A DNA stretch of 64,000 nt, from assembly GCA_022360095.1 (NCBI GenBank), contig JAKSDK010000448.1:124001-188000 (forward strand), in the 5' to 3' direction. The translations under genes and the position numbers were made by a program. Below, one piece after another: positions 1-64,000 of this stretch (position 1 is its first letter; the number at the start of each line of letters is the position of its first letter). Source of the stretch: Phycisphaerales bacterium. Its GTDB lineage: Bacteria; Planctomycetota; Phycisphaerae; UBA1845; UTPLA1. The notes under the pieces are model-generated. The model saw only the letters and a list, made by a program, of their open reading frames with translations. It did no database searches and was not told the origin of the DNA.

Positions 1-891
1 TTCAAGATTCGCGAGGAGATTCTGGGATCGGACATGGCCATCGGTGCTTCCAGTCCACACAGCCTCGCGAGCGTCTTTTATTACAAAGGTCGCTATGAGG
101 AGGCGGAAGAGCTCTATCGTCAATTGGTCGAATATTGGCGAAAGCAGGAAAAATCCGAGTCGCTTTCACTCGCCTTGAGTGGTCTCGGAGCTACACTTGA
201 GGCACGGGCCCAATACGACGCGGCGATCAGCAGTCATCGAGAGGCCGCGGTGATTTATGAAGAACTGTACGGCGAGATAAACACGCATCACGCGAACACC
301 CTGAACAACCTGGCCAACGCCATGCAGGCGGCCGGACGTAGCCAGGAAGCGGAAGAGGTACATCGCAGGGCGTTGAAAATCCGCCTTCAGATTCTGAGTC
401 CCGATCATCCGGATCTCGCGATGAGTTACGCCAATCTTGGTCTTGTGCTGCTGGACTTGAATAAACCGCAGGAATCTGAAGCGCTAAGCAGAAAGGCGAT
501 GGAAATTCGCGACAAATGCTTGCCGAAGGTTCATCATACTCGTGCTGCCTCGCTGAACAATTTAGCCAAGGCGATCCTCGCGCAGGGGCGGATACAGGAA
601 GCGTGTGACTATTACGAGCAGGCGGTTAAACAGGTTGAGCGCGTACTGCCGGAAGGGCACCTGATGGTCCTGGCCCTCCGAGCCAACCGTGCCAACTGCC
701 GAGCGAAGATGGGAAAAACCGAGATTGCCGAAACTGAGCTTAGGGAATGTTATAAGCAAATGGCCGCCGGCGTTGGACCCGATCACCGGCGCACCAAGGT
801 CGTGGCCGAATTCCTCATCAACCTGTTCGAAGCGACAGGAAGGTCCGGGGAAGCGGATGCGTGGCGCGACGAGCTGGCAAGCCGTCGTTAG
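1..891 (+). CDS. TPR-repeat protein, C-terminal part (5' end outside window)
   Basis: The reading frame is open from base 1, so the first internal ATG at 34 is not the start and the gene begins before the window. The visible part is almost entirely tetratricopeptide repeats of the 42-residue kinesin-light-chain type (repeated NLAxxxxxxGRxxEA patterns), which mediate protein-protein contacts. The end (an ATGRSGEADAWRDEL-like finish) resembles the end of the Ser/Thr kinase gene at 28931-31738 (AWGQPDKAAEWK). I therefore infer that this is the TPR tail of a second kinase-TPR protein, but no kinase motif is visible. It ends one base before the convergent clpC stop codon. Confidence 0.75.
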   Translation, partial: FKIREEILGSDMAIGASSPHSLASVFYYKGRYEEAEELYRQLVEYWRKQEKSESLSLALSGLGATLEARAQYDAAISSHREAAVIYEELYGEINTHHANTLNNLANAMQAAGRSQEAEEVHRRALKIRLQILSPDHPDLAMSYANLGLVLLDLNKPQESEALSRKAMEIRDKCLPKVHHTRAASLNNLAKAILAQGRIQEACDYYEQAVKQVERVLPEGHLMVLALRANRANCRAKMGKTEIAETELRECYKQMAAGVGPDHRRTKVVAEFLINLFEATGRSGEADAWRDELASRR

Positions 892-892
892 A

Positions 893-3409
893 CTAGGTCG
901 CTTCGGCTGAACCGGCGCCGGCAAGCTCCTTCGCTTCGTCTTTGGCGGTCTCGATCGCTTCCAGATGAAGTTTCTTGCCGCCGTCGACTTCTCGGGACGT
1001 GATGATCAGCTTGTCCTTGCCTTTGTACTCGCCGCGAAGCAAGCTTTCGCTGATCGGATCTTCGAGATACTGCTCGATCGCCCGGCGAAGCGGCCTCGCG
1101 CCAAACTTCTCATCCGTGCCTTTCTCAAGCAGGAAGTCTTTGCCCTCAGTGGTCACTTCCATGGTCAGGCCGTGCTCGACGAGCCGCTTGGCAACCTTCT
1201 GAAGTTCCAGATCGACGATCAGAACCAGATCCTTGTGTCCGAGCTTGCGGAAGACCACGACTTCATCGACACGGTTGAGGAACTCGGGGCGGAAATAGTT
1301 TTCAAGCTCCTGCTTGAGAGTTTCCCGCATCTTCTCATAACTCGTATCCTCATCACGCTTCTCAAAACCAAAGGTGGTCTGATGCGTGATCTTGTCCGCG
1401 CCGATGTTACTGGTCATGATCAGGACGACGTTGCGGAAATCAACATGACGACCGAAGGAATCCGTAAGTCGGCCTTCCTCCATGATCTGCAGAAGCATGT
1501 TGAAGCAATCCGGATGGGCCTTTTCGATCTCGTCGAGCAGCACCACGGCGTAAGGCCGGCGGCGAATCCGCTCGGTCAACTGCCCGCCTTCTTCATACCC
1601 GACATAACCGGGAGGCGCGCCGACGAGCCGGCTGACGTTGTGCTTCTCCATGTACTCGGACATGTCGAGCGTAATCAGCGCATCGTCGGAACCGAACATG
1701 AAGTTGGCCAGACTCTTTGCCAGCAACGTTTTTCCGACACCGGAGGGTCCGATGAAAATGAAGCTGCCCATCGGCCGGTTGGGATCTTTCAGGCCGCTGC
1801 GTGAGCGCCGCACGCTCCGTGAGACGGCACTGATGGCCTCTTCCTGGCTGATGACGCGCTTGTGCAATTCGTTTTCGAGCTCGAGCAACCGCTCGGCCTC
1901 TTCTTTCTCCAATCGCGTGAGCGGCACGCCGGTCATGAGGCTCACGACCTCGGCGATCACCTCTTCGTCGACGACACCGTCGATCTCGCTGCGGCGCCCC
2001 TGCCATTCGCGTTCCAGCATCTCTTTTTCTTCCTTGACCTTGAACGCCTTGTCGCGAAGATCAGCCGCACGCTCATAGTCGGCATTGCGAACCGACTCGT
2101 CCTTTTCGAGATTGAGCTTCTTGATGTTGCCCTCAAGCTCCGACAGCTTGGTGGGCTTCGTCATCGCCTTGAGGCGAACGCGGGCGCCTGCCTCGTCGAT
2201 GACGTCGATGGCCTTGTCCGGCAGAACCCGCGCCGGGACATAACGCATGGAGAGTTCCACGGCCGCCCCCAACGCACCTTCGGTGATCTGCACGCGATGG
2301 TGAGCCTCGTAACGGTCGCGTAAACCCTTGAGGATTTCCAGAGTCTGCTCGCGAGAGGGCGGCTCAACGATGATCTGCTGAAAACGCCGCTCCAACGCTC
2401 CATCCTTTTCCACGTATTTTCGGTACTCATCCAGGGTCGTCGCCCCGATGCACTGAATCTCACCGCGAGACAATGCGGGCTTCAGAACGTTCGATGCGTC
2501 GATCGCGCCCTCTGCCCCGCCGGCTCCGACCAACGTATGCAATTCATCGATAAACAGGATGATGTTGCGTGCCCGACGGACCTCGTTCATCACGGCCTTG
2601 ATGCGTTCTTCAAACTGGCCGCGATACTTGGTGCCGGCAACCATCATCGCCAGGTCGAGCACGACAATTCGCTTGTCCGCCAGCAACTCGGGGACGTCTC
2701 CATCGACGATCCGCTGAGCAAGCCCTTCGACAATTGCGGTCTTGCCGACACCGGCTTCACCGAGAAGCACGGGGTTATTCTTATAACGACGACACAAGAC
2801 AACCAAGACGCGCTCAATCTCGCTTTGACGGCCGATGACCGGATCGAGCTTACCCTGGCTCGCCATCTCCGTCAGATCTCGGCCGAACGAATCCAAAGCC
2901 GGAGTCTTTGACCGGCTGCCCTTTCGCCCAGGCTCCGCGCCCGCGCCCGGCGCCGCTTCTTCCGTTTCAACGCCAGCGCCCAGCAGGTTCAAGACTTCTT
3001 CTCGAACCTCCTCAAGCTTGATTCCCAGATTCATCAGAACCTGCGCGGCCACGCCGTCCTGCTCCCGCAGGAGACCGAGCAAAAGATGCTCCGTACCGAC
3101 ATAGTTATGGTTAAGGTTTCGCGCTTCTTCGATCGCGTACTCAATCACCTTCTTGGCCCGCGGCGTTTGCGGCAGTTTGCCCATGGTGACCATGTCCGGA
3201 CCGCTCTTGACCAACTTCTCGACTTCGAGCCGGACTTTGCGCAGGTCGACTTCGAGGTTCTTCAAGACATTAGCGCCAACGCCGCTACCTTCTTTAACCA
3301 GGCCCAGCAGAATGTGTTCAGTCCCGATATACTCATGGTTAAAGCGTTGAGCTTCCTGATTGGCCAGGGCCATGACCTTGCGGGCTCGGTCGGTGAATCG
3401 CTCGAACAT
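893..3409 (-). CDS. clpC: ClpC-type ATP-dependent Clp protease ATP-binding subunit
   Basis: This is an 838-residue Hsp100 unfoldase that feeds substrates to ClpP in the cytoplasm. Order: two Clp N repeats (about 1-145), AAA+ module 1 with Walker A GEAGVGKT near 216, a UVR-like middle segment (about 420-455), AAA+ module 2 with Walker A GPSGVGKT near 553, and a C-terminal ClpB-D2-small domain. A TFGF tripeptide-type loop sits where ClpC carries its ClpP-docking VGF loop, which favours a protease partner over a ClpB-like disaggregase. No ClpP or McsB gene lies nearby. A purine-rich AAAGG lies about 10 bases before the ATG. Length and motif order are normal for ClpC. The gene is convergent with the TPR gene, stops one base apart. 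Confidence 0.96.
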   Translation of the reverse strand: MFERFTDRARKVMALANQEAQRFNHEYIGTEHILLGLVKEGSGVGANVLKNLEVDLRKVRLEVEKLVKSGPDMVTMGKLPQTPRAKKVIEYAIEEARNLNHNYVGTEHLLLGLLREQDGVAAQVLMNLGIKLEEVREEVLNLLGAGVETEEAAPGAGAEPGRKGSRSKTPALDSFGRDLTEMASQGKLDPVIGRQSEIERVLVVLCRRYKNNPVLLGEAGVGKTAIVEGLAQRIVDGDVPELLADKRIVVLDLAMMVAGTKYRGQFEERIKAVMNEVRRARNIILFIDELHTLVGAGGAEGAIDASNVLKPALSRGEIQCIGATTLDEYRKYVEKDGALERRFQQIIVEPPSREQTLEILKGLRDRYEAHHRVQITEGALGAAVELSMRYVPARVLPDKAIDVIDEAGARVRLKAMTKPTKLSELEGNIKKLNLEKDESVRNADYERAADLRDKAFKVKEEKEMLEREWQGRRSEIDGVVDEEVIAEVVSLMTGVPLTRLEKEEAERLLELENELHKRVISQEEAISAVSRSVRRSRSGLKDPNRPMGSFIFIGPSGVGKTLLAKSLANFMFGSDDALITLDMSEYMEKHNVSRLVGAPPGYVGYEEGGQLTERIRRRPYAVVLLDEIEKAHPDCFNMLLQIMEEGRLTDSFGRHVDFRNVVLIMTSNIGADKITHQTTFGFEKRDEDTSYEKMRETLKQELENYFRPEFLNRVDEVVVFRKLGHKDLVLIVDLELQKVAKRLVEHGLTMEVTTEGKDFLLEKGTDEKFGARPLRRAIEQYLEDPISESLLRGEYKGKDKLIITSREVDGGKKLHLEAIETAKDEAKELAGAGSAEAT

Positions 3410-3769
3410 TCCTATTAGACCTTTCGTTAACGTACTAACACAAGAACTAAAGTCCGTTGTGTTATCGGCTGCCGAGACATCAATCGGCTCCCCAACGTGT
3501 GCACGACCGTTCTTGGCGTTTGAATTCTAGCGTCAACCCTTACGGGCTTCAACGAAGGCGATACCGGACTGAATCCGGTCTGCCAGCATTTATAGTATCG
3601 GTTTAACCTAGCGGCAGGTGGAGGCTCGAAAGATGCGATTTGTTTTTCGGCCAAACGTCCTATTTTGCAAAAATACACCGCTCCGCCGGCAAAGAGAAAA
3701 TATAACCATACATGACGCAGCAGGTTAAAGGTTATTCGACGGCGTTTTCCCCGGTCTTGCTGACGGCTC
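3410..3769. other. Non-coding stretch upstream of clpC
   Basis: This is 360 bases between the clpC start and the stop of the next minus-strand gene, presumably holding the clpC promoter. I see no CIRCE element and no convincing CtsR-like direct repeat. The clearest element is a perfect inverted repeat, ACCGGA-N5-TCCGGT, at 3563-3579, and an AT-rich TACTAT/TATAAA patch on the minus strand near 3590-3600. A minus-strand frame through this stretch has no recognisable features and I do not call it. Confidence 0.5.
3563..3579. promoter_or_regulatory. Inverted repeat upstream of clpC
   Basis: Perfect 6-base arms ACCGGA and TCCGGT separated by five bases, about 155 bases upstream of the clpC start. 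It could be a dyad operator or a minor hairpin. It matches no stress-regulator site that I know. Confidence 0.3.
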
Positions 3770-4357
3770 TCACGACTTCTGCATCGCATCGCGGGCTTCA
3801 TCACGGTAGCGTTTGTGACGGTCCAACTTCAGCACGCGGCGCCATTCGTTCAACATCGCCGGTCGATCGCCCGTCAGGCCAAACATCCTCGCCCTCAAGA
3901 CATGCAGCTCCACTTCTTCGTCGTCCAGGGCCAAACCGCTGTCCAAAGCTCTTTCAGCCGCTGCAAGATCGTTTGCCTTCATCGCAGCATGGGCTTCCGA
4001 CAATAAATTCGACAACCCGCGCCGAGTGCGGGCGAAAATCAGCCCCTGGCGGTAGCACAAATACTGAGAGAGACACCAAGCGAGCACAACGAGAGAAACG
4101 GCAAGACGAACCAACCAGGAAGGAATGGTTTCCGGCGCGATCAGAAAACCCGCGATGACGATGTGGCCGCAAATCGCGAACAGTACGGCCATCGACAGGC
4201 CGAGCCACTCGCGGCGCCGGAGAATCAGGCCGGCTCCCGGAAGAAGGACGTTCAAGAGCCAAGCCATCAAAGGACCAAACGGATCAACCCGCGAATTTTC
4301 ACAAAACCCAAACCTCAGCTCGGAAGCAGACGCGCGGGGCAAAAAACCCGTGACCAA
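3770..4357 (-). CDS. Membrane protein with a short TPR-like C-terminus, unknown function
   Basis: About 195 residues from a TTG at 4357, or 165 from the internal ATG at 4267. The ATG reading (starting MAWLLNVLLPGAGL) begins directly in a hydrophobic segment and may be the true start. At least three transmembrane segments are followed by a soluble helical part (about 125-190) with an AxxALDSGLALDDEEVEL pattern like one or two TPR helices, suggesting cytoplasmic protein contacts. It begins two bases after the upstream membrane gene, so the two are probably cotranscribed. No family recognised. Confidence 0.6.
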   Translation of the reverse strand: MVTGFLPRASASELRFGFCENSRVDPFGPLMAWLLNVLLPGAGLILRRREWLGLSMAVLFAICGHIVIAGFLIAPETIPSWLVRLAVSLVVLAWCLSQYLCYRQGLIFARTRRGLSNLLSEAHAAMKANDLAAAERALDSGLALDDEEVELHVLRARMFGLTGDRPAMLNEWRRVLKLDRHKRYRDEARDAMQKS

Positions 4358-4359
4358 TG

Positions 4360-4740
4360 TCAGCCCGCCAGTATGTCTGCCTCGCTAAGCACTCGCCAAG
4401 CATAAAAAAGTATGGGGGCGATCGACACCGTCAATGCACCGGCGGCCATTCCCAACCATGAACTGGCCTGCTTGTCATTGCGCTTTTGACCGATGCTATT
4501 GAACCCGAGAAGACCGGCCACCCCGCCGATGACGAGACTGGCGGCCGTCCCTCCATAAACGAAATAGGGCCGAAATCGTCCGAGACCCTCGGAGGCGTTG
4601 TACGGAATCGTCTTGAACTCAGCGTTATAGCCCTTGAACACAAGGAAAACCAACGCAGCCATGGACAGCAGACCCAGGATACCGATGAACAGGGATGCAG
4701 AGGCCTGAGTATTCGGAAGGCGAAAATTCGGTCCCTTCAT
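4360..4740 (-). CDS. Small membrane protein, unknown function
   Basis: 126 residues with three hydrophobic segments (about 17-36, 62-81 and 95-113). The segment around 80 contains a glycine-rich GGVAGLLGF motif. The remainder is short and polar, so this looks like an integral inner-membrane protein. It is immediately followed by the 3770-4357 gene in the same direction, forming a probable two-gene unit transcribed away from the divergent thioesterase gene. No catalytic motif seen. Confidence 0.6.
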   Translation of the reverse strand: MKGPNFRLPNTQASASLFIGILGLLSMAALVFLVFKGYNAEFKTIPYNASEGLGRFRPYFVYGGTAASLVIGGVAGLLGFNSIGQKRNDKQASSWLGMAAGALTVSIAPILFYAWRVLSEADILAG

Positions 4741-4967
4741 TGTTGTTCAACCTCGCGGAGACGGGTTCAAAATTGGCAAGATCGCCGGATCAGCCACCAA
4801 GAAATCACAGCTCATGGTAACGGATTGGCCTGTCGTCGCCAAGCCGACATGCGGAACATCGCCCGAGTCGATGAGACCGGCGTCTGATGTCGCTATGATT
4901 CTGTCGCAACCTATTTGGGATTCGTTTCTTCATGAAGCAGGGATTGCCGTCGAGGAGCCTTAACAAA

Positions 4968-5384
4968 ATGGCAGAGCCTAAACGAGAACAAACGTCGGAG
5001 CCTGTCATCCGAGTGATGATGATGCCACGGGACACGAATGCGCACGGCACGATTTTTGGCGGCGTGCTCTTGAGTTATCTGGACCAAGCAGGAGCAATCC
5101 AGGCCCGAACGCTGGGTTGCAGCCGAGTCGTCACGGTGGCGATGGATTCGGTCGAATTCAAGCAACCTGTCTATGTGGGAGATGTGCTCAGTTTTTATGC
5201 AGAGACGCTGTCCATCGGCAGAACTTCTGCGCGAATTCGAGTGATCGTGGAAGCGGAACGGTCCGAACCGCCCTGCGAGCGTGTCCGCGCCACGACGGCG
5301 GAACTGGTCTATGTGGCGATTGATGAGAACCGAAAAGCCATCCCGTTCCAGAAATGTGCCGATGCGGAGTCGGCAAAATCTTGA
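4968..5384 (+). CDS. Acyl-CoA thioesterase, hotdog fold (YciA/BFIT-like)
   Basis: 138 residues from the ATG at 4968, chosen because GAGGAG lies 9 bases upstream; an in-frame ATG at 4932 lacks such a site. The MPRDTNAHGTIFGGVLLSYLD region is the typical hotdog thioesterase signature, with the Asn-His-Gly turn and the Asp on the long helix (SYLDQAG) that activates water. This family hydrolyses acyl-CoA thioesters to free acid and CoA in the cytoplasm. Chain-length preference cannot be read from sequence. Family length is normal. The gene stands alone, divergent from the two small membrane genes. Confidence 0.88.
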   Translation: MAEPKREQTSEPVIRVMMMPRDTNAHGTIFGGVLLSYLDQAGAIQARTLGCSRVVTVAMDSVEFKQPVYVGDVLSFYAETLSIGRTSARIRVIVEAERSEPPCERVRATTAELVYVAIDENRKAIPFQKCADAESAKS

Positions 5385-5482
5385 TAACACCGCAAAGTCA
5401 GATCACTCGTCCGGCGGTCATTTAGATGTTTGCGCAATTAAGATTTCCGTGGCGCGAAATGAAGTTCAACGCCATCGATTGA

Positions 5483-7594
5483 TCAGAAACGAACCGGCGG
5501 CGGCGGCCCACCTCCTTCGGATGTGGCATCCTGGCCGGGATCTGAGTCGACACGGCGAAAAGCACAACGCGTGTGGATGTTGTCGGGATGAAACCACTCT
5601 CGCAACAACACCGAAGAACGATCTGACTGAAGCGCCTGGAACGCGACCGTCCGATGTTGGTTCTCGTACGTCTCGGAGTTGACCGGCAGGTCTCGGACCA
5701 ACTCGATAATGAACCACTTCTTGAGCTTCGGTATGGACACCAGCCGGACCTTCGGTGCGGGGTCCGCCACGGGCTTGCCGGCAGCATCCTTGGTTCGTTC
5801 GGTCTCCGGCAAATCCATCTCCGCCGCCGACCAGCCTTCTTTCGCCATCTCGAAGCAGGCTTCCACAAACTCCTTCGACTTGCCGACACCGGGGACGGCC
5901 GCCGTCGCAAGCGATGATTCGCCGGTTCCCAGCATCTCTTGGAGTTCATCGCCGGCGAGCCGGTCCCATCGAGCGAAGGCCGCTGGTTTCGACACGGCTT
6001 TGACGCCTTTCTCCCGTAGATCGCTAAACAGCGGCAGCGCGGCATCAAGTCCGAGTCTGCGAGCGACCGCGTAGAATTCCTTGGCATCGGTCTCCATGGC
6101 GTCAAACGCCTTCACAAGACGAAGGTCACGTTCAACCTCATCACGAACCTCAGCCAGGCTGGCGGCGGCGCCGACTTCCTGAGTCTCAATCACACGAAAC
6201 AAAACATACTTCACCGGCGCGCCCCTGGTCGGAGTCAATTGGCCGCCGGTGAACTGATAACTTCGGCCCGCAACAACAAAGGGCGAATTCGGCGACTGAA
6301 ACATCTGAAGCCGAAGCTGTGTCAGCTTTTCCGGATCAACTTCGAAAAACGAAGGCACCCGAAAGGCTAATTCGGCCGCCTTCAAGTAGTCGGTTCCTTC
6401 GCCCGGCGTGTCTGCGTTACCCAATGTGGGGTTCGCCTCGAGTTCCGCCTTTGACAAGAAATCCGTCTCTTCATATTGGAGCGAAACACCAAAGCGCTTT
6501 TCCAAGTTCTGAAGAACGGATTTCATATGACCCGGCTTTTCCACACCGGCGGGAATCGGCTTGTATCGAGTCTCTTCGTCGATCCGAAGCTCGTTCCAAG
6601 GACCGGCGAGTTCGTCCGCCAGCTTGTTCATCATCTGGCGCGAGACCTTCATCGCCTTTCTCTTTTTCAACTCATTCTTAACATCAGGTCGCGCTTCGGT
6701 AAATGTCTTGACCCTCTGTTCCGGAATCGGCTTTGGCTTCTCAACGGGCTGGCTTGCTGCCGACGTGGGTTGAGGAGGATCGACGTAAACGGTTTTCTTG
6801 TACTTCTCCTTGTTCGGACGGCCCTGACCGTCCTTTCCCTTCCAAAAAGTCTTGATCTCATCAAGGCTTACTTCAATCTGCGATTGCAGATCATTGATCG
6901 ACGCGACGACATACTGAATCTTCACGCGTCGCGGGTGCCTGTAGCCGAAACCGGTTGCACTCTCCTCAGGATCATCGTTCTTGTACCGATCGAAGTGAGC
7001 CTGCATTGTTTCATCGGGAATGGTTTCGTCCTGATTCGTGAAGTTGTTCGCGTCAAGCGGGACGAACTTCACCTGGACCTTATCTTGCGTGTCCCGGACG
7101 TATTGCCGCAACTGCGGCTCCGAAGGCGCGCCGGCCCCGGCCACACGCCTCGCGTTTCTCTGGATCGCGAGATGCCGGCCAAGTGCCCTGCGAATCCTGG
7201 ACAGGGAGTACCCGCGTTGCTCGCGAAGACGATCGAGGGACCGGAACTGCTCAACCTGAGCAATTACGGCGTCGATTCGCTCATCAGGAATCACGATGTC
7301 GGCCCTCTCGGCTTCTTCGGCCAGCATAAGCCAATCCTGAACGGCCAACTCCTCGGTGGGATGATACTTCCAGATTCCTGGAATGAAGATATTCTCAAGA
7401 ATCTCCGTGTCCGATCGAGCGGCAGCAAGCTCTCCGCGCGTGACCTCCCGATCGAACAGTTCCATGATCACGTCCTTGGACGGATCAGGCCTCATGATGT
7501 CGTATAAGGCCGAACCCCCGACGAACGAGAACATGGCGAAGAGTACGACAATCACCATGATTTGCTTCTTGTGTGTCCGTAACCACTTCATCAT
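5483..7594 (-). CDS. Membrane-anchored SurA/PpiD-like periplasmic chaperone
   Basis: 703 residues. The short basic N-terminus (MKWLRTHKKQ) is followed by one transmembrane helix (about 12-32) and a large exported part. Residues about 35-190 resemble the SurA N-terminal helical domain as found in PpiD: N-anchored, with EVTRGEL and helical repeats. I see no clear parvulin catalytic block, so peptidyl-prolyl isomerase activity is doubtful and a chaperone role for envelope proteins is more likely. The centre has a Pro/Lys-rich linker (PPQPTSAASQPVEKPKP). GAGGAG lies about 11 bases before the first of two ATGs. It follows modB in the same direction after about 120 bases, in the place where modC would often sit. 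Confidence 0.75.
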   Translation of the reverse strand: MMKWLRTHKKQIMVIVVLFAMFSFVGGSALYDIMRPDPSKDVIMELFDREVTRGELAAARSDTEILENIFIPGIWKYHPTEELAVQDWLMLAEEAERADIVIPDERIDAVIAQVEQFRSLDRLREQRGYSLSRIRRALGRHLAIQRNARRVAGAGAPSEPQLRQYVRDTQDKVQVKFVPLDANNFTNQDETIPDETMQAHFDRYKNDDPEESATGFGYRHPRRVKIQYVVASINDLQSQIEVSLDEIKTFWKGKDGQGRPNKEKYKKTVYVDPPQPTSAASQPVEKPKPIPEQRVKTFTEARPDVKNELKKRKAMKVSRQMMNKLADELAGPWNELRIDEETRYKPIPAGVEKPGHMKSVLQNLEKRFGVSLQYEETDFLSKAELEANPTLGNADTPGEGTDYLKAAELAFRVPSFFEVDPEKLTQLRLQMFQSPNSPFVVAGRSYQFTGGQLTPTRGAPVKYVLFRVIETQEVGAAASLAEVRDEVERDLRLVKAFDAMETDAKEFYAVARRLGLDAALPLFSDLREKGVKAVSKPAAFARWDRLAGDELQEMLGTGESSLATAAVPGVGKSKEFVEACFEMAKEGWSAAEMDLPETERTKDAAGKPVADPAPKVRLVSIPKLKKWFIIELVRDLPVNSETYENQHRTVAFQALQSDRSSVLLREWFHPDNIHTRCAFRRVDSDPGQDATSEGGGPPPPVRF

Positions 7595-7716
7595 TGGCTG
7601 GCAACTCCTCTATTTGGCTTGTAATCGTGGCTGCCGGATTGGCGAAAACCCATTAGGTTAGCACCTATGACGTCTTTTGCAAAGCCTGAGCCGCCACCGG
7701 GCCCCAAGGCGATATC

Positions 7717-8376
7717 TCACGAGACCGTCCTACCGAGGCGCCGCCTCTTTTGAATAAGCCACTCGCTGAAAATGATGGCGAGAACGGAGATGAGTAAGGA
7801 AACGACGACCAAAGGCCAAATCGTGGGGCTTTTCGGAGATTCGAGTTTGCTGTAGATCGCCAACGGAATGGTCTGCGTGCTGCCCGGCGTATTGGTGGCG
7901 ACGACCATCACGGCCCCAAACTCGCCCATCGCCCTTGCCCAGAAAAGCACGATACCGCCGACAATGCCCTTCCAGCAAACCGGTAAGGTGATCGTGAAAA
8001 AGGACCGGAACCGAGACGCGCCGAGCGTGGCCGCCACAATCGGGAGTCTGGGGTCCATCGCCTCAACACCGGCCCTTACGTTGCGAACCAAGAGCGGGAT
8101 CGCCACCGTGCCGGAAGCCAGGACCGCAGCCCACCACGTAAACCTGATCGGGCTGTCGATCTCGACCAACACGTACAACAGGCAAAGTCCCGTCACAACC
8201 GGAGGCAGAACCAATGGAACGGTCACAAGACCCTGAACGACGACTCGCCAACTGGACCGAGTCCTGGCCAACCAGGTGCCAAGGAATACACCCGGAATCA
8301 AAAAAACGACCGTCGCCACGGCAGAGACCTGCAGCGAAAGGCGAATGGCGTGAAGATCATTTGAAGAGAAGAACAT
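7717..8376 (-). CDS. modB: Molybdate ABC transporter permease
   Basis: 219 residues with about five transmembrane segments and the cytoplasmic EAA-type loop (around LGASRFRSFFTITLP, about 137-151) that contacts the ATPase. The FWARAMGEFGAVMVVA segment is characteristic of ModB/CysW-type permeases. It forms the inner-membrane channel for molybdate (or tungstate) delivered by ModA. The start codon directly follows the modA stop codon, so the pair is cotranscribed. The ATPase gene modC is not next to it. Confidence 0.92.
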   Translation of the reverse strand: MFFSSNDLHAIRLSLQVSAVATVVFLIPGVFLGTWLARTRSSWRVVVQGLVTVPLVLPPVVTGLCLLYVLVEIDSPIRFTWWAAVLASGTVAIPLLVRNVRAGVEAMDPRLPIVAATLGASRFRSFFTITLPVCWKGIVGGIVLFWARAMGEFGAVMVVATNTPGSTQTIPLAIYSKLESPKSPTIWPLVVVSLLISVLAIIFSEWLIQKRRRLGRTVS

Positions 8377-9207
8377 TCAGCGCCTTTTCCTCGTGTCCAA
8401 GGTTCGATCACGCCTGACAAAACCGTGATTGCGCCAGATTTCATCGACTTCCGTCGAACTCGCGAATCTCAGAAATGCCTGCGCCCGCTCCCGGTTCGCG
8501 GCTCCTGCGCAAACGGCGCCTTCATACAGAATCTCACGATGGTCGCTCGGTGAGAAACGATACACGACAGAGACCCTGTCCTGAAATGCCAAGGCGTCCG
8601 TAGCGTACAGGATTCCTGCCTGGATACCGCCGTCCGCGACGTATCGAGCTGCCAGCCTCACATTGTCGGCGTACAGGGTGCGCGGTTGAAGCGTTTGCCA
8701 CAGGCCGGCGCGCTCCAGGGCCTGCACGGCATATTGGCCCGCCGGCGCATGATCGGGATTCGCGATGACGAGCGATTCGAGAGGACCTTGCCGAAGTCGC
8801 CCTGCCTCGGTCCACACCTTGTGGCCAAACCCGGCCATGACGACGACTAACTCGTTCCAGGCCAACGCTGTGCGTGAAGAATCAAGAACCTTTTCAGATT
8901 GATGCAGCAGGTCGAGGTAAGCAACATCTGCCGGAACAAAGAGGTCGCAGTCAGCGCCCAATTGAAGTTGCCTGCAAAGTTTCCCACTCGACCCCTGGCT
9001 GATGACCACGGGCACCTTCCTTTCGGTCTCGAAGCGCGCCGCGATCTCCGTCATCACATCGGCCACACTGGACGCTGCAAAGAGGGTCAGCCGATTGGTG
9101 TCCTTGGTGCTTCGATCACAAGAACCCGCCGAAAAGCAAAGCGAGATTGCGAGCAGGCGGTAAGGAGAAAAAAGGCGAAATCCCTGGAAGGGCGATTTGG
9201 GAGTCAT
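8377..9207 (-). CDS. modA: Molybdate-binding protein, probable lipoprotein
   Basis: 276 residues from the ATG at 9207, chosen because GGAG lies about 5 bases upstream and it opens directly into a signal sequence; the open frame extends further upstream without support. The hydrophobic stretch ends in FSAGSC, a passable lipobox, so the mature protein is probably lipid-anchored. After it comes the ModA core: LTLFAASSVADVMTEI (anion-binding serines), SQGSSGKL, and DLFVPADVAYLD. It captures molybdate or tungstate outside the inner membrane for ModB. The adjacent modB supports this role. Confidence 0.92.
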   Translation of the reverse strand: MTPKSPFQGFRLFSPYRLLAISLCFSAGSCDRSTKDTNRLTLFAASSVADVMTEIAARFETERKVPVVISQGSSGKLCRQLQLGADCDLFVPADVAYLDLLHQSEKVLDSSRTALAWNELVVVMAGFGHKVWTEAGRLRQGPLESLVIANPDHAPAGQYAVQALERAGLWQTLQPRTLYADNVRLAARYVADGGIQAGILYATDALAFQDRVSVVYRFSPSDHREILYEGAVCAGAANRERAQAFLRFASSTEVDEIWRNHGFVRRDRTLDTRKRR

Positions 9208-9533
9208 GGTGTCTCCGAGCGAGAAGCCGGGGGCGGGCATCGACCCGTAATCATATGAAAATAAAACACTTACATTGGGTCGCGGCAATCGGCCACCACG
9301 CCCCTGCATCCTGTCTTTTTTCCCTATCTCCGTACAGGCGAAAGACTTGGAAGAAACATTGGCTGTGATTTCCAATCAGAAAAATTCTTGCGGAACAGGA
9401 ACTGTTTGCTGTAGTATAGGTTACGCGATTTTTCGAGGGTTTGGCCAAAGTCCTTAGCGAAACGCGATTCGGCCGTCCACGACCCATATGGGCGTCCCGA
9501 ACCGACCTTCGGATTTCAATCAAGGTGTTCATT
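9208..9533. other. Divergent intergenic region, modA / HU-like gene
   Basis: 326 bases between two divergent genes. I see a candidate promoter for the HU-like gene (9388-9417) and an AT-rich patch next to modA (about 9250-9275). No molybdenum-cofactor riboswitch or ModE-type palindrome is apparent to me. Confidence 0.4.
9388..9417 (+). promoter_or_regulatory. Candidate sigma-70-type promoter for the HU-like gene
   Basis: TTGCGG at 9388-9393, an 18-base spacer, and TAGTAT at 9412-9417. This would give a leader of about 110 bases before the ATG at 9534. Confidence 0.35.
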
Positions 9534-9863
9534 ATGCGAACCGTCACAAAGAAGGAACTCATTGATCGTATCGCTGACAGGACCGGCAACAAGCGCGTTG
9601 TCGTCAAGCGAATCATCCAAAACTTCCTGGATGAAATCATGGAAGAGTTAGGGCAAGGTAATCGCCTGGAATTTCGTGATTTTGGAGTCTTCGAAAGCAA
9701 AGTTCGAGCGGCTCGCATCGCACAAAACCCTAAGACCCTGGAGCGCGTCAAGGTGCCGGAGAAACGCACCGTGAAGTTTAAGGTCGGTCGTATCATGAAG
9801 TTAAAACTCTCGGGCGAATCCGAGGAAACGAGCATCGCCTCGACCTCTTCTTCCGATGCCTGA
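9534..9863 (+). CDS. HU/IHF-family DNA-binding protein
   Basis: 109 residues from the ATG at 9534, with AAGGTG 6 bases upstream; an in-frame ATG at 9441 adds a non-homologous leader and is rejected. The protein starts TKKELIDRIADRTG and carries the beta-arm region (EFRDFGVFESKVRAARIAQNPKT) and the C-terminal KFKVGRIMK helix of the HU/IHF family. It bends and compacts DNA as a dimer. The tip of the arm has NPKT where HU usually has NPxT, so the intercalating proline is kept. A Ser/Glu-rich tail of about 15 residues is extra. HU versus IHF cannot be decided here. Confidence 0.92.
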   Translation: MRTVTKKELIDRIADRTGNKRVVVKRIIQNFLDEIMEELGQGNRLEFRDFGVFESKVRAARIAQNPKTLERVKVPEKRTVKFKVGRIMKLKLSGESEETSIASTSSSDA

Positions 9864-9949
9864 AGTCCTACGCCATTCACCACCCTGATGACAATCGAGA
9901 TCGGCCGTCGCCTCCCATGATCGATGCCTGAGCGCGATGGGATGATAAG

Positions 9950-9978
9950 TTGACATCATCGGCTCTCTGACTTACAAC
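9950..9978 (+). promoter_or_regulatory. Candidate promoter of feoAB
   Basis: TTGACA at 9950-9955, 17-base spacer, TACAAC at 9973-9978. The -35 box is a perfect consensus. It lies immediately upstream of a palindromic operator, which fits repression by an iron regulator. Confidence 0.5.
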
Positions 9979-9981
9979 TCA

Positions 9982-9998
9982 TTGAGATTCAGTCTCAA
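9982..9998. promoter_or_regulatory. Fur-like operator upstream of feoAB
   Basis: TTGAGA-N5-TCTCAA is a perfect 6-base dyad. Read in the 7-1-7 Fur-box convention, TGAGATT-C-AGTCTCA has one mispaired position and shares about two thirds of positions with TGATAAT-N-ATTATCA. It sits 3 bases after the predicted -10 box of feoA, covering the expected transcription start. A related metalloregulator could equally bind it. Confidence 0.5.
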
Positions 9999-10043
9999 CT
10001 AGAAGCGCCAAACGCCGAGAGGCCGCCTTAATCGAGCCTTAAC

Positions 10044-10274
10044 ATGCCAAGACTACTTGCCAATTTATCACCCGGAGAAAACGGTCGGATCACCCATGTC
10101 GCCGGTGAAGCGGATGTGCGACATCAACTCCTCGAAATGGGGCTGACCAGTGGAACGCTCGTCCGCATGGTCCGCGTGGCCCCGTTGGGTGACCCGCTCG
10201 AACTGCACGTGCGAGGCTATCGACTCAGCGTCCGAAAGTCCGAAGCAGCCATGGTGACGATCGAGGGCGACTGA
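10044..10274 (+). CDS. feoA: Ferrous iron transport protein A
   Basis: 76 residues forming an SH3-like beta barrel of the FeoA family, with the typical LLEMGLTSGTLVRMVRVAPLGDP pattern and the final VxLRKSEA-like segment. FeoA is a small cytoplasmic partner of FeoB needed for Fe(II) uptake. Its TGA overlaps the feoB ATG in TGATG, so the two are translationally coupled. A candidate promoter and Fur-like site lie just upstream. Confidence 0.93.
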   Translation: MPRLLANLSPGENGRITHVAGEADVRHQLLEMGLTSGTLVRMVRVAPLGDPLELHVRGYRLSVRKSEAAMVTIEGD

Positions 10275-12475
10275 TGGCGGAAAGTGCCGAGGCGACGATG
10301 CTGTCGGCCGGCGTCAAGCGCATCGCAATCGCAGGCAACCCCAATTCAGGAAAGACGACTGTCTTTAACAAACTCACCGGCCTGCGCCACAAAGTCGGCA
10401 ACTACCCCGGTGTGACCGTTGAGAAACGGGAAGGCCGACTCGACGGAACGGATATCGTCCTCCTCGACCTGCCCGGCACCTACAGTCTGTCCGCACGATC
10501 GCCGGATCAGGAAATCGCCCGTGATGTGCTGTTCGGTCGTCTAAAGGGAACGGACCTTCCCGATGCAGTTCTTCTCGTGATCGACGCGAACAACCTTGAG
10601 CGAAATCTGTATCTGGCCTCGCAAGTACTGGAGCTTGGCACGCCGGTTGTGATCGCCTGCAACATGATGGATGTCGCGGAAGCGCGTCACACCACCGTCG
10701 ACTGCGAGGCATTGTCCAATGAGCTCGGTGTACCGGTCGTTCCGACCATCGCCAGCAAAGAACGAGGGCTCACTCAACTTCGACAAGCATTGAGCAATAC
10801 TTCGTTCACTTCCAACATGCACCGTCAATCAAGGCCATGGCGCTTACCAAATGCGTTCGAAAAGGCGCTGTCCAATGCTACGACGATTCTGGCCCGTTCC
10901 GGCCGCATCAGGGAGCAGGCCATGCACGGCGCCGCTTTGTTGTGGATGACCGACTACCTCTCCGGTGACAAGCGTAGCCGGGAAGCAGCGGAGCGTCTGC
11001 TGTCGGCGATACCCTCCGAGGATGCCGAAAAGCTTCGTGCCACCGGGCGGCAGGTGGCGGAACAGATACCAGACCCCGTCGAGACGGCCATCGAAGCTCG
11101 ATACGATTGGATCTCTCAAGTCGCCCATCGCGTCTTGGCCCAACACGATAGCGAGAAACGGCGCACCGGCAGCACAACGGATAAGATCGACCGCATCCTG
11201 ACCCATCGCGTCTTCGGCCTGGCCATCTTTGCGGTGATCATGTTTCTTCTCTTCCTGTCGATTTTCTCCTGGGCAGAGCCGCTCATGGACCTCATCGAAA
11301 CCGGACAACTCGCGTTGGCAGGCTGGGTCGAAGCTCTGATTCCCAAGGGTCCGTTGCAATCCCTGATGACGGACGGCGTGATCACCGGTGTCGGAGCCGT
11401 GGTCGTCTTCTTCCCGCAGATCTGCATCCTTTTCTTGTTTCTCTCTATTTTAGAGGCCAGTGGATACATGGCTCGGGCGGCATTCCTGATGGACCGGCTG
11501 ATGAGCCGTGTAGGTCTGCACGGAAAAAGCTTCATCCCGTTGTTGTCGAGCTATGCGTGCGCCATTCCCGGCATCATGGCGACGCGAACGATCGAAAACG
11601 CGAGAGACCGTCTTACGACCATCATGGTTGCGCCGTTCATGAGCTGTTCAGCCAGACTGCCTGTCTACATCATCGTGATCGGCGCAGTTTTCGGCGACCG
11701 GACCTGGCTGAAGGCGGGCGTCATGTTCGGGATGTATGCGCTGGGCACGATTACGGCCCTGGTGATGGCACTGTTATTCAAGAAGACGCTGCTCGCAGGG
11801 CCTCGCCCGACTTTTATTATGGAGTTGCCGCCCTATCACATGCCTCAACCGAAGACGGTCCTCCGTGAGATGTGGGATCGAAGTAAACTCTTTCTGACCG
11901 GCGCAGGCACGACGATCTTCGCGGTATGTGTGTTGATCTGGGCCCTGAGCTACTTTCCGCGGATGGATGAAACCGAGCTATCGAGCGAAGTCAAAGCACA
12001 AATTGCTCAACTCGATGCCGGCGACACCGATAGCCGAGAGAACATCATCAGCGGCGCGCAACTTCGCCAAAGTGCGTTGGGGCGACTGGGGCATTTTATC
12101 GAACCCGCCATTGAGCCGTTGGGATACGACTGGCGACTCGGGATCGGAATCCTTTCCTCCTTCTTGGCTCGTGAGGTCTTCGTCGGCGCAATGGGGATCA
12201 CCTTCTCGGTCGGAGAGGCGGATGAGACCTCGGAAGCGTTGCGCGACAAACTGGCCGGCGCCACCTGGCCGGACGGTCGGCCGGTACTCACGCCCTGGGT
12301 AGGGATGGGTCTGATGGTATTCTATGTGTTGGCCTGCCAATGTGTCAGCACGTTGGCCGTGGTTCGCAGAGAGACCGGCTCCTGGCGCTGGCCTGCGCTG
12401 ATGTTCACGTACATGACGGTCCTGGCCTATCTCGCCTCACTGGCCGTGTATCAGATCGGAAGCCGCCTGGGCTGA
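10274..12475 (+). CDS. feoB: Ferrous iron transporter FeoB
   Basis: 733 residues. The N-terminal G domain shows G1 GNPNSGKTT (21-29), the NYPGVTVE switch, G3 DLPG and G4 NMMD. A helical regulatory domain follows (about 170-300), then the polytopic membrane part with two Gate domains and the FeoB core (conserved SxxxxxPxxxxx motifs such as FIPLLSSYACAIPGIMATR). It imports Fe(II) across the inner membrane using GTP. Length and order are normal for FeoB. No feoC is seen downstream; the next gene is convergent, stops 3 bases apart. Confidence 0.97.
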   Translation: MAESAEATMLSAGVKRIAIAGNPNSGKTTVFNKLTGLRHKVGNYPGVTVEKREGRLDGTDIVLLDLPGTYSLSARSPDQEIARDVLFGRLKGTDLPDAVLLVIDANNLERNLYLASQVLELGTPVVIACNMMDVAEARHTTVDCEALSNELGVPVVPTIASKERGLTQLRQALSNTSFTSNMHRQSRPWRLPNAFEKALSNATTILARSGRIREQAMHGAALLWMTDYLSGDKRSREAAERLLSAIPSEDAEKLRATGRQVAEQIPDPVETAIEARYDWISQVAHRVLAQHDSEKRRTGSTTDKIDRILTHRVFGLAIFAVIMFLLFLSIFSWAEPLMDLIETGQLALAGWVEALIPKGPLQSLMTDGVITGVGAVVVFFPQICILFLFLSILEASGYMARAAFLMDRLMSRVGLHGKSFIPLLSSYACAIPGIMATRTIENARDRLTTIMVAPFMSCSARLPVYIIVIGAVFGDRTWLKAGVMFGMYALGTITALVMALLFKKTLLAGPRPTFIMELPPYHMPQPKTVLREMWDRSKLFLTGAGTTIFAVCVLIWALSYFPRMDETELSSEVKAQIAQLDAGDTDSRENIISGAQLRQSALGRLGHFIEPAIEPLGYDWRLGIGILSSFLAREVFVGAMGITFSVGEADETSEALRDKLAGATWPDGRPVLTPWVGMGLMVFYVLACQCVSTLAVVRRETGSWRWPALMFTYMTVLAYLASLAVYQIGSRLG

Positions 12476-12478
12476 TTA

Positions 12479-14383
12479 TTAACCTTTTGCCTGGTGCTCT
12501 TCGTAAAGTTTCTCGAAATGATCCAGCAGTTCGCTGAACAAGGCCATCGTATCCTCGATCGGTTTCGGTGTGGCCATGTCGACTCCGGCCAGTTTTAGAA
12601 CGTCCAACGGATATTTGCTGCTGCCGGCGGAGAGAAAGTCTATCAAACCTTCGACGGAGCCGGCTTCGCCGTCGATGATGCGGCGGCCGATGTTCGTGGC
12701 GGCGCAGTGGCTGGTGGCATAGGTAAAAACATAGAAATTGCGATAGAAGTGCGGGATGCGCAAGCACTCGGCCGAGGCCGTCGGGTCCAGAACGATCTCC
12801 GGACCATAATACCTGCGAACGATTTTTTCGTACGTTTCTCGCAACGAGTTGCCGGTTAACGGCTCGCCGGCCTCGGCCATTTCGTGAATCTTCAACTCGA
12901 ACTCGGCGAACATCGTCTGGCGAAAGACCGTTGTGCGAATCCCCTCGATCTGCTGCTGAAGGATGAGCAGTCGCTCCGTATCGCTCGCCGCATGATTCAA
13001 GAGATAGTGGGCGAGCAACACTTCGTTGACCGTCGAAGCCACCTCTGCGCAAAAGGTCTCATAGTCGCCGTAGACATACGGCTGTTTCTTCGCCGTGTAC
13101 CAGGAGTGCATCGCGTGCCCCATCTCGTGGGTGACGGTCGAGCGATCGTTCATCGTACCCTTGTAGTTCAGCAACAGGTACGGATGGGTCTTGTACGCCC
13201 CCCAGCAATAGGCCCCGCTGCGCTTGTTCTTCGTCTCGTAGACGTCGATCCAGCGCGACTTGAACGCGGTTTCCAACGTGCTCACGTAATCGCTGCCCAG
13301 CGGCTTGAGTGACTTGAGAATTGTTGCAACCGCATCTTCATACGGGATCTCTTCCTGTTCCGCAGACACCATCGGGACGTAAAGATCGTATCGATGAATC
13401 GCGTCAAGCTTCATCAGCTTCTTGCGCATTGCGACATAACGGTGCAAGCGATGTGCGTTCTTGCTCACCGTGGCGATGAGATTGCGGTACACGTCGACCG
13501 GAATGTTCGGTTCGCTCAAGGCCGCTTCGAGCGAGGAATCGTAGTGGCGAGCCTTGGCGTAAAAAATGTGCTGCTTGACCTGGGAGCTCAACAGCGCCGA
13601 TAGCGTGTTCATCTTTGATGCATACGTGTCGTGCAGCCCCAGAAACGCATCACGCCGTACGCGCCGGTCCGGCGAATAAAGAAGCTGGTAGAAAACGGAG
13701 GAACTTAACTGAAGGTCCTTGTTGTCCTCGTCCTTGATTACGGGGAAATCGAGATCGGTGTTCGTAAACCGGCCGAAAACGTTGCCGGGCGCGGCCGTCA
13801 CTTCGCCGGCCATCGCCAGAAGTTCCTCCTCGCGCGGCGAAAGAAAATGCTTCTTCTGACGATGAATATCCTGGAGCGCGTGACGATAGGCCGCCAGTTC
13901 CTTGTTCTTGCTCATCCATGAATCGGCCGTCTCCGAAGGAATCGTCAACACCTCCGGCACGAACCAACTGACGGCTTCGCCGGCCTTGGTGCCGAGGCTC
14001 TGAACCCGATCCCAACGTCCTTGCGTCTCACCGACGCTCATGTCCTGGTGATACGACAATCCGGCGTAGACGATGACCAAGTCCAATTCCGAAAAAGTCT
14101 CGTCACGAAGCTTCAATGCCTTCAGCAACCCTTCCGGCGAACCAAGCGTGCCCTTGAGCGAAGGCAGCTTTTCAATTATGCCTTCGACTTTCTTGAAAGC
14201 CGCCTCGAATCTCGCGTTACTGTCAAAAATGTCCTTCAGGTTCCACTTGTCTTTCTCAGCGATCTGATCTCGTGTGGGCGCCCCCATCGGCTTGGCCTCG
14301 GGCTCCGCCACGGCCGTTTCGCTCAAACTCCATCCGGTGATCATGATCGTGCTCATAGCCATCAAAGCCTTTCTGGGATTCAT
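12479..14383 (-). CDS. pepF: Oligoendopeptidase F (M3B), predicted exported
   Basis: 634 residues from the ATG at 14383. The zinc-metallopeptidase motif HEMGH is at 419-423 and a downstream glutamate lies in YETFCAEVAS. N-terminal helical domains (about 45-200) match the PepF family. The first 28 residues have a basic start, a hydrophobic core (ALMAMSTIMITGWSLS) and an AVA-E cleavage site, so I infer export. Most PepF homologues are cytoplasmic and degrade short peptides; an exported version would act on peptides in the periplasm. The open frame extends upstream to 14482, but that leader would bury the signal peptide. Confidence 0.9.
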   Translation of the reverse strand: MNPRKALMAMSTIMITGWSLSETAVAEPEAKPMGAPTRDQIAEKDKWNLKDIFDSNARFEAAFKKVEGIIEKLPSLKGTLGSPEGLLKALKLRDETFSELDLVIVYAGLSYHQDMSVGETQGRWDRVQSLGTKAGEAVSWFVPEVLTIPSETADSWMSKNKELAAYRHALQDIHRQKKHFLSPREEELLAMAGEVTAAPGNVFGRFTNTDLDFPVIKDEDNKDLQLSSSVFYQLLYSPDRRVRRDAFLGLHDTYASKMNTLSALLSSQVKQHIFYAKARHYDSSLEAALSEPNIPVDVYRNLIATVSKNAHRLHRYVAMRKKLMKLDAIHRYDLYVPMVSAEQEEIPYEDAVATILKSLKPLGSDYVSTLETAFKSRWIDVYETKNKRSGAYCWGAYKTHPYLLLNYKGTMNDRSTVTHEMGHAMHSWYTAKKQPYVYGDYETFCAEVASTVNEVLLAHYLLNHAASDTERLLILQQQIEGIRTTVFRQTMFAEFELKIHEMAEAGEPLTGNSLRETYEKIVRRYYGPEIVLDPTASAECLRIPHFYRNFYVFTYATSHCAATNIGRRIIDGEAGSVEGLIDFLSAGSSKYPLDVLKLAGVDMATPKPIEDTMALFSELLDHFEKLYEEHQAKG

Positions 14384-14502
14384 CGCACATTCGCCTTTCT
14401 GGTCCAAAAGCATCTCGCCAGGAACAAACCGTGCTGATCGTTCATCATAACTCGTGACAGAACCCGTGCAAGCAACAGGCAATCGATGACGCCCTAAAGC
14501 GC

Positions 14503-14536
14503 ATGAAGAAACCCGCCAATCAAAAAGATTGCGGGT
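14503..14536 (-). terminator. Probable intrinsic terminator of sdhCA
   Basis: On the minus strand an ACCCGC-AATC stem pairs with GATT-G-GCGGGT around a TTTTT loop (14511-14536), followed by a TTCTTC tract. It lies about 35 bases after the sdhA stop and ahead of pepF. Confidence 0.55.
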
Positions 14537-14569
14537 CGGTGTTGAAGTTTGCCCCCCTTGTCCAACCGT

Positions 14570-16558
14570 TTACGCTGGAGATGCCGCCATTGCAGAGGCA
14601 GACTTGGACTTCGGAGTCCGGCCGGCGAACTCCTTGTCCCATATGCGCATGATCTCATCAGCACCCTTCAGCCCGTAGGTTCGAGGGCGCGGGTGAATCA
14701 GACTGACGTCGACATCTTCGTAGGTCAGTTCAGGGCCGTCCGGCGTATGAGACGCCACGGTCGTTTTAAGCCACTTGTCGTTACGCTTCTTGAACTTCTC
14801 GCACCATTGGCGAGCCTGAGTCACGAGGTCCGTCTTCGAATCCGGATCGAGGCCGGGTATTTCGAAGTCAGGCTTGTAGTGCGCGCCGCGGCACTCGTCT
14901 CGCTGTAGAGCGCCCTTGGCGATGACCTTCGCCAGAATCAGCATGTCACCCAGTGCACGGGTGAAAGAAAGGTTCTGATTCGTCCACTGCCCGCTGTCGG
15001 CAAGCGGCGCACGTTGGCATCGCTCCGTCAATTCCTCGATTGTGTTCAGAGCCTTCTGAATCTTATCGTTGTATCGAACGACCGTGACGTTTTCGGTCAT
15101 TGTGCGGCCAAGCTCGTCGTGAAGCTTGTAAGCATTCTCCTCACCCGTGCGGGCCACCAACTCGTCCATCTTATCTTTATGCTTCCGCACGGCCGAATCG
15201 AAAACGGACTGCGGCAGATCGGCGGCCGATTGTTTGAGTGTCTTCAGATAGTTCTTGACAGAAGGCCCGACTTGGAGCCCTTCAAAGATACAGGACAACA
15301 GCGAGTTCGCGCCGAGACGATTCGCTCCGTGATAATGATACTCACACTCCCCAATGGCGTAGAGGCCGGGGATGTTCGTCATATGGTTACGCTGCGAGCC
15401 GAGGACCAATCCACCTGTGTGCTCGTCCTTCTCGTAATCAACCCAAATGCCGCCCATCGAATAATGAACGGCGGGAAAAATCTTCATCGGGATTTTCCGC
15501 GGGTCGACAGCCTGGAATTTTTCATAAATCGAGAGAATGCCCTCGAGTTTGTGGAGGGTTGACGCCGGAAGATGGGTCAAATCAAGATAAACACAAAGGC
15601 GCTCCTTTTCGACGCTCAGCCCCTCATTCACACAGACGTCGAAAATCTCTCTCGTCGCGATATCGCGGGGGACAAGGTTGCCGTAGGTCGGATAGCGATC
15701 CTCCAGGAAATACCACCGCTCGGATTCCGGGATGCCGATCGGATCTCGCGGGTCCTGCGGCGTCCGAGGCACCCAGACCCGACCACCTTCGCCGCGCGCA
15801 CTTTCACTCATCAGCCGAAGCTTGTCCGCACCAGGCACGGCCGTCGGGTGCACCTGAATGAACTCACCGTTGGCATACTTGGCGCCTTCCTGATAAATGC
15901 GGCTGTTCGCCCCGCCGGTGCAAATCATCGACATCGTGCTCTTGCCAAAGATGAGCCCGCAACCGCCGGTCGCCATGATGACGGCATCGCCGCGCAATTC
16001 GCGGATTCCCATCGAGAACATATCCTGCACGACGCAACCACGGCAGGTTCCCTGGTCGTCGAGCGCGAGACCGAGGAACTCGAAAAACTCATACATGGTA
16101 ATGAGACCTTCGGATTCCCAGCGCCTCACCTGCTCGTCGAGCGCATACAACAATTGCTGACCCGTCGTCGCTCCGGCGAAAGCGGTCCGCTTGTAAAGCG
16201 TGCCTCCGAAACGACGTCGATCAAGATGACCCTCTTGAGTGCGATTGAACGGAACACCCAGCCGATCGAGCAGGTCGATCACCTTCGGCCCCCACTCCGC
16301 CATTTCCTTGACCGGCGGCTGGTGGTTGAGGAAGTCTCCACCATAGACGGTGTCGTCGAAGTGCGTCCATTCGTTGTCGCCGAGCGCCCGTGTCGTCGCA
16401 TTGACGCTGTTGATGCCGCCCTGCGCGCAAACGCTGTGTGAACGCTTGACCGGCACCATGCTCACAAGATCCACATGGATGCCCGACTCCGCCAGCTTCA
16501 TCGCTCCGGCAAGCCCTGCAAGGCCGCCGCCGATCATGACTACACTCTGCTTTGCCAT
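14570..16558 (-). CDS. sdhA: Succinate dehydrogenase flavoprotein subunit
   Basis: 662 residues. The dinucleotide-binding motif GGGLAGLAGA is near 10-20, and the RSHSVCAQGG motif places the FAD-linking histidine at 41. Catalytic blocks HPTAV, SESARGEGG and HYSMGG follow, and the C-terminal domain has the usual REDS/HYK-like end. This is the FAD subunit of complex II, oxidising succinate (or reducing fumarate) at the inner membrane. It lies 33 bases after sdhC, an order typical of the Bacillus-type (type B) enzyme, where sdhB would come next. Here pepF follows instead, so the iron-sulphur subunit is missing from the locus. Confidence 0.95.
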   Translation of the reverse strand: MAKQSVVMIGGGLAGLAGAMKLAESGIHVDLVSMVPVKRSHSVCAQGGINSVNATTRALGDNEWTHFDDTVYGGDFLNHQPPVKEMAEWGPKVIDLLDRLGVPFNRTQEGHLDRRRFGGTLYKRTAFAGATTGQQLLYALDEQVRRWESEGLITMYEFFEFLGLALDDQGTCRGCVVQDMFSMGIRELRGDAVIMATGGCGLIFGKSTMSMICTGGANSRIYQEGAKYANGEFIQVHPTAVPGADKLRLMSESARGEGGRVWVPRTPQDPRDPIGIPESERWYFLEDRYPTYGNLVPRDIATREIFDVCVNEGLSVEKERLCVYLDLTHLPASTLHKLEGILSIYEKFQAVDPRKIPMKIFPAVHYSMGGIWVDYEKDEHTGGLVLGSQRNHMTNIPGLYAIGECEYHYHGANRLGANSLLSCIFEGLQVGPSVKNYLKTLKQSAADLPQSVFDSAVRKHKDKMDELVARTGEENAYKLHDELGRTMTENVTVVRYNDKIQKALNTIEELTERCQRAPLADSGQWTNQNLSFTRALGDMLILAKVIAKGALQRDECRGAHYKPDFEIPGLDPDSKTDLVTQARQWCEKFKKRNDKWLKTTVASHTPDGPELTYEDVDVSLIHPRPRTYGLKGADEIMRIWDKEFAGRTPKSKSASAMAASPA

Positions 16559-16591
16559 TTTTCTAAGCTCACAAATGACGAATCCACGTCG

Positions 16592-17341
16592 CTACGTCGG
16601 CTCCGCGATCATCGTCTTATTCTGCTCTTGCGAATCCACTGCCTTTGGCGCCTTGGCAAACGCCCACAAGGACAAACCGCCCCAGACAAAAAACAAGATC
16701 CCAATCGCTGCGGCCGCCATTCCAACTCGTTTCTGTGCTTTCTCTCCGACGGTGATGCCCCAACTGATGCAAAAGCTCCAGATGCCGTTCGCAAAATGAT
16801 AACAAGCCGCCCAGAGACCAATGACGTAGAAAGTCATCGTCACAAACGCGGGGACGGCGATTCCCCAAGGCTCCCATTCCGTAAGCCCCCTTCTCGTGAT
16901 CTCGAAAGGATCGTCGCTGCCGATGAACTCCGGACCCCAACCGATCCAGTGGGCGAACCGAAATTTCAGCAAATGGACGATCAAGAACAGGAAGGCGATG
17001 TAGCCGGTCAACCGCTGAAAAAAATATCGACGGTTGTCCATATAGGGATAGGCCCGGACGTTCGGCTCGGCGGTCATCGCGATCTTGATTCCGTACAACG
17101 CGTGAAACGCCAATGGCAGGAAGATCCCGAAGAATTCGAGAGCGAAAAGGTAAGGCAGATCGTGAATGCCATGAACGGCGTCGTTGAATTTATCGGCACC
17201 CTGAAATGCCATCGAATTCGTCAGCAGGTGCTCGAAAAGAAACACGCCGATGGGAACGATCCCGCTTAACGAATGAAGCTTTCGAAGTAAAAAACGGTGC
17301 CGCTCTTCCAGATTAAGTGTGTCGGGCGTTCGCGTGGCCAA
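16592..17341 (-). CDS. sdhC: Succinate dehydrogenase cytochrome b subunit (type B)
   Basis: 249 residues with five transmembrane helices and histidines within them (LHSLSG, FEHLL, HALYG, VHLLKF, ACYHFANG), the pattern of the di-heme b558 anchor. It anchors SdhA/SdhB and passes electrons to quinone. Start is a TTG at 17341 with GAGGAT about 9 bases upstream; no ATG occurs before the first helix, so the TTG is plausible. Followed closely by sdhA. Confidence 0.92.
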   Translation of the reverse strand: MATRTPDTLNLEERHRFLLRKLHSLSGIVPIGVFLFEHLLTNSMAFQGADKFNDAVHGIHDLPYLFALEFFGIFLPLAFHALYGIKIAMTAEPNVRAYPYMDNRRYFFQRLTGYIAFLFLIVHLLKFRFAHWIGWGPEFIGSDDPFEITRRGLTEWEPWGIAVPAFVTMTFYVIGLWAACYHFANGIWSFCISWGITVGEKAQKRVGMAAAAIGILFFVWGGLSLWAFAKAPKAVDSQEQNKTMIAEPT

Positions 17342-17470
17342 GGTCTTATTATCCTCGCGCGATGGATGGGTGAGACGTTCATCAATTCGAATCGACTCCG
17401 CCTAGCGTACGATCGCGGACCAAGGGCGTCAACCGGGGTTTGCGCCGATGTGGTGCCTGATACGCAGACA

Positions 17471-17479
17471 TGATATAAT
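17471..17479 (+). promoter_or_regulatory. Extended -10 promoter of the M14 carboxypeptidase gene
   Basis: TGATATAAT is a perfect TGN-TATAAT extended -10 box. No good -35 box is needed or seen (TGGTGC lies 17 bases upstream). Transcription would start near 17486, which rules out starts of the gene upstream of that point. Confidence 0.55.
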
Positions 17480-17531
17480 AGTCACAACTCCGCGAGCCGC
17501 CTTTTTCATCAACGAGTGGGGAATGAACCCA

Positions 17532-19865
17532 ATGTACAATTCCGAGTTTCGCGCCTTGGCGACCTTGTGTCTTGCTTGCCTGATCAACGCTCTTTTCATG
17601 TCCGTGGCGCCGACACATGCGGCCGACGTATCCGTCAAGCGAGGCGACCGAGTCATCACGGTCAACGTGCAAAATGCCGAGCAACTGACACAACTCCAGG
17701 CATGGGATCTGGACGTCTGGTCGCACCATGTCGGCATCGGCCCCGTGGATGTCCACGTCTCTGAAGCGGAACTCGCACGGCTCGACGCCGCCGGATTCGA
17801 CTACACCGTTGAGAACAATGACCTGTTTCTCAGCCATATTGACACCACGGCGGAAATCATGCTACGAAAAGGGTTCCGTGGCGCCAGCGACTTCGACAAC
17901 TACAAAGAACTTCACGAAATTGAAGCGTTCATCAACGACCTGGCGACGAACCGGCCGGACCTGTGTGATACGCCTTTTTCAATCGGCCAGTCGATCGAAG
18001 GGCGAGACATCTGGGCGTTGAAAATCTCCGGCACCGACACAGGAATCACCAAACCGGCCGTCCTCTACCACGGGCTGCAGCACTGCCGAGAATGGATCAC
18101 CGGCTCGATGGTGCTCTTTCTCGCCGACCACCTGGTCAACAATTATGACAGCGATCCGGCCGTCCAGGATCTGGTCGATAACGTGGATTTTTATCTGATC
18201 CCCTGCATGAATCCCGACGGCTATGTCTACACGTGGCCGCCCGATGACGTCCGACTCTGGCGGAAGAACCGTCGTGACAATGGCGACGGCACCTTTGGCG
18301 TCGATCTCAACCGAAACTGGGCTTTCGGCTGGGGAGGTGGCGGATCGAGCGGAATGACAAACAGCGACACCTATCGAGGGCCCGCGCCTTTCAGCGAGCC
18401 GGAAACCCAGGCTGTGAGCAATTTCATCCGTTCCCTCCCGAACATCGTCGCGCACATGGATTACCACAGCTATTCGGAGCTCATCCTCTGGCCGTTCGGC
18501 AGCGAATGCATGACACCCCCGGAACCGGATGGGACCACGTTCCTGACCGTCGGCAACACCATGCAGTCTCTAATCCAGGCCGTCCACGGCCGACTTTATG
18601 AAGCCGGTCCCGTCTGCCTGACGCTCTATCAGGCCAGCGGCGGCTCAGTCGATTGGACCTATGGGACGGAAGGGCGTCTTGCCTACACGATTGAGTTGCG
18701 ACCCGATTCGGCGAACCCGGGCTTCGAACTCCCCCCCGCACAGATTCTGCCCAACTGCCAGGAGAACCTTCCCGCGATCCTGCACCTGTCCGAATGGGCC
18801 GCGGCCCAAATGAATACACGCCTTTCCCTGCCCAACGGCCTCCCGGCCATGATGACGCCGGCCGCGGCTGAGACCGTGGACGTCGAGGCCTTTTCATTCG
18901 GTGAGTCTTTGGTACTCGATAGCGTGACACTGCACTATCGATACGACGGAGACACCTTTCAGACAGCACCTCTGACGCTGATTGGAGGCGGTTCCTATCA
19001 AGCCGTGCTGCCTGCGGCGAACTGCGGCGATACGCCGGAGTATTATTTCAGCGCCGAAGGGAGTCTCAGCGGCACGGTGACGCTGCCCGCCGGCGCACCG
19101 GCTGAATTCTTCACCGTCCCCGTTGGTGATGAGTTTGTCGACGTCTACACCACGGACTTTGAGGTCGCCACCGGATGGACGACGGACACCGCCAACAATC
19201 CGACCAGCGGGTTCTGGCAAGCCGGCATACCAGTTAACGACGCCGGCTGGGAATATGATCCCACGTCGGACGCCGACGGCAGCGGTCAGTGCTATCTAAC
19301 GCAAAACGAAAGCGGCAATACGGACGTAGACGACGGCGACGTCATTCTGATCTCTCCGACACTCGACCTGTCGGACGACAACAACACGATTCGCTACAGC
19401 TACTTCCTTCGCCTGACCAACACCGCCGGAGGCGTCGACCGGCTACTCGTTGAGATCGACGGCAACGACGGCGCCGGTCCTTGGATCGAAATCGCCCGCC
19501 ACGATACCGACGGCGGCCTGTCCTGGCGCGATCATGTCATCAGTCAGGCTGAGCTGAGCGCCGCGGGCGTCACACTGAGTTCAACGATGAGGCTAAGGTT
19601 CACCGCCAACGACGCCGATCCGCCAAGCATTGTCGAGGCCGGGGTCGACGGCTTGACGATTGATCAACTCGCCTGCAACCTCGCGCCGTGCCTGACCCTG
19701 TCCGGCGACATGGACGGCAACAGCACGATCGACGGCGGAGATATCCAGGGCTACGTCAATGCGGTCATCAGCGGCTTCGATCCTTGCGCCGATCTGGCCA
19801 AGCCGTTCGGCACGCTGGACGAAGCGGACACGATGGCGTTTGTCTCGGTGCTCCTGTCACCGTAA
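17532..19865 (+). CDS. Secreted M14 zinc carboxypeptidase with dockerin-like C-terminus
   Basis: 777 residues from the ATG at 17532 (GGGGA 10 bases upstream; an ATG at 17523 is the alternative). A signal peptide ends near THAADV. The M14 domain has zinc ligands His184 and Glu187 in HCRE and His312 in HMDYHSY, with catalytic Glu388 in YTIEL, so it should be active. A beta-rich region follows (about 430-725) including a jelly-roll-like part (SPTLDLSDDNNTIRYSYFLR). The end (about 727-777) carries DMDGNSTIDGGDIQGYVNAV, a dockerin-type EF-hand repeat common in planctomycete exported proteins. It would trim C-terminal residues from peptides at the surface or outside the cell. Confidence 0.93.
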   Translation: MYNSEFRALATLCLACLINALFMSVAPTHAADVSVKRGDRVITVNVQNAEQLTQLQAWDLDVWSHHVGIGPVDVHVSEAELARLDAAGFDYTVENNDLFLSHIDTTAEIMLRKGFRGASDFDNYKELHEIEAFINDLATNRPDLCDTPFSIGQSIEGRDIWALKISGTDTGITKPAVLYHGLQHCREWITGSMVLFLADHLVNNYDSDPAVQDLVDNVDFYLIPCMNPDGYVYTWPPDDVRLWRKNRRDNGDGTFGVDLNRNWAFGWGGGGSSGMTNSDTYRGPAPFSEPETQAVSNFIRSLPNIVAHMDYHSYSELILWPFGSECMTPPEPDGTTFLTVGNTMQSLIQAVHGRLYEAGPVCLTLYQASGGSVDWTYGTEGRLAYTIELRPDSANPGFELPPAQILPNCQENLPAILHLSEWAAAQMNTRLSLPNGLPAMMTPAAAETVDVEAFSFGESLVLDSVTLHYRYDGDTFQTAPLTLIGGGSYQAVLPAANCGDTPEYYFSAEGSLSGTVTLPAGAPAEFFTVPVGDEFVDVYTTDFEVATGWTTDTANNPTSGFWQAGIPVNDAGWEYDPTSDADGSGQCYLTQNESGNTDVDDGDVILISPTLDLSDDNNTIRYSYFLRLTNTAGGVDRLLVEIDGNDGAGPWIEIARHDTDGGLSWRDHVISQAELSAAGVTLSSTMRLRFTANDADPPSIVEAGVDGLTIDQLACNLAPCLTLSGDMDGNSTIDGGDIQGYVNAVISGFDPCADLAKPFGTLDEADTMAFVSVLLSP

Positions 19866-19878
19866 GACGCGGCCCCGA

Positions 19879-21105
19879 TTAGGTCAGACGATACGTCTCT
19901 ACGCGGCGCTGGCTCCAGATGTCGGTCGTGGGCGTGAAAGCCTTGACCTCGGCCAGCCGCACATCCAGTTCGATCGCATCGCTTTTGTCGACTTTGCGCC
20001 AGATGATGCTGCCTCTCGGATCAAACACGAATTGCCCGCCGCCGTCCGAGGCGACGATGACGAACATGCAGTTCTCCGCCGCCCGAGCGCGTGCGGGTGC
20101 GTCGTCCGTCAGTCGGCCGCGCGCGACCACGATCTGAATACCGTCCAGCGCGTGACATCTGGCGGCAGCAAAATGATTCAAGTCATGCGCCGCAAGCCGT
20201 GCAACGCGGGCCCCGTTTTCCTCCAGCGCCGCGGCGATCGCGTCCGCATCTTGTCGCAGATTCACCTTACAGGTCCGATCGAACTGTTCATTCACCACCG
20301 GCGGTTTCGTGCTCAGAAGCCGTTCAACAATCGGATGATCCAGAGTGAAAGTCTTGGCCCGGGTCGCCGATATTTCCGCCACGACCAAAGCGTCGCCTCC
20401 GACTTCCGCGCCGTCCAGCACTTCACCTTCAGACGAAACGATCTGACTTTGACCGACATACTCCATGGAATAGCTTTCACGGCCACTCTTGCTACAGCAA
20501 ATAAACGGCAGGCCGAACTCCATCGCTCGGGCCCGGATCAGAAAATCGGGCTGGATGTTGCGATAGGTCCTTCGAACCTGACTCGTATTGACCCAGGCCG
20601 TGGGCTGGACCATAAACTGGGCGCCTTCGCAGACCAAAGTTGCGCTGATCTCCGGCATTCGCATGTCCGCGCAAATTTGAAGACCCATCCGACCGAACTC
20701 CGTCGCAACGACCGTGGAACCGTTGCCGGGCGTGAACCATTGGCGATCGCAATCCCACATGAACTGTTTTCGGGCAGTCGCGATCAGCTTGCCCCGACGG
20801 TCAAACACCGCGGCACTGTTGTAGAGCAGATCGTTCGATTCTTCGACAAAACCGGCCACGAGCCAGAATGCATGCTGCTCCGCCAGCTCAGAAAAACGCT
20901 TCAACACCGCTTCGGTTCGCTCGATGTCGGGCTGTCGATAGCGTTCTGCAGATTCAAGCCAATATGCGGGGTAGGTGACTTCTGGAAAAACAAGAAGATC
21001 GACCCCGGCGACCGACGCCTGCTCTGCAATTCGTTCAGCGACAGGCCACACCTCGACCGCGTCGTCCATGGCCTTTGCTTCAAGTTGTCCACAGGCGGCA
21101 ATCAC
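19879..21105 (-). CDS. Carbon-nitrogen hydrolase (nitrilase family) with extra C-terminal half-domain
   Basis: 408 residues from a GTG at 21105; the start fits the family, which begins right at the first beta strand. The triad is complete: Glu42 (FPE), Lys113 (ARKQFMWD) and Cys145 (QICADMR). The family hydrolyses amides or nitriles; the substrate cannot be told. Residues about 290-408 repeat the second half of a nitrilase fold (RARAAENCMFVIVASDGG, FDPRGSIIW) without catalytic residues. It lies 15 bases after the methyltransferase stop, last in an msrA-methyltransferase-nitrilase unit. Confidence 0.88.
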   Translation of the reverse strand: MIAACGQLEAKAMDDAVEVWPVAERIAEQASVAGVDLLVFPEVTYPAYWLESAERYRQPDIERTEAVLKRFSELAEQHAFWLVAGFVEESNDLLYNSAAVFDRRGKLIATARKQFMWDCDRQWFTPGNGSTVVATEFGRMGLQICADMRMPEISATLVCEGAQFMVQPTAWVNTSQVRRTYRNIQPDFLIRARAMEFGLPFICCSKSGRESYSMEYVGQSQIVSSEGEVLDGAEVGGDALVVAEISATRAKTFTLDHPIVERLLSTKPPVVNEQFDRTCKVNLRQDADAIAAALEENGARVARLAAHDLNHFAAARCHALDGIQIVVARGRLTDDAPARARAAENCMFVIVASDGGGQFVFDPRGSIIWRKVDKSDAIELDVRLAEVKAFTPTTDIWSQRRVETYRLT

Positions 21106-21120
21106 GGCAAATCAACGCGA

Positions 21121-21906
21121 TTAGACTTTGGTCGTAACAAACACCAATTCACGATCGTCGACCGTTCCGTATGGGCGTCCGGTATAGCCGGAATACAACG
21201 CTTCCACCCGAAATCCGGCCCGAGCCAACAAATGCTCCGCCTCGTAGCGAAACAAGTATCGCCTTGGAAAACGGTACACCAGGCGCTCCTCACGGCCATC
21301 TGCATCGGTGACATGATAAATCAGTTCAAACTCATTGACCTGGCGAATGAGATCCTTCGACACGACACGTTGTCGTCGTCGAACTCTTCGGCCGTCCGGC
21401 ATCGTGAACTCCGGCTCATCACCGGTCTCCTGCAAACAACGGTCGTCCGCCAACTGCGTAATCGAAGGATTCGGCATGTCCAGGACGAACCTGCCTCCGG
21501 GCGCCAAATGCCGATGAACGCAAGCGAGACAAGCCATTTGGTCCTGCACGGTGATCAGGTGTTCGAAAGGGCGAAACGGCGTTGTGATCAATGTAAACTG
21601 ACGGCCCAGGTCGAAGTCTCGCATGTCTGCGACAACGAGTCGGGTTCTGGCCCGAGTCGGCTCATCCTCTTGATCCAGGTGACGGCGACAAACGGCTAAC
21701 ATATCTTCAGCAAGATCCAGACCGACGATCTCAATACCGGCTCTAGCCGTGGGAATCAGCACGCGACCCGTACCACAACCGATTTCAAGCACCGGCCCGC
21801 CGTTCTCGACCGCCAGATCAACGAAGAACTTGACATCGGCCCGATCACGATAGGGAATGAAGTGGTCGTAAAACTCCGCGATGGACTTACGCTCTTTCGT
21901 GTTCAC
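21121..21906 (-). CDS. SAM-dependent methyltransferase, class I
   Basis: 261 residues from a GTG at 21906 that overlaps the msrA stop as GTGA; a longer frame from 21927 lies inside msrA and is less likely. The glycine-rich SAM motif [14 protein letters not shown] is followed by acidic GLDLAEDML and the later DMRDF and [12 protein letters not shown], the usual Rossmann methyltransferase order. The C-terminal part ([22 protein letters not shown]) matches small-molecule methyltransferases. Substrate unknown. Tight coupling to msrA and a nitrilase suggests a shared metabolic or repair role, but this is only inference. Confidence 0.88.
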
Positions 21907-22391
21907 TTTCTCGTCGACGTGGGGCAAGCACCGCCGCCGTTTTTCGCGAAATATTGCTGATGATACTCTTCGGCACGGTAAAAGATCGAAGCCGGAGTGA
22001 TTTCCGTCACGATGTCGCCGTTGAAGCGACCGGAACCTTGCATTCCTTCTTTGGAGGCTTTGGCCGCGGATTCCTGATCGGCATTGTGGAAAAAAATCGC
22101 AGAGCGATATTGCGTGCCCACATCGGGGCCTTGACGGTTCAGCGTCGTCGGGTCATGACAGCCCCAGAAGACCTCCAGCAGACGTTCAAAGGAGACGATG
22201 GACGAATCATATTCCACTTGCACGACTTCTGCGTGCCCGGTTTGGCCCATGCACACGTCTTGATACGTCGGATTCTCCGTCGTTCCGCCGGAATAGCCCA
22301 CGGCCGTTGACACGACGCCCTCGACCTGCGCAAACGCGGCCTCAACGCCCCAAAAGCACCCCGCACCGAATGTGGCTTTTTCCGTATCCAT
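21903..22391 (-). CDS. msrA: Peptide methionine (S)-sulfoxide reductase
   Basis: 162 residues with the GCFWG active site (Cys12) and the family blocks VGYSGG, [13 protein letters not shown] and YHQQYF. It reduces methionine-S-sulfoxide in proteins, repairing oxidative damage. A C-terminal Cys ([11 protein letters not shown]) is a likely resolving residue. No signal peptide, so cytoplasmic. AAGGGGG lies 8 bases before the ATG. First gene of a three-gene minus-strand unit. Confidence 0.95.
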
Positions 22392-22507
22392 AAATCGCGC
22401 CCCCTTTTTGCCGGATCATCGCAAAGAGAACGTAGGATAACCCCAATCGCCTGACGTGACAACGGATTAGGAGAAGCTGAGCACTTCGGCGGACGCGACG
22501 TTCGGTC

Positions 22508-23440
22508 TCAGGCTTTTTCGATGACTGCCTGACGTTGCCCTTCGAGCGAATCCGCCTCTTGTTTCATCTCCATCAGTTTCTTTTCGAGCAGCATGTTGGC
22601 GCCCTGAAGCAACTGATCGACAAACTCGGCGGATTGTTCATGCGTGTAGGCATCCTTGAGCCAACTTGCGGAAAACTCGTTGGAAATCCGATCTAGATCG
22701 TCGTCCAACTTGAGCAGATTTTTCTCGGCATCCGGGCCGTATTTTGAAACGACGTCGCTCAGTTTTCGTCGAAAACGACCAATCGATTGCCGCACGCGTC
22801 CGGCACAATCGCCGGCGGTATGATGACGCGAGGCGTTCAACACGACTCGGAGAGCTCCTCGTGGCGCGGCAACCTGGCAACGGCCGAGTGTACTGACGAC
22901 CTCCATCTCCCCGTGCAAATCGGACAATGCCTCCTCACAGGCCTCCATCGCCCTCTTGATCGCTTTGATCGCGTCCTGGGTGGCGGACCAATCTTTTTTC
23001 AGCTCCGCAAGCCTGGCCCCACGCTCATCACCCACGGTCTCAAGCTGCTTCTGCTTCTCAGCAAGAAGTTCTTGATACTGCGCATCGGCCTGCCCGGCCT
23101 GCTCCAATTCCCGCGACAAACCGGAAACTTCTTCCTCAAGCGCCGACAAGGCCTGGGCGCATTCCTCATGCTGTTGCTCCAGTTCCGCGCAAACCTGTTG
23201 CGCTTTCGCCAGCCGATCACCTTTCTGGCCGAGCAGCCCATAAACCATCCCGGTGAAACTGAATCCTTCGAGCTGTTTCAACTCAGCCTGCGCCTGTTCA
23301 AGGTAGAGTTCGACGCCTCGCATCTTGGACTGAGCCTCGTTCAGGGCATCGCGAGTTTCAGAATATCTTTGCTCAAGCCGGGCTCTGGACTGCGACTTGT
23401 CTCTCAGTGTGGCCAATTGCTGGTCAGTATCAGTCGTCAT
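22508..23440 (-). CDS. Coiled-coil protein, unknown function
   Basis: 310 residues from the ATG at 23440, chosen for the strong GGAGGGGAG site 6 bases upstream. Almost the whole chain is heptad-like and rich in Glu, Gln, Leu, Ala and Arg, with long helical runs at about 1-165 and 225-310. A break with a more folded segment (about 175-225, VSTLGRCQVAAPRG) lies between. No signal peptide or membrane helix, so a cytoplasmic filamentous or scaffold protein is likely. It is divergent from psd. I do not recognise a family. Confidence 0.8.
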   Translation of the reverse strand: MTTDTDQQLATLRDKSQSRARLEQRYSETRDALNEAQSKMRGVELYLEQAQAELKQLEGFSFTGMVYGLLGQKGDRLAKAQQVCAELEQQHEECAQALSALEEEVSGLSRELEQAGQADAQYQELLAEKQKQLETVGDERGARLAELKKDWSATQDAIKAIKRAMEACEEALSDLHGEMEVVSTLGRCQVAAPRGALRVVLNASRHHTAGDCAGRVRQSIGRFRRKLSDVVSKYGPDAEKNLLKLDDDLDRISNEFSASWLKDAYTHEQSAEFVDQLLQGANMLLEKKLMEMKQEADSLEGQRQAVIEKA

Positions 23441-23639
23441 TGAACTCTCCCCTCCGGAAAAACGAACCATCCACGACTTCCCCCGTCCGAATCGGCCTAT
23501 GTGCATACGGCCTTTACATTGCCTGCCACGGCACGCTCAGACGGCGCGATTATGGGAGCCGACGCGTCACCTGTCTCAGCCGTGATGATTCCGATACAAT
23601 CTCGATGTTTTAAATGGGATCGATGGAGATAAATCTGCC

Positions 23640-24380
23640 ATGCGACTTGCTCCGGACGGGCTCAGAGAAATAATCATCGCGACCGCAGTTTTCGGAACCG
23701 GTACGGTGGCCTCGGTTTGGGCGTCGCTCGACATCTCGGGCTGGTTTTGGTTCGCCGCCGGCCCGTCGGCCGTCCTCTGGCTATTTTGCCTGGCTTTCTT
23801 TCGCGATCCGAAGCGTGTCATTCCCGACGAGCAAGGCCTCCTTGTCTCGCCGGCAGACGGAAAGGTGACCGAAGTCGCCACGGTGGACGGCGTCGAAGGA
23901 ATTGACGGCCCTGCGATTAAGATCAGTATTTTTCTCTCCGTCTTCAATGTGCACGTCAACCGGACTGCATGCAGCGGTCGGGTCGTGCGAACGGACTATC
24001 AACCCGGTGAGTTCCTCGATGCCCGACACCCCGAGTGTGGGATTCGCAACGAACGCAATACCATCGTGGTCGAGCCTGACAAAGGAATTCGCGGCCCGGT
24101 GATCATCCGTCAGATCGCCGGATTGATCGCCCGGCGGATCGTATGCAACGTCACCTCCGGGGATGTGCTGCAACGTGGCCAGCGCATCGGACTGATCAAA
24201 TTCGGCTCGCGTACGGATCTGCTGGTCCCCGCCGACTCGGGACTGGAGCCGACGGTCCAGGTAAACGATCATGTCAAAGGCGGTGCCACGATCCTGATGC
24301 GATCGGCGAAGATCCATCCAACCGTCGGCCAGTCCGACGATCGACGACTCGTCGAGTCAACGGTGGAAAATGATCTCTGA
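23640..24380 (+). CDS. psd: Phosphatidylserine decarboxylase (short, archaeal-type)
   Basis: 246 residues. Two N-terminal hydrophobic segments (about 10-55) are followed by FFRDPKR, SPADGKV (Asp73), NVHVNR (His105) and KFGSRTD, where Ser190 is the expected self-cleavage site that becomes the pyruvoyl group. It converts phosphatidylserine to phosphatidylethanolamine at the inner membrane. GGAG lies 11 bases before the ATG. It is followed 36 bases later by pssA, whose product supplies its substrate. Confidence 0.95.
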   Translation: MRLAPDGLREIIIATAVFGTGTVASVWASLDISGWFWFAAGPSAVLWLFCLAFFRDPKRVIPDEQGLLVSPADGKVTEVATVDGVEGIDGPAIKISIFLSVFNVHVNRTACSGRVVRTDYQPGEFLDARHPECGIRNERNTIVVEPDKGIRGPVIIRQIAGLIARRIVCNVTSGDVLQRGQRIGLIKFGSRTDLLVPADSGLEPTVQVNDHVKGGATILMRSAKIHPTVGQSDDRRLVESTVENDL

Positions 24381-24416
24381 AATACAGTCCGGAGCAGACC
24401 CGATGCGAGCGGCGCC

Positions 24417-25442
24417 ATGAAGATCAACGACTATGACCAATCCAAGGGGCGCAGGGCCCGACGTCGTGAGCGTGTATTGAAGACCGTCGCCGTTCTGCCT
24501 TCGTTGGCAACGCTTGGCAACCTGACCTGCGGAGTTGGCGCGGTTTATCTATGTCTGCTCAGTGTGCAGGCCGGCGGCTCGGACTTGAATACGGAGACCA
24601 TGGGCAGCGCCCGTATCAACAGCCTTTTCCCGACGTTCCTTTCGATTGCCGCCTACCTGTTGATCGCCGCGATGTTCTTCGACGGGCTCGATGGACGACT
24701 GGCAAGGCTGACCCGCAAGACCAGTGAATTTGGCGGGCAGTTGGACTCGATGTCGGACATGGTCAGCTTCGGAGTTGCCCCGGCCTTCCTCGTGATCTGT
24801 ATCGCCCAGCCCGCAACGTTCTCCGAAATCTCCTCGCTTCCACCCTGGGTCCGCGCCTACTGGCGAGCGGAATGGGTGATGGTTGCGGTCTTCGTCTGCT
24901 GCGCAGCGCTACGGCTGGCACGGTTCAACGTCGAGAATGAGGAAGACGAGTCATCGCACATGGATTTCCGTGGACTCCCGACGCCGGGCGCCGCCGGAGC
25001 GATCATCGGACTTGTCATTTTCCATCAGAGCCTTTTGCCCGAACTCGCACACGAAAAGGCCGTGGAAGTGCTGGCGGCATTGTTGCCCCCCTTTGCTCTC
25101 GTGGCCGGATTGCTCATGGTCAGCCCTTTTCGCTACGCCCATCTGGTGAATTCGATCCTTCGAGGTCGGCGTCCGTTCTGGCAGGTCGTTTCGATCGTGA
25201 TTATCGTATTGATCGGACTGGTCGTCGAGTTTCGGCTGACCCTCGCAATCGCCTCGGCCGCATACGCGCTGAGCGGACCGGTGGCATCGGGCATCTACAA
25301 AATACTGGGCAGGCGCCAACCCGAGGAATCACTCCTCCCCGACAGTGAATCGGATATGGTTGATGCACAGGAAACTTTTGACGAAGCTGACGAAAATGAA
25401 CCGGGCGCCGACGAAGCCGATTCCGTGCGCATTACGGGCTAG
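24417..25442 (+). CDS. pssA: CDP-diacylglycerol-serine O-phosphatidyltransferase
   Basis: 341 residues, with about eight hydrophobic segments. The CDP-alcohol phosphotransferase motif is complete: DGRLAR, eight residues, GGQLDSMSD. With serine and CDP-diacylglycerol it makes phosphatidylserine, which Psd then decarboxylates. The acidic C-terminal tail (about 300-341, many Glu/Asp) is longer than in most homologues. It is cotranscribed with psd. No clear ribosome binding site precedes the ATG. Confidence 0.94.
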   Translation: MKINDYDQSKGRRARRRERVLKTVAVLPSLATLGNLTCGVGAVYLCLLSVQAGGSDLNTETMGSARINSLFPTFLSIAAYLLIAAMFFDGLDGRLARLTRKTSEFGGQLDSMSDMVSFGVAPAFLVICIAQPATFSEISSLPPWVRAYWRAEWVMVAVFVCCAALRLARFNVENEEDESSHMDFRGLPTPGAAGAIIGLVIFHQSLLPELAHEKAVEVLAALLPPFALVAGLLMVSPFRYAHLVNSILRGRRPFWQVVSIVIIVLIGLVVEFRLTLAIASAAYALSGPVASGIYKILGRRQPEESLLPDSESDMVDAQETFDEADENEPGADEADSVRITG

Positions 25443-25478
25443 CGCAACAAAATCCAATACGCCCCAATACCGCCCCTG

Positions 25479-27188
25479 TCAAAATGACAAAACGATCTTT
25501 TCAATCTCATCTGCAGGAAGGCCTAGTTTTTGAGCATGCCTGATGTGCTTCCAAGCGAGCGCCTCTTCTCCCAGCTTCGCATAAGCGATGGCAAGAGCGG
25601 CGTGCGTCTTGGCGAGACCTTCGGCGTCTAACTGATATTCATGATTCAAGGCATGATGAAATTGGCGAACAGCCTGTTCGAATTGATCTTGGGCTAAAAG
25701 CGCTGTGCCGAGATTGCTGTAGGCAAAAGAGAAATCAGGCCGAAGTTCGATGGCGCGCTCAAAATGCCCCTTCGCAACATCGAAACGGTCCTCCAATGCC
25801 AACGCTTGCCCTAACATGCATTCGGCATGGGCGCAGTGCGGATCGACCTCAAGATTCGCGGTCCACAAGGACACGGAATCATGCCACGTCCGCACATGTC
25901 GCCTCGACGCGACGATTAGTCCGACGATCAGGATGGCCACCGCGATCAGCATGCAGGGGCGTATGATTTGCCGATGTCGTGACCGCGTTTGCCAGATCGC
26001 CAACAACACCATCGCGAAAACGACCATCACCGGCATGACGGCAAGATAGCTGTACCGATCGGTCGCGATTTGCTGAGAGATCTGAATGAGCCCGATGTTA
26101 GGCAGCAAAACTACGATGTAGATCAGCCATGCCGCAAGAAAGGCGGGCCAACGTTTTCTCACGAGAAATAACGCGACACTCATACCGACGACCCCTGCGG
26201 CCGCCAACGCGAACGGCCAGTGGGTCAAACTCAAATCGAGCGGCAGCTTGTAATAGGCCGCGAGATTCGTTGGAGCGATCGTTTTGAGGAGATAGAACGC
26301 GAGTCCGTATGCAGATTGCGCGAGGCCGGCATCCCAACTAAACGCGTCCGGTCGACCGGGCTGGCTGATTTCCTTGGCTGTTGAGGCCCATGCCGAGATG
26401 AAAACGGCCACGACGAAAAAGGGCACTTTTTCAACAAGTATTCGCACGATCCGCGCCATCGAAAAACCGTCGCGCGTTAGTCTCCGCAACGGGTAGACAT
26501 CCAGAATCAGCAGCACCCCCGGCAACGTCACGGCAATCGCCTTGGCGCCGACGGCAAGACAATAACTCACGAACGCGATCATGAGCCAAAGCCATGGTGT
26601 CCTTGGTTTCCCGTCCTCCCGATGACCCCAGACATAAGCGCCGACCCCAAACATGAAAAACAGCGCCGCAGGCAAATAAGGCTGTGAGGAAATCCAAGTC
26701 ACGGGCTCTACGCGCAATGGATGAACGGCAAACAGCATTGCGGAGAGCCCGGCACAAAGAAGTACGCCGGCGGGAGATGCCTCGAAACGCCGCCGCACCG
26801 TCACGCGCAGAAAAACAACGGTCAGCAGGAAGAAGGTGATGGCATTAAGCGCGTGCAGACCGAGACTGAATCGATGATACGTTCCGGGATCGAGTCCCCC
26901 GATTTCATATTGCAGACTCAGAATCAGCCAGCTCAGCGGCTGCCAGACGCCCAGGTGATAGGTGTCCCAGGCCCAGCGCAGTTGCTCGCCGCCCAATCCA
27001 CGATAGAGCGGATTGCGAAGAAAGTTCCGATCGTCATCCCAGTTAAGAAACTGATTGTCGAGGCCCGGCCCGAATGCCGCCAGCGTTGCAATCAGCAAAA
27101 TCGCGATCAAGCCCAGGGCGATCGCGCACGTGATGGGCTTGATGTTCGGAGAACACGCCGGTTGAACTTGCTGGGGATCAAGCGACAC
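25479..27188 (-). CDS. TMTC-like polytopic membrane protein with C-terminal TPRs
   Basis: 569 residues from a GTG at 27188 with GAGG 6 bases upstream; a TTG at 27200 is the alternative and no ATG is available. About ten transmembrane helices are followed by three TPR units (about 460-560). The first periplasmic loop has NWDDDRN with an acidic pair and later WQPLSWL, as in the GT-C fold TMTC/PMT-like family, some eukaryotic members of which are O-mannosyltransferases. Whether this one is active on lipid-linked sugar is unknown. It stands alone, convergent with pssA. Confidence 0.8.
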   Translation of the reverse strand: MSLDPQQVQPACSPNIKPITCAIALGLIAILLIATLAAFGPGLDNQFLNWDDDRNFLRNPLYRGLGGEQLRWAWDTYHLGVWQPLSWLILSLQYEIGGLDPGTYHRFSLGLHALNAITFFLLTVVFLRVTVRRRFEASPAGVLLCAGLSAMLFAVHPLRVEPVTWISSQPYLPAALFFMFGVGAYVWGHREDGKPRTPWLWLMIAFVSYCLAVGAKAIAVTLPGVLLILDVYPLRRLTRDGFSMARIVRILVEKVPFFVVAVFISAWASTAKEISQPGRPDAFSWDAGLAQSAYGLAFYLLKTIAPTNLAAYYKLPLDLSLTHWPFALAAAGVVGMSVALFLVRKRWPAFLAAWLIYIVVLLPNIGLIQISQQIATDRYSYLAVMPVMVVFAMVLLAIWQTRSRHRQIIRPCMLIAVAILIVGLIVASRRHVRTWHDSVSLWTANLEVDPHCAHAECMLGQALALEDRFDVAKGHFERAIELRPDFSFAYSNLGTALLAQDQFEQAVRQFHHALNHEYQLDAEGLAKTHAALAIAYAKLGEEALAWKHIRHAQKLGLPADEIEKIVLSF

Positions 27189-27262
27189 ATCGGACCTCAA
27201 TGCCGGAAGGCACTGATCCTATGTCACATTCGCTGATAAGGGCAAGGCGCTCTCGTTTCGCC

Positions 27263-28114
27263 TTAAGACGAGAGCAGAGTCTCCACGAAATCGCGGATAT
27301 CGGACACGTTGACCCGCGTGTCTCCGTTCATGTCGGCCGTGTTGACGTCGCAAGTGGGATTGGCGGCCTCATATCCGTCGGGATCGATCAGGGCCAGGAC
27401 AAAGTCATCGACGTCACTGCCGTCAATGTCGCCGTCACAGTTGAGGTCCCCAAGCATCAGCGGCGGCAACGGGCGGATTTGAAAACCGTTCAGCGCGGCG
27501 CCGACGGCGACATTACCGCCTGGGGCGATGCCGACGTGAAGCCCCATGAACGTCATGATTCCGCTGGAAGTCACTTCCACAATATGCCGTGAATAGGTCA
27601 CACCCTCCTCATGCTGTCCAGGCCAGTTGCCACCGACGAGGGGAATGTTCACGGCGTCGAAATCGAACCGTACTCTTTGCAGAATACCAGAGTCGCTCGG
27701 CATCCACGCATAGGTCAGCACCTCGTACGTACCCGGTTCGAGACCGTTGATGTAAATGCACGACTCCAGATTGGGGGTGTATGTCACGAGGTAGTCGTTC
27801 ATCATCGTCGCATCGTCGCCGGTGAGCGACGGGTTATTCGCGACGATAACGTCCGTCCCTCCGAAGTTGTGGCAACCCACGTTCGTGGGGTTCCCATCCA
27901 AATCGACAAGCATGTAGTCGCTGGGATGGGGCCCCGTCGTGAAGGGAGTGACGTGTTCCAGGGGAATGCTGTTCCAGACACCCGGCAGGCCGGCGGCGGC
28001 ATACGACGAAGAAGGAGCGGTTCCGATCGGTCCGACGTCGATATTGAATGATTGGGCGAAAACCGGCGTACCGATCAACGTGACGATCAACAGTGCCACA
28101 GCCATTTTTTTCAT
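27263..28114 (-). CDS. Secreted protein with dockerin-like C-terminal repeats
   Basis: 283 residues from the ATG at 28114, with AGGAGG 8 bases upstream and a clear signal peptide (MKKMAVALLIVTLIGTPVFAQ). The middle (about 20-215) is a beta-rich domain with no catalytic motif that I recognise. The end has two EF-hand-like units, GDLNCDGDIDGSDVDDFVLA and ADMNGDTRVNVSDIRDFVE, which match the calcium-binding dockerin type I pattern. No cohesin gene is visible, so the repeats may act as a surface-sorting or calcium-stabilised tail. Function unknown. Confidence 0.85.
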   Translation of the reverse strand: MKKMAVALLIVTLIGTPVFAQSFNIDVGPIGTAPSSSYAAAGLPGVWNSIPLEHVTPFTTGPHPSDYMLVDLDGNPTNVGCHNFGGTDVIVANNPSLTGDDATMMNDYLVTYTPNLESCIYINGLEPGTYEVLTYAWMPSDSGILQRVRFDFDAVNIPLVGGNWPGQHEEGVTYSRHIVEVTSSGIMTFMGLHVGIAPGGNVAVGAALNGFQIRPLPPLMLGDLNCDGDIDGSDVDDFVLALIDPDGYEAANPTCDVNTADMNGDTRVNVSDIRDFVETLLSS

Positions 28115-28341
28115 GGATTCTGCCTCCTGAATCGATGAGTCCAGACTCTCCCCGGGTGTTACTAGCCGTGATCTCAGCACGACGTGACAGATTTCCTGAA
28201 ATAATCTCTCCGCGACTTTCAAAAAAGCGGGGTTCCGCGCTCCATCCAAGAGCCGGCCACTTTGTTAACTTGGCCCTTGAAAATGAGTTATCCTTGAAAA
28301 CCAGGGCGACTTTGTGAAAGAATGGAGTTGGATCGACCACC

Positions 28342-28938
28342 ATGGAACCCGAATCAACTCAGCCATCCCTGTTACATCGCGTTCGTGACACCTCCAATCG
28401 AGCCGCCTGGCGTGAGTTCGACCGAAAGTACGGGGACTTGATCATCGGTTATTGCCGAAGTTGCGGACTGCAACTGTCGGATGCGGAAGACGTACGGCAA
28501 CTTGTTATGCTCAATCTATCCAAAGCGCTCCCGGCCTTCGAATACCAGCCGGGCCTCGGGCGATTCCGCGACTATCTGCGACGAGTCGTCCGAAATTCCA
28601 TCTCCCGTCAGCTAACACGTCACACAGGCAGCGAAACAGCGCTAGATAACGATGTCCTGGAAGCTTTGAGTGATCCGGGCGCAGAGGAGTCGGACAGCCG
28701 ATGGGAAGAACAATGGGTTCGCCAGCATTGCCGAACGGCATTGCAAACTCTGCGGCAATCGTATGACACGCGCAGCATCGAAGTATTCGACCACTTGCTT
28801 TCGGGGGCGACCATCACCGAGGTCGCTAGTGCCTTTCAAATGACACCCGTCGCCGTGCGAAAGGCCAAGCAGCGCGTCAAGGATCGCTTACAGGTCATCC
28901 TGGCCCGGCAGATCCGTGACGAGGACGCTCATGCGTGA
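28342..28938 (+). CDS. ECF-type RNA polymerase sigma factor
   Basis: 198 residues. Region 2 (about 22-95) has FDRKYGDLIIGYCRSCGL, SDAEDVRQLVMLNL and GRFRDYLRRVVRN; region 4 (about 140-185) has a helix-turn-helix with TITEVASAFQMTPVAVRKAKQRV. This places it among planctomycete ECF-like factors that accompany Ser/Thr kinases. It directs RNA polymerase to a specific regulon, probably under control of the kinase. It overlaps the kinase ORF by 8 bases, so the two are coupled. No anti-sigma factor is seen. Confidence 0.9.
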   Translation: MEPESTQPSLLHRVRDTSNRAAWREFDRKYGDLIIGYCRSCGLQLSDAEDVRQLVMLNLSKALPAFEYQPGLGRFRDYLRRVVRNSISRQLTRHTGSETALDNDVLEALSDPGAEESDSRWEEQWVRQHCRTALQTLRQSYDTRSIEVFDHLLSGATITEVASAFQMTPVAVRKAKQRVKDRLQVILARQIRDEDAHA

Positions 28939-31738
28939 TTCCAGTCATCCACAATCGAACATGGAAGACAGCGACCCTGACCTGAATCCATTTGGTTTCG
29001 ACGACCCGGAAGACACCTGGATGAAACATTTCCAAGCAGCCGATCTGCCGGCCTCACTCGGGAGCATCGGACCGTACGAAGTCATCCGTGAAATCGGTCG
29101 AGGAGGACAAGGCGTCGTGTATCGCGCTCGCCAGCAGGGCACGGATCATGACGTGGCCGTCAAACGGCTGATTGCCGGAACATGGGCATCCACCGATATG
29201 CGACGGCGCTTCGAACGCGAAATTCACGCCGTTTCCACCCTGGATCATCCGAACATCGTCAACGTCTCCGCGCTGGACCTGATCGACGGTCAACCCGTTC
29301 TTGCGATGGAATGGGTCGAGGGCATGTCCATTACCCAATGGGCGGCGGCCGCACCCGCAAAAAACACGGAAGACGCGCCCACCACCTCCCGCGCACCCAG
29401 CCGAGAACCATCCGAGATGATCGAGTTGTTCCTACAGGTATGCGGTGCCGTCCATCATGCACATCTCCACGGCATCATTCATCGGGATCTCAAGCCGAGT
29501 AACATTCTCGTTGTGGAAGAAGAGGCCAAGGGGCCCAGGGGCCAAGTGGCAGAGGGAAGAGAAATAGTGACACCACCCTTGGGGCCTCGGACCCTTGGCC
29601 CCTCGGACCCTTCTTCGGCCCAGCCGAAGATCCTCGACTTCGGACTGGCCAAACTCATCCAACCCCCGACCAAAAGTGAGGACGCGGTCACCGCGACGGA
29701 ACAATTCGTGGGAACACCCGCATATGCATCCCCGGAGCAAGTCCAAAGCACGTCCGATCAAATCGATATCCGAACGTATATCTACTCGTTAGGCGTGATT
29801 CTGTATGAAATGCTGACCGGCCGGAAACCCTACCCCGTGGACGGCCCCCTGGTCGATACGCTCCAATCCATTCGCCAAACACAGCCCGCGCGACCTTCAT
29901 CGCTCGCACGAAACTTGAATCGCGAACTCGACACCATCCTCTTAAAAGCATTGGCTAAAGAGAAGGAGCAGCGCTACCAATCCGTGGAAGCGTTCGCCGG
30001 TGACCTGAAACGGCACCTCGCCGGCGAGCCGATCCTCGCGCATCCTCCGAGCGTCTTGTATCAACTCCGCAAACTGGCGGGGCGACACCGAATCGCGTTC
30101 ATTTCCGCCGTAGTCATGCTCATCATGCTGTCCGGCTTTGCGATTGTCGCCTTCTGGCTGGCCGACGCCGCCATGAGCGCGCGCGAAGAGGAACGCAGGG
30201 CCCGTCTTGTGGCCGAACAGGTCAGCGCTTTTCTCGGCGACACGCTCGCATCGGCACGACCGTCGCGAGGCGGACCCGACGTCACGCTCCTGGAAGTCCT
30301 GAAAGATGCGAGCAAGCGCGTCGACCTGGAGCTGAAGGATCAACCTCAGGTTGCGGCTGAGGTGCATTATGCAATCGGCGGCACCTACAAATCACTGTGG
30401 CGCTGGCAGGAAGCATTGCCCCACGCCCAACAAGCGCTCGCGCTCACTCGAAAACTGCACGATCAGGATCATGAAAATCTGGCCAAGTGCCTGACGGCGT
30501 TGGGACGAGTGCAGACCAGCCTCCAAAACCCGGAGTCCGTTGCGCTGCAGCAGGAAGCCCTCGACATGCGGCGGCGTTTGTACGGTGACACACATCCGCT
30601 CGTCGCCCAAAACCTCAAGGAGTTGGCCTATGCTCTGCATCAAGGCGCGGAGAAACCGAAATATCACGAGGCAGAAGCCTTGTTTGAAAAGGCCCTGGCC
30701 ACTTACAAGCGCTGCCCCGGTGACCATCATCGAGAAATCGCCTCTTGCCTGCACAGCTACGGATGGATGTACGCCCGGCAAAACCGACTCACCGAAGCCA
30801 TCAAATTCTACAAGGAGGCGCTCACGATCTTCCGCGCGAGGAACAATCGCACGAACCCGTTTTATGCGGAATGCCTTTACGGATATATCGCTCTGCTTAG
30901 AGCATTGGGAAGATATGAGCAGGTCGTCCTGGAGTCGGCCGAAGCGATTCCCCTGCTACGGAAGACCTATGGTGAATCCGCGCTGTTCGAACCTCTATGG
31001 TTGCGCGGCTTCGGTCATAATGCACTAGGACAATACCATGAGGCCCAGAACACCTACGAGCAAGCCTTCAACGCACTTTGCCTGAAAATCATCGAGGACC
31101 TGCCACAGGAGTCCCATGATTTGTATCAAATAAGAGGAGTCATCGCTCGGGCCGCTCAAGAGGACGATGTTCCGCTACCCTATCAGGACCTTTTGAATGC
31201 CCTGACTCCGTTGCCGACAAAAGCGCGACGCCAAATAACGTTCATCTTCGACCTCTACGCAAAGTCCCTGATCGACTCGGGTGAGCTTGAAAAAGCAACG
31301 GAGATCTACAACGGACTCATGCGGGTCCCACCGAATGACGGTCGGGAGATCAACCCCAGGCTGATGAACGTCGCACTGGAGGGACTCGCGAACATTGCCC
31401 AGAAGGAGGGCCGGACGGCGGAAGCCCATGCGTTGTTGTCCGATTGTCTCGATATCCTGGCGGACAATCTGCCGCAATCGAAAATGAGGCATGCTCAAAT
31501 TCAAAGCAGAATAGGCGATTGCCTCATTGAACTCGGGCGATATTCCGAGGCCGAAGAATACCTCACGCAGAGCCAACCCGTCCTTAAGGCCGATTTTGGG
31601 CCGGCACATAAGAACACGCTCGCCGGCCGCGATCGCCTCGTCCGCCTGTACGAAGCCTGGGGGCAACCCGACAAAGCTGCTGAATGGAAAACATCTTTTA
31701 ACGCGACACCAAAACCGGACGCCGCGAGAGATGAGTGA
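28931..31738 (+). CDS. Membrane-bound Ser/Thr protein kinase with TPR tail
   Basis: 935 residues from the ATG at 28931 with GAGGA 6 bases upstream; a GTG at 28916 is less likely. Kinase motifs: GRGGQGVVY, Lys78 in VAVKR, HRDLKPSN with Asp186, DFG with Asp236. HRD and DFG are 50 residues apart rather than about 20, because of a Pro/Gly-rich insertion (about 197-230). In the later DxYSLG motif the usual Asp is Tyr (RTYIYSLG). One transmembrane helix (about 390-415) follows, then roughly ten TPR-like units outside the membrane. It probably senses partners through the TPRs and signals to the coupled sigma factor; this is inferred. Confidence 0.93.
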   Translation: MRDSSHPQSNMEDSDPDLNPFGFDDPEDTWMKHFQAADLPASLGSIGPYEVIREIGRGGQGVVYRARQQGTDHDVAVKRLIAGTWASTDMRRRFEREIHAVSTLDHPNIVNVSALDLIDGQPVLAMEWVEGMSITQWAAAAPAKNTEDAPTTSRAPSREPSEMIELFLQVCGAVHHAHLHGIIHRDLKPSNILVVEEEAKGPRGQVAEGREIVTPPLGPRTLGPSDPSSAQPKILDFGLAKLIQPPTKSEDAVTATEQFVGTPAYASPEQVQSTSDQIDIRTYIYSLGVILYEMLTGRKPYPVDGPLVDTLQSIRQTQPARPSSLARNLNRELDTILLKALAKEKEQRYQSVEAFAGDLKRHLAGEPILAHPPSVLYQLRKLAGRHRIAFISAVVMLIMLSGFAIVAFWLADAAMSAREEERRARLVAEQVSAFLGDTLASARPSRGGPDVTLLEVLKDASKRVDLELKDQPQVAAEVHYAIGGTYKSLWRWQEALPHAQQALALTRKLHDQDHENLAKCLTALGRVQTSLQNPESVALQQEALDMRRRLYGDTHPLVAQNLKELAYALHQGAEKPKYHEAEALFEKALATYKRCPGDHHREIASCLHSYGWMYARQNRLTEAIKFYKEALTIFRARNNRTNPFYAECLYGYIALLRALGRYEQVVLESAEAIPLLRKTYGESALFEPLWLRGFGHNALGQYHEAQNTYEQAFNALCLKIIEDLPQESHDLYQIRGVIARAAQEDDVPLPYQDLLNALTPLPTKARRQITFIFDLYAKSLIDSGELEKATEIYNGLMRVPPNDGREINPRLMNVALEGLANIAQKEGRTAEAHALLSDCLDILADNLPQSKMRHAQIQSRIGDCLIELGRYSEAEEYLTQSQPVLKADFGPAHKNTLAGRDRLVRLYEAWGQPDKAAEWKTSFNATPKPDAARDE
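29523..29610. repeat. Palindromic repeat inserted in-frame in the kinase gene
   Basis: Positions 29530-29546 and 29594-29610 are inverted copies matching at 15 of 17 bases around a core AGGGGCCAAG. The right arm is also a near-exact direct duplicate of 29578-29594 (15 of 17). The block keeps the frame and encodes the extra segment between HRD and DFG. It looks like a small palindromic element rather than native kinase sequence. Confidence 0.6.
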
Positions 31739-31747
31739 CGACCCTGC

Positions 31748-32632
31748 CTACAGGACCGCACCAACGAAAGGCTGAATGTCGTCTCCGTTGCAAAGACCGT
31801 CGCAGTTCATGTCGGCCTGCACGGCATGAACCGGATCGGTGTCCAAACCGAGAAGCACATCGACGAAGTCGCTCACGTCATCGAGGTCGGCCGCGCCGTC
31901 AAGGTCAAAGTCGCCCTTGAACGGCAGACTTCCCAATGTGTGATCCGCGCCATTGACCACAAAGTATCTGGCCGGGTCGCTGTGAAGGAACACACCGCTG
32001 CCGGGCGAAGTTTCGCACATGTCGAGTTGAAACGAATTGCTTACGGATTGATCAGCAATATTCGTCGACAAAGGGGAGGCGATTTGCGCGGCCGTATTGG
32101 GCCAGAATGTATTGCTGTTCGGAACGGCCAAAATCGTCCGACCGACCGTCCCTGCCGTGTTCCATTTGATGAAATCACGCATGTTGCCTGCGACAGAGAA
32201 TGGTGACGACGTATATAGGGCCAAGTCGGCAAAATCGTAATGATCTTCGATCGCCGCATTCGTAAAGCCCGCCCAGTTGAACTGCACGTAGTTCGAGGCC
32301 CCCACGGCAGCCTGGATATTCGCGACGTCGTTGTTTCGGATCGAAACCACGACGACATCCCCTGGTTGCATGAGACCGTGGGCGGCGTTCATGAGCGTCC
32401 CCCAGGCGGGCGTGTCGTAGTCAATCAACGAACAAAGTCGCCAACCGTTGACGTTCAGAGCGACGTTGCTGAGATTCGCCACCTCGACGTAGGTTGATCC
32501 CACCCCGCCGACAACGACATGAGCAACTTCGGTAATCGCAATCTCATCCGCGGCACGAACCGAGACGGTGAACGCCAATGTTCCGATCAAAACCGACAAC
32601 GACAGATGTTTTTGGCATGCGAACTTGTTCAT
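31748..32632 (-). CDS. Secreted lamin-tail-like domain protein with dockerin-like C-terminus
   Basis: 294 residues. Signal peptide (cleavage near VRAAD), then a lamin-tail (LTD) like domain: EIAITEVAHVVVGG, YVEVANLSNVALNVNGWRL, PGDVVVVS. In planctomycetes such domains occur on exported proteins with extracellular or surface roles. The C-terminus has DFDLDGAADLDDVSDFVDVL and ADMNCDGLCNGDDIQPFVGA, a dockerin-like pair. GAGGAGG precedes the ATG. It is convergent with the kinase gene, 9 bases away. No enzyme domain. Confidence 0.85.
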   Translation of the reverse strand: MNKFACQKHLSLSVLIGTLAFTVSVRAADEIAITEVAHVVVGGVGSTYVEVANLSNVALNVNGWRLCSLIDYDTPAWGTLMNAAHGLMQPGDVVVVSIRNNDVANIQAAVGASNYVQFNWAGFTNAAIEDHYDFADLALYTSSPFSVAGNMRDFIKWNTAGTVGRTILAVPNSNTFWPNTAAQIASPLSTNIADQSVSNSFQLDMCETSPGSGVFLHSDPARYFVVNGADHTLGSLPFKGDFDLDGAADLDDVSDFVDVLLGLDTDPVHAVQADMNCDGLCNGDDIQPFVGAVL

Positions 32633-32967
32633 TCGAATCTTTCCTCCTCACTTTTCGGATGAAGTGCCGGATCGAGTGTTTCTTTTGAAATCCAAACAGG
32701 ACCCCAAACCCACGCCTCTCGGGCTATCAGTAAACCGGATGTATCGGGTCGGAAACGGCCTCGGCCGCTCTCATGGATAAATGTCTTGTGCCCGGGAATC
32801 TATTGCATGGCAATGAGCGTCGTCATGGGAATCGAACCAACGGCTGGGGCCCCAATACCACGCGCCCTGGAACTATGGTCCAAACACGGGATTTGAAGAT
32901 CCCGGAGAAGTGCGATCAAATCAAGACCGAGTTCAGATGTTTGCCGGAGAGCTTAACATGCGGTGGA
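32633..32967. other. Intergenic stretch, upstream of the LTD protein
   Basis: 335 bases. It should hold the promoter of the LTD gene and the end of the AT-rich three-gene unit. Short palindromes (TGGGGCCCCA near 32846; GGGATTTGAAGATCCC at 32888-32903) are present. A tRNA-like T-loop match was examined and dismissed. No gene is supported here. Confidence 0.4.
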
Positions 32968-33576
32968 TTATGGAGATCCTTGATTCGGCAGAGAAAACAT
33001 GAGTGTCCCAGAAACGGGCAGGGTGAATTCCTTATCACCCGACAGCCTGAGCCGCAGCTTCGCGGAATCTACTTTGCGCATCGGGTCTGCAAGAACGACC
33101 TCTGCAAAACAGCCGAGACCGCTCGGACTGTTCTCGGCCAAGGGAGCATCCCTAACGCTCACCTTTGTGCCACTTACGGTCATTTCAATAATAATATCCT
33201 TACCACCTTCCTCTAACAGGAGTTCGCCACCGGAAGGAGCCTCGACGGCTTTGCTGAGGACAATGCAGATCTCTCTATTCTGCGAACCTGCGGCCAGAAT
33301 GACATCCTGTAAGCCATCTACAAAATTGGCGCTTGGAAGGCCATCTGGACCAAGCGGATTGGTATCCAGGTTCTCAGCGAGATCTTCTGCAAGCTGCGTG
33401 GAAACCTGGGTTACAAACTGACCCGCAGCGCCGTTGACCTGCGCAATGGCGTTGTCAATTGTGTCCTCTAAGAGATTTTGAAACAGAAGTTGGCCATTCG
33501 TACCACAGCCAAGAGTAACAACAAGAAGAAAACATAATGCAGCCGCAACTCGATACTTTTTATTAATCATTATCAT
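32968..33576 (-). CDS. Lipoprotein, unknown function
   Basis: 202 residues. A hydrophobic N-terminus ends in VVTLGCG, a good lipobox, so it is probably lipid-anchored. The first 80 mature residues are helical and amphipathic (LLEDTIDNAIAQVNGAAGQF...), the rest beta-rich. No family recognised. Its ATG overlaps the stop of the preceding small gene in ATGA, so it is the last gene of a three-gene unit. Base composition is more AT-rich than the flanks. Confidence 0.75.
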   Translation of the reverse strand: MIMINKKYRVAAALCFLLVVTLGCGTNGQLLFQNLLEDTIDNAIAQVNGAAGQFVTQVSTQLAEDLAENLDTNPLGPDGLPSANFVDGLQDVILAAGSQNREICIVLSKAVEAPSGGELLLEEGGKDIIIEMTVSGTKVSVRDAPLAENSPSGLGCFAEVVLADPMRKVDSAKLRLRLSGDKEFTLPVSGTLMFSLPNQGSP

Positions 33577-33893
33577 TGGCCTCTTTTCTTCTTTGTTACC
33601 TTCTTTTTGGATGATTTTTTCCTTCTGTTGGCCGGAAGTTGAATCTTAAGCTTGGATAAAAACTTGTCGTGCGGGTTACTCCGTCGGCCTTTAACTTCTG
33701 CGATCAGCTCAGCCTCGGGCACACTTACCTTGCTTGAGATCGCACCGAACCAAGGAATCGTCCGGTTCTGGTCTCCGTACTTCAACGGAATCGCGGGTCC
33801 GACTTTGCCTCCTTCATAAGGTCCGACTCCAAGGCTGATTTCGTCTGCTCTAAGCCCGATCCTGATCGATTTAACGACAAATTCTTCTGCCAT
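33573..33893 (-). CDS. Small basic-tailed protein, unknown function
   Basis: 106 residues. The body (about 1-85) is beta-rich with IRIGLRADEISLGVGPYEGG and no membrane segment; the last 20 residues are a Lys/Arg run (RRKKSSKKKVTKKKRGQ) like histone H1-type tails. That tail could bind nucleic acid or acidic lipid. It starts 19 bases after the stop of the upstream lipoprotein gene and overlaps the next by ATGA, so it is embedded in a two-lipoprotein unit. I recognise no family. The coupling supports a real gene. Confidence 0.7.
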   Translation of the reverse strand: MAEEFVVKSIRIGLRADEISLGVGPYEGGKVGPAIPLKYGDQNRTIPWFGAISSKVSVPEAELIAEVKGRRSNPHDKFLSKLKIQLPANRRKKSSKKKVTKKKRGQ

Positions 33894-33912
33894 CTAATCT
33901 TCACACCCTTAA

Positions 33913-35658
33913 TTACGAGGAAATATTAATACTCTGAGCCGTGTCAATTTGCCTTAATGTATCTAATATCAGCTTTAGAAGCTGGTTGTCCGTCAGTTCT
34001 TCTGCAAGCGTCGTCTGTTGGGCGATACGTCGAGCAGCTTCACTTAAACCGAGAACATCCGTCGGTGCAACAACAGGAAGATAGATTCCGACTGTATAAG
34101 GTTCCGTATTCTTCAGCAGCTGAAAGCTCCCGATATCCTCCTTCAATTTGCTGAAATCGCCAGGGTGGGAGTCCTCGGAGAGCTGAAAGACCCAGATCTC
34201 TCTTCCTACGAGTTGCATTAGCTCCTCTTGAGTGGGTTTTTGCTTTCCACCGCATAACCAAAGCCTGGTTTGAGTATCAAATTCATCTTCAGGAAAAAGG
34301 ACACGTGCGATTTGATCGGCTGATGAAGTGTCGACCTCCTTCTCAATATCGGTCAGAAGCTCACGAATGCTGATCCCCTGTTTGACGTCTTCCTTGAATG
34401 TGTCGCTAAGTTCTGACGAGAGTGTCTTGAGATATCTCTCACGTGCGCCAACGACAAGATCTTCAGCATCGGAGTTTTCCTGTTTGAGTTTCTTGCGGCG
34501 TCCTTTTTCTTGTCTAGAGTCAATGAAATAGTCAGGATGTTCTCGCGCGAGGATTGCCAAATCGTCGTCCAGGATCTTTTCGTTTTTCAACAGCTTATTC
34601 TTTATGGCCTCTTTACGGAGCAACTCCTGAAGAGTTTGCGGAGATGGAAAAGAATGGTAGTGACTGAATTCTAATAAGTGCTCTGAATATGCTTCGCCTT
34701 GCTTGACCGGAAACCGAATCTTCAACTCCGGATGAATGCCGTTCAGATGAGTCCGCAGCCTTCCCCAAGATGATTCTGATAAACCTGCGCCCTTAGTCTT
34801 TACGTCAAGAAAAAGCTTAGCCGTACGTGCACTTACGCCCCATATTGCTTGAACTGCTTCAGACTGGCCTGATGGCTGTATCGGCAAGGCAAAAGTAGCA
34901 GGCACTCGGATTTCAGCTTCTGTGGCAGTGTCGGGGTCCGATTTCTGCAGGAAGGAAAGAATGGCGGTCAAAGCTCCCAATTCACTTTCAGGAGAAACCG
35001 GCGGGCTAGGTGAAAGCGGCGAAGGCTCACAGCCAGATGCATAATATTCTCGCACGACGTAGAGTTTCGTGCGATACCAGATCGTCAATCGCCCCTTGAA
35101 CCATTCTTTCCAAGGCTTACCAAGAGAATGGGGAAATTTAACTTCTTCATAAAATGCGCGACAACCATCTTTTTTGAAGTAATCGGCAACTTTGTAGTAC
35201 CATTTGTAAACCCAATTCTTGCGCGTGATGGGTTTGGCTTCTGCCTCAAGGAAAACGGTCCTTGAAGCGCCAATGCTCGGCGTGAATTTGACGTTTGTTT
35301 CCCCCGGACCCACGAATTCGCCTGCGATCACTTTACCTCCAATTGGCGAATCTAAGAACTCGAAGCCGCTCCCGATATCCGCGGTGTCCGTGATGCTTGC
35401 CTTGACGTTGGAGAATTCGAAATGGAGCGGCGCCTGACCATGTTCTACCAAACGAATAACGTTTAGCATCACCTGCGCCTGATACATCTGGTTCAAGGCG
35501 TCGTAGTACTCCCATTCCGACAATCCCGCCCTGCCACCGGTCGTCGCTTCCTGACCGGGATGCAGTGGACTGCTCGTGCTCGTGACACAACCGCCGGCGA
35601 GGACAGGCAACGCCAAAACCATGGCGACTACAACATTTTCCGGCCTGCGACGTGCCAT
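33913..35658 (-). CDS. Large lipoprotein, unknown function
   Basis: 581 residues from the ATG at 35658 with GGAGGA 5 bases upstream; an upstream extension of the open frame is unsupported. The signal ends in VLAGGC, a clear lipobox. Residues 40-70 (YDALNQMYQAQVMLNVIRLVEHGQ) distantly recall outer-envelope lipoproteins with an LLNxVRxRYGxxP-like motif; this is a weak memory-based match. The centre has a Pro-rich linker (SPLSPSPPVSPES), then a mixed region with charged coiled-coil stretches (about 380-440). First of three coupled genes. The region is AT-rich relative to its neighbours, which could mean recent transfer. Confidence 0.75.
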   Translation of the reverse strand: MARRRPENVVVAMVLALPVLAGGCVTSTSSPLHPGQEATTGGRAGLSEWEYYDALNQMYQAQVMLNVIRLVEHGQAPLHFEFSNVKASITDTADIGSGFEFLDSPIGGKVIAGEFVGPGETNVKFTPSIGASRTVFLEAEAKPITRKNWVYKWYYKVADYFKKDGCRAFYEEVKFPHSLGKPWKEWFKGRLTIWYRTKLYVVREYYASGCEPSPLSPSPPVSPESELGALTAILSFLQKSDPDTATEAEIRVPATFALPIQPSGQSEAVQAIWGVSARTAKLFLDVKTKGAGLSESSWGRLRTHLNGIHPELKIRFPVKQGEAYSEHLLEFSHYHSFPSPQTLQELLRKEAIKNKLLKNEKILDDDLAILAREHPDYFIDSRQEKGRRKKLKQENSDAEDLVVGARERYLKTLSSELSDTFKEDVKQGISIRELLTDIEKEVDTSSADQIARVLFPEDEFDTQTRLWLCGGKQKPTQEELMQLVGREIWVFQLSEDSHPGDFSKLKEDIGSFQLLKNTEPYTVGIYLPVVAPTDVLGLSEAARRIAQQTTLAEELTDNQLLKLILDTLRQIDTAQSINISS

Positions 35659-35852
35659 TATTCCTCCAACAAAATTCAGCTTGGTTGACATCTGACAGAC
35701 AAACATCCGAATCGATGTGATCGGGACGGGACTTGGTTTCTTCCCTTCTCGAACGAGCCCCAATCTATCCTCTCTGCGTATTAGTAGACGCAATCCGAAG
35801 ATGGCGCGCTCACAAAAACTGGAACCGACCGGAACCACTTTGCAGCAGGTTG

Positions 35853-35881
35853 TTGAGTGGTAGCACACAGCGTGGTATTCT
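35853..35881 (+). promoter_or_regulatory. Candidate promoter of asnS
   Basis: TTGAGT at 35853-35858, 17-base spacer, TATTCT at 35876-35881. A start near 35888 would leave a leader of about 45 bases before the ATG at 35935 and excludes the longer open frame beginning at 35857. Confidence 0.4.
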
Positions 35882-35934
35882 GGGAAAACATTGACGTAAA
35901 AATCGATTTCCCAACAAGGACAATCTTTGAAATT

Positions 35935-37437
35935 ATGCCCACTACGATCAAGCAATTACACCAACACATCGGCCAAACCGTGACATTGCAGGGCTGGGTC
36001 TACAACCGTCGTGATTCCGGCAAAATCGCCTTTCTCGTCATCCGTGACGGAACCGGGCTGTGTCAGTGCGTCGTCACCAAATCACCTCAAACGGACGCTT
36101 TTTTCGAACAAGCTCGACGGTTGGGACAGGAAACGGCACTCCGGGTCACCGGCATCGTCCATGCGAACGAGAAACAGGTCGGGGGCCATGAACTGGAGGT
36201 CATCGGCCTGGACGTCGTCGGTGAATCGACGGATTATCCGATCACACCGAAGGCCCACGGCATCGAATTCCTGATGCGCCATCGGCACTTGCATTTTCGA
36301 TCTCGAAGACAATGGTCGATTCTTCGAGTGCGGCACACCGTCATCGACGAAATCCGGCAGTATTTCAGCCGCAACGGATTCACGCTGATCGACACGCCGA
36401 TCTTCGCCCCCGCCGCAGGCGAAGGCGCTCAGACGCTGTTCGAGGTGGATTATTTCGGCGATCCGGTCTATTTGGCTCAGACAGGCCAGCTTTACCTCGA
36501 ATCGGCCTGCATGGCGTTCGGCAAGGTCTATTGTTTCGGGCCGACCTTCCGCGCGGAAAAATCGAAGACGCGCCGCCATTTGACCGAGTTCTGGATGGTC
36601 GAGCCCGAAGTGGCCTACGCCGACCTTGATGACATTGTCGACCTTGCGGAAGATTTCATTTGTGCGATTGTGTCGCGCGTATTGAAGGAACATCGCGACG
36701 ATCTTGAATTTCTCGATCGAAGCCTGTCGGACCTCGAAGCCATCCAAAAACCCTTCTATCGGCTCACGTACTCCGATGCGGCCGATCTACTGCATAGTGA
36801 CAAGGCCAAGTCACTTCTTGAAGATGATCTTGCAGTGAAAAGCGCCCGAGTTGAGGAACTCAAGAAACTGATTCCTGAAAAAGAAGCGATGGCATCGGCC
36901 CAGGGCGTCAAGCAATGGAAGAAGGATAAGGCCGCGGCAGAGGTTCTGTCTCATCGCGAAGAGCTGGACGACCTGGAGGAGGAAGTCCGCAACATTCCTC
37001 ACCACATGGAACTGGCCGCCAATTTTGAGTGGGGCAAGGACCTTGGCGGCAGCGACGAAACCATCATCAGCCGGCTTCATGATCGCCCCGTGGTCGTGAC
37101 GCATTACCCCCGTGCCTGCAAGGCGTTTTACATGAAAAAAAATGCACGGGATGATCGGCTTTGCAACAACTTTGATCTACTCGCACCACAGGGGTACGGC
37201 GAGATCATCGGCGGCTCGCAACGCGAAGATGACCTTGACGAGCTCCTGGCACAGATCAAACACGAATCACTCGAACAAAAAGACTATGAATGGTATCTCG
37301 ACTTGCGCCGCTACGGCACGGTTCCCCACAGCGGCTTCGGCCTCGGAGTGGAACGCACGGTCGCGTGGCTCTGCGGATTGAAACACATCCGAGAAACGAT
37401 TCCGTTTCCGCGAATGATGGGCAAATTCTATCCGTAG
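35935..37437 (+). CDS. asnS: Asparaginyl-tRNA synthetase with coiled-coil insertion
   Basis: 500 residues, longer than the usual 430-465. The N-terminal OB fold (TVTLQGWVYNRRDSGKIAF) binds the anticodon. The class II core has motif 2 (FRAEKSKTRRHLTEFWMVEPE) and motif 3 (GLGVERTVAWL). It charges tRNA-Asn with Asn in the cytoplasm. Between about 290 and 360 lies an extra charged helical hairpin (SARVEELKKLIPEKEAM, SHREELDDLEEEVRN), inserted before the FEWGKDLGG strand and not present in E. coli AsnRS. The core motifs on both sides are intact, so it should be active. It is a single gene, convergent with the glycosyltransferase gene. Confidence 0.94.
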   Translation: MPTTIKQLHQHIGQTVTLQGWVYNRRDSGKIAFLVIRDGTGLCQCVVTKSPQTDAFFEQARRLGQETALRVTGIVHANEKQVGGHELEVIGLDVVGESTDYPITPKAHGIEFLMRHRHLHFRSRRQWSILRVRHTVIDEIRQYFSRNGFTLIDTPIFAPAAGEGAQTLFEVDYFGDPVYLAQTGQLYLESACMAFGKVYCFGPTFRAEKSKTRRHLTEFWMVEPEVAYADLDDIVDLAEDFICAIVSRVLKEHRDDLEFLDRSLSDLEAIQKPFYRLTYSDAADLLHSDKAKSLLEDDLAVKSARVEELKKLIPEKEAMASAQGVKQWKKDKAAAEVLSHREELDDLEEEVRNIPHHMELAANFEWGKDLGGSDETIISRLHDRPVVVTHYPRACKAFYMKKNARDDRLCNNFDLLAPQGYGEIIGGSQREDDLDELLAQIKHESLEQKDYEWYLDLRRYGTVPHSGFGLGVERTVAWLCGLKHIRETIPFPRMMGKFYP

Positions 37438-37453
37438 CACGTTGCCCGAAGTC

Positions 37454-38665
37454 TTACGTGGCTTCGGGGGCGATTCGCGTGCCCTTGATGATGTAACGGT
37501 TGGCCCCCCAGCGGACAGTGCCCCGGCCCGTGATGATCAGGCACGAGCGCAGGATGACAAGCGTGCAAATCAGTGTGCCCAAGGGGAAGTAGGCGAGGAA
37601 GGGGCCTGTTTCGAAAAAATCGTCGAATAGAAACCGCAACGAAATCAGCATCCACAGATACTGCGCACAACTGACTCCCGCAACAACCCACCCCGCCGTC
37701 AGCCCATACCCCAAACCAAGATACAATCCGAGTGGGACGAGGCAAAACGGAACAAAATAACCACCCGGCAGAAAAAACAAGCTTGCCACCATCTTCCAAG
37801 GCGCTGCGAGACTGCCGACAAAGATCCGCGTCCACGAATTGATCGTGCCTGCGAAACCGTTGCTCCGGCCGGAAGCGTAGAGACCAGCGCCAAAACCCGT
37901 CCATCGCTTCATTCCCAATTCGGCAGCCCGACGGGCAATGACCGCGTCCTCGGCCAGTTCCGCAGGAACCGACGCATGCCCGCCTACCTGTTCGTAGGCC
38001 TTGCGCTTCAGCAACATGAACGCCCCGCAACCCACACGCATATTCGAGTTCCGCTCTCCGCGACCTGCATTCAATACGGCCCACAGCCCCAGCAACCAAT
38101 ATGCGGAAGGGCTCAACAATTTTTCCCAAAGGCTTCGTAGCTCGAACCATGGCCAGAGGCTGATGAAGTCCAAATCCTCCGTCACAGCCTTTTTCATGAC
38201 CGCAGCCAGCGCGCCAGGTTCCAGACGACAGTCACTGTCCATGAACAACAGGTAATCGGTCTGCACGCTCGGAGCCGCCACGGACAACGCATGGGTCTTG
38301 CCGATCCAGCCGCACGGCAGGTGATCGATCTCAATCAGGTCGACGCGACGGTCTCGCGCCATCACCTCTCGGACTCGATCCGACGTCTCGTCTACACTGC
38401 GATCGTTCACGACGGTGACGCGTAAATTCGCATAGTTCTGGTCGAGCAGTTGATCCAGACAGGACGTTATCGTTCTCGCTTCGTTGTGCGCGGAGATTAG
38501 AATCGTGACAGAGGCGTCATGCTCCGACGGCAACGCATCGGGAAGAGGTTGAATGCGCATCCGCCGATCCCGACGAATGCGCAAAGCAGCGGCCATGCCG
38601 ACCGTCCATAAGAGAATTATCAAGCCCGCCCACGCCAGGAGTATCCATCCGATCGTATCTGTCAT
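37454..38665 (-). CDS. Family 2 glycosyltransferase, membrane-bound
   Basis: 403 residues from the ATG at 38665. One N-terminal transmembrane helix is followed by a GT-A domain: SVTILISAHNEARTI, VVNDRSVDET, and MDSDCRL (the DxD metal site), with the later EDAVIARRA motif of processive or lipid GT2 enzymes. Three to four C-terminal helices close the protein. The layout resembles GT2 enzymes of lipid or carotenoid glycosylation, but donor and acceptor are unknown. It stands alone here. Confidence 0.87.
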   Translation of the reverse strand: MTDTIGWILLAWAGLIILLWTVGMAAALRIRRDRRMRIQPLPDALPSEHDASVTILISAHNEARTITSCLDQLLDQNYANLRVTVVNDRSVDETSDRVREVMARDRRVDLIEIDHLPCGWIGKTHALSVAAPSVQTDYLLFMDSDCRLEPGALAAVMKKAVTEDLDFISLWPWFELRSLWEKLLSPSAYWLLGLWAVLNAGRGERNSNMRVGCGAFMLLKRKAYEQVGGHASVPAELAEDAVIARRAAELGMKRWTGFGAGLYASGRSNGFAGTINSWTRIFVGSLAAPWKMVASLFFLPGGYFVPFCLVPLGLYLGLGYGLTAGWVVAGVSCAQYLWMLISLRFLFDDFFETGPFLAYFPLGTLICTLVILRSCLIITGRGTVRWGANRYIIKGTRIAPEAT

Positions 38666-38793
38666 TGACAATCAATCCCGGCGAGTACCCGCTTCCATCA
38701 CCTTCTATGCACCGATACGTTTCTCGGACCCTCGCGGAAGTATACTCGAAAAACGGAAATCATGCACGGACGGTGGGCCATCGTTGATGGCGA

Positions 38794-39501
38794 TCAGGTC
38801 TTGGGCAAAACCTGATCACGACTGGAGTCGCCGGAGGTCTCTGCCGGATGCACCGCCTGCTGTAACGGAGATCTGGACGTTCGCCCGCCGGACAGGAAGC
38901 CGGCACCGTAGTTCTGACGACGGATGAGTTCGTCGATCGCGAATTGCGTGCCGCACTCAGGACACCGTAGTTCGCGCAAGCCAATCAGCGAATAGCCGCA
39001 ATGCGGACAAGTGACATTGACGAGATTTTCTGAATTAACTACAGGCCTCCCCAGCCGAAGCCGCTGAACCGCAGGCAGCCAGAAGAGCAGCGTGAGGGCC
39101 CCGGACACCAGACAGAGAGCCGCGATGAGATACTCTTCGTCGACAAGGCGAAATGCTTGATCGATGAAAACGCAACCGAAAATCGTGGCCAACCACAGGC
39201 CCAACGTACCAAACGCCGCCATCAGAGGGAACCCGGACTGGTGATTGTCGCGCCAGATCCAGATGAGCAAGGCCAACCAGACAAAACTACAAACCGCAAA
39301 GGTCATCGCCAGAAAATCGTCATCCACACGGCCTACCCCCAGGGCCATCGCGATCACAAATCCGCCCAAAAACGCGGCTGCCGTGAGGAGCAGCCCGGAG
39401 ATGATGCTGACGAAGATCCGGGGAACGATGCCGGTTTCTTTTTGATGAAGGTTCCGCAAGATCTTGAAGAGACTAACGGGCGAATCGTCACGGTGACTCA
39501 T
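38794..39501 (-). CDS. Membrane protein with C-terminal zinc ribbon
   Basis: 235 residues from the ATG at 39501 (GGGGAT about 8 bases upstream). Four to five transmembrane helices (about 20-155) are followed by a zinc ribbon, CPHCGYSLIGLRELRCPECG, which matches the CPxCGYxLxGL motif common in planctomycete membrane proteins. The ribbon lies in the cytoplasm if the topology is as predicted. Function unknown; possible scaffold or regulator. Confidence 0.8.
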   Translation of the reverse strand: MSHRDDSPVSLFKILRNLHQKETGIVPRIFVSIISGLLLTAAAFLGGFVIAMALGVGRVDDDFLAMTFAVCSFVWLALLIWIWRDNHQSGFPLMAAFGTLGLWLATIFGCVFIDQAFRLVDEEYLIAALCLVSGALTLLFWLPAVQRLRLGRPVVNSENLVNVTCPHCGYSLIGLRELRCPECGTQFAIDELIRRQNYGAGFLSGGRTSRSPLQQAVHPAETSGDSSRDQVLPKT

Positions 39502-39878
39502 CGGAACATCCCCAAAATGCAAAGCCACGGTCGTGAGACGGCGCAGATACCGCACCTCACGAGAAATTGTGCTCCGACACCAAAATATTTTGCCCGGCAC
39601 TTAAACTCCGTCCGTGATCGCACATTCGCCCAACCCCGAGCAAAAGCGGCCCAAGACGCTATCCTCCGGTTGTCAGTGGTCCCGAATAAAGCTACGATAA
39701 TAAAATCAATCGATCCTTCCAGGTCTCCTCCTCTTCTTGAGGTCCTGCCCAGCCCGCTAACGGCATCTCCTCTAGGACCGGACTTGATCCTCTCAAGGCT
39801 TTGATTGTACGGCCTCAATCCCGCCCCGGACCGGCGAGAGAATAGTTTGCTTCTTCCCGATTTCGAGGAGAATGAAAA
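39502..39878. other. Divergent intergenic region with nothing distinctive
   Basis: 377 bases between divergent genes, presumably containing both promoters. I see no strong -35/-10 pair, no palindrome longer than 6 bases and no coding potential that I trust. A GAGGAG ribosome binding site at 39862-39867 precedes the foldase ATG. Confidence 0.4.
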
Positions 39879-40961
39879 ATGATGAACCATCGAACCCTTT
39901 TCGCTACGATCGTCATGCTGTCCTTTTTGTCGACGATGTCCGCGCTGGGACAGTCAACACCTGCCGTGCCACCGCAGCCGCCAAAAACACCGACGCCCCC
40001 GCCGAACGCGAACGCCGTAGCCGTCACGGTCAACGGCCACGAGATCCTGGAGAGCAAGATCGAGGAAATGCTGAAGATCATCATCGACAGCCAGTCTCGC
40101 GGCCGACCGCTGCCTCCGGCGGCGCGCGCCCAGATGCGTGAGCAACTGAAGCCGCGAATCGTCGAGACCCTGATCGACAACCGTCTTCTCGATGAAGATG
40201 CCGAACGGTCCAAACTCACGGTCACCGACAAAGAATTCGTCGAGGAGATGGAGAAAAGTCTGCAATCATACTTGCTGCAAAGCGGGATCAGCCGCAAGGA
40301 GTTCGGGGAACGTATTCAGGCCGAACAGGGAATGCCCCTGGAGGCATTCATCTCGAAACGCGCCGCCCTACCGGAGTTCAGACAGTCGATTCGCCAGCAG
40401 AGGCTCTTGGAAAAGAAGTTTCCAAACGATGTGAAAGTCTCACCCGACGAGGTCAAAACACAATACCAGCAAGACTTGGAAGCACGCTACACAAAGCCGG
40501 CCATGGTCAAGGCGAGTCACATTCTCATCGGGACCGGTCCGTCGACAACGGCGGAGGAAAAAGCGGAAGCGAAGAAGAAAGCTGAGACGATCTTGTCCGA
40601 GGTCAAGAAACCCGGTGCCGATTTCGCCGCGCTGGCCGGCCAGCATTCAAGCTGCTCGTCAAAGTCGAACGGAGGCGACCTCGGCTTCTTCCCTCGCAAG
40701 GGAGCAATGGTGGAACCCTTCGCCGCAGCTGCGTTCACCCTGAAGACCGGCCAGATCAGCGACGTCGTGGAAACACAGTTCGGCTATCACGTCATCAAGG
40801 TCACGGAGAAAAAAGAAGCGGAAGTGACCACACTCGCCGACGCCACGGAAAGCATTCGGCAACAACTGAGATCCCAAAAGATCGCGCAACTCCGCGGGAA
40901 ACACGTCGCCGCGCTGAGAAAAGATGCCAAGATCGTTTTTCCTGAAGCAAAGAACCGGTAG
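39879..40961 (+). CDS. Secreted parvulin-type peptidyl-prolyl isomerase (SurA/PrsA-like)
   Basis: 360 residues. A signal peptide (ends near ALGQS) and a Pro-rich linker are followed by SurA-type N-terminal helices (about 45-195) and a complete parvulin domain (about 205-330): VKASHILIGT, DFAALAGQHSSCSSKSNGGDLGFF, GQISDVVETQFGYHVIKV. It should catalyse proline isomerisation and chaperone exported proteins. GAGGAG precedes the ATG. One of four PPIase-related proteins in this window. Confidence 0.92.
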   Translation: MMNHRTLFATIVMLSFLSTMSALGQSTPAVPPQPPKTPTPPPNANAVAVTVNGHEILESKIEEMLKIIIDSQSRGRPLPPAARAQMREQLKPRIVETLIDNRLLDEDAERSKLTVTDKEFVEEMEKSLQSYLLQSGISRKEFGERIQAEQGMPLEAFISKRAALPEFRQSIRQQRLLEKKFPNDVKVSPDEVKTQYQQDLEARYTKPAMVKASHILIGTGPSTTAEEKAEAKKKAETILSEVKKPGADFAALAGQHSSCSSKSNGGDLGFFPRKGAMVEPFAAAAFTLKTGQISDVVETQFGYHVIKVTEKKEAEVTTLADATESIRQQLRSQKIAQLRGKHVAALRKDAKIVFPEAKNR

Positions 40962-40985
40962 TTGCCGTTTCGCAGGATTTAATTC

Positions 40986-41636
40986 TCAAAATCGCCCCCG
41001 TCGAAGAATCGCAATCGCACAGAAGCCGAACAAGGGTAATGTGGCCGGCTCCGGTATGTTGGTGATCCGAATCACCGTGCCGCCGCTGACACCAATGTCC
41101 CCGAAGATCACGCCGTTGCCCGCAACATCGAAACTCGCAATCGGGTTAAGGAAGTCACCCTGAGCAAATTCGACCACTCCAACCACAAACTCGACCTCAG
41201 AAATATTACTGTCACCCTGCGCCTTTTCTTTTGTTAGCGTGAAACTGAAGAGATCGAATTCGCCCGAAGCGATACCATTAATGAAGCTAAGGTGAAATCC
41301 ACCCGTCATCAGGTCCGGAGCGCTGCCGCCGACACCATTACTTCCCGATTGAGTAAAGGGGCTCAGGTTGGTCCAGTTGGAAGCAGACAGTTTCCCCGCG
41401 TCCGCCGGATCGCCGAAGAGATCCACTCCGAACCCACCCCATCCTAGTTCAGTAACATTCGCCTTGGCGACGATTTCGAACGTCGTGCTCGTCGGGCTGT
41501 CGGCCGTGTTGATCGTCAACTCAAGGACTTGACCGGGCCCTCCAAGCAGACCGTCGGCCGTCTCAAACCAAACTTGATTCGCATTGGCAGGCGAGACAAA
41601 CGCCAAAACGGCGATTAGAAAAACTTGAGCCCTCAT
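40986..41636 (-). CDS. PEP-CTERM-sorted secreted protein
   Basis: 216 residues with a signal peptide (cleavage near ANANQ) and a C-terminal PEP-CTERM tail: PEP in NIPEPATLPL, a hydrophobic run (PLFGFCAIAIL) and the basic end RRGRF. Such tails are cut by an exosortase and anchor or release the protein at the envelope. The body is a beta-sandwich-like domain with no catalytic motif. GAGGAAG precedes the ATG. No exosortase is in the window. Convergent with the foldase gene. Confidence 0.88.
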   Translation of the reverse strand: MRAQVFLIAVLAFVSPANANQVWFETADGLLGGPGQVLELTINTADSPTSTTFEIVAKANVTELGWGGFGVDLFGDPADAGKLSASNWTNLSPFTQSGSNGVGGSAPDLMTGGFHLSFINGIASGEFDLFSFTLTKEKAQGDSNISEVEFVVGVVEFAQGDFLNPIASFDVAGNGVIFGDIGVSGGTVIRITNIPEPATLPLFGFCAIAILRRGRF

Positions 41637-41831
41637 TTTTCTACTTCCTCACGAGTCTCCCATTTGCCGAACCTTCACCCTTGATTCTACGGGATGAATC
41701 ATCCACTACCAAACCAGCATTCCCGCGGTAGCCGCTGGGCGGCAACCCTAGGCGGAGGACGGAACGCCATTGGCGCAAAGACGCGAGTTGCAGTCCTTTG
41801 GCGGGGCCGCAATCCAGCCTGCTAGGCTTGG

Positions 41832-41860
41832 TTGCGTTGCCTGGACGCTGCGGCTATTAT
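41832..41860 (+). promoter_or_regulatory. Candidate promoter of the SRPBCC-arsR unit
   Basis: TTGCGT at 41832-41837, 17-base spacer, TATTAT at 41855-41860. The -10 box runs into the palindromic operator that follows, the layout expected for autorepression. Confidence 0.45.
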
Positions 41861-41880
41861 GCAACCAAATAGTTGCATAA
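41857..41880. promoter_or_regulatory. ArsR-type operator
   Basis: TTATGCAAC and GTTGCATAA are perfect 9-base inverted arms with a 6-base spacer (CAAATA). The site overlaps the predicted -10 box and sits 26 bases before the SRPBCC start. Its GCAAC/GTTGC core fits winged-helix ArsR dyads; the ArsR gene 0.5 kb downstream is the obvious ligand-responsive binder. Confidence 0.65.
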
Positions 41881-41905
41881 TTGTGCGATATCCAAGGAGC
41901 ATAAC

Positions 41906-42370
41906 ATGGAGAAATCGACGACCGACCGTATTGAAAAGCAGATCGAGCTGAAGGCCCCGGTCGCCAGAGTGTGGCGGGCGTTAACCGATTACAAGGAGTT
42001 CGGCCAGTGGTTCGGGGTCAACCTGGAAGCCCCCTTTGTTCCCGGCGAAACGACGCGAGGCAACATCACATATCCGGGGTATGAGCACGTGGTCATGGAA
42101 GTCGTCGTGCAGACGATGGAACCGGAACGATTGTTCTCCTTTCATTGGCACCCGGCCGCCGTTGAACCGGACGTGGATTATTCGAAGGAGCCGCCGACGC
42201 TCGTCGAGTTCAGGCTGGAACAGGTCGGCGACGGAACCCTGCTGCAGGTCACGGAGTCCGGCTTCGACGCGATTCCGGCGGCACGGCGTGATGAGGCGTT
42301 TCGGATGAACGAAGGGGGGTGGACCCAGCAAGTCAAGAACATCAAGGCCTATGTCACGGATAAAGCGTAA
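41906..42370 (+). CDS. SRPBCC / AHSA1-like protein
   Basis: 154 residues from the ATG at 41906 with AAGGAG 6 bases upstream. The START/SRPBCC fold is evident: RIEKQIELKAPVARVWRALTDYKEFGQWFG at the start and EGGWTQQVKNIKAYV at the C-terminal helix. The fold encloses a hydrophobic cavity for small lipophilic ligands. Pairing with an ArsR regulator is very common and suggests response to, or modification of, a small compound. The ligand is unknown. Confidence 0.9.
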   Translation: MEKSTTDRIEKQIELKAPVARVWRALTDYKEFGQWFGVNLEAPFVPGETTRGNITYPGYEHVVMEVVVQTMEPERLFSFHWHPAAVEPDVDYSKEPPTLVEFRLEQVGDGTLLQVTESGFDAIPAARRDEAFRMNEGGWTQQVKNIKAYVTDKA

Positions 42371-42698
42371 AGGGGTGGCCGCGAAGCTCCGTCGGAATGC
42401 CCCGTTGTTTGCAGCGATGGGCGATGAGACCCGGCTGACCCTTCTGATGAAGCTCAGCGACGGGTCACTGCTCTCAATTACGCGGCTGACTCAGGGCTCG
42501 ACGCTGACGCGACAGGCCATCACGAAGCACCTTCGGGTTCTCGAAGATGCCGGTCTTGTGAGAGGTGTTCGCCGAGGACGCGAGAACCTGTTTCAACTTG
42601 AGCAGAGTTCGCTAAAAGAAGCACGGAAAGCACTCGATCACATCTCACGGCAATGGGACCACGCGCTCGCCCGGCTGAAGTCGTTTGTCGAGCGTTAA
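42351..42698 (+). CDS. ArsR-family transcriptional regulator
   Basis: 115 residues from an ATG at 42351 that overlaps the SRPBCC gene by 20 bases; a GTG at 42375 is the alternative. The winged helix is clear: LFAAMGDETRLTLLMKL, SITRLTQGSTLTRQAITKHL (recognition helix) and RRGRENLFQLE (wing). No arsenite-type CxCxxC metal site is present, so it is of the non-metal subgroup that accompanies SRPBCC genes. It should bind the dyad at 41857-41880 and repress its own unit. Confidence 0.9.
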   Translation: MSRIKRKGVAAKLRRNAPLFAAMGDETRLTLLMKLSDGSLLSITRLTQGSTLTRQAITKHLRVLEDAGLVRGVRRGRENLFQLEQSSLKEARKALDHISRQWDHALARLKSFVER

Positions 42699-42739
42699 AT
42701 CATATTAACAGCTTGGGGAATCCCACCTCTCCCCCAAAG

Positions 42740-42841
42740 CCCCGGGCCGCCCTGCCCGGCGTAGGTTGCGGGGAAAGTGTACTGGTACGGGTGAGCGTGC
42801 AAAAACTCCGTGCTCAAAACCCCGGGCAGGGCGGCCCGGGG
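42740..42841. repeat. 20-base perfect inverted repeat with 62-base loop
   Basis: Arms 42740-42759 and 42822-42841 are exact reverse complements, very GC-rich (CCCCGGGCCGCCCTGCCCGG and its complement). It lies 40 bases after arsR. No T-run follows, so it is a poor intrinsic terminator. It could be a miniature repeat element or the base of a structured RNA. Confidence 0.75.
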
Positions 42842-42885
42842 TTCTCCGTTCCCGCGTCGGTCATACGTTTTGATTTGGCAGTTCG

Positions 42886-42925
42886 TCGTACCGTTGGAAG
42901 AGGATATCTTCCATCCGGGGTACGA
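42886..42925. repeat. Interrupted two-stem palindrome
   Basis: Outer arms TCGTACC (42886-42892) and GGTACGA (42919-42925), inner arms TGGAAGA (42895-42901) and TCTTCCA (42907-42913) around GGATA. All 14 pairs are perfect; the right side has a 5-base internal bulge against 2 on the left. Confidence 0.55.
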
Positions 42926-43211
42926 TCCCGACTTCCTGCCTGTGATAAGGACGGAGACCCGTCCGGACCCGCCGTGATGTAAAAACGGCTCTATCCGGTC
43001 TCAAACCACGGTTTTGCCCGGCCGCTTGCTTTCCCGCCCACCCACGCTACGATCTCCACCACAATCGGACCCGCTGATCTGTCATCCTTGAGGCTCCGGT
43101 CGATTCCCGACCGTCCCCCTCACGGAGCAACGGATCGGCAGGCTTGATTGCTACGACGCCCGTACTCGAAGGTCCGCCTTTTTGTACTGCTGAGTAGGAT
43201 GTGTTTGGCAG

Positions 43212-43307
43212 CGCAATCCGATTTGTATTGCGGCCTTGATGTCTTAGTACGTAAACGAGGGATCGTGCCTCGTAGCCTGACTGCTCGATGGTCGCTCCGA
43301 AAGCGAC
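43212..43307. other. Three consecutive short hairpins
   Basis: CGCAAT/ATTGCG (43212-43232), ACGAGG/CCTCGT (43255-43273) and GTCGCT/AGCGAC with a CCGAA loop (43291-43307). Each has six perfect pairs. They lie 165-260 bases upstream of the radical SAM gene and could belong to its leader RNA or to a separate small RNA. Confidence 0.4.
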
Positions 43308-43471
43308 GGAAACTCACATTTGCGGTTGGGCTTGCTCAAATCGCCTTCCATGACGATTTCACCCGAAAAACTCACACGTAAACCGATCCGTACGGTCTCT
43401 GACAGGTGTCGTCTGAGGCCGTGCACGACGGGAACGTGCCACGAGGCGCTGGGAAGCTGAAAGGGAGTGTC

Positions 43472-45016
43472 ATGCGTATCGCCCTCGTAAACCCGATCAC
43501 TCGCCGCACCCAAGGCTACCACACCGTGGGGAGCTATATCCCGCAACTCGGCCTCCAGGTGCTCGCCGACCTCGTGCCCCAGGGGCATCAGGTGGACATC
43601 ATCGACGAGATCTTTGGCACCGACGCGACCGACTCGCTAATCAGCTCGGGCCGTTATGACCTTGTCGGCGTCACGTCCTACACCAGTGGGGCAACGCGAG
43701 CGTACGAAATCGCCGCGGAATGTCGGAAACGCGGGATCCATACCATCATGGGCGGGCCCCACGCCTCCGCCTGTCCGGAGGAGGCTGGCGAATATTTCGA
43801 CGCGGTCGCGATCGGCGAGTGCGACGAGATCTGGCCTGAGATCCTCCGCGATGCCGAAGCAAACACGCTCAAGCCGAGTTATCGCGGCACGTTGTCCGAT
43901 CTGGAGAAAACCGGCTATGGCCGGGCCAAACAGGCGATGGAGCCGATCAACGGCAAATACAGCGTCTCGGCCATCCAGACGTCGCGCGGCTGCCCGGTCG
44001 GCTGCGAATACTGCTCGGTCACCGAGTTCAACGGCGCTCCGATTCGCCGTCGGCGGATCGGAGAGATCATCGACGAATGGAATCGAACACCCCGCAAATT
44101 CATCTTCGTCGTGGATGACAACTTCTTCGGCGTCGGTGAAAAACACGCCGAATGGGCGAAGGAGCTGCTACGGGCAATCATCAAGCACGGCAAGAAACGT
44201 CTTTGGTTCAGCCAGACAACGATCAACATGGGTGATGATCCGGAGGGATTGCGACTCGCCTATCGCGCGGGATGCCGCGGGATGCTGATCGGCTTTGAAA
44301 CGTTCAATGAGCAAACGCTCAAGGCCTATCACAAAGGAATCAATCGCAAGAACCTGGCCAACTACCAAACCTTGGTCAACGGCTTCCACAAGGCCGGCAT
44401 TTCCGTCTTCGGCGGTTTCATCATCGGTTCGGATCAGGACACGCCGGAGACCGTTGCGGACACGGCAATGGCTTCGGTTCAGCTGGGCGTCGATATCATT
44501 CAGATCACCAATCTGACGCCGCTCCCCGGCACGAAGATGTTTGATCGTTACAAGTTCGCGGACCGGTTGAAGGCCACGGATTATCCGAACGATTGGGAGC
44601 GATACACTTTCGTCGAGACGGTTTATGAGCCCAAGAAAATGACGGCGCGCGAACTTGACGAGGCGATCTACGAACTTCGTTTCGCGGCCGCCAAGGCGAG
44701 TTGGGTCTGCAAGCGTTCCATACGGACGCTGTTCAGAACACGTTCTCTCACAACGGCCATGTTCGTGTACGGCATGAACAGAGGCTGGAAACAGATGGCC
44801 AAAGTCCAGGCGCCGCACGATGAGAAGCGATTTGGCTTCACGCCGATGACGTCGCCGCGTTTGAAGAAGATATTTCGGGCATTCCGAATGCACTTGCGGT
44901 CGAAGGTCTCGCTGCCGGATGTCAGTGAGCCGCCGCCGCAGGAGATCGTTCACATGCCGGTGGCCCCCAAGGTCAATATTGCATTACCGCTTCTTGACGC
45001 CACGGCAGCGAGATAA
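43472..45016 (+). CDS. B12-binding-domain radical SAM protein
   Basis: 514 residues from the ATG at 43472 with AAGGGAG 4 bases upstream. The N-terminal cobalamin-binding-type Rossmann domain (about 1-140, with GVTSYTSGATRAYEIA and MGGPHASA) precedes a radical SAM domain with the cluster cysteines 174, 178 and 181 in CPVGCEYC. A C-terminal region (about 400-514) resembles that of lipid-modifying members. Class members methylate or rearrange unactivated carbons, hopanoid-type enzymes included. The product is unknown. The desaturase 50 bases downstream suggests a lipid substrate. Confidence 0.9.
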   Translation: MRIALVNPITRRTQGYHTVGSYIPQLGLQVLADLVPQGHQVDIIDEIFGTDATDSLISSGRYDLVGVTSYTSGATRAYEIAAECRKRGIHTIMGGPHASACPEEAGEYFDAVAIGECDEIWPEILRDAEANTLKPSYRGTLSDLEKTGYGRAKQAMEPINGKYSVSAIQTSRGCPVGCEYCSVTEFNGAPIRRRRIGEIIDEWNRTPRKFIFVVDDNFFGVGEKHAEWAKELLRAIIKHGKKRLWFSQTTINMGDDPEGLRLAYRAGCRGMLIGFETFNEQTLKAYHKGINRKNLANYQTLVNGFHKAGISVFGGFIIGSDQDTPETVADTAMASVQLGVDIIQITNLTPLPGTKMFDRYKFADRLKATDYPNDWERYTFVETVYEPKKMTARELDEAIYELRFAAAKASWVCKRSIRTLFRTRSLTTAMFVYGMNRGWKQMAKVQAPHDEKRFGFTPMTSPRLKKIFRAFRMHLRSKVSLPDVSEPPPQEIVHMPVAPKVNIALPLLDATAAR

Positions 45017-45065
45017 GTCCAGAACCCCCGAAAAGCTGGGGATTACCAAAAAGAGATGACGACAT

Positions 45066-46133
45066 ATGAATGATAGCCAAGGTACGAAACAGAATAGTCC
45101 ACTGGGAACAAAGAGTCCTGACATGTCAACAACGAATCCCACGAACGATGCGGCCAACACGCGACGTCATCCGATCGTCTCGGTCTTCCATGCCTTCGTC
45201 AGATGGCTGGGCAGCCCCGGAACCAAACCGGAAAACGCCGATATTCCCGAGGGACACGAAGTGGACTGGTTCCGTATCATCCCCTACATATCGCTGCACT
45301 TGATGTGCCTCGGCGTGATCTGGGTCGGGTGGAGCCCGATCGCCGTGGGAATCGCCGTGGCGCTGTATCTCGTTCGCATGTTCGCGATCACAGGCTTTTA
45401 TCACCGTTATTTCTCGCACCGAACGTTTCAAACGTCACGGTTCTGCCAGTTTCTGTTCGCCGTCGCCGGAAACTCCGCCGTGCAACGCGGGCCTCTTTGG
45501 TGGGCCGCACATCACCGCGACCACCATCGCCATTCGGATCAGGAAAACGACATTCACTCGCCTCATCAGCACGGTTTCCTATGGAGCCATGTCGGTTGGA
45601 TCACTTCAAAGTCGAATGTCTACACCAGAACCGAGGCCGTCCCCGACCTCGCCAAATATCCGGAACTACGGTTCCTGGATCGGTTCGACGTCTTCGTGCC
45701 CGTGCTCCTGGCGACTGCGCTGTTCATTCTTGGATGCCTTCTCGAAGCCTATGCGCCTTCACTACAGACAACCGGGCCACAGATGCTCATCTGGGGTTTT
45801 TTCGTCTCAACCGTCGTGCTGGCACATGCCACCTTTTCGATCAACTCACTGGCACATCTAATTGGCCGAAAGCGATATCGAAGCAAGGACGAGAGTCGCA
45901 ACAGCTTGTTTCTCGCGATAATCACGCTGGGCGAAGGCTGGCACAATAATCACCACTATCACCCGGGCGCAGTACGACAGGGCTTCTACTGGTGGGAAAT
46001 CGACATCACCTACTACGGGCTCTTGCTGATGTCGAAACTGGGGCTGATCTGGGACATGAATCGTTTGCCGATTAAGGTCCGCGAATCGAATAAGCTTGAC
46101 CAAGAACCGACGCCCAACGCCGCAGCTTCGTGA
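45066..46133 (+). CDS. Membrane acyl desaturase (stearoyl-CoA/lipid delta-9 type)
   Basis: 355 residues. The three di-iron histidine boxes are intact: HRYFSH (113-118), HRDHH (150-154, preceded by His149) and HNNHH (293-297). Four transmembrane helices lie between and around them. It introduces a cis double bond into a fatty acyl chain in the membrane, using oxygen. The hydrophilic first 55 residues are poorly conserved; an ATG at 45123 is an alternative start. It is probably cotranscribed with the radical SAM gene. Confidence 0.92.
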   Translation: MNDSQGTKQNSPLGTKSPDMSTTNPTNDAANTRRHPIVSVFHAFVRWLGSPGTKPENADIPEGHEVDWFRIIPYISLHLMCLGVIWVGWSPIAVGIAVALYLVRMFAITGFYHRYFSHRTFQTSRFCQFLFAVAGNSAVQRGPLWWAAHHRDHHRHSDQENDIHSPHQHGFLWSHVGWITSKSNVYTRTEAVPDLAKYPELRFLDRFDVFVPVLLATALFILGCLLEAYAPSLQTTGPQMLIWGFFVSTVVLAHATFSINSLAHLIGRKRYRSKDESRNSLFLAIITLGEGWHNNHHYHPGAVRQGFYWWEIDITYYGLLLMSKLGLIWDMNRLPIKVRESNKLDQEPTPNAAAS

Positions 46134-46159
46134 CACCGTCCGGCCTTCACCTAATCGAT

Positions 46160-47062
46160 TTACATGGGACGATCAGGCGGATCGTCGTCTCGCGCCGTGC
46201 CTGAGAAAAAGAAGTTGCTCGGCTGCCCGGGGCCGGCCGGGCCTCCATCCTGAAAAGAACCGTCGTCCATGACCCTGTAGCCCAGGCTGACCGGGGACTG
46301 GGTCTCACCGTGGCCGTCGCAATAGATGACGTTTGTCTTCTGAAGATGACGAGGGTCGACCGCAGCACGTGGGCTGCCGGCGTCACCCGTCCCCCGATCC
46401 GACGTCGCCGTGAGCCGCGGCGGGTCAAGTGTCCAACCGTGATTGCCCAGCTCTGCGAAATCCGTGCCGCCGTTGTTGTACGGTTTGCGATCCGAAGTCG
46501 GAACACCCCCCGCCGTCCCCAGGCAATCCGCACCTAAAACCGTCCCGGCAAAACTGCTGATTCTCGACCGATTGACCGGAAAATTGTGGAACTGATCGGC
46601 GGTCTTGCGAGCATTCCCGAGGAACTGGTGGTTGTAGCCATAGGCATAGTTCCGCTCGTCAATCCAGTTCGGCGCCGTGGGACATTGGTAGATCTTGCTG
46701 TCGTAGTCCTGGCGATCGAAGTTCGTCTGGGGTTTATCAAAGGCAAAAATACCAACGTATTTTCCCAAAGTCGCCACCCAGCGAGGCCGGTACTTCAGAC
46801 CGTTGCCGACGTCATACCAGTTCTCCGGATTGGACGTGCCGCCGGAAGCCTTGAAATAGCGACCTGGCAACGTGATATCGCCGTTGTCATCCGCATACAT
46901 ATGCCAACCGTGAGAAAGGGAACGCAGGTGTGTCAGGCAAACCGTGGTCCTGTTACGCTCTCGCGCCGCGGAGAGCGAAGGCAAGAGGATTGCGATCAGA
47001 ACCGCGATAATGCTGATGACAACCAAAAGCTCAATCAATGTAAAGGCTTTTTGTCGAGGCAC
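46160..47062 (-). CDS. Type II secretion/pilin-like protein with H-X9-DG C-terminus
   Basis: 300 residues. The N-terminus has a prepilin motif (KAFTLIELLVVISIIAVLIAILLP) cut after Ala, with Glu at position 5 of the mature protein. The C-terminal HLQKTNVIYCDGH fits the H-X9-DG motif of the large planctomycete family of prepilin-like proteins. Such proteins form part of a pseudopilus or are exported by it; the individual role is unknown. Convergent with the desaturase gene. Confidence 0.9.
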   Translation of the reverse strand: MPRQKAFTLIELLVVISIIAVLIAILLPSLSAARERNRTTVCLTHLRSLSHGWHMYADDNGDITLPGRYFKASGGTSNPENWYDVGNGLKYRPRWVATLGKYVGIFAFDKPQTNFDRQDYDSKIYQCPTAPNWIDERNYAYGYNHQFLGNARKTADQFHNFPVNRSRISSFAGTVLGADCLGTAGGVPTSDRKPYNNGGTDFAELGNHGWTLDPPRLTATSDRGTGDAGSPRAAVDPRHLQKTNVIYCDGHGETQSPVSLGYRVMDDGSFQDGGPAGPGQPSNFFFSGTARDDDPPDRPM

Positions 47063-47224
47063 AGGTCATCTCTCCTTTAAAAAAGACTCGTAAATCGAAC
47101 GCATCGATTATAACGCCGGAGGCTGACGTCGGTGAGTCGCGCTTATCGTGAAAAACACGCGGCAAAAACTCGTTATCACTGGCGGGGCAGGTGTCTCGAA
47201 TAAGCCGTATGAGGACTTGTATTC

Positions 47225-48196
47225 ATGACAAAAAGAATATGTATTTCGGGGATCATTTCATTGCTGTTGACCGCTTGGGCTCCTGAGACGTATGCCCATC
47301 CGGCACATGGGATTGCCATCGACAAGGACAACAACGTCTTCTTTGCCGATGTCGCGAGGACGACGATCTGGCGATGTTCGCCCGACGGCAAGCTCACCGC
47401 TCACATACCATCGACATGGACACACACGATCAGGCTGCAGGATGATGGTACACTTTATTATGAGAGAGAACTCGACGTGGACGGCGTTGCCCCCGCCGAA
47501 CTCAACAGACTCGATCCCGACGGGCATCGGCGCACCGTGATCCGGGCGGAAAGAGAGAGGAAACGATTCGGAGGCACCGGGTTCATCGTCCTCGATGACG
47601 AGAGCGTCCTGTTTCCATACTCCGACCGCGGCCATGACGGAAAATGGCGTGCCTTCATCGGAAAACGATCAAAGAACGGCAAAACCGTCGTATTCGCGGG
47701 CTCGAAGACCGGTCGGCTCTTTATCGACGGGCCGAAACAACGCGCCACCTTTCGCAGCATTACCGATATGGCCCTCGGCAAAAACGGTGAAATCTATCTA
47801 CTGGACCGTGATCGCCTTCGCGTGATCACTCGTGACGGCAGGACACGGACGATCGCTGCGAATCTCTTGGATCAACCTCCCACGGACCCGCCCCAAAAAA
47901 GGGGACCGCCGACCACAATCAATCGTCTCTACGGGTTGGCGCTCGGTGCCGATGGCAGCTTCTACATTGCCTATCATTCAGGCCGCCGGGTGATCCGCGT
48001 TTCGGCCGGGGGGGACGTCGAGACGATCTACGAGGTTGCCAGACCATGGGCCCCGGTGGGTGTCGCGGTGCGTCGCGACAAGTGCGTGATCCTTGAAACG
48101 CACGATGATTTGCGAAAAACCGGCCCCCGACTTCGCATCCTCGAAAAAGGCGGCCCCGCTCGGACGCTGGTTACCGTAGATCGAGCGGACCGGTAG
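47225..48196 (+). CDS. Exported NHL/SMP-30-like beta-propeller protein
   Basis: 323 residues with a signal peptide (cleavage near TYAHP). Repeats of the type GIAIDKDNNVFFADVARTTIWR, MALGKNGEIYLLDRDRLRVI and GLALGADGSFYIAYHSGRRVIR are blades of a six-bladed propeller of the NHL/SMP-30 group. No catalytic residues stand out. It is probably a periplasmic binding or scaffold protein. It is a single gene on the plus strand. Confidence 0.82.
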   Translation: MTKRICISGIISLLLTAWAPETYAHPAHGIAIDKDNNVFFADVARTTIWRCSPDGKLTAHIPSTWTHTIRLQDDGTLYYERELDVDGVAPAELNRLDPDGHRRTVIRAERERKRFGGTGFIVLDDESVLFPYSDRGHDGKWRAFIGKRSKNGKTVVFAGSKTGRLFIDGPKQRATFRSITDMALGKNGEIYLLDRDRLRVITRDGRTRTIAANLLDQPPTDPPQKRGPPTTINRLYGLALGADGSFYIAYHSGRRVIRVSAGGDVETIYEVARPWAPVGVAVRRDKCVILETHDDLRKTGPRLRILEKGGPARTLVTVDRADR

Positions 48197-48330
48197 AATT
48201 ATCCTCCTCCGTGCAGACCCGTCGCCTGGATCGCGGATTGCCTAATGGCGTCATTCACGTGGCGACGATGAATTTAGGGAAATCTCCACAGAGAGTGTGA
48301 GATAAGCGATATCAAGCAAGGGGCTGACCC

Positions 48331-49467
48331 ATGTCCAAAAACGCTCGTGTTCTCCGCACCAATCGGCGAGTCTGGAACAAACGATGGTGCAGGAACGCCG
48401 TGATCGCACTATTGGTCGTTGTTTCCATAACCGGGTGCAGTCAAATGTCCGGTGACGGCGCGGACGAGGCCTTTGACGAAAGCGACACCGTTACCGGCCA
48501 CCTCTTGAGCACGCAACAGTCCATTCCAGTCAAAGCATCGTCGGCATCGTTTCTACAAAGCAGACGGAGGACATCGGGAGGCCGCCCAATCGCGCTGATC
48601 AACGACCATCCTATCGGCCAGCGCGAATTCCTCAGGCGTCTTATTGATGCACGAGGCCTTCCGTTGCTGCAACAAATGTTGTTGTGTGAGATCGCTCGAC
48701 AGGAAGCGGAACAAAGCGGAGTCGATGTGACCGAGCGTGACATCAACCGAGAATATGACATTACGCTTCAAGGCGCGAGATTTAACGGCAAGCACATCGA
48801 AGCACTGACACCCGCTCGGCGAGAACAACTGATCGAGGAATGGACACGAACACGGGGCATCGCCCGAGAGGAATTGGCCGTGGCCATGGAGCGGCAAACG
48901 TATCTCCGAAAGATTGTTGAAGGCCGGGTTGAAGTGGGCGAGGAAATGCTCAAACGCGAATTCGAGCGCGCTCATGGAGAGAAAGTGGAAGTCCGGCACA
49001 TTCAATTGGCTGCTCGACGCGTGTATCCCCAGGTCAAGCAGCGCCTCTCACATGGCGATCGCTTCGAAGACCTCGTAGCGGATTACAGCCAGAATCTATT
49101 ATCGCGCGAGAAGCGGGGCTTGTTGCCTCCCTTTACATCGGACGACCCGACCGTGCCGGCAATCTTTGCCAAGGTCGCTTTCGAAATGAAGCCCGGGGAG
49201 GTTTCGAATCCGATCGAGGCCGAGGGCTCGATCCACGTCCTCAAGCTCGAACGTCGCATTCCCGCTGAGAACGTGACCTTCGATGCAGCCAGACAAACGC
49301 TGCACAAGAATCTCCAAGCGCGCCTGATTGCGGAAGGAATCGAGGCACTGGGAAACAAGCTATTGCACAAAGCTCGAATTCGAATTGAAGATCGCACTCT
49401 GCGCGATCAATACAAGCGCCGACGTGCATCCGGTCAAATCGACGGCCCGGCGTTGATAAGCCGATGA
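48331..49467 (+). CDS. Parvulin-like peptidyl-prolyl isomerase lipoprotein
   Basis: 378 residues. The N-terminus ends in VVSITGC, a lipobox after a long basic leader. A SurA-type N-terminal helical part (about 85-215) precedes a divergent parvulin domain (about 220-330: VEVRHIQLAARR, FEDLVADYSQN, GEVSNPIEAEGSIHVLKLERR). Catalytic positions are only partly kept (the cysteine/histidine pair is not clear), so chaperone activity is more certain than isomerase activity. It probably acts on exported proteins. Confidence 0.82.
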   Translation: MSKNARVLRTNRRVWNKRWCRNAVIALLVVVSITGCSQMSGDGADEAFDESDTVTGHLLSTQQSIPVKASSASFLQSRRRTSGGRPIALINDHPIGQREFLRRLIDARGLPLLQQMLLCEIARQEAEQSGVDVTERDINREYDITLQGARFNGKHIEALTPARREQLIEEWTRTRGIAREELAVAMERQTYLRKIVEGRVEVGEEMLKREFERAHGEKVEVRHIQLAARRVYPQVKQRLSHGDRFEDLVADYSQNLLSREKRGLLPPFTSDDPTVPAIFAKVAFEMKPGEVSNPIEAEGSIHVLKLERRIPAENVTFDAARQTLHKNLQARLIAEGIEALGNKLLHKARIRIEDRTLRDQYKRRRASGQIDGPALISR

Positions 49468-49492
49468 CCACCCATTCGACAATGGAAACCGA

Positions 49493-49522
49493 TTGACGGT
49501 TCTGCAAGCGGGATTATATAAT
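49493..49522 (+). promoter_or_regulatory. Promoter of the small lipoprotein gene
   Basis: TTGACG at 49493-49498, 18-base spacer, TATAAT (perfect) at 49517-49522. The start would be near 49529, 44 bases before the ATG at 49573. Confidence 0.6.
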
Positions 49523-49572
49523 TCACGCCGCGCTCAGAAACGCGCATCTTGTCACTGGCAAAGGATTGTTCT

Positions 49573-50145
49573 ATGCAAGCGTCTTCATCCTCATCTCCTT
49601 TCCGGCTCGGACTCCTACCATTCAGTTTGCTGATCGGCGTCACCGGGTGCCCGAGAGGTGAGGTCAGTGAAATCGAAAGCGGGCCGACACCGGAGGAATT
49701 GGTGGGCTTTTACAGCCCGAAGAGCATCAAGATCCTTGAATTCACCAAGCCCCAGAGTTTCGACGACGATCTCATTCCGGACGGCTTGAAAGTCTGGCTG
49801 CGGCCCCGTGACGGTGATGGAGACGAACTCAAGGCGTTCGGGACTTTCATCTTTGAACTCTACGCCTATCGCCCCGCTTCTCAGAACCGGAAGGGCCAGC
49901 TCATCCAGCAATGGAAACAGCCGGTGCTGGAGCACGAGAGTCAGCGGCAATTCTGGAACAGGATCACCCGAGCCTATGAATTTCATTTGAGCTGGGAAGG
50001 AGAACCGATCCCGCCCCAAAAGAAATACATCCTGGCCGTGAGCTTCCAGTCCGGACCGGGAAGTGAGCGTTTGTTCGACGCGTACGAATTCGAATTCCGA
50101 ATCAATCGGGATGAGATCCTCGAAGCGATGTCCGAACCGTCGTAA
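49573..50145 (+). CDS. Lipoprotein, unknown function
   Basis: 190 residues from the ATG at 49573, with AAAGGA about 9 bases upstream; a TTG at 49549 is less likely. The signal ends in GVTGC, a lipobox. The mature part is a beta-rich single domain (LKVWLRPRDGDGDELKAFGTFIFELYAY, YILAVSFQSG). No family recognised. A strong promoter sits just upstream. It is 84 bases from pyrF and might be cotranscribed with it. Confidence 0.75.
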   Translation: MQASSSSSPFRLGLLPFSLLIGVTGCPRGEVSEIESGPTPEELVGFYSPKSIKILEFTKPQSFDDDLIPDGLKVWLRPRDGDGDELKAFGTFIFELYAYRPASQNRKGQLIQQWKQPVLEHESQRQFWNRITRAYEFHLSWEGEPIPPQKKYILAVSFQSGPGSERLFDAYEFEFRINRDEILEAMSEPS

Positions 50146-50229
50146 ACGCGAACCTGGCCCAAGGCGCGTATCGCGCCGTCCTGAGATGACCGGGAGTCGG
50201 GGACTCCACGAACCGATTGAGGAATCCGC

Positions 50230-51180
50230 GTGCCTGACTGTTTCGCTGATCGTCTGATCGAAGCCATCATCGCAAGGAAGGCGCCGGCGGTCGTCGGAAT
50301 CGATCCGGTCTATGAGCGCTTGCCTGAATCCCTGATCGGGCCCCGTGCATCGGGGGAAACGGTCACGGTGGAAGCTGCCTCGGACGCCTTGCTGGAGTTT
50401 GGACGTCGCGTCATTCACACCGTGACCCCGTTGGTGCCGGCCGTAAAGATCAACATCGCGTATTTTGAGTGTCTGGGGGCCCAGGGTGTCCAAGTCTATC
50501 TCGATCTCGTCAAAGAAGCGACGCAACAAGGCCTGATCGTGATCGGTGATGTCAAGCGCGGCGATGTCGGCCATACCGCCATGATGTACGCGCAAGGCCA
50601 TCTTGCTGGTCATGACGTCATTCAGACACCCGAACACTTCACTCCGGATGCCGTCACACTCAACGGATACTTCGGCCTGGATGGCATCAAGCCGTTCATC
50701 GAGGCCTCCCGCGGCCGCGGAAAAGGTGTTTTCGTTCTTGTCCGCACGTCGAACGACACGGCTGCGAGCATCCAGGACATCACGACCGGGAACGGGAAAA
50801 AGATGCATGAGATCGTCGCTTCCCTGGTCGACGAATGGGCGACGACCTCCGAGACGCTGGGCAGACACGATTACACCTCTGTCGGAGCGGTGGTCGCCAC
50901 ACGAAACGCTGAAGATGCTGCCCGACTTCGAGCTGCCATGCCGCGTTCCATTTTCCTCGTCCCAGGCTACGGTGCCCAGGGTGGTCGTGCCGAGGATTTC
51001 AAACCCTATTTCAAGGCCGACGGCACGGGCGCCATCATTGCCGCGGGCCGATCGGTCATTTTCGCCCATGAACAGCCGCAGTATCGCTCAAAATTCGGGG
51101 AGGACTGGGAACGCTGCGTTGAACAGGCCTGCCGGGACTTCGTGTCCGATTTGGCCCGGGTCGTGCCCATTCCGGGATAG
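50230..51180 (+). CDS. pyrF: Orotidine-5'-phosphate decarboxylase (long type)
   Basis: 316 residues from a GTG at 50230 with TTGAGGAA 6 bases upstream. The catalytic Lys109 lies in GDVKRGD with Asp107 and Asp112. The length and the KxGD/PGYGAQGG pattern fit the longer OMP decarboxylase subfamily. It makes UMP in the last step of pyrimidine biosynthesis. Other pyr genes are not nearby. Confidence 0.95.
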   Translation: MPDCFADRLIEAIIARKAPAVVGIDPVYERLPESLIGPRASGETVTVEAASDALLEFGRRVIHTVTPLVPAVKINIAYFECLGAQGVQVYLDLVKEATQQGLIVIGDVKRGDVGHTAMMYAQGHLAGHDVIQTPEHFTPDAVTLNGYFGLDGIKPFIEASRGRGKGVFVLVRTSNDTAASIQDITTGNGKKMHEIVASLVDEWATTSETLGRHDYTSVGAVVATRNAEDAARLRAAMPRSIFLVPGYGAQGGRAEDFKPYFKADGTGAIIAAGRSVIFAHEQPQYRSKFGEDWERCVEQACRDFVSDLARVVPIPG

Positions 51181-51223
51181 CTCGATCCGGACTGCAATAT
51201 GAGGGTTTCTGCCCCCTGTGAAA

Positions 51224-51252
51224 TTGACAGGACACTCGTTTGACTCTATGTT
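51224..51252 (+). promoter_or_regulatory. Candidate promoter of the triple-PPIase gene
   Basis: TTGACA (perfect) at 51224-51229, 17-base spacer, TATGTT at 51247-51252. It lies about 70 bases before the ATG at 51320 and shows that the longer open frame from 51218 is not used. Confidence 0.5.
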
Positions 51253-51319
51253 TTCCTGCTTCTGTCTGGGGGGGAACGGTGTAATTAGGTTAATCCGTAT
51301 TGGATTTCGAGGGAGTGTC

Positions 51320-52924
51320 ATGAACCGTCAATTCGGTCTGTTGTCTGTCAGTGTGATGTTGATGACGAGCCTCAGCGCAAACGTAGCCTGGACTCAGGAC
51401 AAACCAAAGATCCCCGACCTCGCCTATGTGAAAATGACGACCAGCATGGGCGACATCGTCTTGGAATTGAACCAGCAAAAAGCGCCGGCCACGGTAAAGA
51501 ACTTTCTGGAATACGTCGACAGCGGTTTCTATAACAACACAATTTTCCACCGCACAATCGAGAATTTCGTGATCCAGGGCGGTGGCTACGATGAGAACAA
51601 GACCAAGAAAGAGACCAGGCCGAGCATCAAGAACGAATGGACCAACGGCCTGAGACACAAGCGCGGCACCGTCGCCATGGCCCGCACTCAAAAACGCGCC
51701 GACATCTCGAACTACATCGACTCCGCCACATCCCAGTTTTTCATTAACGTCAATGACAATTTCACTCTGGACGCCGCAAGAGACGGAGCGGGCTATGCGG
51801 TCTTCGGCCGTGTGATCAGCGGCATGGACGTCGCGATCAAGATCAGCCGGGTGCCGACACAGGACCTAACGAAAAGGATCAATCGAAATTTTGCAGACTT
51901 TCCGAGCCAGCCGGTGGTGATTCAAATGGTCAAGCGAGTCAACAAAAGTGAAATTCAGGATTTGATCGCCGCTGCAAACAAGGAGGCCAAACCGGTGATG
52001 GGTGATCTTCAGGCTGTGATTACGACGGACAAGGGTGAAATCCGATTGACCCTTTACCCCGACAAGACCCCCTTGACGGTGATGAACTTCGCCAACTTGG
52101 CCCAACGCGGCTATTACGACGGGTTGACTTTCCACCGCGTCATCGGCGATTTCATGATCCAGGGTGGCGACCCGACCGGAACCGGCAGAGGCGGACCCGG
52201 CTACAAGTTTCAGGACGAATTCCACCCTGAACTACGCCACGACGGACCCGGCGTCCTGTCGATGGCGAATTCCGGACCTGCGACCAACGGAAGCCAGTTC
52301 TTCATCACACACAAAGCCACACCACATCTGGACAACCGCCATTCGGTCTTTGGCCGGGTCGTCACCGGTCAGTCGGTGGTCAATTCAATCGCCAAAGGCG
52401 ACGTGATGAAAACCGTCAAGATCATCGGCGATACCAAATCACTTTTCGAAAAACATAAAGATCAATTGGACAAATGGAACGCCACACTCGATTCGGAGAA
52501 CAAGAAATTGGAACAACAAGCCGTTGACAACATGAAAACGAAAGAGACGGGCATTGAACTGGTCAAAGGCAAAGGCGTGGACGTTTCCAAGGGGACGACC
52601 AGCGCGAGCGGACTGTGGTATGTCGACACCGCAGAAGGATCAGGCGACTCACCCAGCCCGACGGACAAAGTCAAAGTCCACTACACCGGCTGGCTGGTCG
52701 ATGGCAGCAAGTTCGACTCCTCGTTGGATCGAGGCACGCCGGCAACCTTCCCTCTGAACGGCGTCATCAGCGGATGGACGGAAGGATTGGGCAGCATGAA
52801 GGTCGGCGGCAAGCGATTTCTGGTCATCCCGCCCGAGATGGCCTATGGCCCCAGCGGCAGACCCGGAATCCCACCCAACTCAACCTTGGTCTTCGAAGTC
52901 GAGTTACTGGGAATCAACCCCTAG
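51320..52924 (+). CDS. Secreted triple peptidyl-prolyl isomerase: cyclophilin-cyclophilin-FKBP
   Basis: 534 residues from the ATG at 51320 with GAGGGAG upstream. A signal peptide ends near NVAWTQD. Domain 1 (about 36-195) is a cyclophilin with [22 protein letters not shown] and SQFFINV. Domain 2 (about 226-375) is a second one with [27 protein letters not shown] and SQFFITH. After a charged linker, domain 3 (about 435-534) is an FKBP with [18 protein letters not shown] and [11 protein letters not shown]. All three keep the core residues, so all may be active in the periplasm. Three PPIase domains of two fold families in one chain is unusual. Confidence 0.94.
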
Positions 52925-52936
52925 CACGAGCCCATG

Positions 52937-53605
52937 TTAACGTGAATGGTCCTCCGCCTTGGAATTCGCCAAGGCGCTGACCGGCTCGCTTCCCGTCAAT
53001 GCTTGTCGGGCCTGCGCGACGATTGCGTCGAGAGATTGTCCGCTGAACTCCCGGCCCACGATCTCGCCGCGTTGATCAATCACAAAGCGCGCGGGAAGAT
53101 CATAGCTCCAGTCGGCAGCCAGCCACCCCCGAAGTTGACTTCGAGATTCCTTCGGGATCACAACGCATGGAAAACTCGCTCCCGCCCCCTGAAGGATCGG
53201 CACAGTGCGCGTTGCCCACTCGTCTGCCGGATCAAACGTGCAAGCCACGATCCGCAAACCCTGGTCATTCAATTCATCGTGTAATCTCGCCAGCCGGGCG
53301 ATGTCGTCACGGCCGCTTTGCGACCAGGATGCCCAGAACGCGAGGACGACGACATGACGACGGCATTCACCGACGAACGCCTTCAAACCGTCCGCTCCGA
53401 GCACCGGCGGCGCATCCGGGTAACGATACGCATACGTGGACCACTTCGGGATGAGCTTGATGTTTCGGGCGGCCGCTTGAACAGAGGCATCGCGGGTCGT
53501 CTCGGTGGACTTACATCCGACCAAAATCGAACCAATCGTCAACGTTGCCAGCGTTAAAGATAAAGAAGGCTTTTGCCTTAAGGTGTATGCGAGAATTCGA
53601 TTCAT
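52937..53605 (-). CDS. Redoxin/TlpA-like lipoprotein lacking the CxxC cysteines
   Basis: 222 residues from the ATG at 53605. The signal ends in GSILVGC, a lipobox. A thioredoxin-like fold follows (VVVLAFWASWSQSGRDDIARL; RFVIDQRGEIVGREFSG), but where TlpA proteins have WCxxC this one has WSQSG. Without the cysteines it cannot do dithiol chemistry, so it may bind partners only. Convergent with the triple-PPIase gene, stops 12 bases apart. Confidence 0.82.
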   Translation of the reverse strand: MNRILAYTLRQKPSLSLTLATLTIGSILVGCKSTETTRDASVQAAARNIKLIPKWSTYAYRYPDAPPVLGADGLKAFVGECRRHVVVLAFWASWSQSGRDDIARLARLHDELNDQGLRIVACTFDPADEWATRTVPILQGAGASFPCVVIPKESRSQLRGWLAADWSYDLPARFVIDQRGEIVGREFSGQSLDAIVAQARQALTGSEPVSALANSKAEDHSR

Positions 53606-53693
53606 CGATTCCGTGCCGCGCTCGCCGGAAAGTGGGGCCCTTGGCACTTCCTGCAACGTCCCTTCTTTAGTCCTATATCGGACGATCGCAGGA

Positions 53694-54743
53694 TCATTCC
53701 TGAGCGGCAGCAACAGGTATGGAGTTCGCCGCCGGTTCGTCAAGACGCTTGGCCAGGACATGAGCCCGATCGCGTACCTCCTGCGCCATCCGCGAGTTGG
53801 GAAATTCCCGTGTGATCTGCTGGCCGATCTCATAGGCTTCATGCCAGTTCTGACCGGTCACAGCCAGCGTAAACTGAAAACCGAGATTATGCAGTTTCGC
53901 CTTAAAGACGCCCCGGGCAGATTCTTCCAGCGCCGCGGCCTCGTTGGGCGTCAGGTAATGATCAAGCTCCTTCAGAATCGCAATGCCCCGATCCACCTCG
54001 TTGCGCTGAACCGATTCATACCATTCTTTCAAAAGTCGGGCCTTATGCTCCTTCCACAACTTACCGAACAGCTTCGGCAATTCGAGAACCTCACCACTGC
54101 CCGGATTCTGGGCAATGAGACGGTCCATTTCCCGCCGTGCCCGATCCCAATCATGAGCCGCCATGTAGGACTTCACCTGTTCGACCGCTTCGTGCAGCTT
54201 GTCCTGAGTATCGAGCGCACGAGACCGATCCACCTCCGCGCGAAGCCGATCCGCCTCATTCTTGTAGCCGTGACGCGTCTCCAACTGTTCGACGAGGGAA
54301 TAAGCGGCTTCCCAATCGCCTCGAATAATCTCCTCGTTGATGGCAAGCCGTAATGCGGTGCGCTCACGCCCCCGATGTGTCAGCGCGCGCACGGCATCCG
54401 AAATTTGTACATTCTCCGAGACGATCCGAAGGTGCTCGTGCTGTTTGTCGGAGGCGGAATGAACATCTCGCAAAACACCGTAACTGCGAAATGAATTGCC
54501 TTCGATTTTCAGCAACAGGTTCACGACGTTCCAGAGGAAGATAAACAGCGCCGTCAGAATACAAACGCCGGCAAGCACTCCAATCGCCGGAAGGTACTCA
54601 CGGAACCCGTTTTCCGGAGCCAACTCACCCACCAACAAAATGCTACCGACCACGACAAGGAGCCCGATCCCGACAACGGCCAATAGTCGTGCCAGCCGTG
54701 CGGAACGCCGAATATGCTCGAATCTTTGTGGGACGTCTGACAT
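53694..54743 (-). CDS. Membrane protein with helical-repeat soluble region, unknown function
   Basis: 349 residues. Two transmembrane helices (about 20-41 and 51-75) are followed by a long helical soluble region with TPR-like pairs (YSLVEQLETRHG, YMAAHDWDRARREMDRLIAQNP, HEAYEIGQQITREFPNS). The soluble part is predicted cytoplasmic. No enzymatic motif. It precedes the redoxin-like lipoprotein in the same direction, 88 bases away. Not a family that I recognise. Confidence 0.75.
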   Translation of the reverse strand: MSDVPQRFEHIRRSARLARLLAVVGIGLLVVVGSILLVGELAPENGFREYLPAIGVLAGVCILTALFIFLWNVVNLLLKIEGNSFRSYGVLRDVHSASDKQHEHLRIVSENVQISDAVRALTHRGRERTALRLAINEEIIRGDWEAAYSLVEQLETRHGYKNEADRLRAEVDRSRALDTQDKLHEAVEQVKSYMAAHDWDRARREMDRLIAQNPGSGEVLELPKLFGKLWKEHKARLLKEWYESVQRNEVDRGIAILKELDHYLTPNEAAALEESARGVFKAKLHNLGFQFTLAVTGQNWHEAYEIGQQITREFPNSRMAQEVRDRAHVLAKRLDEPAANSIPVAAAQE

Positions 54744-54806
54744 CTTTTCGCTCGAAGATTATGAGGGAGTGGAGTGCTCTCCGCTCGCCATGAATTGCCT
54801 CACATA

Positions 54807-54835
54807 AATGTAGGCGAATTACACGTGGCTGTCAA
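54807..54835 (-). promoter_or_regulatory. Candidate promoter of the 53694-54743 gene
   Basis: On the minus strand, TTGACA (54835-54830), 17-base spacer, TACATT (54812-54807). The start near 54800 would leave a leader of about 55 bases. Confidence 0.5.
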
Positions 54836-54893
54836 TTGCGCGTGGTCGCAACTTTAATTTGCAAACGGATTTATGAAGACTCAGACGCTTGGT

Positions 54894-55091
54894 CTAGACG
54901 ATTTTGACATCGCTCACGGACTCCGCCATGGCCAGTTGCCGCTTCTCCTCCAACTCTTCTCTCGCTTGTTTCTCGTTGGCAGCCGCTTCAGCTTGCAATA
55001 GGACGGTCTCTCTGGCAACCGCCAAAAGACGAAGAAACGTGAGGGCCGCCAGCGCCGTGAAAAAAACGAGGGTGATCGAGGTCGCGTCCAT
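54894..55091 (-). CDS. Small single-pass membrane protein
   Basis: 65 residues: one transmembrane helix (about 5-27) then a charged helical tail (ANEKQAREELEEKRQLAMAE) likely to form a coiled coil. Its ATG overlaps the stop of the upstream lipoprotein gene in TAATG, which supports it being real and coupled. Function unknown; such proteins often help larger membrane complexes. Confidence 0.65.
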   Translation of the reverse strand: MDATSITLVFFTALAALTFLRLLAVARETVLLQAEAAANEKQAREELEEKRQLAMAESVSDVKIV

Positions 55092-55477
55092 TATCGACCC
55101 GACTCATTCCAAAGTGAGTTGGGGTTTTCGCCATACCATGAGTCATCGGTCGACTGCATCAGGACAAGGTGAGTCTGAAGAAATTCGCTTTCGGAGTAAT
55201 ACTTGGTCCGATAGCCCGGCTTGCTCAGGCGAATTCTGCCGCCACCCGAAATTGTGTGCTTGAAGATATTGATCTTGCCGTTGCCGTCGGATTTGCCGAG
55301 CAGTTTCCAACGGCCGTCCGATTTTTTCTGAAAAATCTCGACGCCGCCGACGGCCCAGGTGCCCTCCCGATCGCTGACTCGAGCGAAATGAGAAAACTCA
55401 ACGCAACCGACCAGATGCGGCGCCACCAGGCCAAGGATCAAAACTGCCAACGCTCTAGGCACCGACGTACTTCGCAT
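55091..55477 (-). CDS. Lipoprotein, unknown function
   Basis: 128 residues from the ATG at 55477, which lies inside the 3' end of the upstream MoeB/ThiF-like gene; AAGGGC is 11 bases upstream. The signal ends in PHLVGC, a lipobox. The mature part has beta strands with GVEIFQKKSDGRWKLLGKS and SKPGYRTKYY, a fold like carboxypeptidase-regulatory-type beta sandwiches, but this is uncertain. Second of three overlapping genes. Confidence 0.68.
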   Translation of the reverse strand: MRSTSVPRALAVLILGLVAPHLVGCVEFSHFARVSDREGTWAVGGVEIFQKKSDGRWKLLGKSDGNGKINIFKHTISGGGRIRLSKPGYRTKYYSESEFLQTHLVLMQSTDDSWYGENPNSLWNESGR

Positions 55478-56528
55478 AAACAGATCGCCCTTCTTCCGGT
55501 TCGGCCGTACCCTTGATGATGGCCCGGCCGTCCTCGAACAACGTGAACTCGTAGTTGTCCACCTCAAAACGTAAAAGATATCGGTTCAACGTCGGCGGCG
55601 CCTTTGCCACCAAACGCACCTTGGCTGCGATGGCATTGAGATCGATTTTGCTATCGGACGCCGGACGCACCTGAACGGCATCCCGACCACAAAGCGAAAC
55701 GGCATGCCCGGCCTGTTCACCCGAAAGATAGTCATAGACGCCTCCCTTACAACAAGGGCAGTTCCCCTGATCAAAAGCCCGCTGCATCTCGAACGAATGG
55801 TACTGACCGGTCCATACGCTAATCTGGACGAGATTGCGATTCAGCGCGTCGACCTGACCCGTCAGAATCTTGAATGCCTCGACGATCTGAAGACTGGCCA
55901 CAATCTGCACGATGGGACCGAGCACGCCCGCCGTATCGCATGTCTGACCCGTGCCAGGCGGTGGAGGTTCGGAAAACACGCAACGCAAACAAGGCGTGCG
56001 GCCCGGGAGAATCGGCATCACCATGCCCTCATCGCCGACGCATGCACCGTAAATCCAAGGTAGGCCATGCTTGACGGCCGCATCGTTGATCAAATAACGC
56101 GTTTCGAAGTTGTCCGTCCCGTCGAGAATCAGCTGCGCCGAATCCAAAAACGACTCGATATTGCCGCTATGGACATCGGCCACAACAGGCTCAACGGTCA
56201 TGCCTGAATTGATCCGCGCAAGTTGTCTCGCGGCCGCAACGGCCTTGGGAGTGCCGTCCGTGACATCCTGCTCATCGAAGAGAACCTGCCGCTGGAGGTT
56301 GTTCAATTCCACGAAGTCGCGATCGACGATTCTCAAAAAGCCGACCCCCGCCCGCACGAGGGTGTTTGCGAGCACGGTTCCCAGCGCTCCGCAGCCGATC
56401 AGCGTCACGCGCGCGGCCCCCAACATTTGCTGCCCCGTCTCGCCAATATGCTTGTATAAGATCTGCCGAGAGTATCTCGCCAAATCGAGGTCGTCTTGAG
56501 AAGACTGATTGGATATCGAATCGGTCAT
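55455..56528 (-). CDS. moeB: ThiF/MoeB-family adenylyltransferase
   Basis: 357 residues. ATP-binding GCGALG (45-50), Asp139 in DGTDN, catalytic-type Cys197 (GQTCDTAG) and zinc ligands C180/C183 and C257/C260 are all present. The C-terminal 80 residues (RYLLRFEVDNYEFTLFEDGR, SVYAKYVG) match the longer MoeB/ThiF proteins known from Bacillus. It activates the C-terminal glycine of a MoaD- or ThiS-like sulphur carrier. Molybdopterin or thiamine pathway cannot be told apart here; no carrier protein gene is next to it. Confidence 0.88.
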   Translation of the reverse strand: MTDSISNQSSQDDLDLARYSRQILYKHIGETGQQMLGAARVTLIGCGALGTVLANTLVRAGVGFLRIVDRDFVELNNLQRQVLFDEQDVTDGTPKAVAAARQLARINSGMTVEPVVADVHSGNIESFLDSAQLILDGTDNFETRYLINDAAVKHGLPWIYGACVGDEGMVMPILPGRTPCLRCVFSEPPPPGTGQTCDTAGVLGPIVQIVASLQIVEAFKILTGQVDALNRNLVQISVWTGQYHSFEMQRAFDQGNCPCCKGGVYDYLSGEQAGHAVSLCGRDAVQVRPASDSKIDLNAIAAKVRLVAKAPPTLNRYLLRFEVDNYEFTLFEDGRAIIKGTAEPEEGRSVYAKYVGA

Positions 56529-56571
56529 GAATGAGTGGCTTGGTCAGCCCCCCGCAATGGACTCAGCTAAA

Positions 56572-57171
56572 TTACTCGTAAGACGCGCTCGGCGGTTCGT
56601 CTTTTTCCTTGGACAACGCCGCCAGGTAGCCTTCATCAGGCGGTGGTTCACCTTCGCCGGGCAAAGCGTCTGACTTCAGGCTGGCCGGATGGGGAACTTC
56701 TGGAACCGGTGGCTCCTGCGCCCCGGGCGGTTCCAGGGTCGGGATGCCGAACCAGCTTTTCCCGCCTGATTTTCCTTCGAACGCACCCTCTCCCCGAACA
56801 AAAAGTGAGCCGTTTGCAAACCCCGACCGCGTAAACATGATTCCAACGATGAAAATCAACAGATTCTGAAGATCCATGCTCTTTTCGAAAATCGTCCAAC
56901 AAACGGCACAGCCGACCATGATGAGGCCGCAGAGGGTCGTCACGATGGCGTCGAGCACCAGCGCGATAGGTCGTCCCGTCCAACAGACGGCGGCAATAAG
57001 CAGAAGACAAATCCCGCCGATCTTGAGCATCCCGTAGAAAACGGTGAACGAAAGGGCGTAGGCTTCGCCGTGATCAAAAATCGGCGTCATCACGTAACCG
57101 AAGCCGAATGCACACATCAAGAAACCGGCAATGCCGGCAAAAAAAGCATTTTGTTTAACTTGATCGTGCAT
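56572..57171 (-). CDS. Four-helix membrane protein with Pro/Glu-rich tail, unknown function
   Basis: 199 residues. Four hydrophobic segments (about 9-28, 40-60, 70-91, 100-115) followed by a disordered Pro/Glu/Gly-rich tail (about 140-199: PPGAQEPPVPEVPHP). Cysteines lie within the helices (GCAVCWTIF). The gene is 43 bases upstream of the MoeB/ThiF-like gene and 15 bases downstream of the NIL-domain gene, both in the same direction. No family recognised. Confidence 0.68.
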   Translation of the reverse strand: MHDQVKQNAFFAGIAGFLMCAFGFGYVMTPIFDHGEAYALSFTVFYGMLKIGGICLLLIAAVCWTGRPIALVLDAIVTTLCGLIMVGCAVCWTIFEKSMDLQNLLIFIVGIMFTRSGFANGSLFVRGEGAFEGKSGGKSWFGIPTLEPPGAQEPPVPEVPHPASLKSDALPGEGEPPPDEGYLAALSKEKDEPPSASYE

Positions 57172-57186
57172 GGCTGTTGGTCGGCC

Positions 57187-57741
57187 TCAGCCCACCGGCG
57201 TGAACGGCGCGCTGACGCCCACGTCGCCGTATTCCACGTTGACGCCTTGTTCCCGCAGATAGGAGACGGCTCCTTTCACTTCGGAACGCGGCCCCCAAAT
57301 CAGGATCGATACGATGCTGACCGAGTCGCCGGTCACGGACTGCATGAACTTGTACGTCACATCGAATCGTCGCGAGAGCACCCAGAAAAAAGCCTGTTCG
57401 CGCAATGAGCCGAGGAGAGTCAACCAGATTTTTCGCTCGACGACAGGCTCGTTCTCTTCGGTTTGAATGGTTCGCTCCGGCAAGGTCGGCAGCTCGCGCT
57501 TGTACTTCTTCTCGGCGATGAGCCGCGCCTTGGCTCCGAGTGAAACAAAATAATCGCGAACGCTGCTCAGGTCCGCTTTTTCGCCGATCAACACAATGTG
57601 CAATAAGGCCTCGCTGATGCCGACGCTCATGACATCAATGTTGAAAACGACGCTCTCGAACCGGCGCGCCATATCGCAAATAATCGGCTCGGGGATGTGG
57701 GAACGTTGGAAACTCAACTCCAGGCGATGCTCAAACAGCAT
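57187..57741 (-). CDS. Tandem NIL/ACT-like domain protein
   Basis: 184 residues from the ATG at 57741 with GAGGAA 9 bases upstream. Two ferredoxin-like halves are visible: residues about 3-75 (RLELSFQRSHIPEPIICDMARRF, GEKADLSSVRDYFVSLGA) and about 100-180 (IWLTLLGSLREQAFFWVLSRRF, GPRSEVKGAVSYLREQGVNV). Both match the NIL pattern known from methionine transporters and from NIL-ferredoxin proteins of sulphur amino-acid synthesis. There is no ATPase or ferredoxin fused. A ligand-sensing role is likely. Confidence 0.72.
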   Translation of the reverse strand: MLFEHRLELSFQRSHIPEPIICDMARRFESVVFNIDVMSVGISEALLHIVLIGEKADLSSVRDYFVSLGAKARLIAEKKYKRELPTLPERTIQTEENEPVVERKIWLTLLGSLREQAFFWVLSRRFDVTYKFMQSVTGDSVSIVSILIWGPRSEVKGAVSYLREQGVNVEYGDVGVSAPFTPVG

Positions 57742-57890
57742 GAGCAAGATTTCCTCAATTCTCGAACTGGACCATCTTTGCAAAAAACATTGAATCTGAT
57801 TTATTGTACACGAAAGTCGAATGAATCGCTCACCACCGCCCAATAAACCAAATCACAAAATCGCCCTACGTCAGGCGGATTGCAACACGA

Positions 57891-59129
57891 CTACGTCGTT
57901 GAAGGCCCCCGTCCCAGTGCCGACAGCACGGTCTGCAGCCATTGGTCGGCTTGTTTCTTCTGCTCACCGTCCGTCAGACGGTCGATGCACTCTCGCAAGA
58001 ACCCTTCGGCAGCCTCGTACTGCTGGAGATACTTGGCATAAATGATCCCCAGCAGAAACTTGATCTGCACGACGTCACTATCCTTCGGATAGGCCTTCAA
58101 ATGCTTTTCATAGGCGGCGGCGGCTTGCGGATAGCGACCGAGCGTCATCAGTTGATTCGCCACTGTAATCATATTACGTCGAGGCAGGCACTGATTCGGA
58201 TCACGGGCCACGAGTTTTTCGTAGAGATCCGCCGCCGCTGTGTAATCACCCTTGCCGACATGCTCTGCGATCTCGCTTCGCATCTGAATGATCGTCTCAT
58301 CCATGGACGAAGCCTCGATCGGACGTCCGGTGAAAACCGACGCGGGCTTCGCGACGCGGCCGAAGACCGCCTGGGGCTGGTCGTTGGGACTCGCCATCGC
58401 GGCCTTAAACTGCTGACGTTGATAATGACGTTTGACCAGGGCAAGGATGTCAAACTGATCGCGCGGCAGCGCACGGATCACCAGGAGCAGGAAACACAGG
58501 GAAAAACCGAAAAAGTAACCGAACATATGAGCCGAATATGCAATTCCTGCACCGCCGTAAAACTCGGGAATCAGAACATTGTCGATGAGGATAAGCTTGA
58601 CCACGATCACGATGAGTGCCCGAACGTGCATCGTTCCGAGGAAAATGAAAATCCAATAGAACAGCGTGACTTCGGTTTGCGGGCAGAGGACAAGGAACGC
58701 CGTCGTGACGCCTGCCACGGCCCCGCTCGCGCCGATGCAACTCCCCGGGGACAGCAGGGCAAAGCCGAAACCTGCAAAGACGCCCGCAGCAAGGTAAAAC
58801 AACAAATAGGCCACGTTTCCCATTTTGGAATTGACGCTGTTGCCGAAGATCCAGAGAAAAACCATGTTGCCGAACAGATGCATGGCGTCGGCGTGCAGAA
58901 ATTGATAACTGAAGAACTGAACAAGGTGCAGATTGGACGAGGCCAGCGCAAAGCGCTCCTTGATTTCCTCACCATAGGCGCCGGACATTAGCGTGAAGAC
59001 GAAAATCAGCCCGTTCAAGGCGATCAGCCCGTAGTTCACGTAGGGCACGCGCCGTACCGGAGAATTCGTACGAATGGGGAAGATAATCAAAGTATCACTC
59101 GATACAGGCTGGCGAACCAGACAGAACAA
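57891..59129 (-). CDS. Rhomboid-family intramembrane protease with TPR tail
   Basis: About 412 residues from a TTG at 59129, or about 399 from a TTG at 59090, which starts at the conserved FPIR segment; there is no ATG. Six transmembrane helices hold the catalytic Ser135 (GASG) and His201 (SAHMFGY), with the HLFGNMVFLWIFG block. A linker leads to TPR-like units (about 300-400: YTAAADLYEKLVARDPN, RYPQAAAAYEKHLKAYPKD). It cuts membrane proteins within the bilayer; the TPR part may select partners. Numbering is from 59129. Confidence 0.88.
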   Translation of the reverse strand: MFCLVRQPVSSDTLIIFPIRTNSPVRRVPYVNYGLIALNGLIFVFTLMSGAYGEEIKERFALASSNLHLVQFFSYQFLHADAMHLFGNMVFLWIFGNSVNSKMGNVAYLLFYLAAGVFAGFGFALLSPGSCIGASGAVAGVTTAFLVLCPQTEVTLFYWIFIFLGTMHVRALIVIVVKLILIDNVLIPEFYGGAGIAYSAHMFGYFFGFSLCFLLLVIRALPRDQFDILALVKRHYQRQQFKAAMASPNDQPQAVFGRVAKPASVFTGRPIEASSMDETIIQMRSEIAEHVGKGDYTAAADLYEKLVARDPNQCLPRRNMITVANQLMTLGRYPQAAAAYEKHLKAYPKDSDVVQIKFLLGIIYAKYLQQYEAAEGFLRECIDRLTDGEQKKQADQWLQTVLSALGRGPSTT

Positions 59130-59300
59130 CCAAGTCCCGGACCGCTGTCGGAAACTTCAGACGTTCATTGTAGTCAGGCCGATTCAGCGTGGCCAATCAA
59201 AGCCATCTCGATGTCGGACAAATAGTTACAAGCGTAAAGCCTCGAAAGCAAGACGGGGCGATTCAGGTTTTCGGACGACAAGAGACCGCCGCGGACTTCC

Positions 59301-59328
59301 TTGCGATCCGGTGAAGCCTTGCTAAAAT
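59301..59328 (+). promoter_or_regulatory. Candidate promoter of rpmE
   Basis: TTGCGA at 59301-59306, 16-base spacer, and TAAAAT at 59323-59328 preceded by TGC, which makes it an extended -10. The leader would be about 40 bases before the ATG at 59375. Confidence 0.5.
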
Positions 59329-59374
59329 GGAAGGTTTCCATCGTGGCAAGAAAACCCGACTTGAGGCGACACCC

Positions 59375-59611
59375 ATGAAAGAAAAGATTCATCCAAAGTA
59401 CCACGCCGAATGCACCGTCACCTGTGGTTGCGGCAACACGTTCGTCACCGGCAGCACGAGAGAAAGCATCACCGTCGAAATCTGCTCAAATTGCCACCCC
59501 TTCTTCACCGGCACCCAGAAGTTTGTTGACACCGCAGGCCGTGTCGAGAAGTTCCAAAAGAAGTTCGGCTCCGATTATTTCAAACCCAAGAAAAAAACCT
59601 CCAAAGCTTAG
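59375..59611 (+). CDS. rpmE: Ribosomal protein bL31 (zinc-binding form)
   Basis: 78 residues from the ATG at 59375. It carries the L31 signature [17 protein letters not shown], and cysteines 17, 19, 37 and 40 that would bind zinc, so it is the C+ type. The [22 protein letters not shown] segment is typical. It sits in the 50S subunit. A terminator-like hairpin follows; prfA is the next gene. Confidence 0.95.
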
Positions 59612-59628
59612 CTGCTGTTACGAGTAAT

Positions 59629-59679
59629 ACACGCCGTTTGCTCCCTGCCAATTCCATGGTGAGCCACGGCGTGTTTTCT
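59629..59679 (+). terminator. Intrinsic terminator-like hairpin after rpmE
   Basis: Eight-base perfect stem ACACGCCG / CGGCGTGT (59629-59636, 59667-59674) followed by TTTTCT. The loop is 30 bases. It lies 17 bases after the rpmE stop and would reduce read-through into prfA. Confidence 0.55.
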
Positions 59680-59738
59680 ATTTGGATTCCCACTTTTAGT
59701 CCGTTTCGATTCCGGCCGATTCAACAAGATCGAAAGCG

Positions 59739-60833
59739 ATGTCGCAGATCACACAAAATCCCGAATTCCTGGCCAAACTCGACGAAATCGCCCGACGCTA
59801 CGACGACGTCACAAAGGAAATGCACGATCCCGAAGTCGCCGCCAACGCCGCACGCATTGTCAAACTTGCCAAGGAACACGCCAATCTCAAGCGCATGGCA
59901 GATCCCTACCGCGAATATCGCAAGGTTCAAGAGCAGATTGATGAAGCCGAGACGATCCTCTCGGACACCGACGGGGATGCGGAATTGGCGGAGTTGGCCG
60001 AAGCAGAATTGCCGGAACTACGACAAAAGGCCGAAGCCATCATGGACGGCCTCATCGACGACCTTATTGCCGGCGACGATGCCCAGGTTGATTCGATCAT
60101 CATCGAAATACGGGCAGGGACAGGAGGTGACGAGGCGGCGATTTTCGCGGGCAACCTGTTCGAGATTTACTCACGCTACGCCGCAAACCAGAAATTCAAA
60201 TTCGAGACCCTCGACGCCTCCCCGTCTGAACAGGGCGGCTTCAAGGAAGTGACCCTGAATATCAAAGGCCCGGCGGTCTACACACATTTCGGCTACGAGG
60301 CCGGCGGCCACCGGGTGCAACGCGTTCCAACCACGGAATCACAAGGCCGCATTCATACATCCGCTGCGACCGTGGCGGTTCTGCCGGAAGTGGAAGAGAC
60401 GGAAGTCGATATCGATTGGGAAAAGGATGTCATCGAGCATGTCAGCCGCGCAGGCGGTCCAGGAGGGCAGAACGTCAACAAGGTGTCGAGCGCCATCAAG
60501 CTGGACCACACGCCGACCGGCATCACCGTCTCCATGCGGGATGAAAAAAGCCAGCACAAGAACCGGGCAAAGGCCCGCCGAATCCTCGCCAGCCGGGTCA
60601 AGAGGCACTTCGATGAAATCGAGCGTTCAAAAAGGGCCGATGCCCGGCGAACGATGATCGGCTCCGGAGACCGAAGCCAGCGGATTCGCACTTACAACTA
60701 TCCCCAGAATCGTTGCACGGACCATCGAGTGAATCAGAATTACTCGTTGGAGAAAATCTCGGCAGGCCAGCTTGATGAGATGATCAACGACCTTCGCAAG
60801 CTGGACCGCCAGCAGCGACTTGAAGCCCCCTAA
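59739..60833 (+). CDS. prfA: Peptide chain release factor 1
   Basis: 364 residues. The GGQ tripeptide that enters the peptidyl-transferase centre is at 242-244 (GGPGGQNVN). VPTTESQGRIHTS holds the RF1-type recognition segment, and no SPF motif of RF2 is present. It releases protein at UAA and UAG. The methyltransferase gene prmC, whose product modifies the Gln of GGQ, lies downstream with fbp in between. Start codon is the ATG at 59739; the ribosome binding site is weak. Confidence 0.96.
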   Translation: MSQITQNPEFLAKLDEIARRYDDVTKEMHDPEVAANAARIVKLAKEHANLKRMADPYREYRKVQEQIDEAETILSDTDGDAELAELAEAELPELRQKAEAIMDGLIDDLIAGDDAQVDSIIIEIRAGTGGDEAAIFAGNLFEIYSRYAANQKFKFETLDASPSEQGGFKEVTLNIKGPAVYTHFGYEAGGHRVQRVPTTESQGRIHTSAATVAVLPEVEETEVDIDWEKDVIEHVSRAGGPGGQNVNKVSSAIKLDHTPTGITVSMRDEKSQHKNRAKARRILASRVKRHFDEIERSKRADARRTMIGSGDRSQRIRTYNYPQNRCTDHRVNQNYSLEKISAGQLDEMINDLRKLDRQQRLEAP

Positions 60834-60892
60834 AACGTTTTTTCAATCCTGAAAACGCCGTTCTGCCGACGCCGTCCTCCGATCACCCGTCC

Positions 60893-60921
60893 TTGGGCAA
60901 ACTGCGCGATTGCGATACAAT
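60893..60921 (+). promoter_or_regulatory. Candidate promoter of fbp
   Basis: TTGGGC at 60893-60898, 17-base spacer, TACAAT at 60916-60921. The leader would be about 55 bases before the TTG start at 60983. Confidence 0.45.
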
Positions 60922-60982
60922 TAGGATTTAGTCTATTCGAGAATAACCGCTCGAAGGGTCCATACATCCAGGAGTCTCCGCC

Positions 60983-61996
60983 TTGTCCGCCGAAATCGTC
61001 ACCGAGAAAAACTTCGTCACCGTCGAAGAACATATCCTGAATCAACAGAGTAATCACCCGACCTCCACCGGCTCTTTCAGTTGGCTGCTCTCGGGCATCA
61101 CCATGGCCGGACGAATTATTTCCGCCAAGGTCCGCCGCGCAGGCATCCTGGAAATCCTGGGAGAGGCCAGCGACGTCAACGTGCACGGCGAACAGCAGCA
61201 GAAGCTCGACATTCTCTCGAACAAGACGATCGAACAATGCCTCGGCTACCGCGGCAACGTCGGGATCATCGCCTCCGAAGAACTCGACGAACCCAAAGTC
61301 ATCGCCGGAACATCCGGGAAATACGTCGTCATCTTTGATCCTCTCGACGGCTCCAGCAACATCGACGTCAACGTCTCCGTCGGGACCATCTTCGCCATCT
61401 TCGAACGCGAATCCGGAAACTTCAACGGCAACGATCCCGCCAGCGACGTACTTCAAATCGGCCGACGGCAACTGGCCGCAGGTTACATTGTCTACGGTTC
61501 AAGCACGGTTCTGACCTACACGACCGGCCACGGCGTACACATGTTTACGCTTGACCCCTCGGTCGGCGCCTTCGTGCTCGCTCAGGAAAACGTCATGATG
61601 CCCAAGAGCGGCAAGTATTTCAGCGTCAACGAAGGAAACTTCAATTCCTTCCCGAAGGGAATCCAGGAATATTTGAAATGGTGCAAGACCGAGGAAGCCG
61701 GCCCATATTCGGCCCGATACATCGGCTCGCTCGTGGCCGACTTCCATCGCACGCTTCTTCGCGGCGGAATCTTTCTCTATCCACCTACAGCCAAAACGCC
61801 CCAGGGCAAACTTCGATTGATGTACGAAGCCAATCCCATCGCTTTTCTTGCAGAACAGGCCGGAGGCCTGGCCACGGACGGCTCGCAGAATATCCTCGAT
61901 AAGGCCCCATGCTCCCTGCATGAGCGCACACCCCTATTCGTGGGAAGCGAGAGCGAAATCAAACGCCTAAGAGGCTACTTGGACGAATGGGATTAA
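60983..61996 (+). CDS. fbp: Fructose-1,6-bisphosphatase, class 1
   Basis: 337 residues from a TTG at 60983 with CAGGAG 8 bases upstream. The metal-site block DPLDGSSNIDVN, and later TGHGVHMFTLDPS and ARYIGSLVADFHR, are the class 1 FBPase signatures. It removes the 1-phosphate from fructose-1,6-bisphosphate in gluconeogenesis. The gene lies between prfA and prmC, and has its own promoter. Length is normal. Confidence 0.95.
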   Translation: MSAEIVTEKNFVTVEEHILNQQSNHPTSTGSFSWLLSGITMAGRIISAKVRRAGILEILGEASDVNVHGEQQQKLDILSNKTIEQCLGYRGNVGIIASEELDEPKVIAGTSGKYVVIFDPLDGSSNIDVNVSVGTIFAIFERESGNFNGNDPASDVLQIGRRQLAAGYIVYGSSTVLTYTTGHGVHMFTLDPSVGAFVLAQENVMMPKSGKYFSVNEGNFNSFPKGIQEYLKWCKTEEAGPYSARYIGSLVADFHRTLLRGGIFLYPPTAKTPQGKLRLMYEANPIAFLAEQAGGLATDGSQNILDKAPCSLHERTPLFVGSESEIKRLRGYLDEWD

Positions 61997-62041
61997 CAGG
62001 GCCCCGGAGAGTCAGGCAGGGACGCTTGAGTCTATTCTTTT

Positions 62042-62944
62042 ATGGCTGAACAGAAGGCGCACGACAACGGCGAGTGGACGATCAACCGCTTGCTCGCTTG
62101 GACCCGGCAGTATTTCGAGTCGCACGGCATTGATGAACCTCGCCTGAGCGCCGAGCTCCTGCTCGCCAAGGTGCTGGATTGCCCCAAGATTCAGCTCTAT
62201 ACCCGATTCAACGAAACACCCACGAATGAGCAAAGAACCGCTTTTCGTGAACTGGTCAAAGCGGCGGTCGAACATCACCCCATCGCGTACCTCGTCGGCC
62301 GAAAGGAGTTTTATTCGCTTGATTTCCTCGTCACCTCCGACGTACTGATTCCCCGACCGGAGACGGAACTGCTGGTTGAGCATGCCTTGGCCTGGTGCGA
62401 TGCCAACCAGCATGAAGAATATCATCTCCTCGACGTCGGAACCGGCTCAGGGTGCATCGCCGTGACCATGACCAAGCGCAATCCCGTCGTACTTGCCGTC
62501 GCGACGGACATTTCGGAAGCCGCCCTCCGCGTTGCCCGCCAGAACGCCGAACTGCATCAAGTCACGAAGCGAATTCATTGGATTCAGGCCGATCTGTTGA
62601 ACCTGCCGCCAGACGACGTGAACGCGAATCGTCTCTTCGATCTGATCCTCTCAAATCCTCCTTACGTGGCGGAAAAGGACCGTGAAAGCCTGCCCGAAAA
62701 CGTTCGCCGCTATGAACCGTCCGCCGCCTTATTCAGCGGCGACGACGGGCTCGACGCCTATCGCCGGATTGCCGCGGACATCCGCCGTCACCTCAGGCCT
62801 CACGGTGCCCTACTGCTGGAAATCGGGATTGATCAGGCAAATGATGTAGAAGCGTTGTTTGCCACGGCCGGCCTCGAGCTTGTCGCCCGTCACAAAGACC
62901 TGGCCGGGATTGAAAGGGCCCTTCAGTTTACACTGCCCGCATGA
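62042..62944 (+). CDS. prmC: Release factor glutamine methyltransferase
   Basis: 300 residues. An N-terminal helical domain (about 12-95) binds the release factor; the methyltransferase domain has VGTGSGCIAV (SAM) and SNPPYV (the NPPY motif that positions the glutamine amide). It methylates the GGQ glutamine of RF1 and RF2. The stop overlaps the next start as ATGA, so the following glycosyltransferase gene is coupled to it. Confidence 0.95.
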   Translation: MAEQKAHDNGEWTINRLLAWTRQYFESHGIDEPRLSAELLLAKVLDCPKIQLYTRFNETPTNEQRTAFRELVKAAVEHHPIAYLVGRKEFYSLDFLVTSDVLIPRPETELLVEHALAWCDANQHEEYHLLDVGTGSGCIAVTMTKRNPVVLAVATDISEAALRVARQNAELHQVTKRIHWIQADLLNLPPDDVNANRLFDLILSNPPYVAEKDRESLPENVRRYEPSAALFSGDDGLDAYRRIAADIRRHLRPHGALLLEIGIDQANDVEALFATAGLELVARHKDLAGIERALQFTLPA

Positions 62945-64000
62945 GCGACCTTCGACACTGTGAGTTTCAACGCATCCTGATCATCAAGCCGAGTTCGCCT
63001 GGCGACATCATCCATGCTTTGCCTGTCCTTCGAGGATTGCGACGGCGCTATCCCAACGCCCACATCGCCTGGCTGGTGGCCACGTCGTTCGTCAATCTGC
63101 TCGACGCCGATCCGGCTTTGGACGAAGTGATTCCGTTTGATCGCCGCCGCTTCGGGCGACTCGGCCGCAGCTTGACCGTCAATCGCGACTTCAGAGCATT
63201 TCTCAAAAAACTCCGTGCCCGACGATTTGATTTGGTCATTGATCTACAGGGCCTGTTTCGCAGTGGTTTTTTTTCGTATCTCTGTGGTGCTGCGAACCGA
63301 ATCGGCTTCCGCGACGCGAGGGAATTCGCATGGTTATTTTACAACCACAAAATCACCAGGCTGAATCGCGACAAGCACGCTGCCGATAAAAACTACGCCG
63401 TGGCGAAGATGCTGGGCTTCGACGACAAACCACTGGACTTCACCGTCGCAATCGATGACAACGACCGCCAAAATATGGAAGCCCTCTTAGCCAAAGCCGG
63501 CATCCGGCAGGACACCCCGACTCGGCCCTACGCCGTCCTGGTCCCCGGCACTCGATGGGAAACGAAATGTTGGCCCGTAGACCGATACGGCCGACTTGCC
63601 CATTTGATTGACGAGCGTCACGGAATGAAAAGCATCCTCGTTGGCGGAGCTTCGGACATCGAGGCGGGAAACGAAGCCGTCGAGAAATCAGGCGGGTCAG
63701 CGTATAGCCTCTGCGGCCAAACCACGCTTCGACAGCTCGCCGCTTTGATCGATCGTGCTTCGGTCGTCGTCACGGGCGATTCAACACCGATGCACATTGC
63801 GGCCGCTCATGGACGCCCCTTGGTCGCGCTGTTTGGCCCCACCAATCCGGATCGAACCGGACCTTATGGACGGCGCGATGACGTCGTTCGTCTCGATCTT
63901 GAGTGTTCGCCGTGCTACTACCGGAAGTTACGCCAATGCCCGAACAGCCATGCGTGCATGCAAGACCTCGATGTCACGGTCATTGCCGAGGCAGTGGATC
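62941..64000 (+). CDS. Glycosyltransferase family 9 (heptosyltransferase-like), cut by window edge
   Basis: 353 codons are visible from the ATG at 62941; the gene runs past the end of the window, probably by little. GT9 features are present: RILIIKPSSPGDIIHALPVL at the start, FDLVIDLQGLFRSG, VLVPGTRWETKCWP, VVTGDSTPMHIAAA and FGPTNPDRTGPYG, ending in CSPCYYRKLRQCPNSHACM. Family members add heptose or similar sugars to lipopolysaccharide core at the cytoplasmic face of the inner membrane. It suggests that this organism makes an LPS-like glycolipid. It is translationally coupled to prmC. Confidence 0.92.
   Translation, partial: MSDLRHCEFQRILIIKPSSPGDIIHALPVLRGLRRRYPNAHIAWLVATSFVNLLDADPALDEVIPFDRRRFGRLGRSLTVNRDFRAFLKKLRARRFDLVIDLQGLFRSGFFSYLCGAANRIGFRDAREFAWLFYNHKITRLNRDKHAADKNYAVAKMLGFDDKPLDFTVAIDDNDRQNMEALLAKAGIRQDTPTRPYAVLVPGTRWETKCWPVDRYGRLAHLIDERHGMKSILVGGASDIEAGNEAVEKSGGSAYSLCGQTTLRQLAALIDRASVVVTGDSTPMHIAAAHGRPLVALFGPTNPDRTGPYGRRDDVVRLDLECSPCYYRKLRQCPNSHACMQDLDVTVIAEAVD

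Follow-up and report, generated by a model that had tools for sequence, protein, structure and literature searches.

The host kinase and its extended linker

The window, that is, the whole 64,000-nucleotide stretch of DNA that we analysed, carries on its plus strand a 940-codon open frame (28916..31738) for a Ser/Thr kinase with C-terminal TPR repeats, to which profile search assigned Pkinase PF00069 (E 1.3e-42) plus TPR families. The kinase ORF begins within a sigma-factor-like gene on the same strand (28342-28938; Sigma70_r2, E 2.4e-8); pairing of sigma and kinase genes is common in planctomycetes. The catalytic motif HRDLKPSNIL (29480..29509, plus strand) and the DFG motif (29636..29644, plus strand) lie to the left and right of an insert, and the 42-codon linker between them (29510..29635, plus strand) houses a mobile unit, whereas about 45 of the 75 loops read in the same genome have 10 residues there. 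An earlier note on this DNA had proposed both the extra residues between HRD and DFG and the preservation of the reading frame, and both claims hold, the frame staying open through the whole TPR-kinase ORF.

When PknB was aligned to the window kinase, the match ran to ILVV and resumed at PKILDFG, with about 4 residues between (PknB 151-154), and solved kinases likewise have only about 4 residues at the insert position. Because so few PknB residues separate the two blocks, the insert falls in what we take to be the β7-β8 turn of the kinase fold, between the catalytic loop and DFG. Upstream of the catalytic loop is a further stretch of low complexity (AAAAPAKNTEDAPTTSRAPSREPS, 29336-29415, plus strand), 13 residues longer than that of the G016 orthologue. 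G016, a genome of the same family, has the best orthologue of the window kinase (45% over 713 aa), and its linker comprises 17 residues without the repeat.

Architecture of the palindromic insert

In the insert, a G-rich 8-nt unit (AGGGNNNR / YNNNCCCT) forms two arrays, inverted relative to each other, on either side of a short spacer; all features are given here on the plus strand. The G-rich arm (29521..29555) consists of the degenerate octamers AGGGGCCC and AGGGGCCA, a decayed unit and AGGGAAGA; the spacer (29556..29574) is shared with the copy at C196:102643 (L112); and the C-rich arm (29575..29612), the inverse of the G-rich arm, reads CCCTTGGG, GCCTCGGA, CCCTTGGC, CCCTCGGA and CCCTT. To the right, within the conserved right end, folding of the copies places a small hairpin, CTTCGGC-cca-GCCGAAG (29613..29631), whose helix is paired in 88% of cells across copies.

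Reverse-complement comparison recovered the inverted arms that the earlier note had described (29530-29546 and 29594-29610, 15 of 17 matching), and the repeat finder both extended them to 29528-29555 and 29585-29612 (28 nt, 82% complementary) and located the partly overlapping direct duplicate at 29575-29590 and 29591-29606. The block first reported, 29523-29610, is therefore a real palindrome, but the mobile unit exceeds it, running from about 29510 to 29630, from GTTGTGG to CAGCCGAAGAT. Although the arms are inverted, these two ends are not inverted copies of each other. The ends recur, GTTGTGG in 12 of the 16 kinase copies and CAGCCGARAT in 14, and loops without the insert do not have GTTGTGG as one of their common left ends.

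Copies in the same genome

A 116-bp query returned nine kinase copies at E below 1e-5 in the same genome, and with this query the spacer found no match there outside kinases. The tandem octamer pattern gave 92 genome matches against 5 for the reversed control, and the palindromic pattern 28 (7 distinct elements) against 0, so both exceed what chance would give. All seven strict palindromes lie in kinases. About half of the tandem-octamer clusters do so as well, and the remainder consists largely of single-arm arrays in intergenic DNA or at the ends of genes, with about 10 single-arm arrays outside kinases.

PF00069 has 127 matches in the genome, amounting to about 110 kinases; 75 catalytic loops were read, and a few kinases, along with about 13 whose Pfam matches are split, were left out. 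The octamer palindrome occupies 16 of the 75 loops, at the same site, in frame and nearly always with identical ends, giving linkers of 36-42 residues (42 codons in 10 of the 16). In about 10 loops the turn holds other, unrelated inserts 20-45 residues long, which indicates that it is permissive. The expectation of dispersed copies is thus met by the 16 kinase copies and the roughly 10 single-arm arrays elsewhere, as is that of an orthologue lacking the segment by the G016 gene; according to the earlier note, the idea would have failed if all orthologues carried the segment or the repeat existed nowhere else, and neither is the case.

A G4-type motif or its C-rich mirror occurs in 15 of the 16 kinase copies versus none of the 59 other loops, and a four-G-tract motif on the coding strand in 13 of the 16 versus none of the 59; the window copy lacks both, and these are motif matches only. 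At L130 (G000:C1133:34070-35005), an octamer palindrome with other ends sits at the same kinase turn, possibly as an independent arrival. In the roughly 13 kinases with split Pfam matches (for example C797:9470-10366, C196:368160-369044 and C1152:28196-29080), the gap lies near profile positions 91-100, which suggests that this kinase family has another hotspot for insertions.

Constraint on DNA, RNA and protein

Compared with synonymous recodings of the same peptide, most of the inserts form far more stable folds (z to -4.9), which places the signal in the DNA. The window copy folds no better than ordinary recodings (z -1.3); its sisters attain z -4 to -5, and on this ground it is a decayed copy. 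We rejected a selected RNA hairpin, since pairing across copies was 82.2% versus 82.9% in shuffles and covariation was no higher than in shuffles. The invariant AGGG/CCCT positions pair and the variable positions drift; the complementarity thus reflects the shared octamers, and the palindrome stems from the way the repeat is built rather than from being kept as an RNA structure.

At the protein level, a peptide of the form VVxEGAEGxRxQG...PRxLGPSxPSSAQPKIL recurs, and it appears to be weakly constrained; the insert pN/pS of about 0.5 leaves room for mild constraint on the protein and hence for a function. Linker sizes among the copies differ by whole codons, not by octamers, from which we infer that selection keeps the reading frame.

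Movement of the insert between kinase paralogues

Several lines of evidence, all drawn from sequence comparison, show that the insert sequence has moved between paralogues, because copies up to 98% identical sit in distant paralogues whose flanks are at background. Insert DNA identity is 98% for L150/L157, 92% for L097/L146 and 90% for L112 and the window copy, and the flanks of these pairs are 60-72% identical, with 56-73% given for 300-bp flanks. Across copies, insert similarity does not track flank similarity (r 0.15 and 0.07), and pS is 0.175 inside the inserts versus 0.63 in adjacent codons. Mapped onto a tree that was built from the 75 kinase domains without their linkers, insert presence requires 15 changes, and shuffled labels require 14.7 on average. 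Only 11 branches of this tree are starred; these alone force at least 4 changes, and the number of independent transfers remains unresolved. The close paralogue pairs L122/L153 and L124/L157 differ in insert presence.

The exchanged tracts are of different lengths. In L150/L157, identity covers HRDLKPAN, the insert and DFG and drops to about 0.5 beyond them; third-position identity in the HRD block is 0.9, a value reached by 0.4% of 2775 kinase pairs. In some high-identity pairs such as L096/L097, third-position identity stays at background right up to GTTGTGG, and the tract shared by L096 and L097 is GTTGTGG...CAGCCGAAGAT, so that exchange can involve no more than the insert itself; this pattern would fit site-specific insertion as well as conversion over very short homology. 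We infer that gene conversion is the simplest route of transfer, with site-specific insertion as its rival.

Octamer palindromes in other genes and genomes

A pattern scan found no strict palindromes in 16 genomes of the same family, and overall they occur in 4 of 61 genomes (G000, G019, G035 and G050). In G050, whose sequence equals that of Phycisphaerales bacterium 7-NCT_044 at two loci, DnaE, IleRS and an Fe-S oxidoreductase each contain octamer palindromes in frame, the oxidoreductase being named from its motifs and lacking a Pfam hit at 1e-15. The matches listed from a scan of named genomes include Acidobacteria, Desulfobacterota, Nitrospirota, WOR-3, Bacteroidota and cyanobacteria, with phylum and organism titles taken as deposited. 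Among the matches listed in other phyla, palindromes are in frame in a P-type ATPase, UPF0176, a LysA-like decarboxylase, an SLT protein, CarB and a glycosyltransferase (loci L206, L215, L217, L229, L235 and L262), and in CarB the domain CPSase_L_D3 spans the palindromic insert. On the minus strand at L177 (G012), a single-arm octamer array lies in frame within a MutL linker.

DnaE orthologues were compared in the family of G050 (26 genomes, 25 loci, 24 loops read). The loop between FTVVY and FGLAA (L303-L327) ranges from short and repeat-free to palindromic octamers of differing types: GGGGCCRA in G050, GGGATCRA in G032 and G019, GGGACCRA in G041 and GTGGGAAC in G064. In G032, G041 and G064 the loop uses the dialect of the genome's own genome-wide arrays, judged from the arrays listed; for G050 and G019, agreement was judged from the strict palindromes of those genomes. 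The DnaE loop is a hotspot to which insertions have come repeatedly in this order, and the short repeats filling it differ between genera.

Origin and spread of the insert

We consider it probable that the insert is a G-rich octamer repeat, selfish or neutral, which persists as protein where loops are permissive and has spread among the kinases mainly through ectopic gene conversion; both the conversion mechanism and the neutral or selfish status are inferences. The insert would be a small non-autonomous element, the palindromic form of a genome-wide octamer family that is mostly intergenic or at gene ends. The proposed course would begin with two steps for which direct evidence exists, namely octamer palindromes in frame in conserved proteins of several lineages, and one such palindrome at the catalytic loop-DFG turn in at least 16 kinase paralogues, with its sequence moved between them. 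The remaining steps are inferred. Ectopic gene conversion would account for most of the movement, the homology arms being the HRDLKPxNIL and KILDFG DNA conserved in about 110 paralogues, and hairpin- or G-quadruplex-prone DNA would perhaps promote breaks or template switching; a G4-type short repeat undergoing slippage and template switching may be the first source of the units themselves and of their turnover. The encoded peptide would be tolerated as a flexible Gly/Pro-rich loop. Nothing identifies an enzyme for the movement of the insert.

Another possibility, unlikely but still to be reckoned with, is a site-specific mini-transposon of the RPE/MITE kind, in which a transposase or recombinase repeatedly targeted the same 20-30 bp kinase motif and the paralogues were hit independently. 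The sharp bounding of identity by GTTGTGG and CAGCCGAAGAT in several pairs with flanks at background, the possible independent arrival at L130 and the presence of Y1-transposase genes in the genome all speak for it, but no spacer-bearing source copy was found outside kinases, the L150/L157 identity reaches into both flanks, an octamer array lies at just 1 of 10 Y1-transposase loci, and Y1 genes are also present in G002, a genome without the palindrome. Mobilisation by a RAYT was rejected, nearly all Y1 genes having no adjoining octamer arrays. We think it improbable that the insert is a functional protein cassette, a Gly/Pro-rich loop that regulates or docks kinases and was shuffled by selection like a domain. 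Its consistent length, recurring peptide and pN/pS would agree with such a role, yet the same DNA design occurs in unrelated proteins, other octamer dialects encode other peptides, most copies fold far beyond synonymous recodings of the same peptide, and most paralogues and the G016 orthologue lack the insert.

A single ancestral insertion, by which one founder kinase was duplicated and its insert DNA then held under strong constraint, would account for the common ends and site; it is disfavoured by the tree and divergence data and strikes us as very improbable, since the copies are scattered on the kinase tree, insert similarity does not track flank similarity, close pairs differ in presence and no covariation points to a constrained hairpin. 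That the pattern is an assembly or binning artefact of a fragmented, 1918-contig MAG with 3.5% contamination is scarcely credible: the copies sit on many long contigs in intact ORFs with different flanks, always in frame, and the same phenomenon appears in other genomes.

Beyond this genome, we put forward only tentatively, and with more doubt than assurance, a widespread and undescribed class of genome-specific G-rich octamer palindromes that repeatedly invade the same permissive loops of essential proteins (the DnaE loop, the kinase β7-β8 turn, IleRS and CarB), keep the dialect of their genome and can sweep paralogous families. Protein-coding palindromes have so far been treated as peculiar to Rickettsia, Wolbachia and a few others; a comparable process is at work in planctomycetes and, probably, in many phyla, touches essential enzymes and appears to start from ordinary G-rich short repeats, with repetitive "non-coding" DNA repeatedly turning into protein. 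The 16 kinase copies and the series of DnaE loops offer natural experiments on how repeats become protein, how dialects are maintained and how far sequence is exchanged among bacterial paralogues.

Comparison with known systems

In the literature on planctomycete octamers, kinase gene conversion and coding palindromes, with subscription journals mostly outside its scope, we found the element undescribed. PARCELs are likewise palindromic protein-coding DNA that spreads in genomes, but they form tandem 25-residue amphipathic domains, mostly in membrane proteins, in contrast to the single enzyme-loop inserts here (PMC2996958). The coding palindromes of Nematomorpha mitochondria also place inverted repeats within functional protein genes; there both arms encode conserved parts of the protein, whereas the kinase palindrome is extra sequence (PMC6649704). 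The REP/RAYT arrangement, with palindromes flanking a Y1 transposase, is not met, an octamer array being near 1 of 10 Y1 loci.

Among known DNA, the insert comes closest to the G4-type heptamer repeat of Xanthomonas and Nostoc, the G-quadruplex-forming GGGNATC / GGGGA(C/T)T described, in the passages available to us, by Rehm et al. (2015, PMC4692102). According to those passages, these repeats share with the kinase element genome-wide tandem G-rich arrays, usually of about four units, mostly intergenic and with some close inverted pairs. Their unit is 7 nt against 8 nt here, so that genome-wide arrays are present but G-tracts every 7 nt are not; four G-tracts able to form a quadruplex are met as a sequence motif, without folding data. 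The heptamers are reported to be under-represented in coding regions, whereas the kinase element lies in coding DNA, and the parts of PMC4692102 that we consulted describe neither in-frame insertion into a conserved domain nor spread through a gene family.

The earlier note had likened the insert to Rickettsia palindromic elements (RPEs; Ogata et al. 2000, 2002), which we know from a summary in PMC10969869. As described there, RPEs resemble the insert in being palindromes of about 100-150 bp that keep the frame of the conserved genes they occupy and are presumably translated into a loop the protein tolerates. They are spread over unrelated genes and fall into families, each having a conserved peptide. 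The likeness stands insofar as the palindrome is in frame within protein-coding genes, not only in the kinases but also in DnaE and IleRS of relatives and in other phyla. It does not extend to the arms, which are degenerate octamer arrays with a unit that varies between genomes, nor to dispersal in many unrelated genes: in G050 unrelated genes are hit, but in the window's genome the full element is confined to one homologous site in one gene family, in 16 paralogues that have exchanged it. Judged by analogy, no RPE sequence having been compared, the insert works like an RPE but appears, from its octamer anatomy and its confinement to one site, to lie outside that family.
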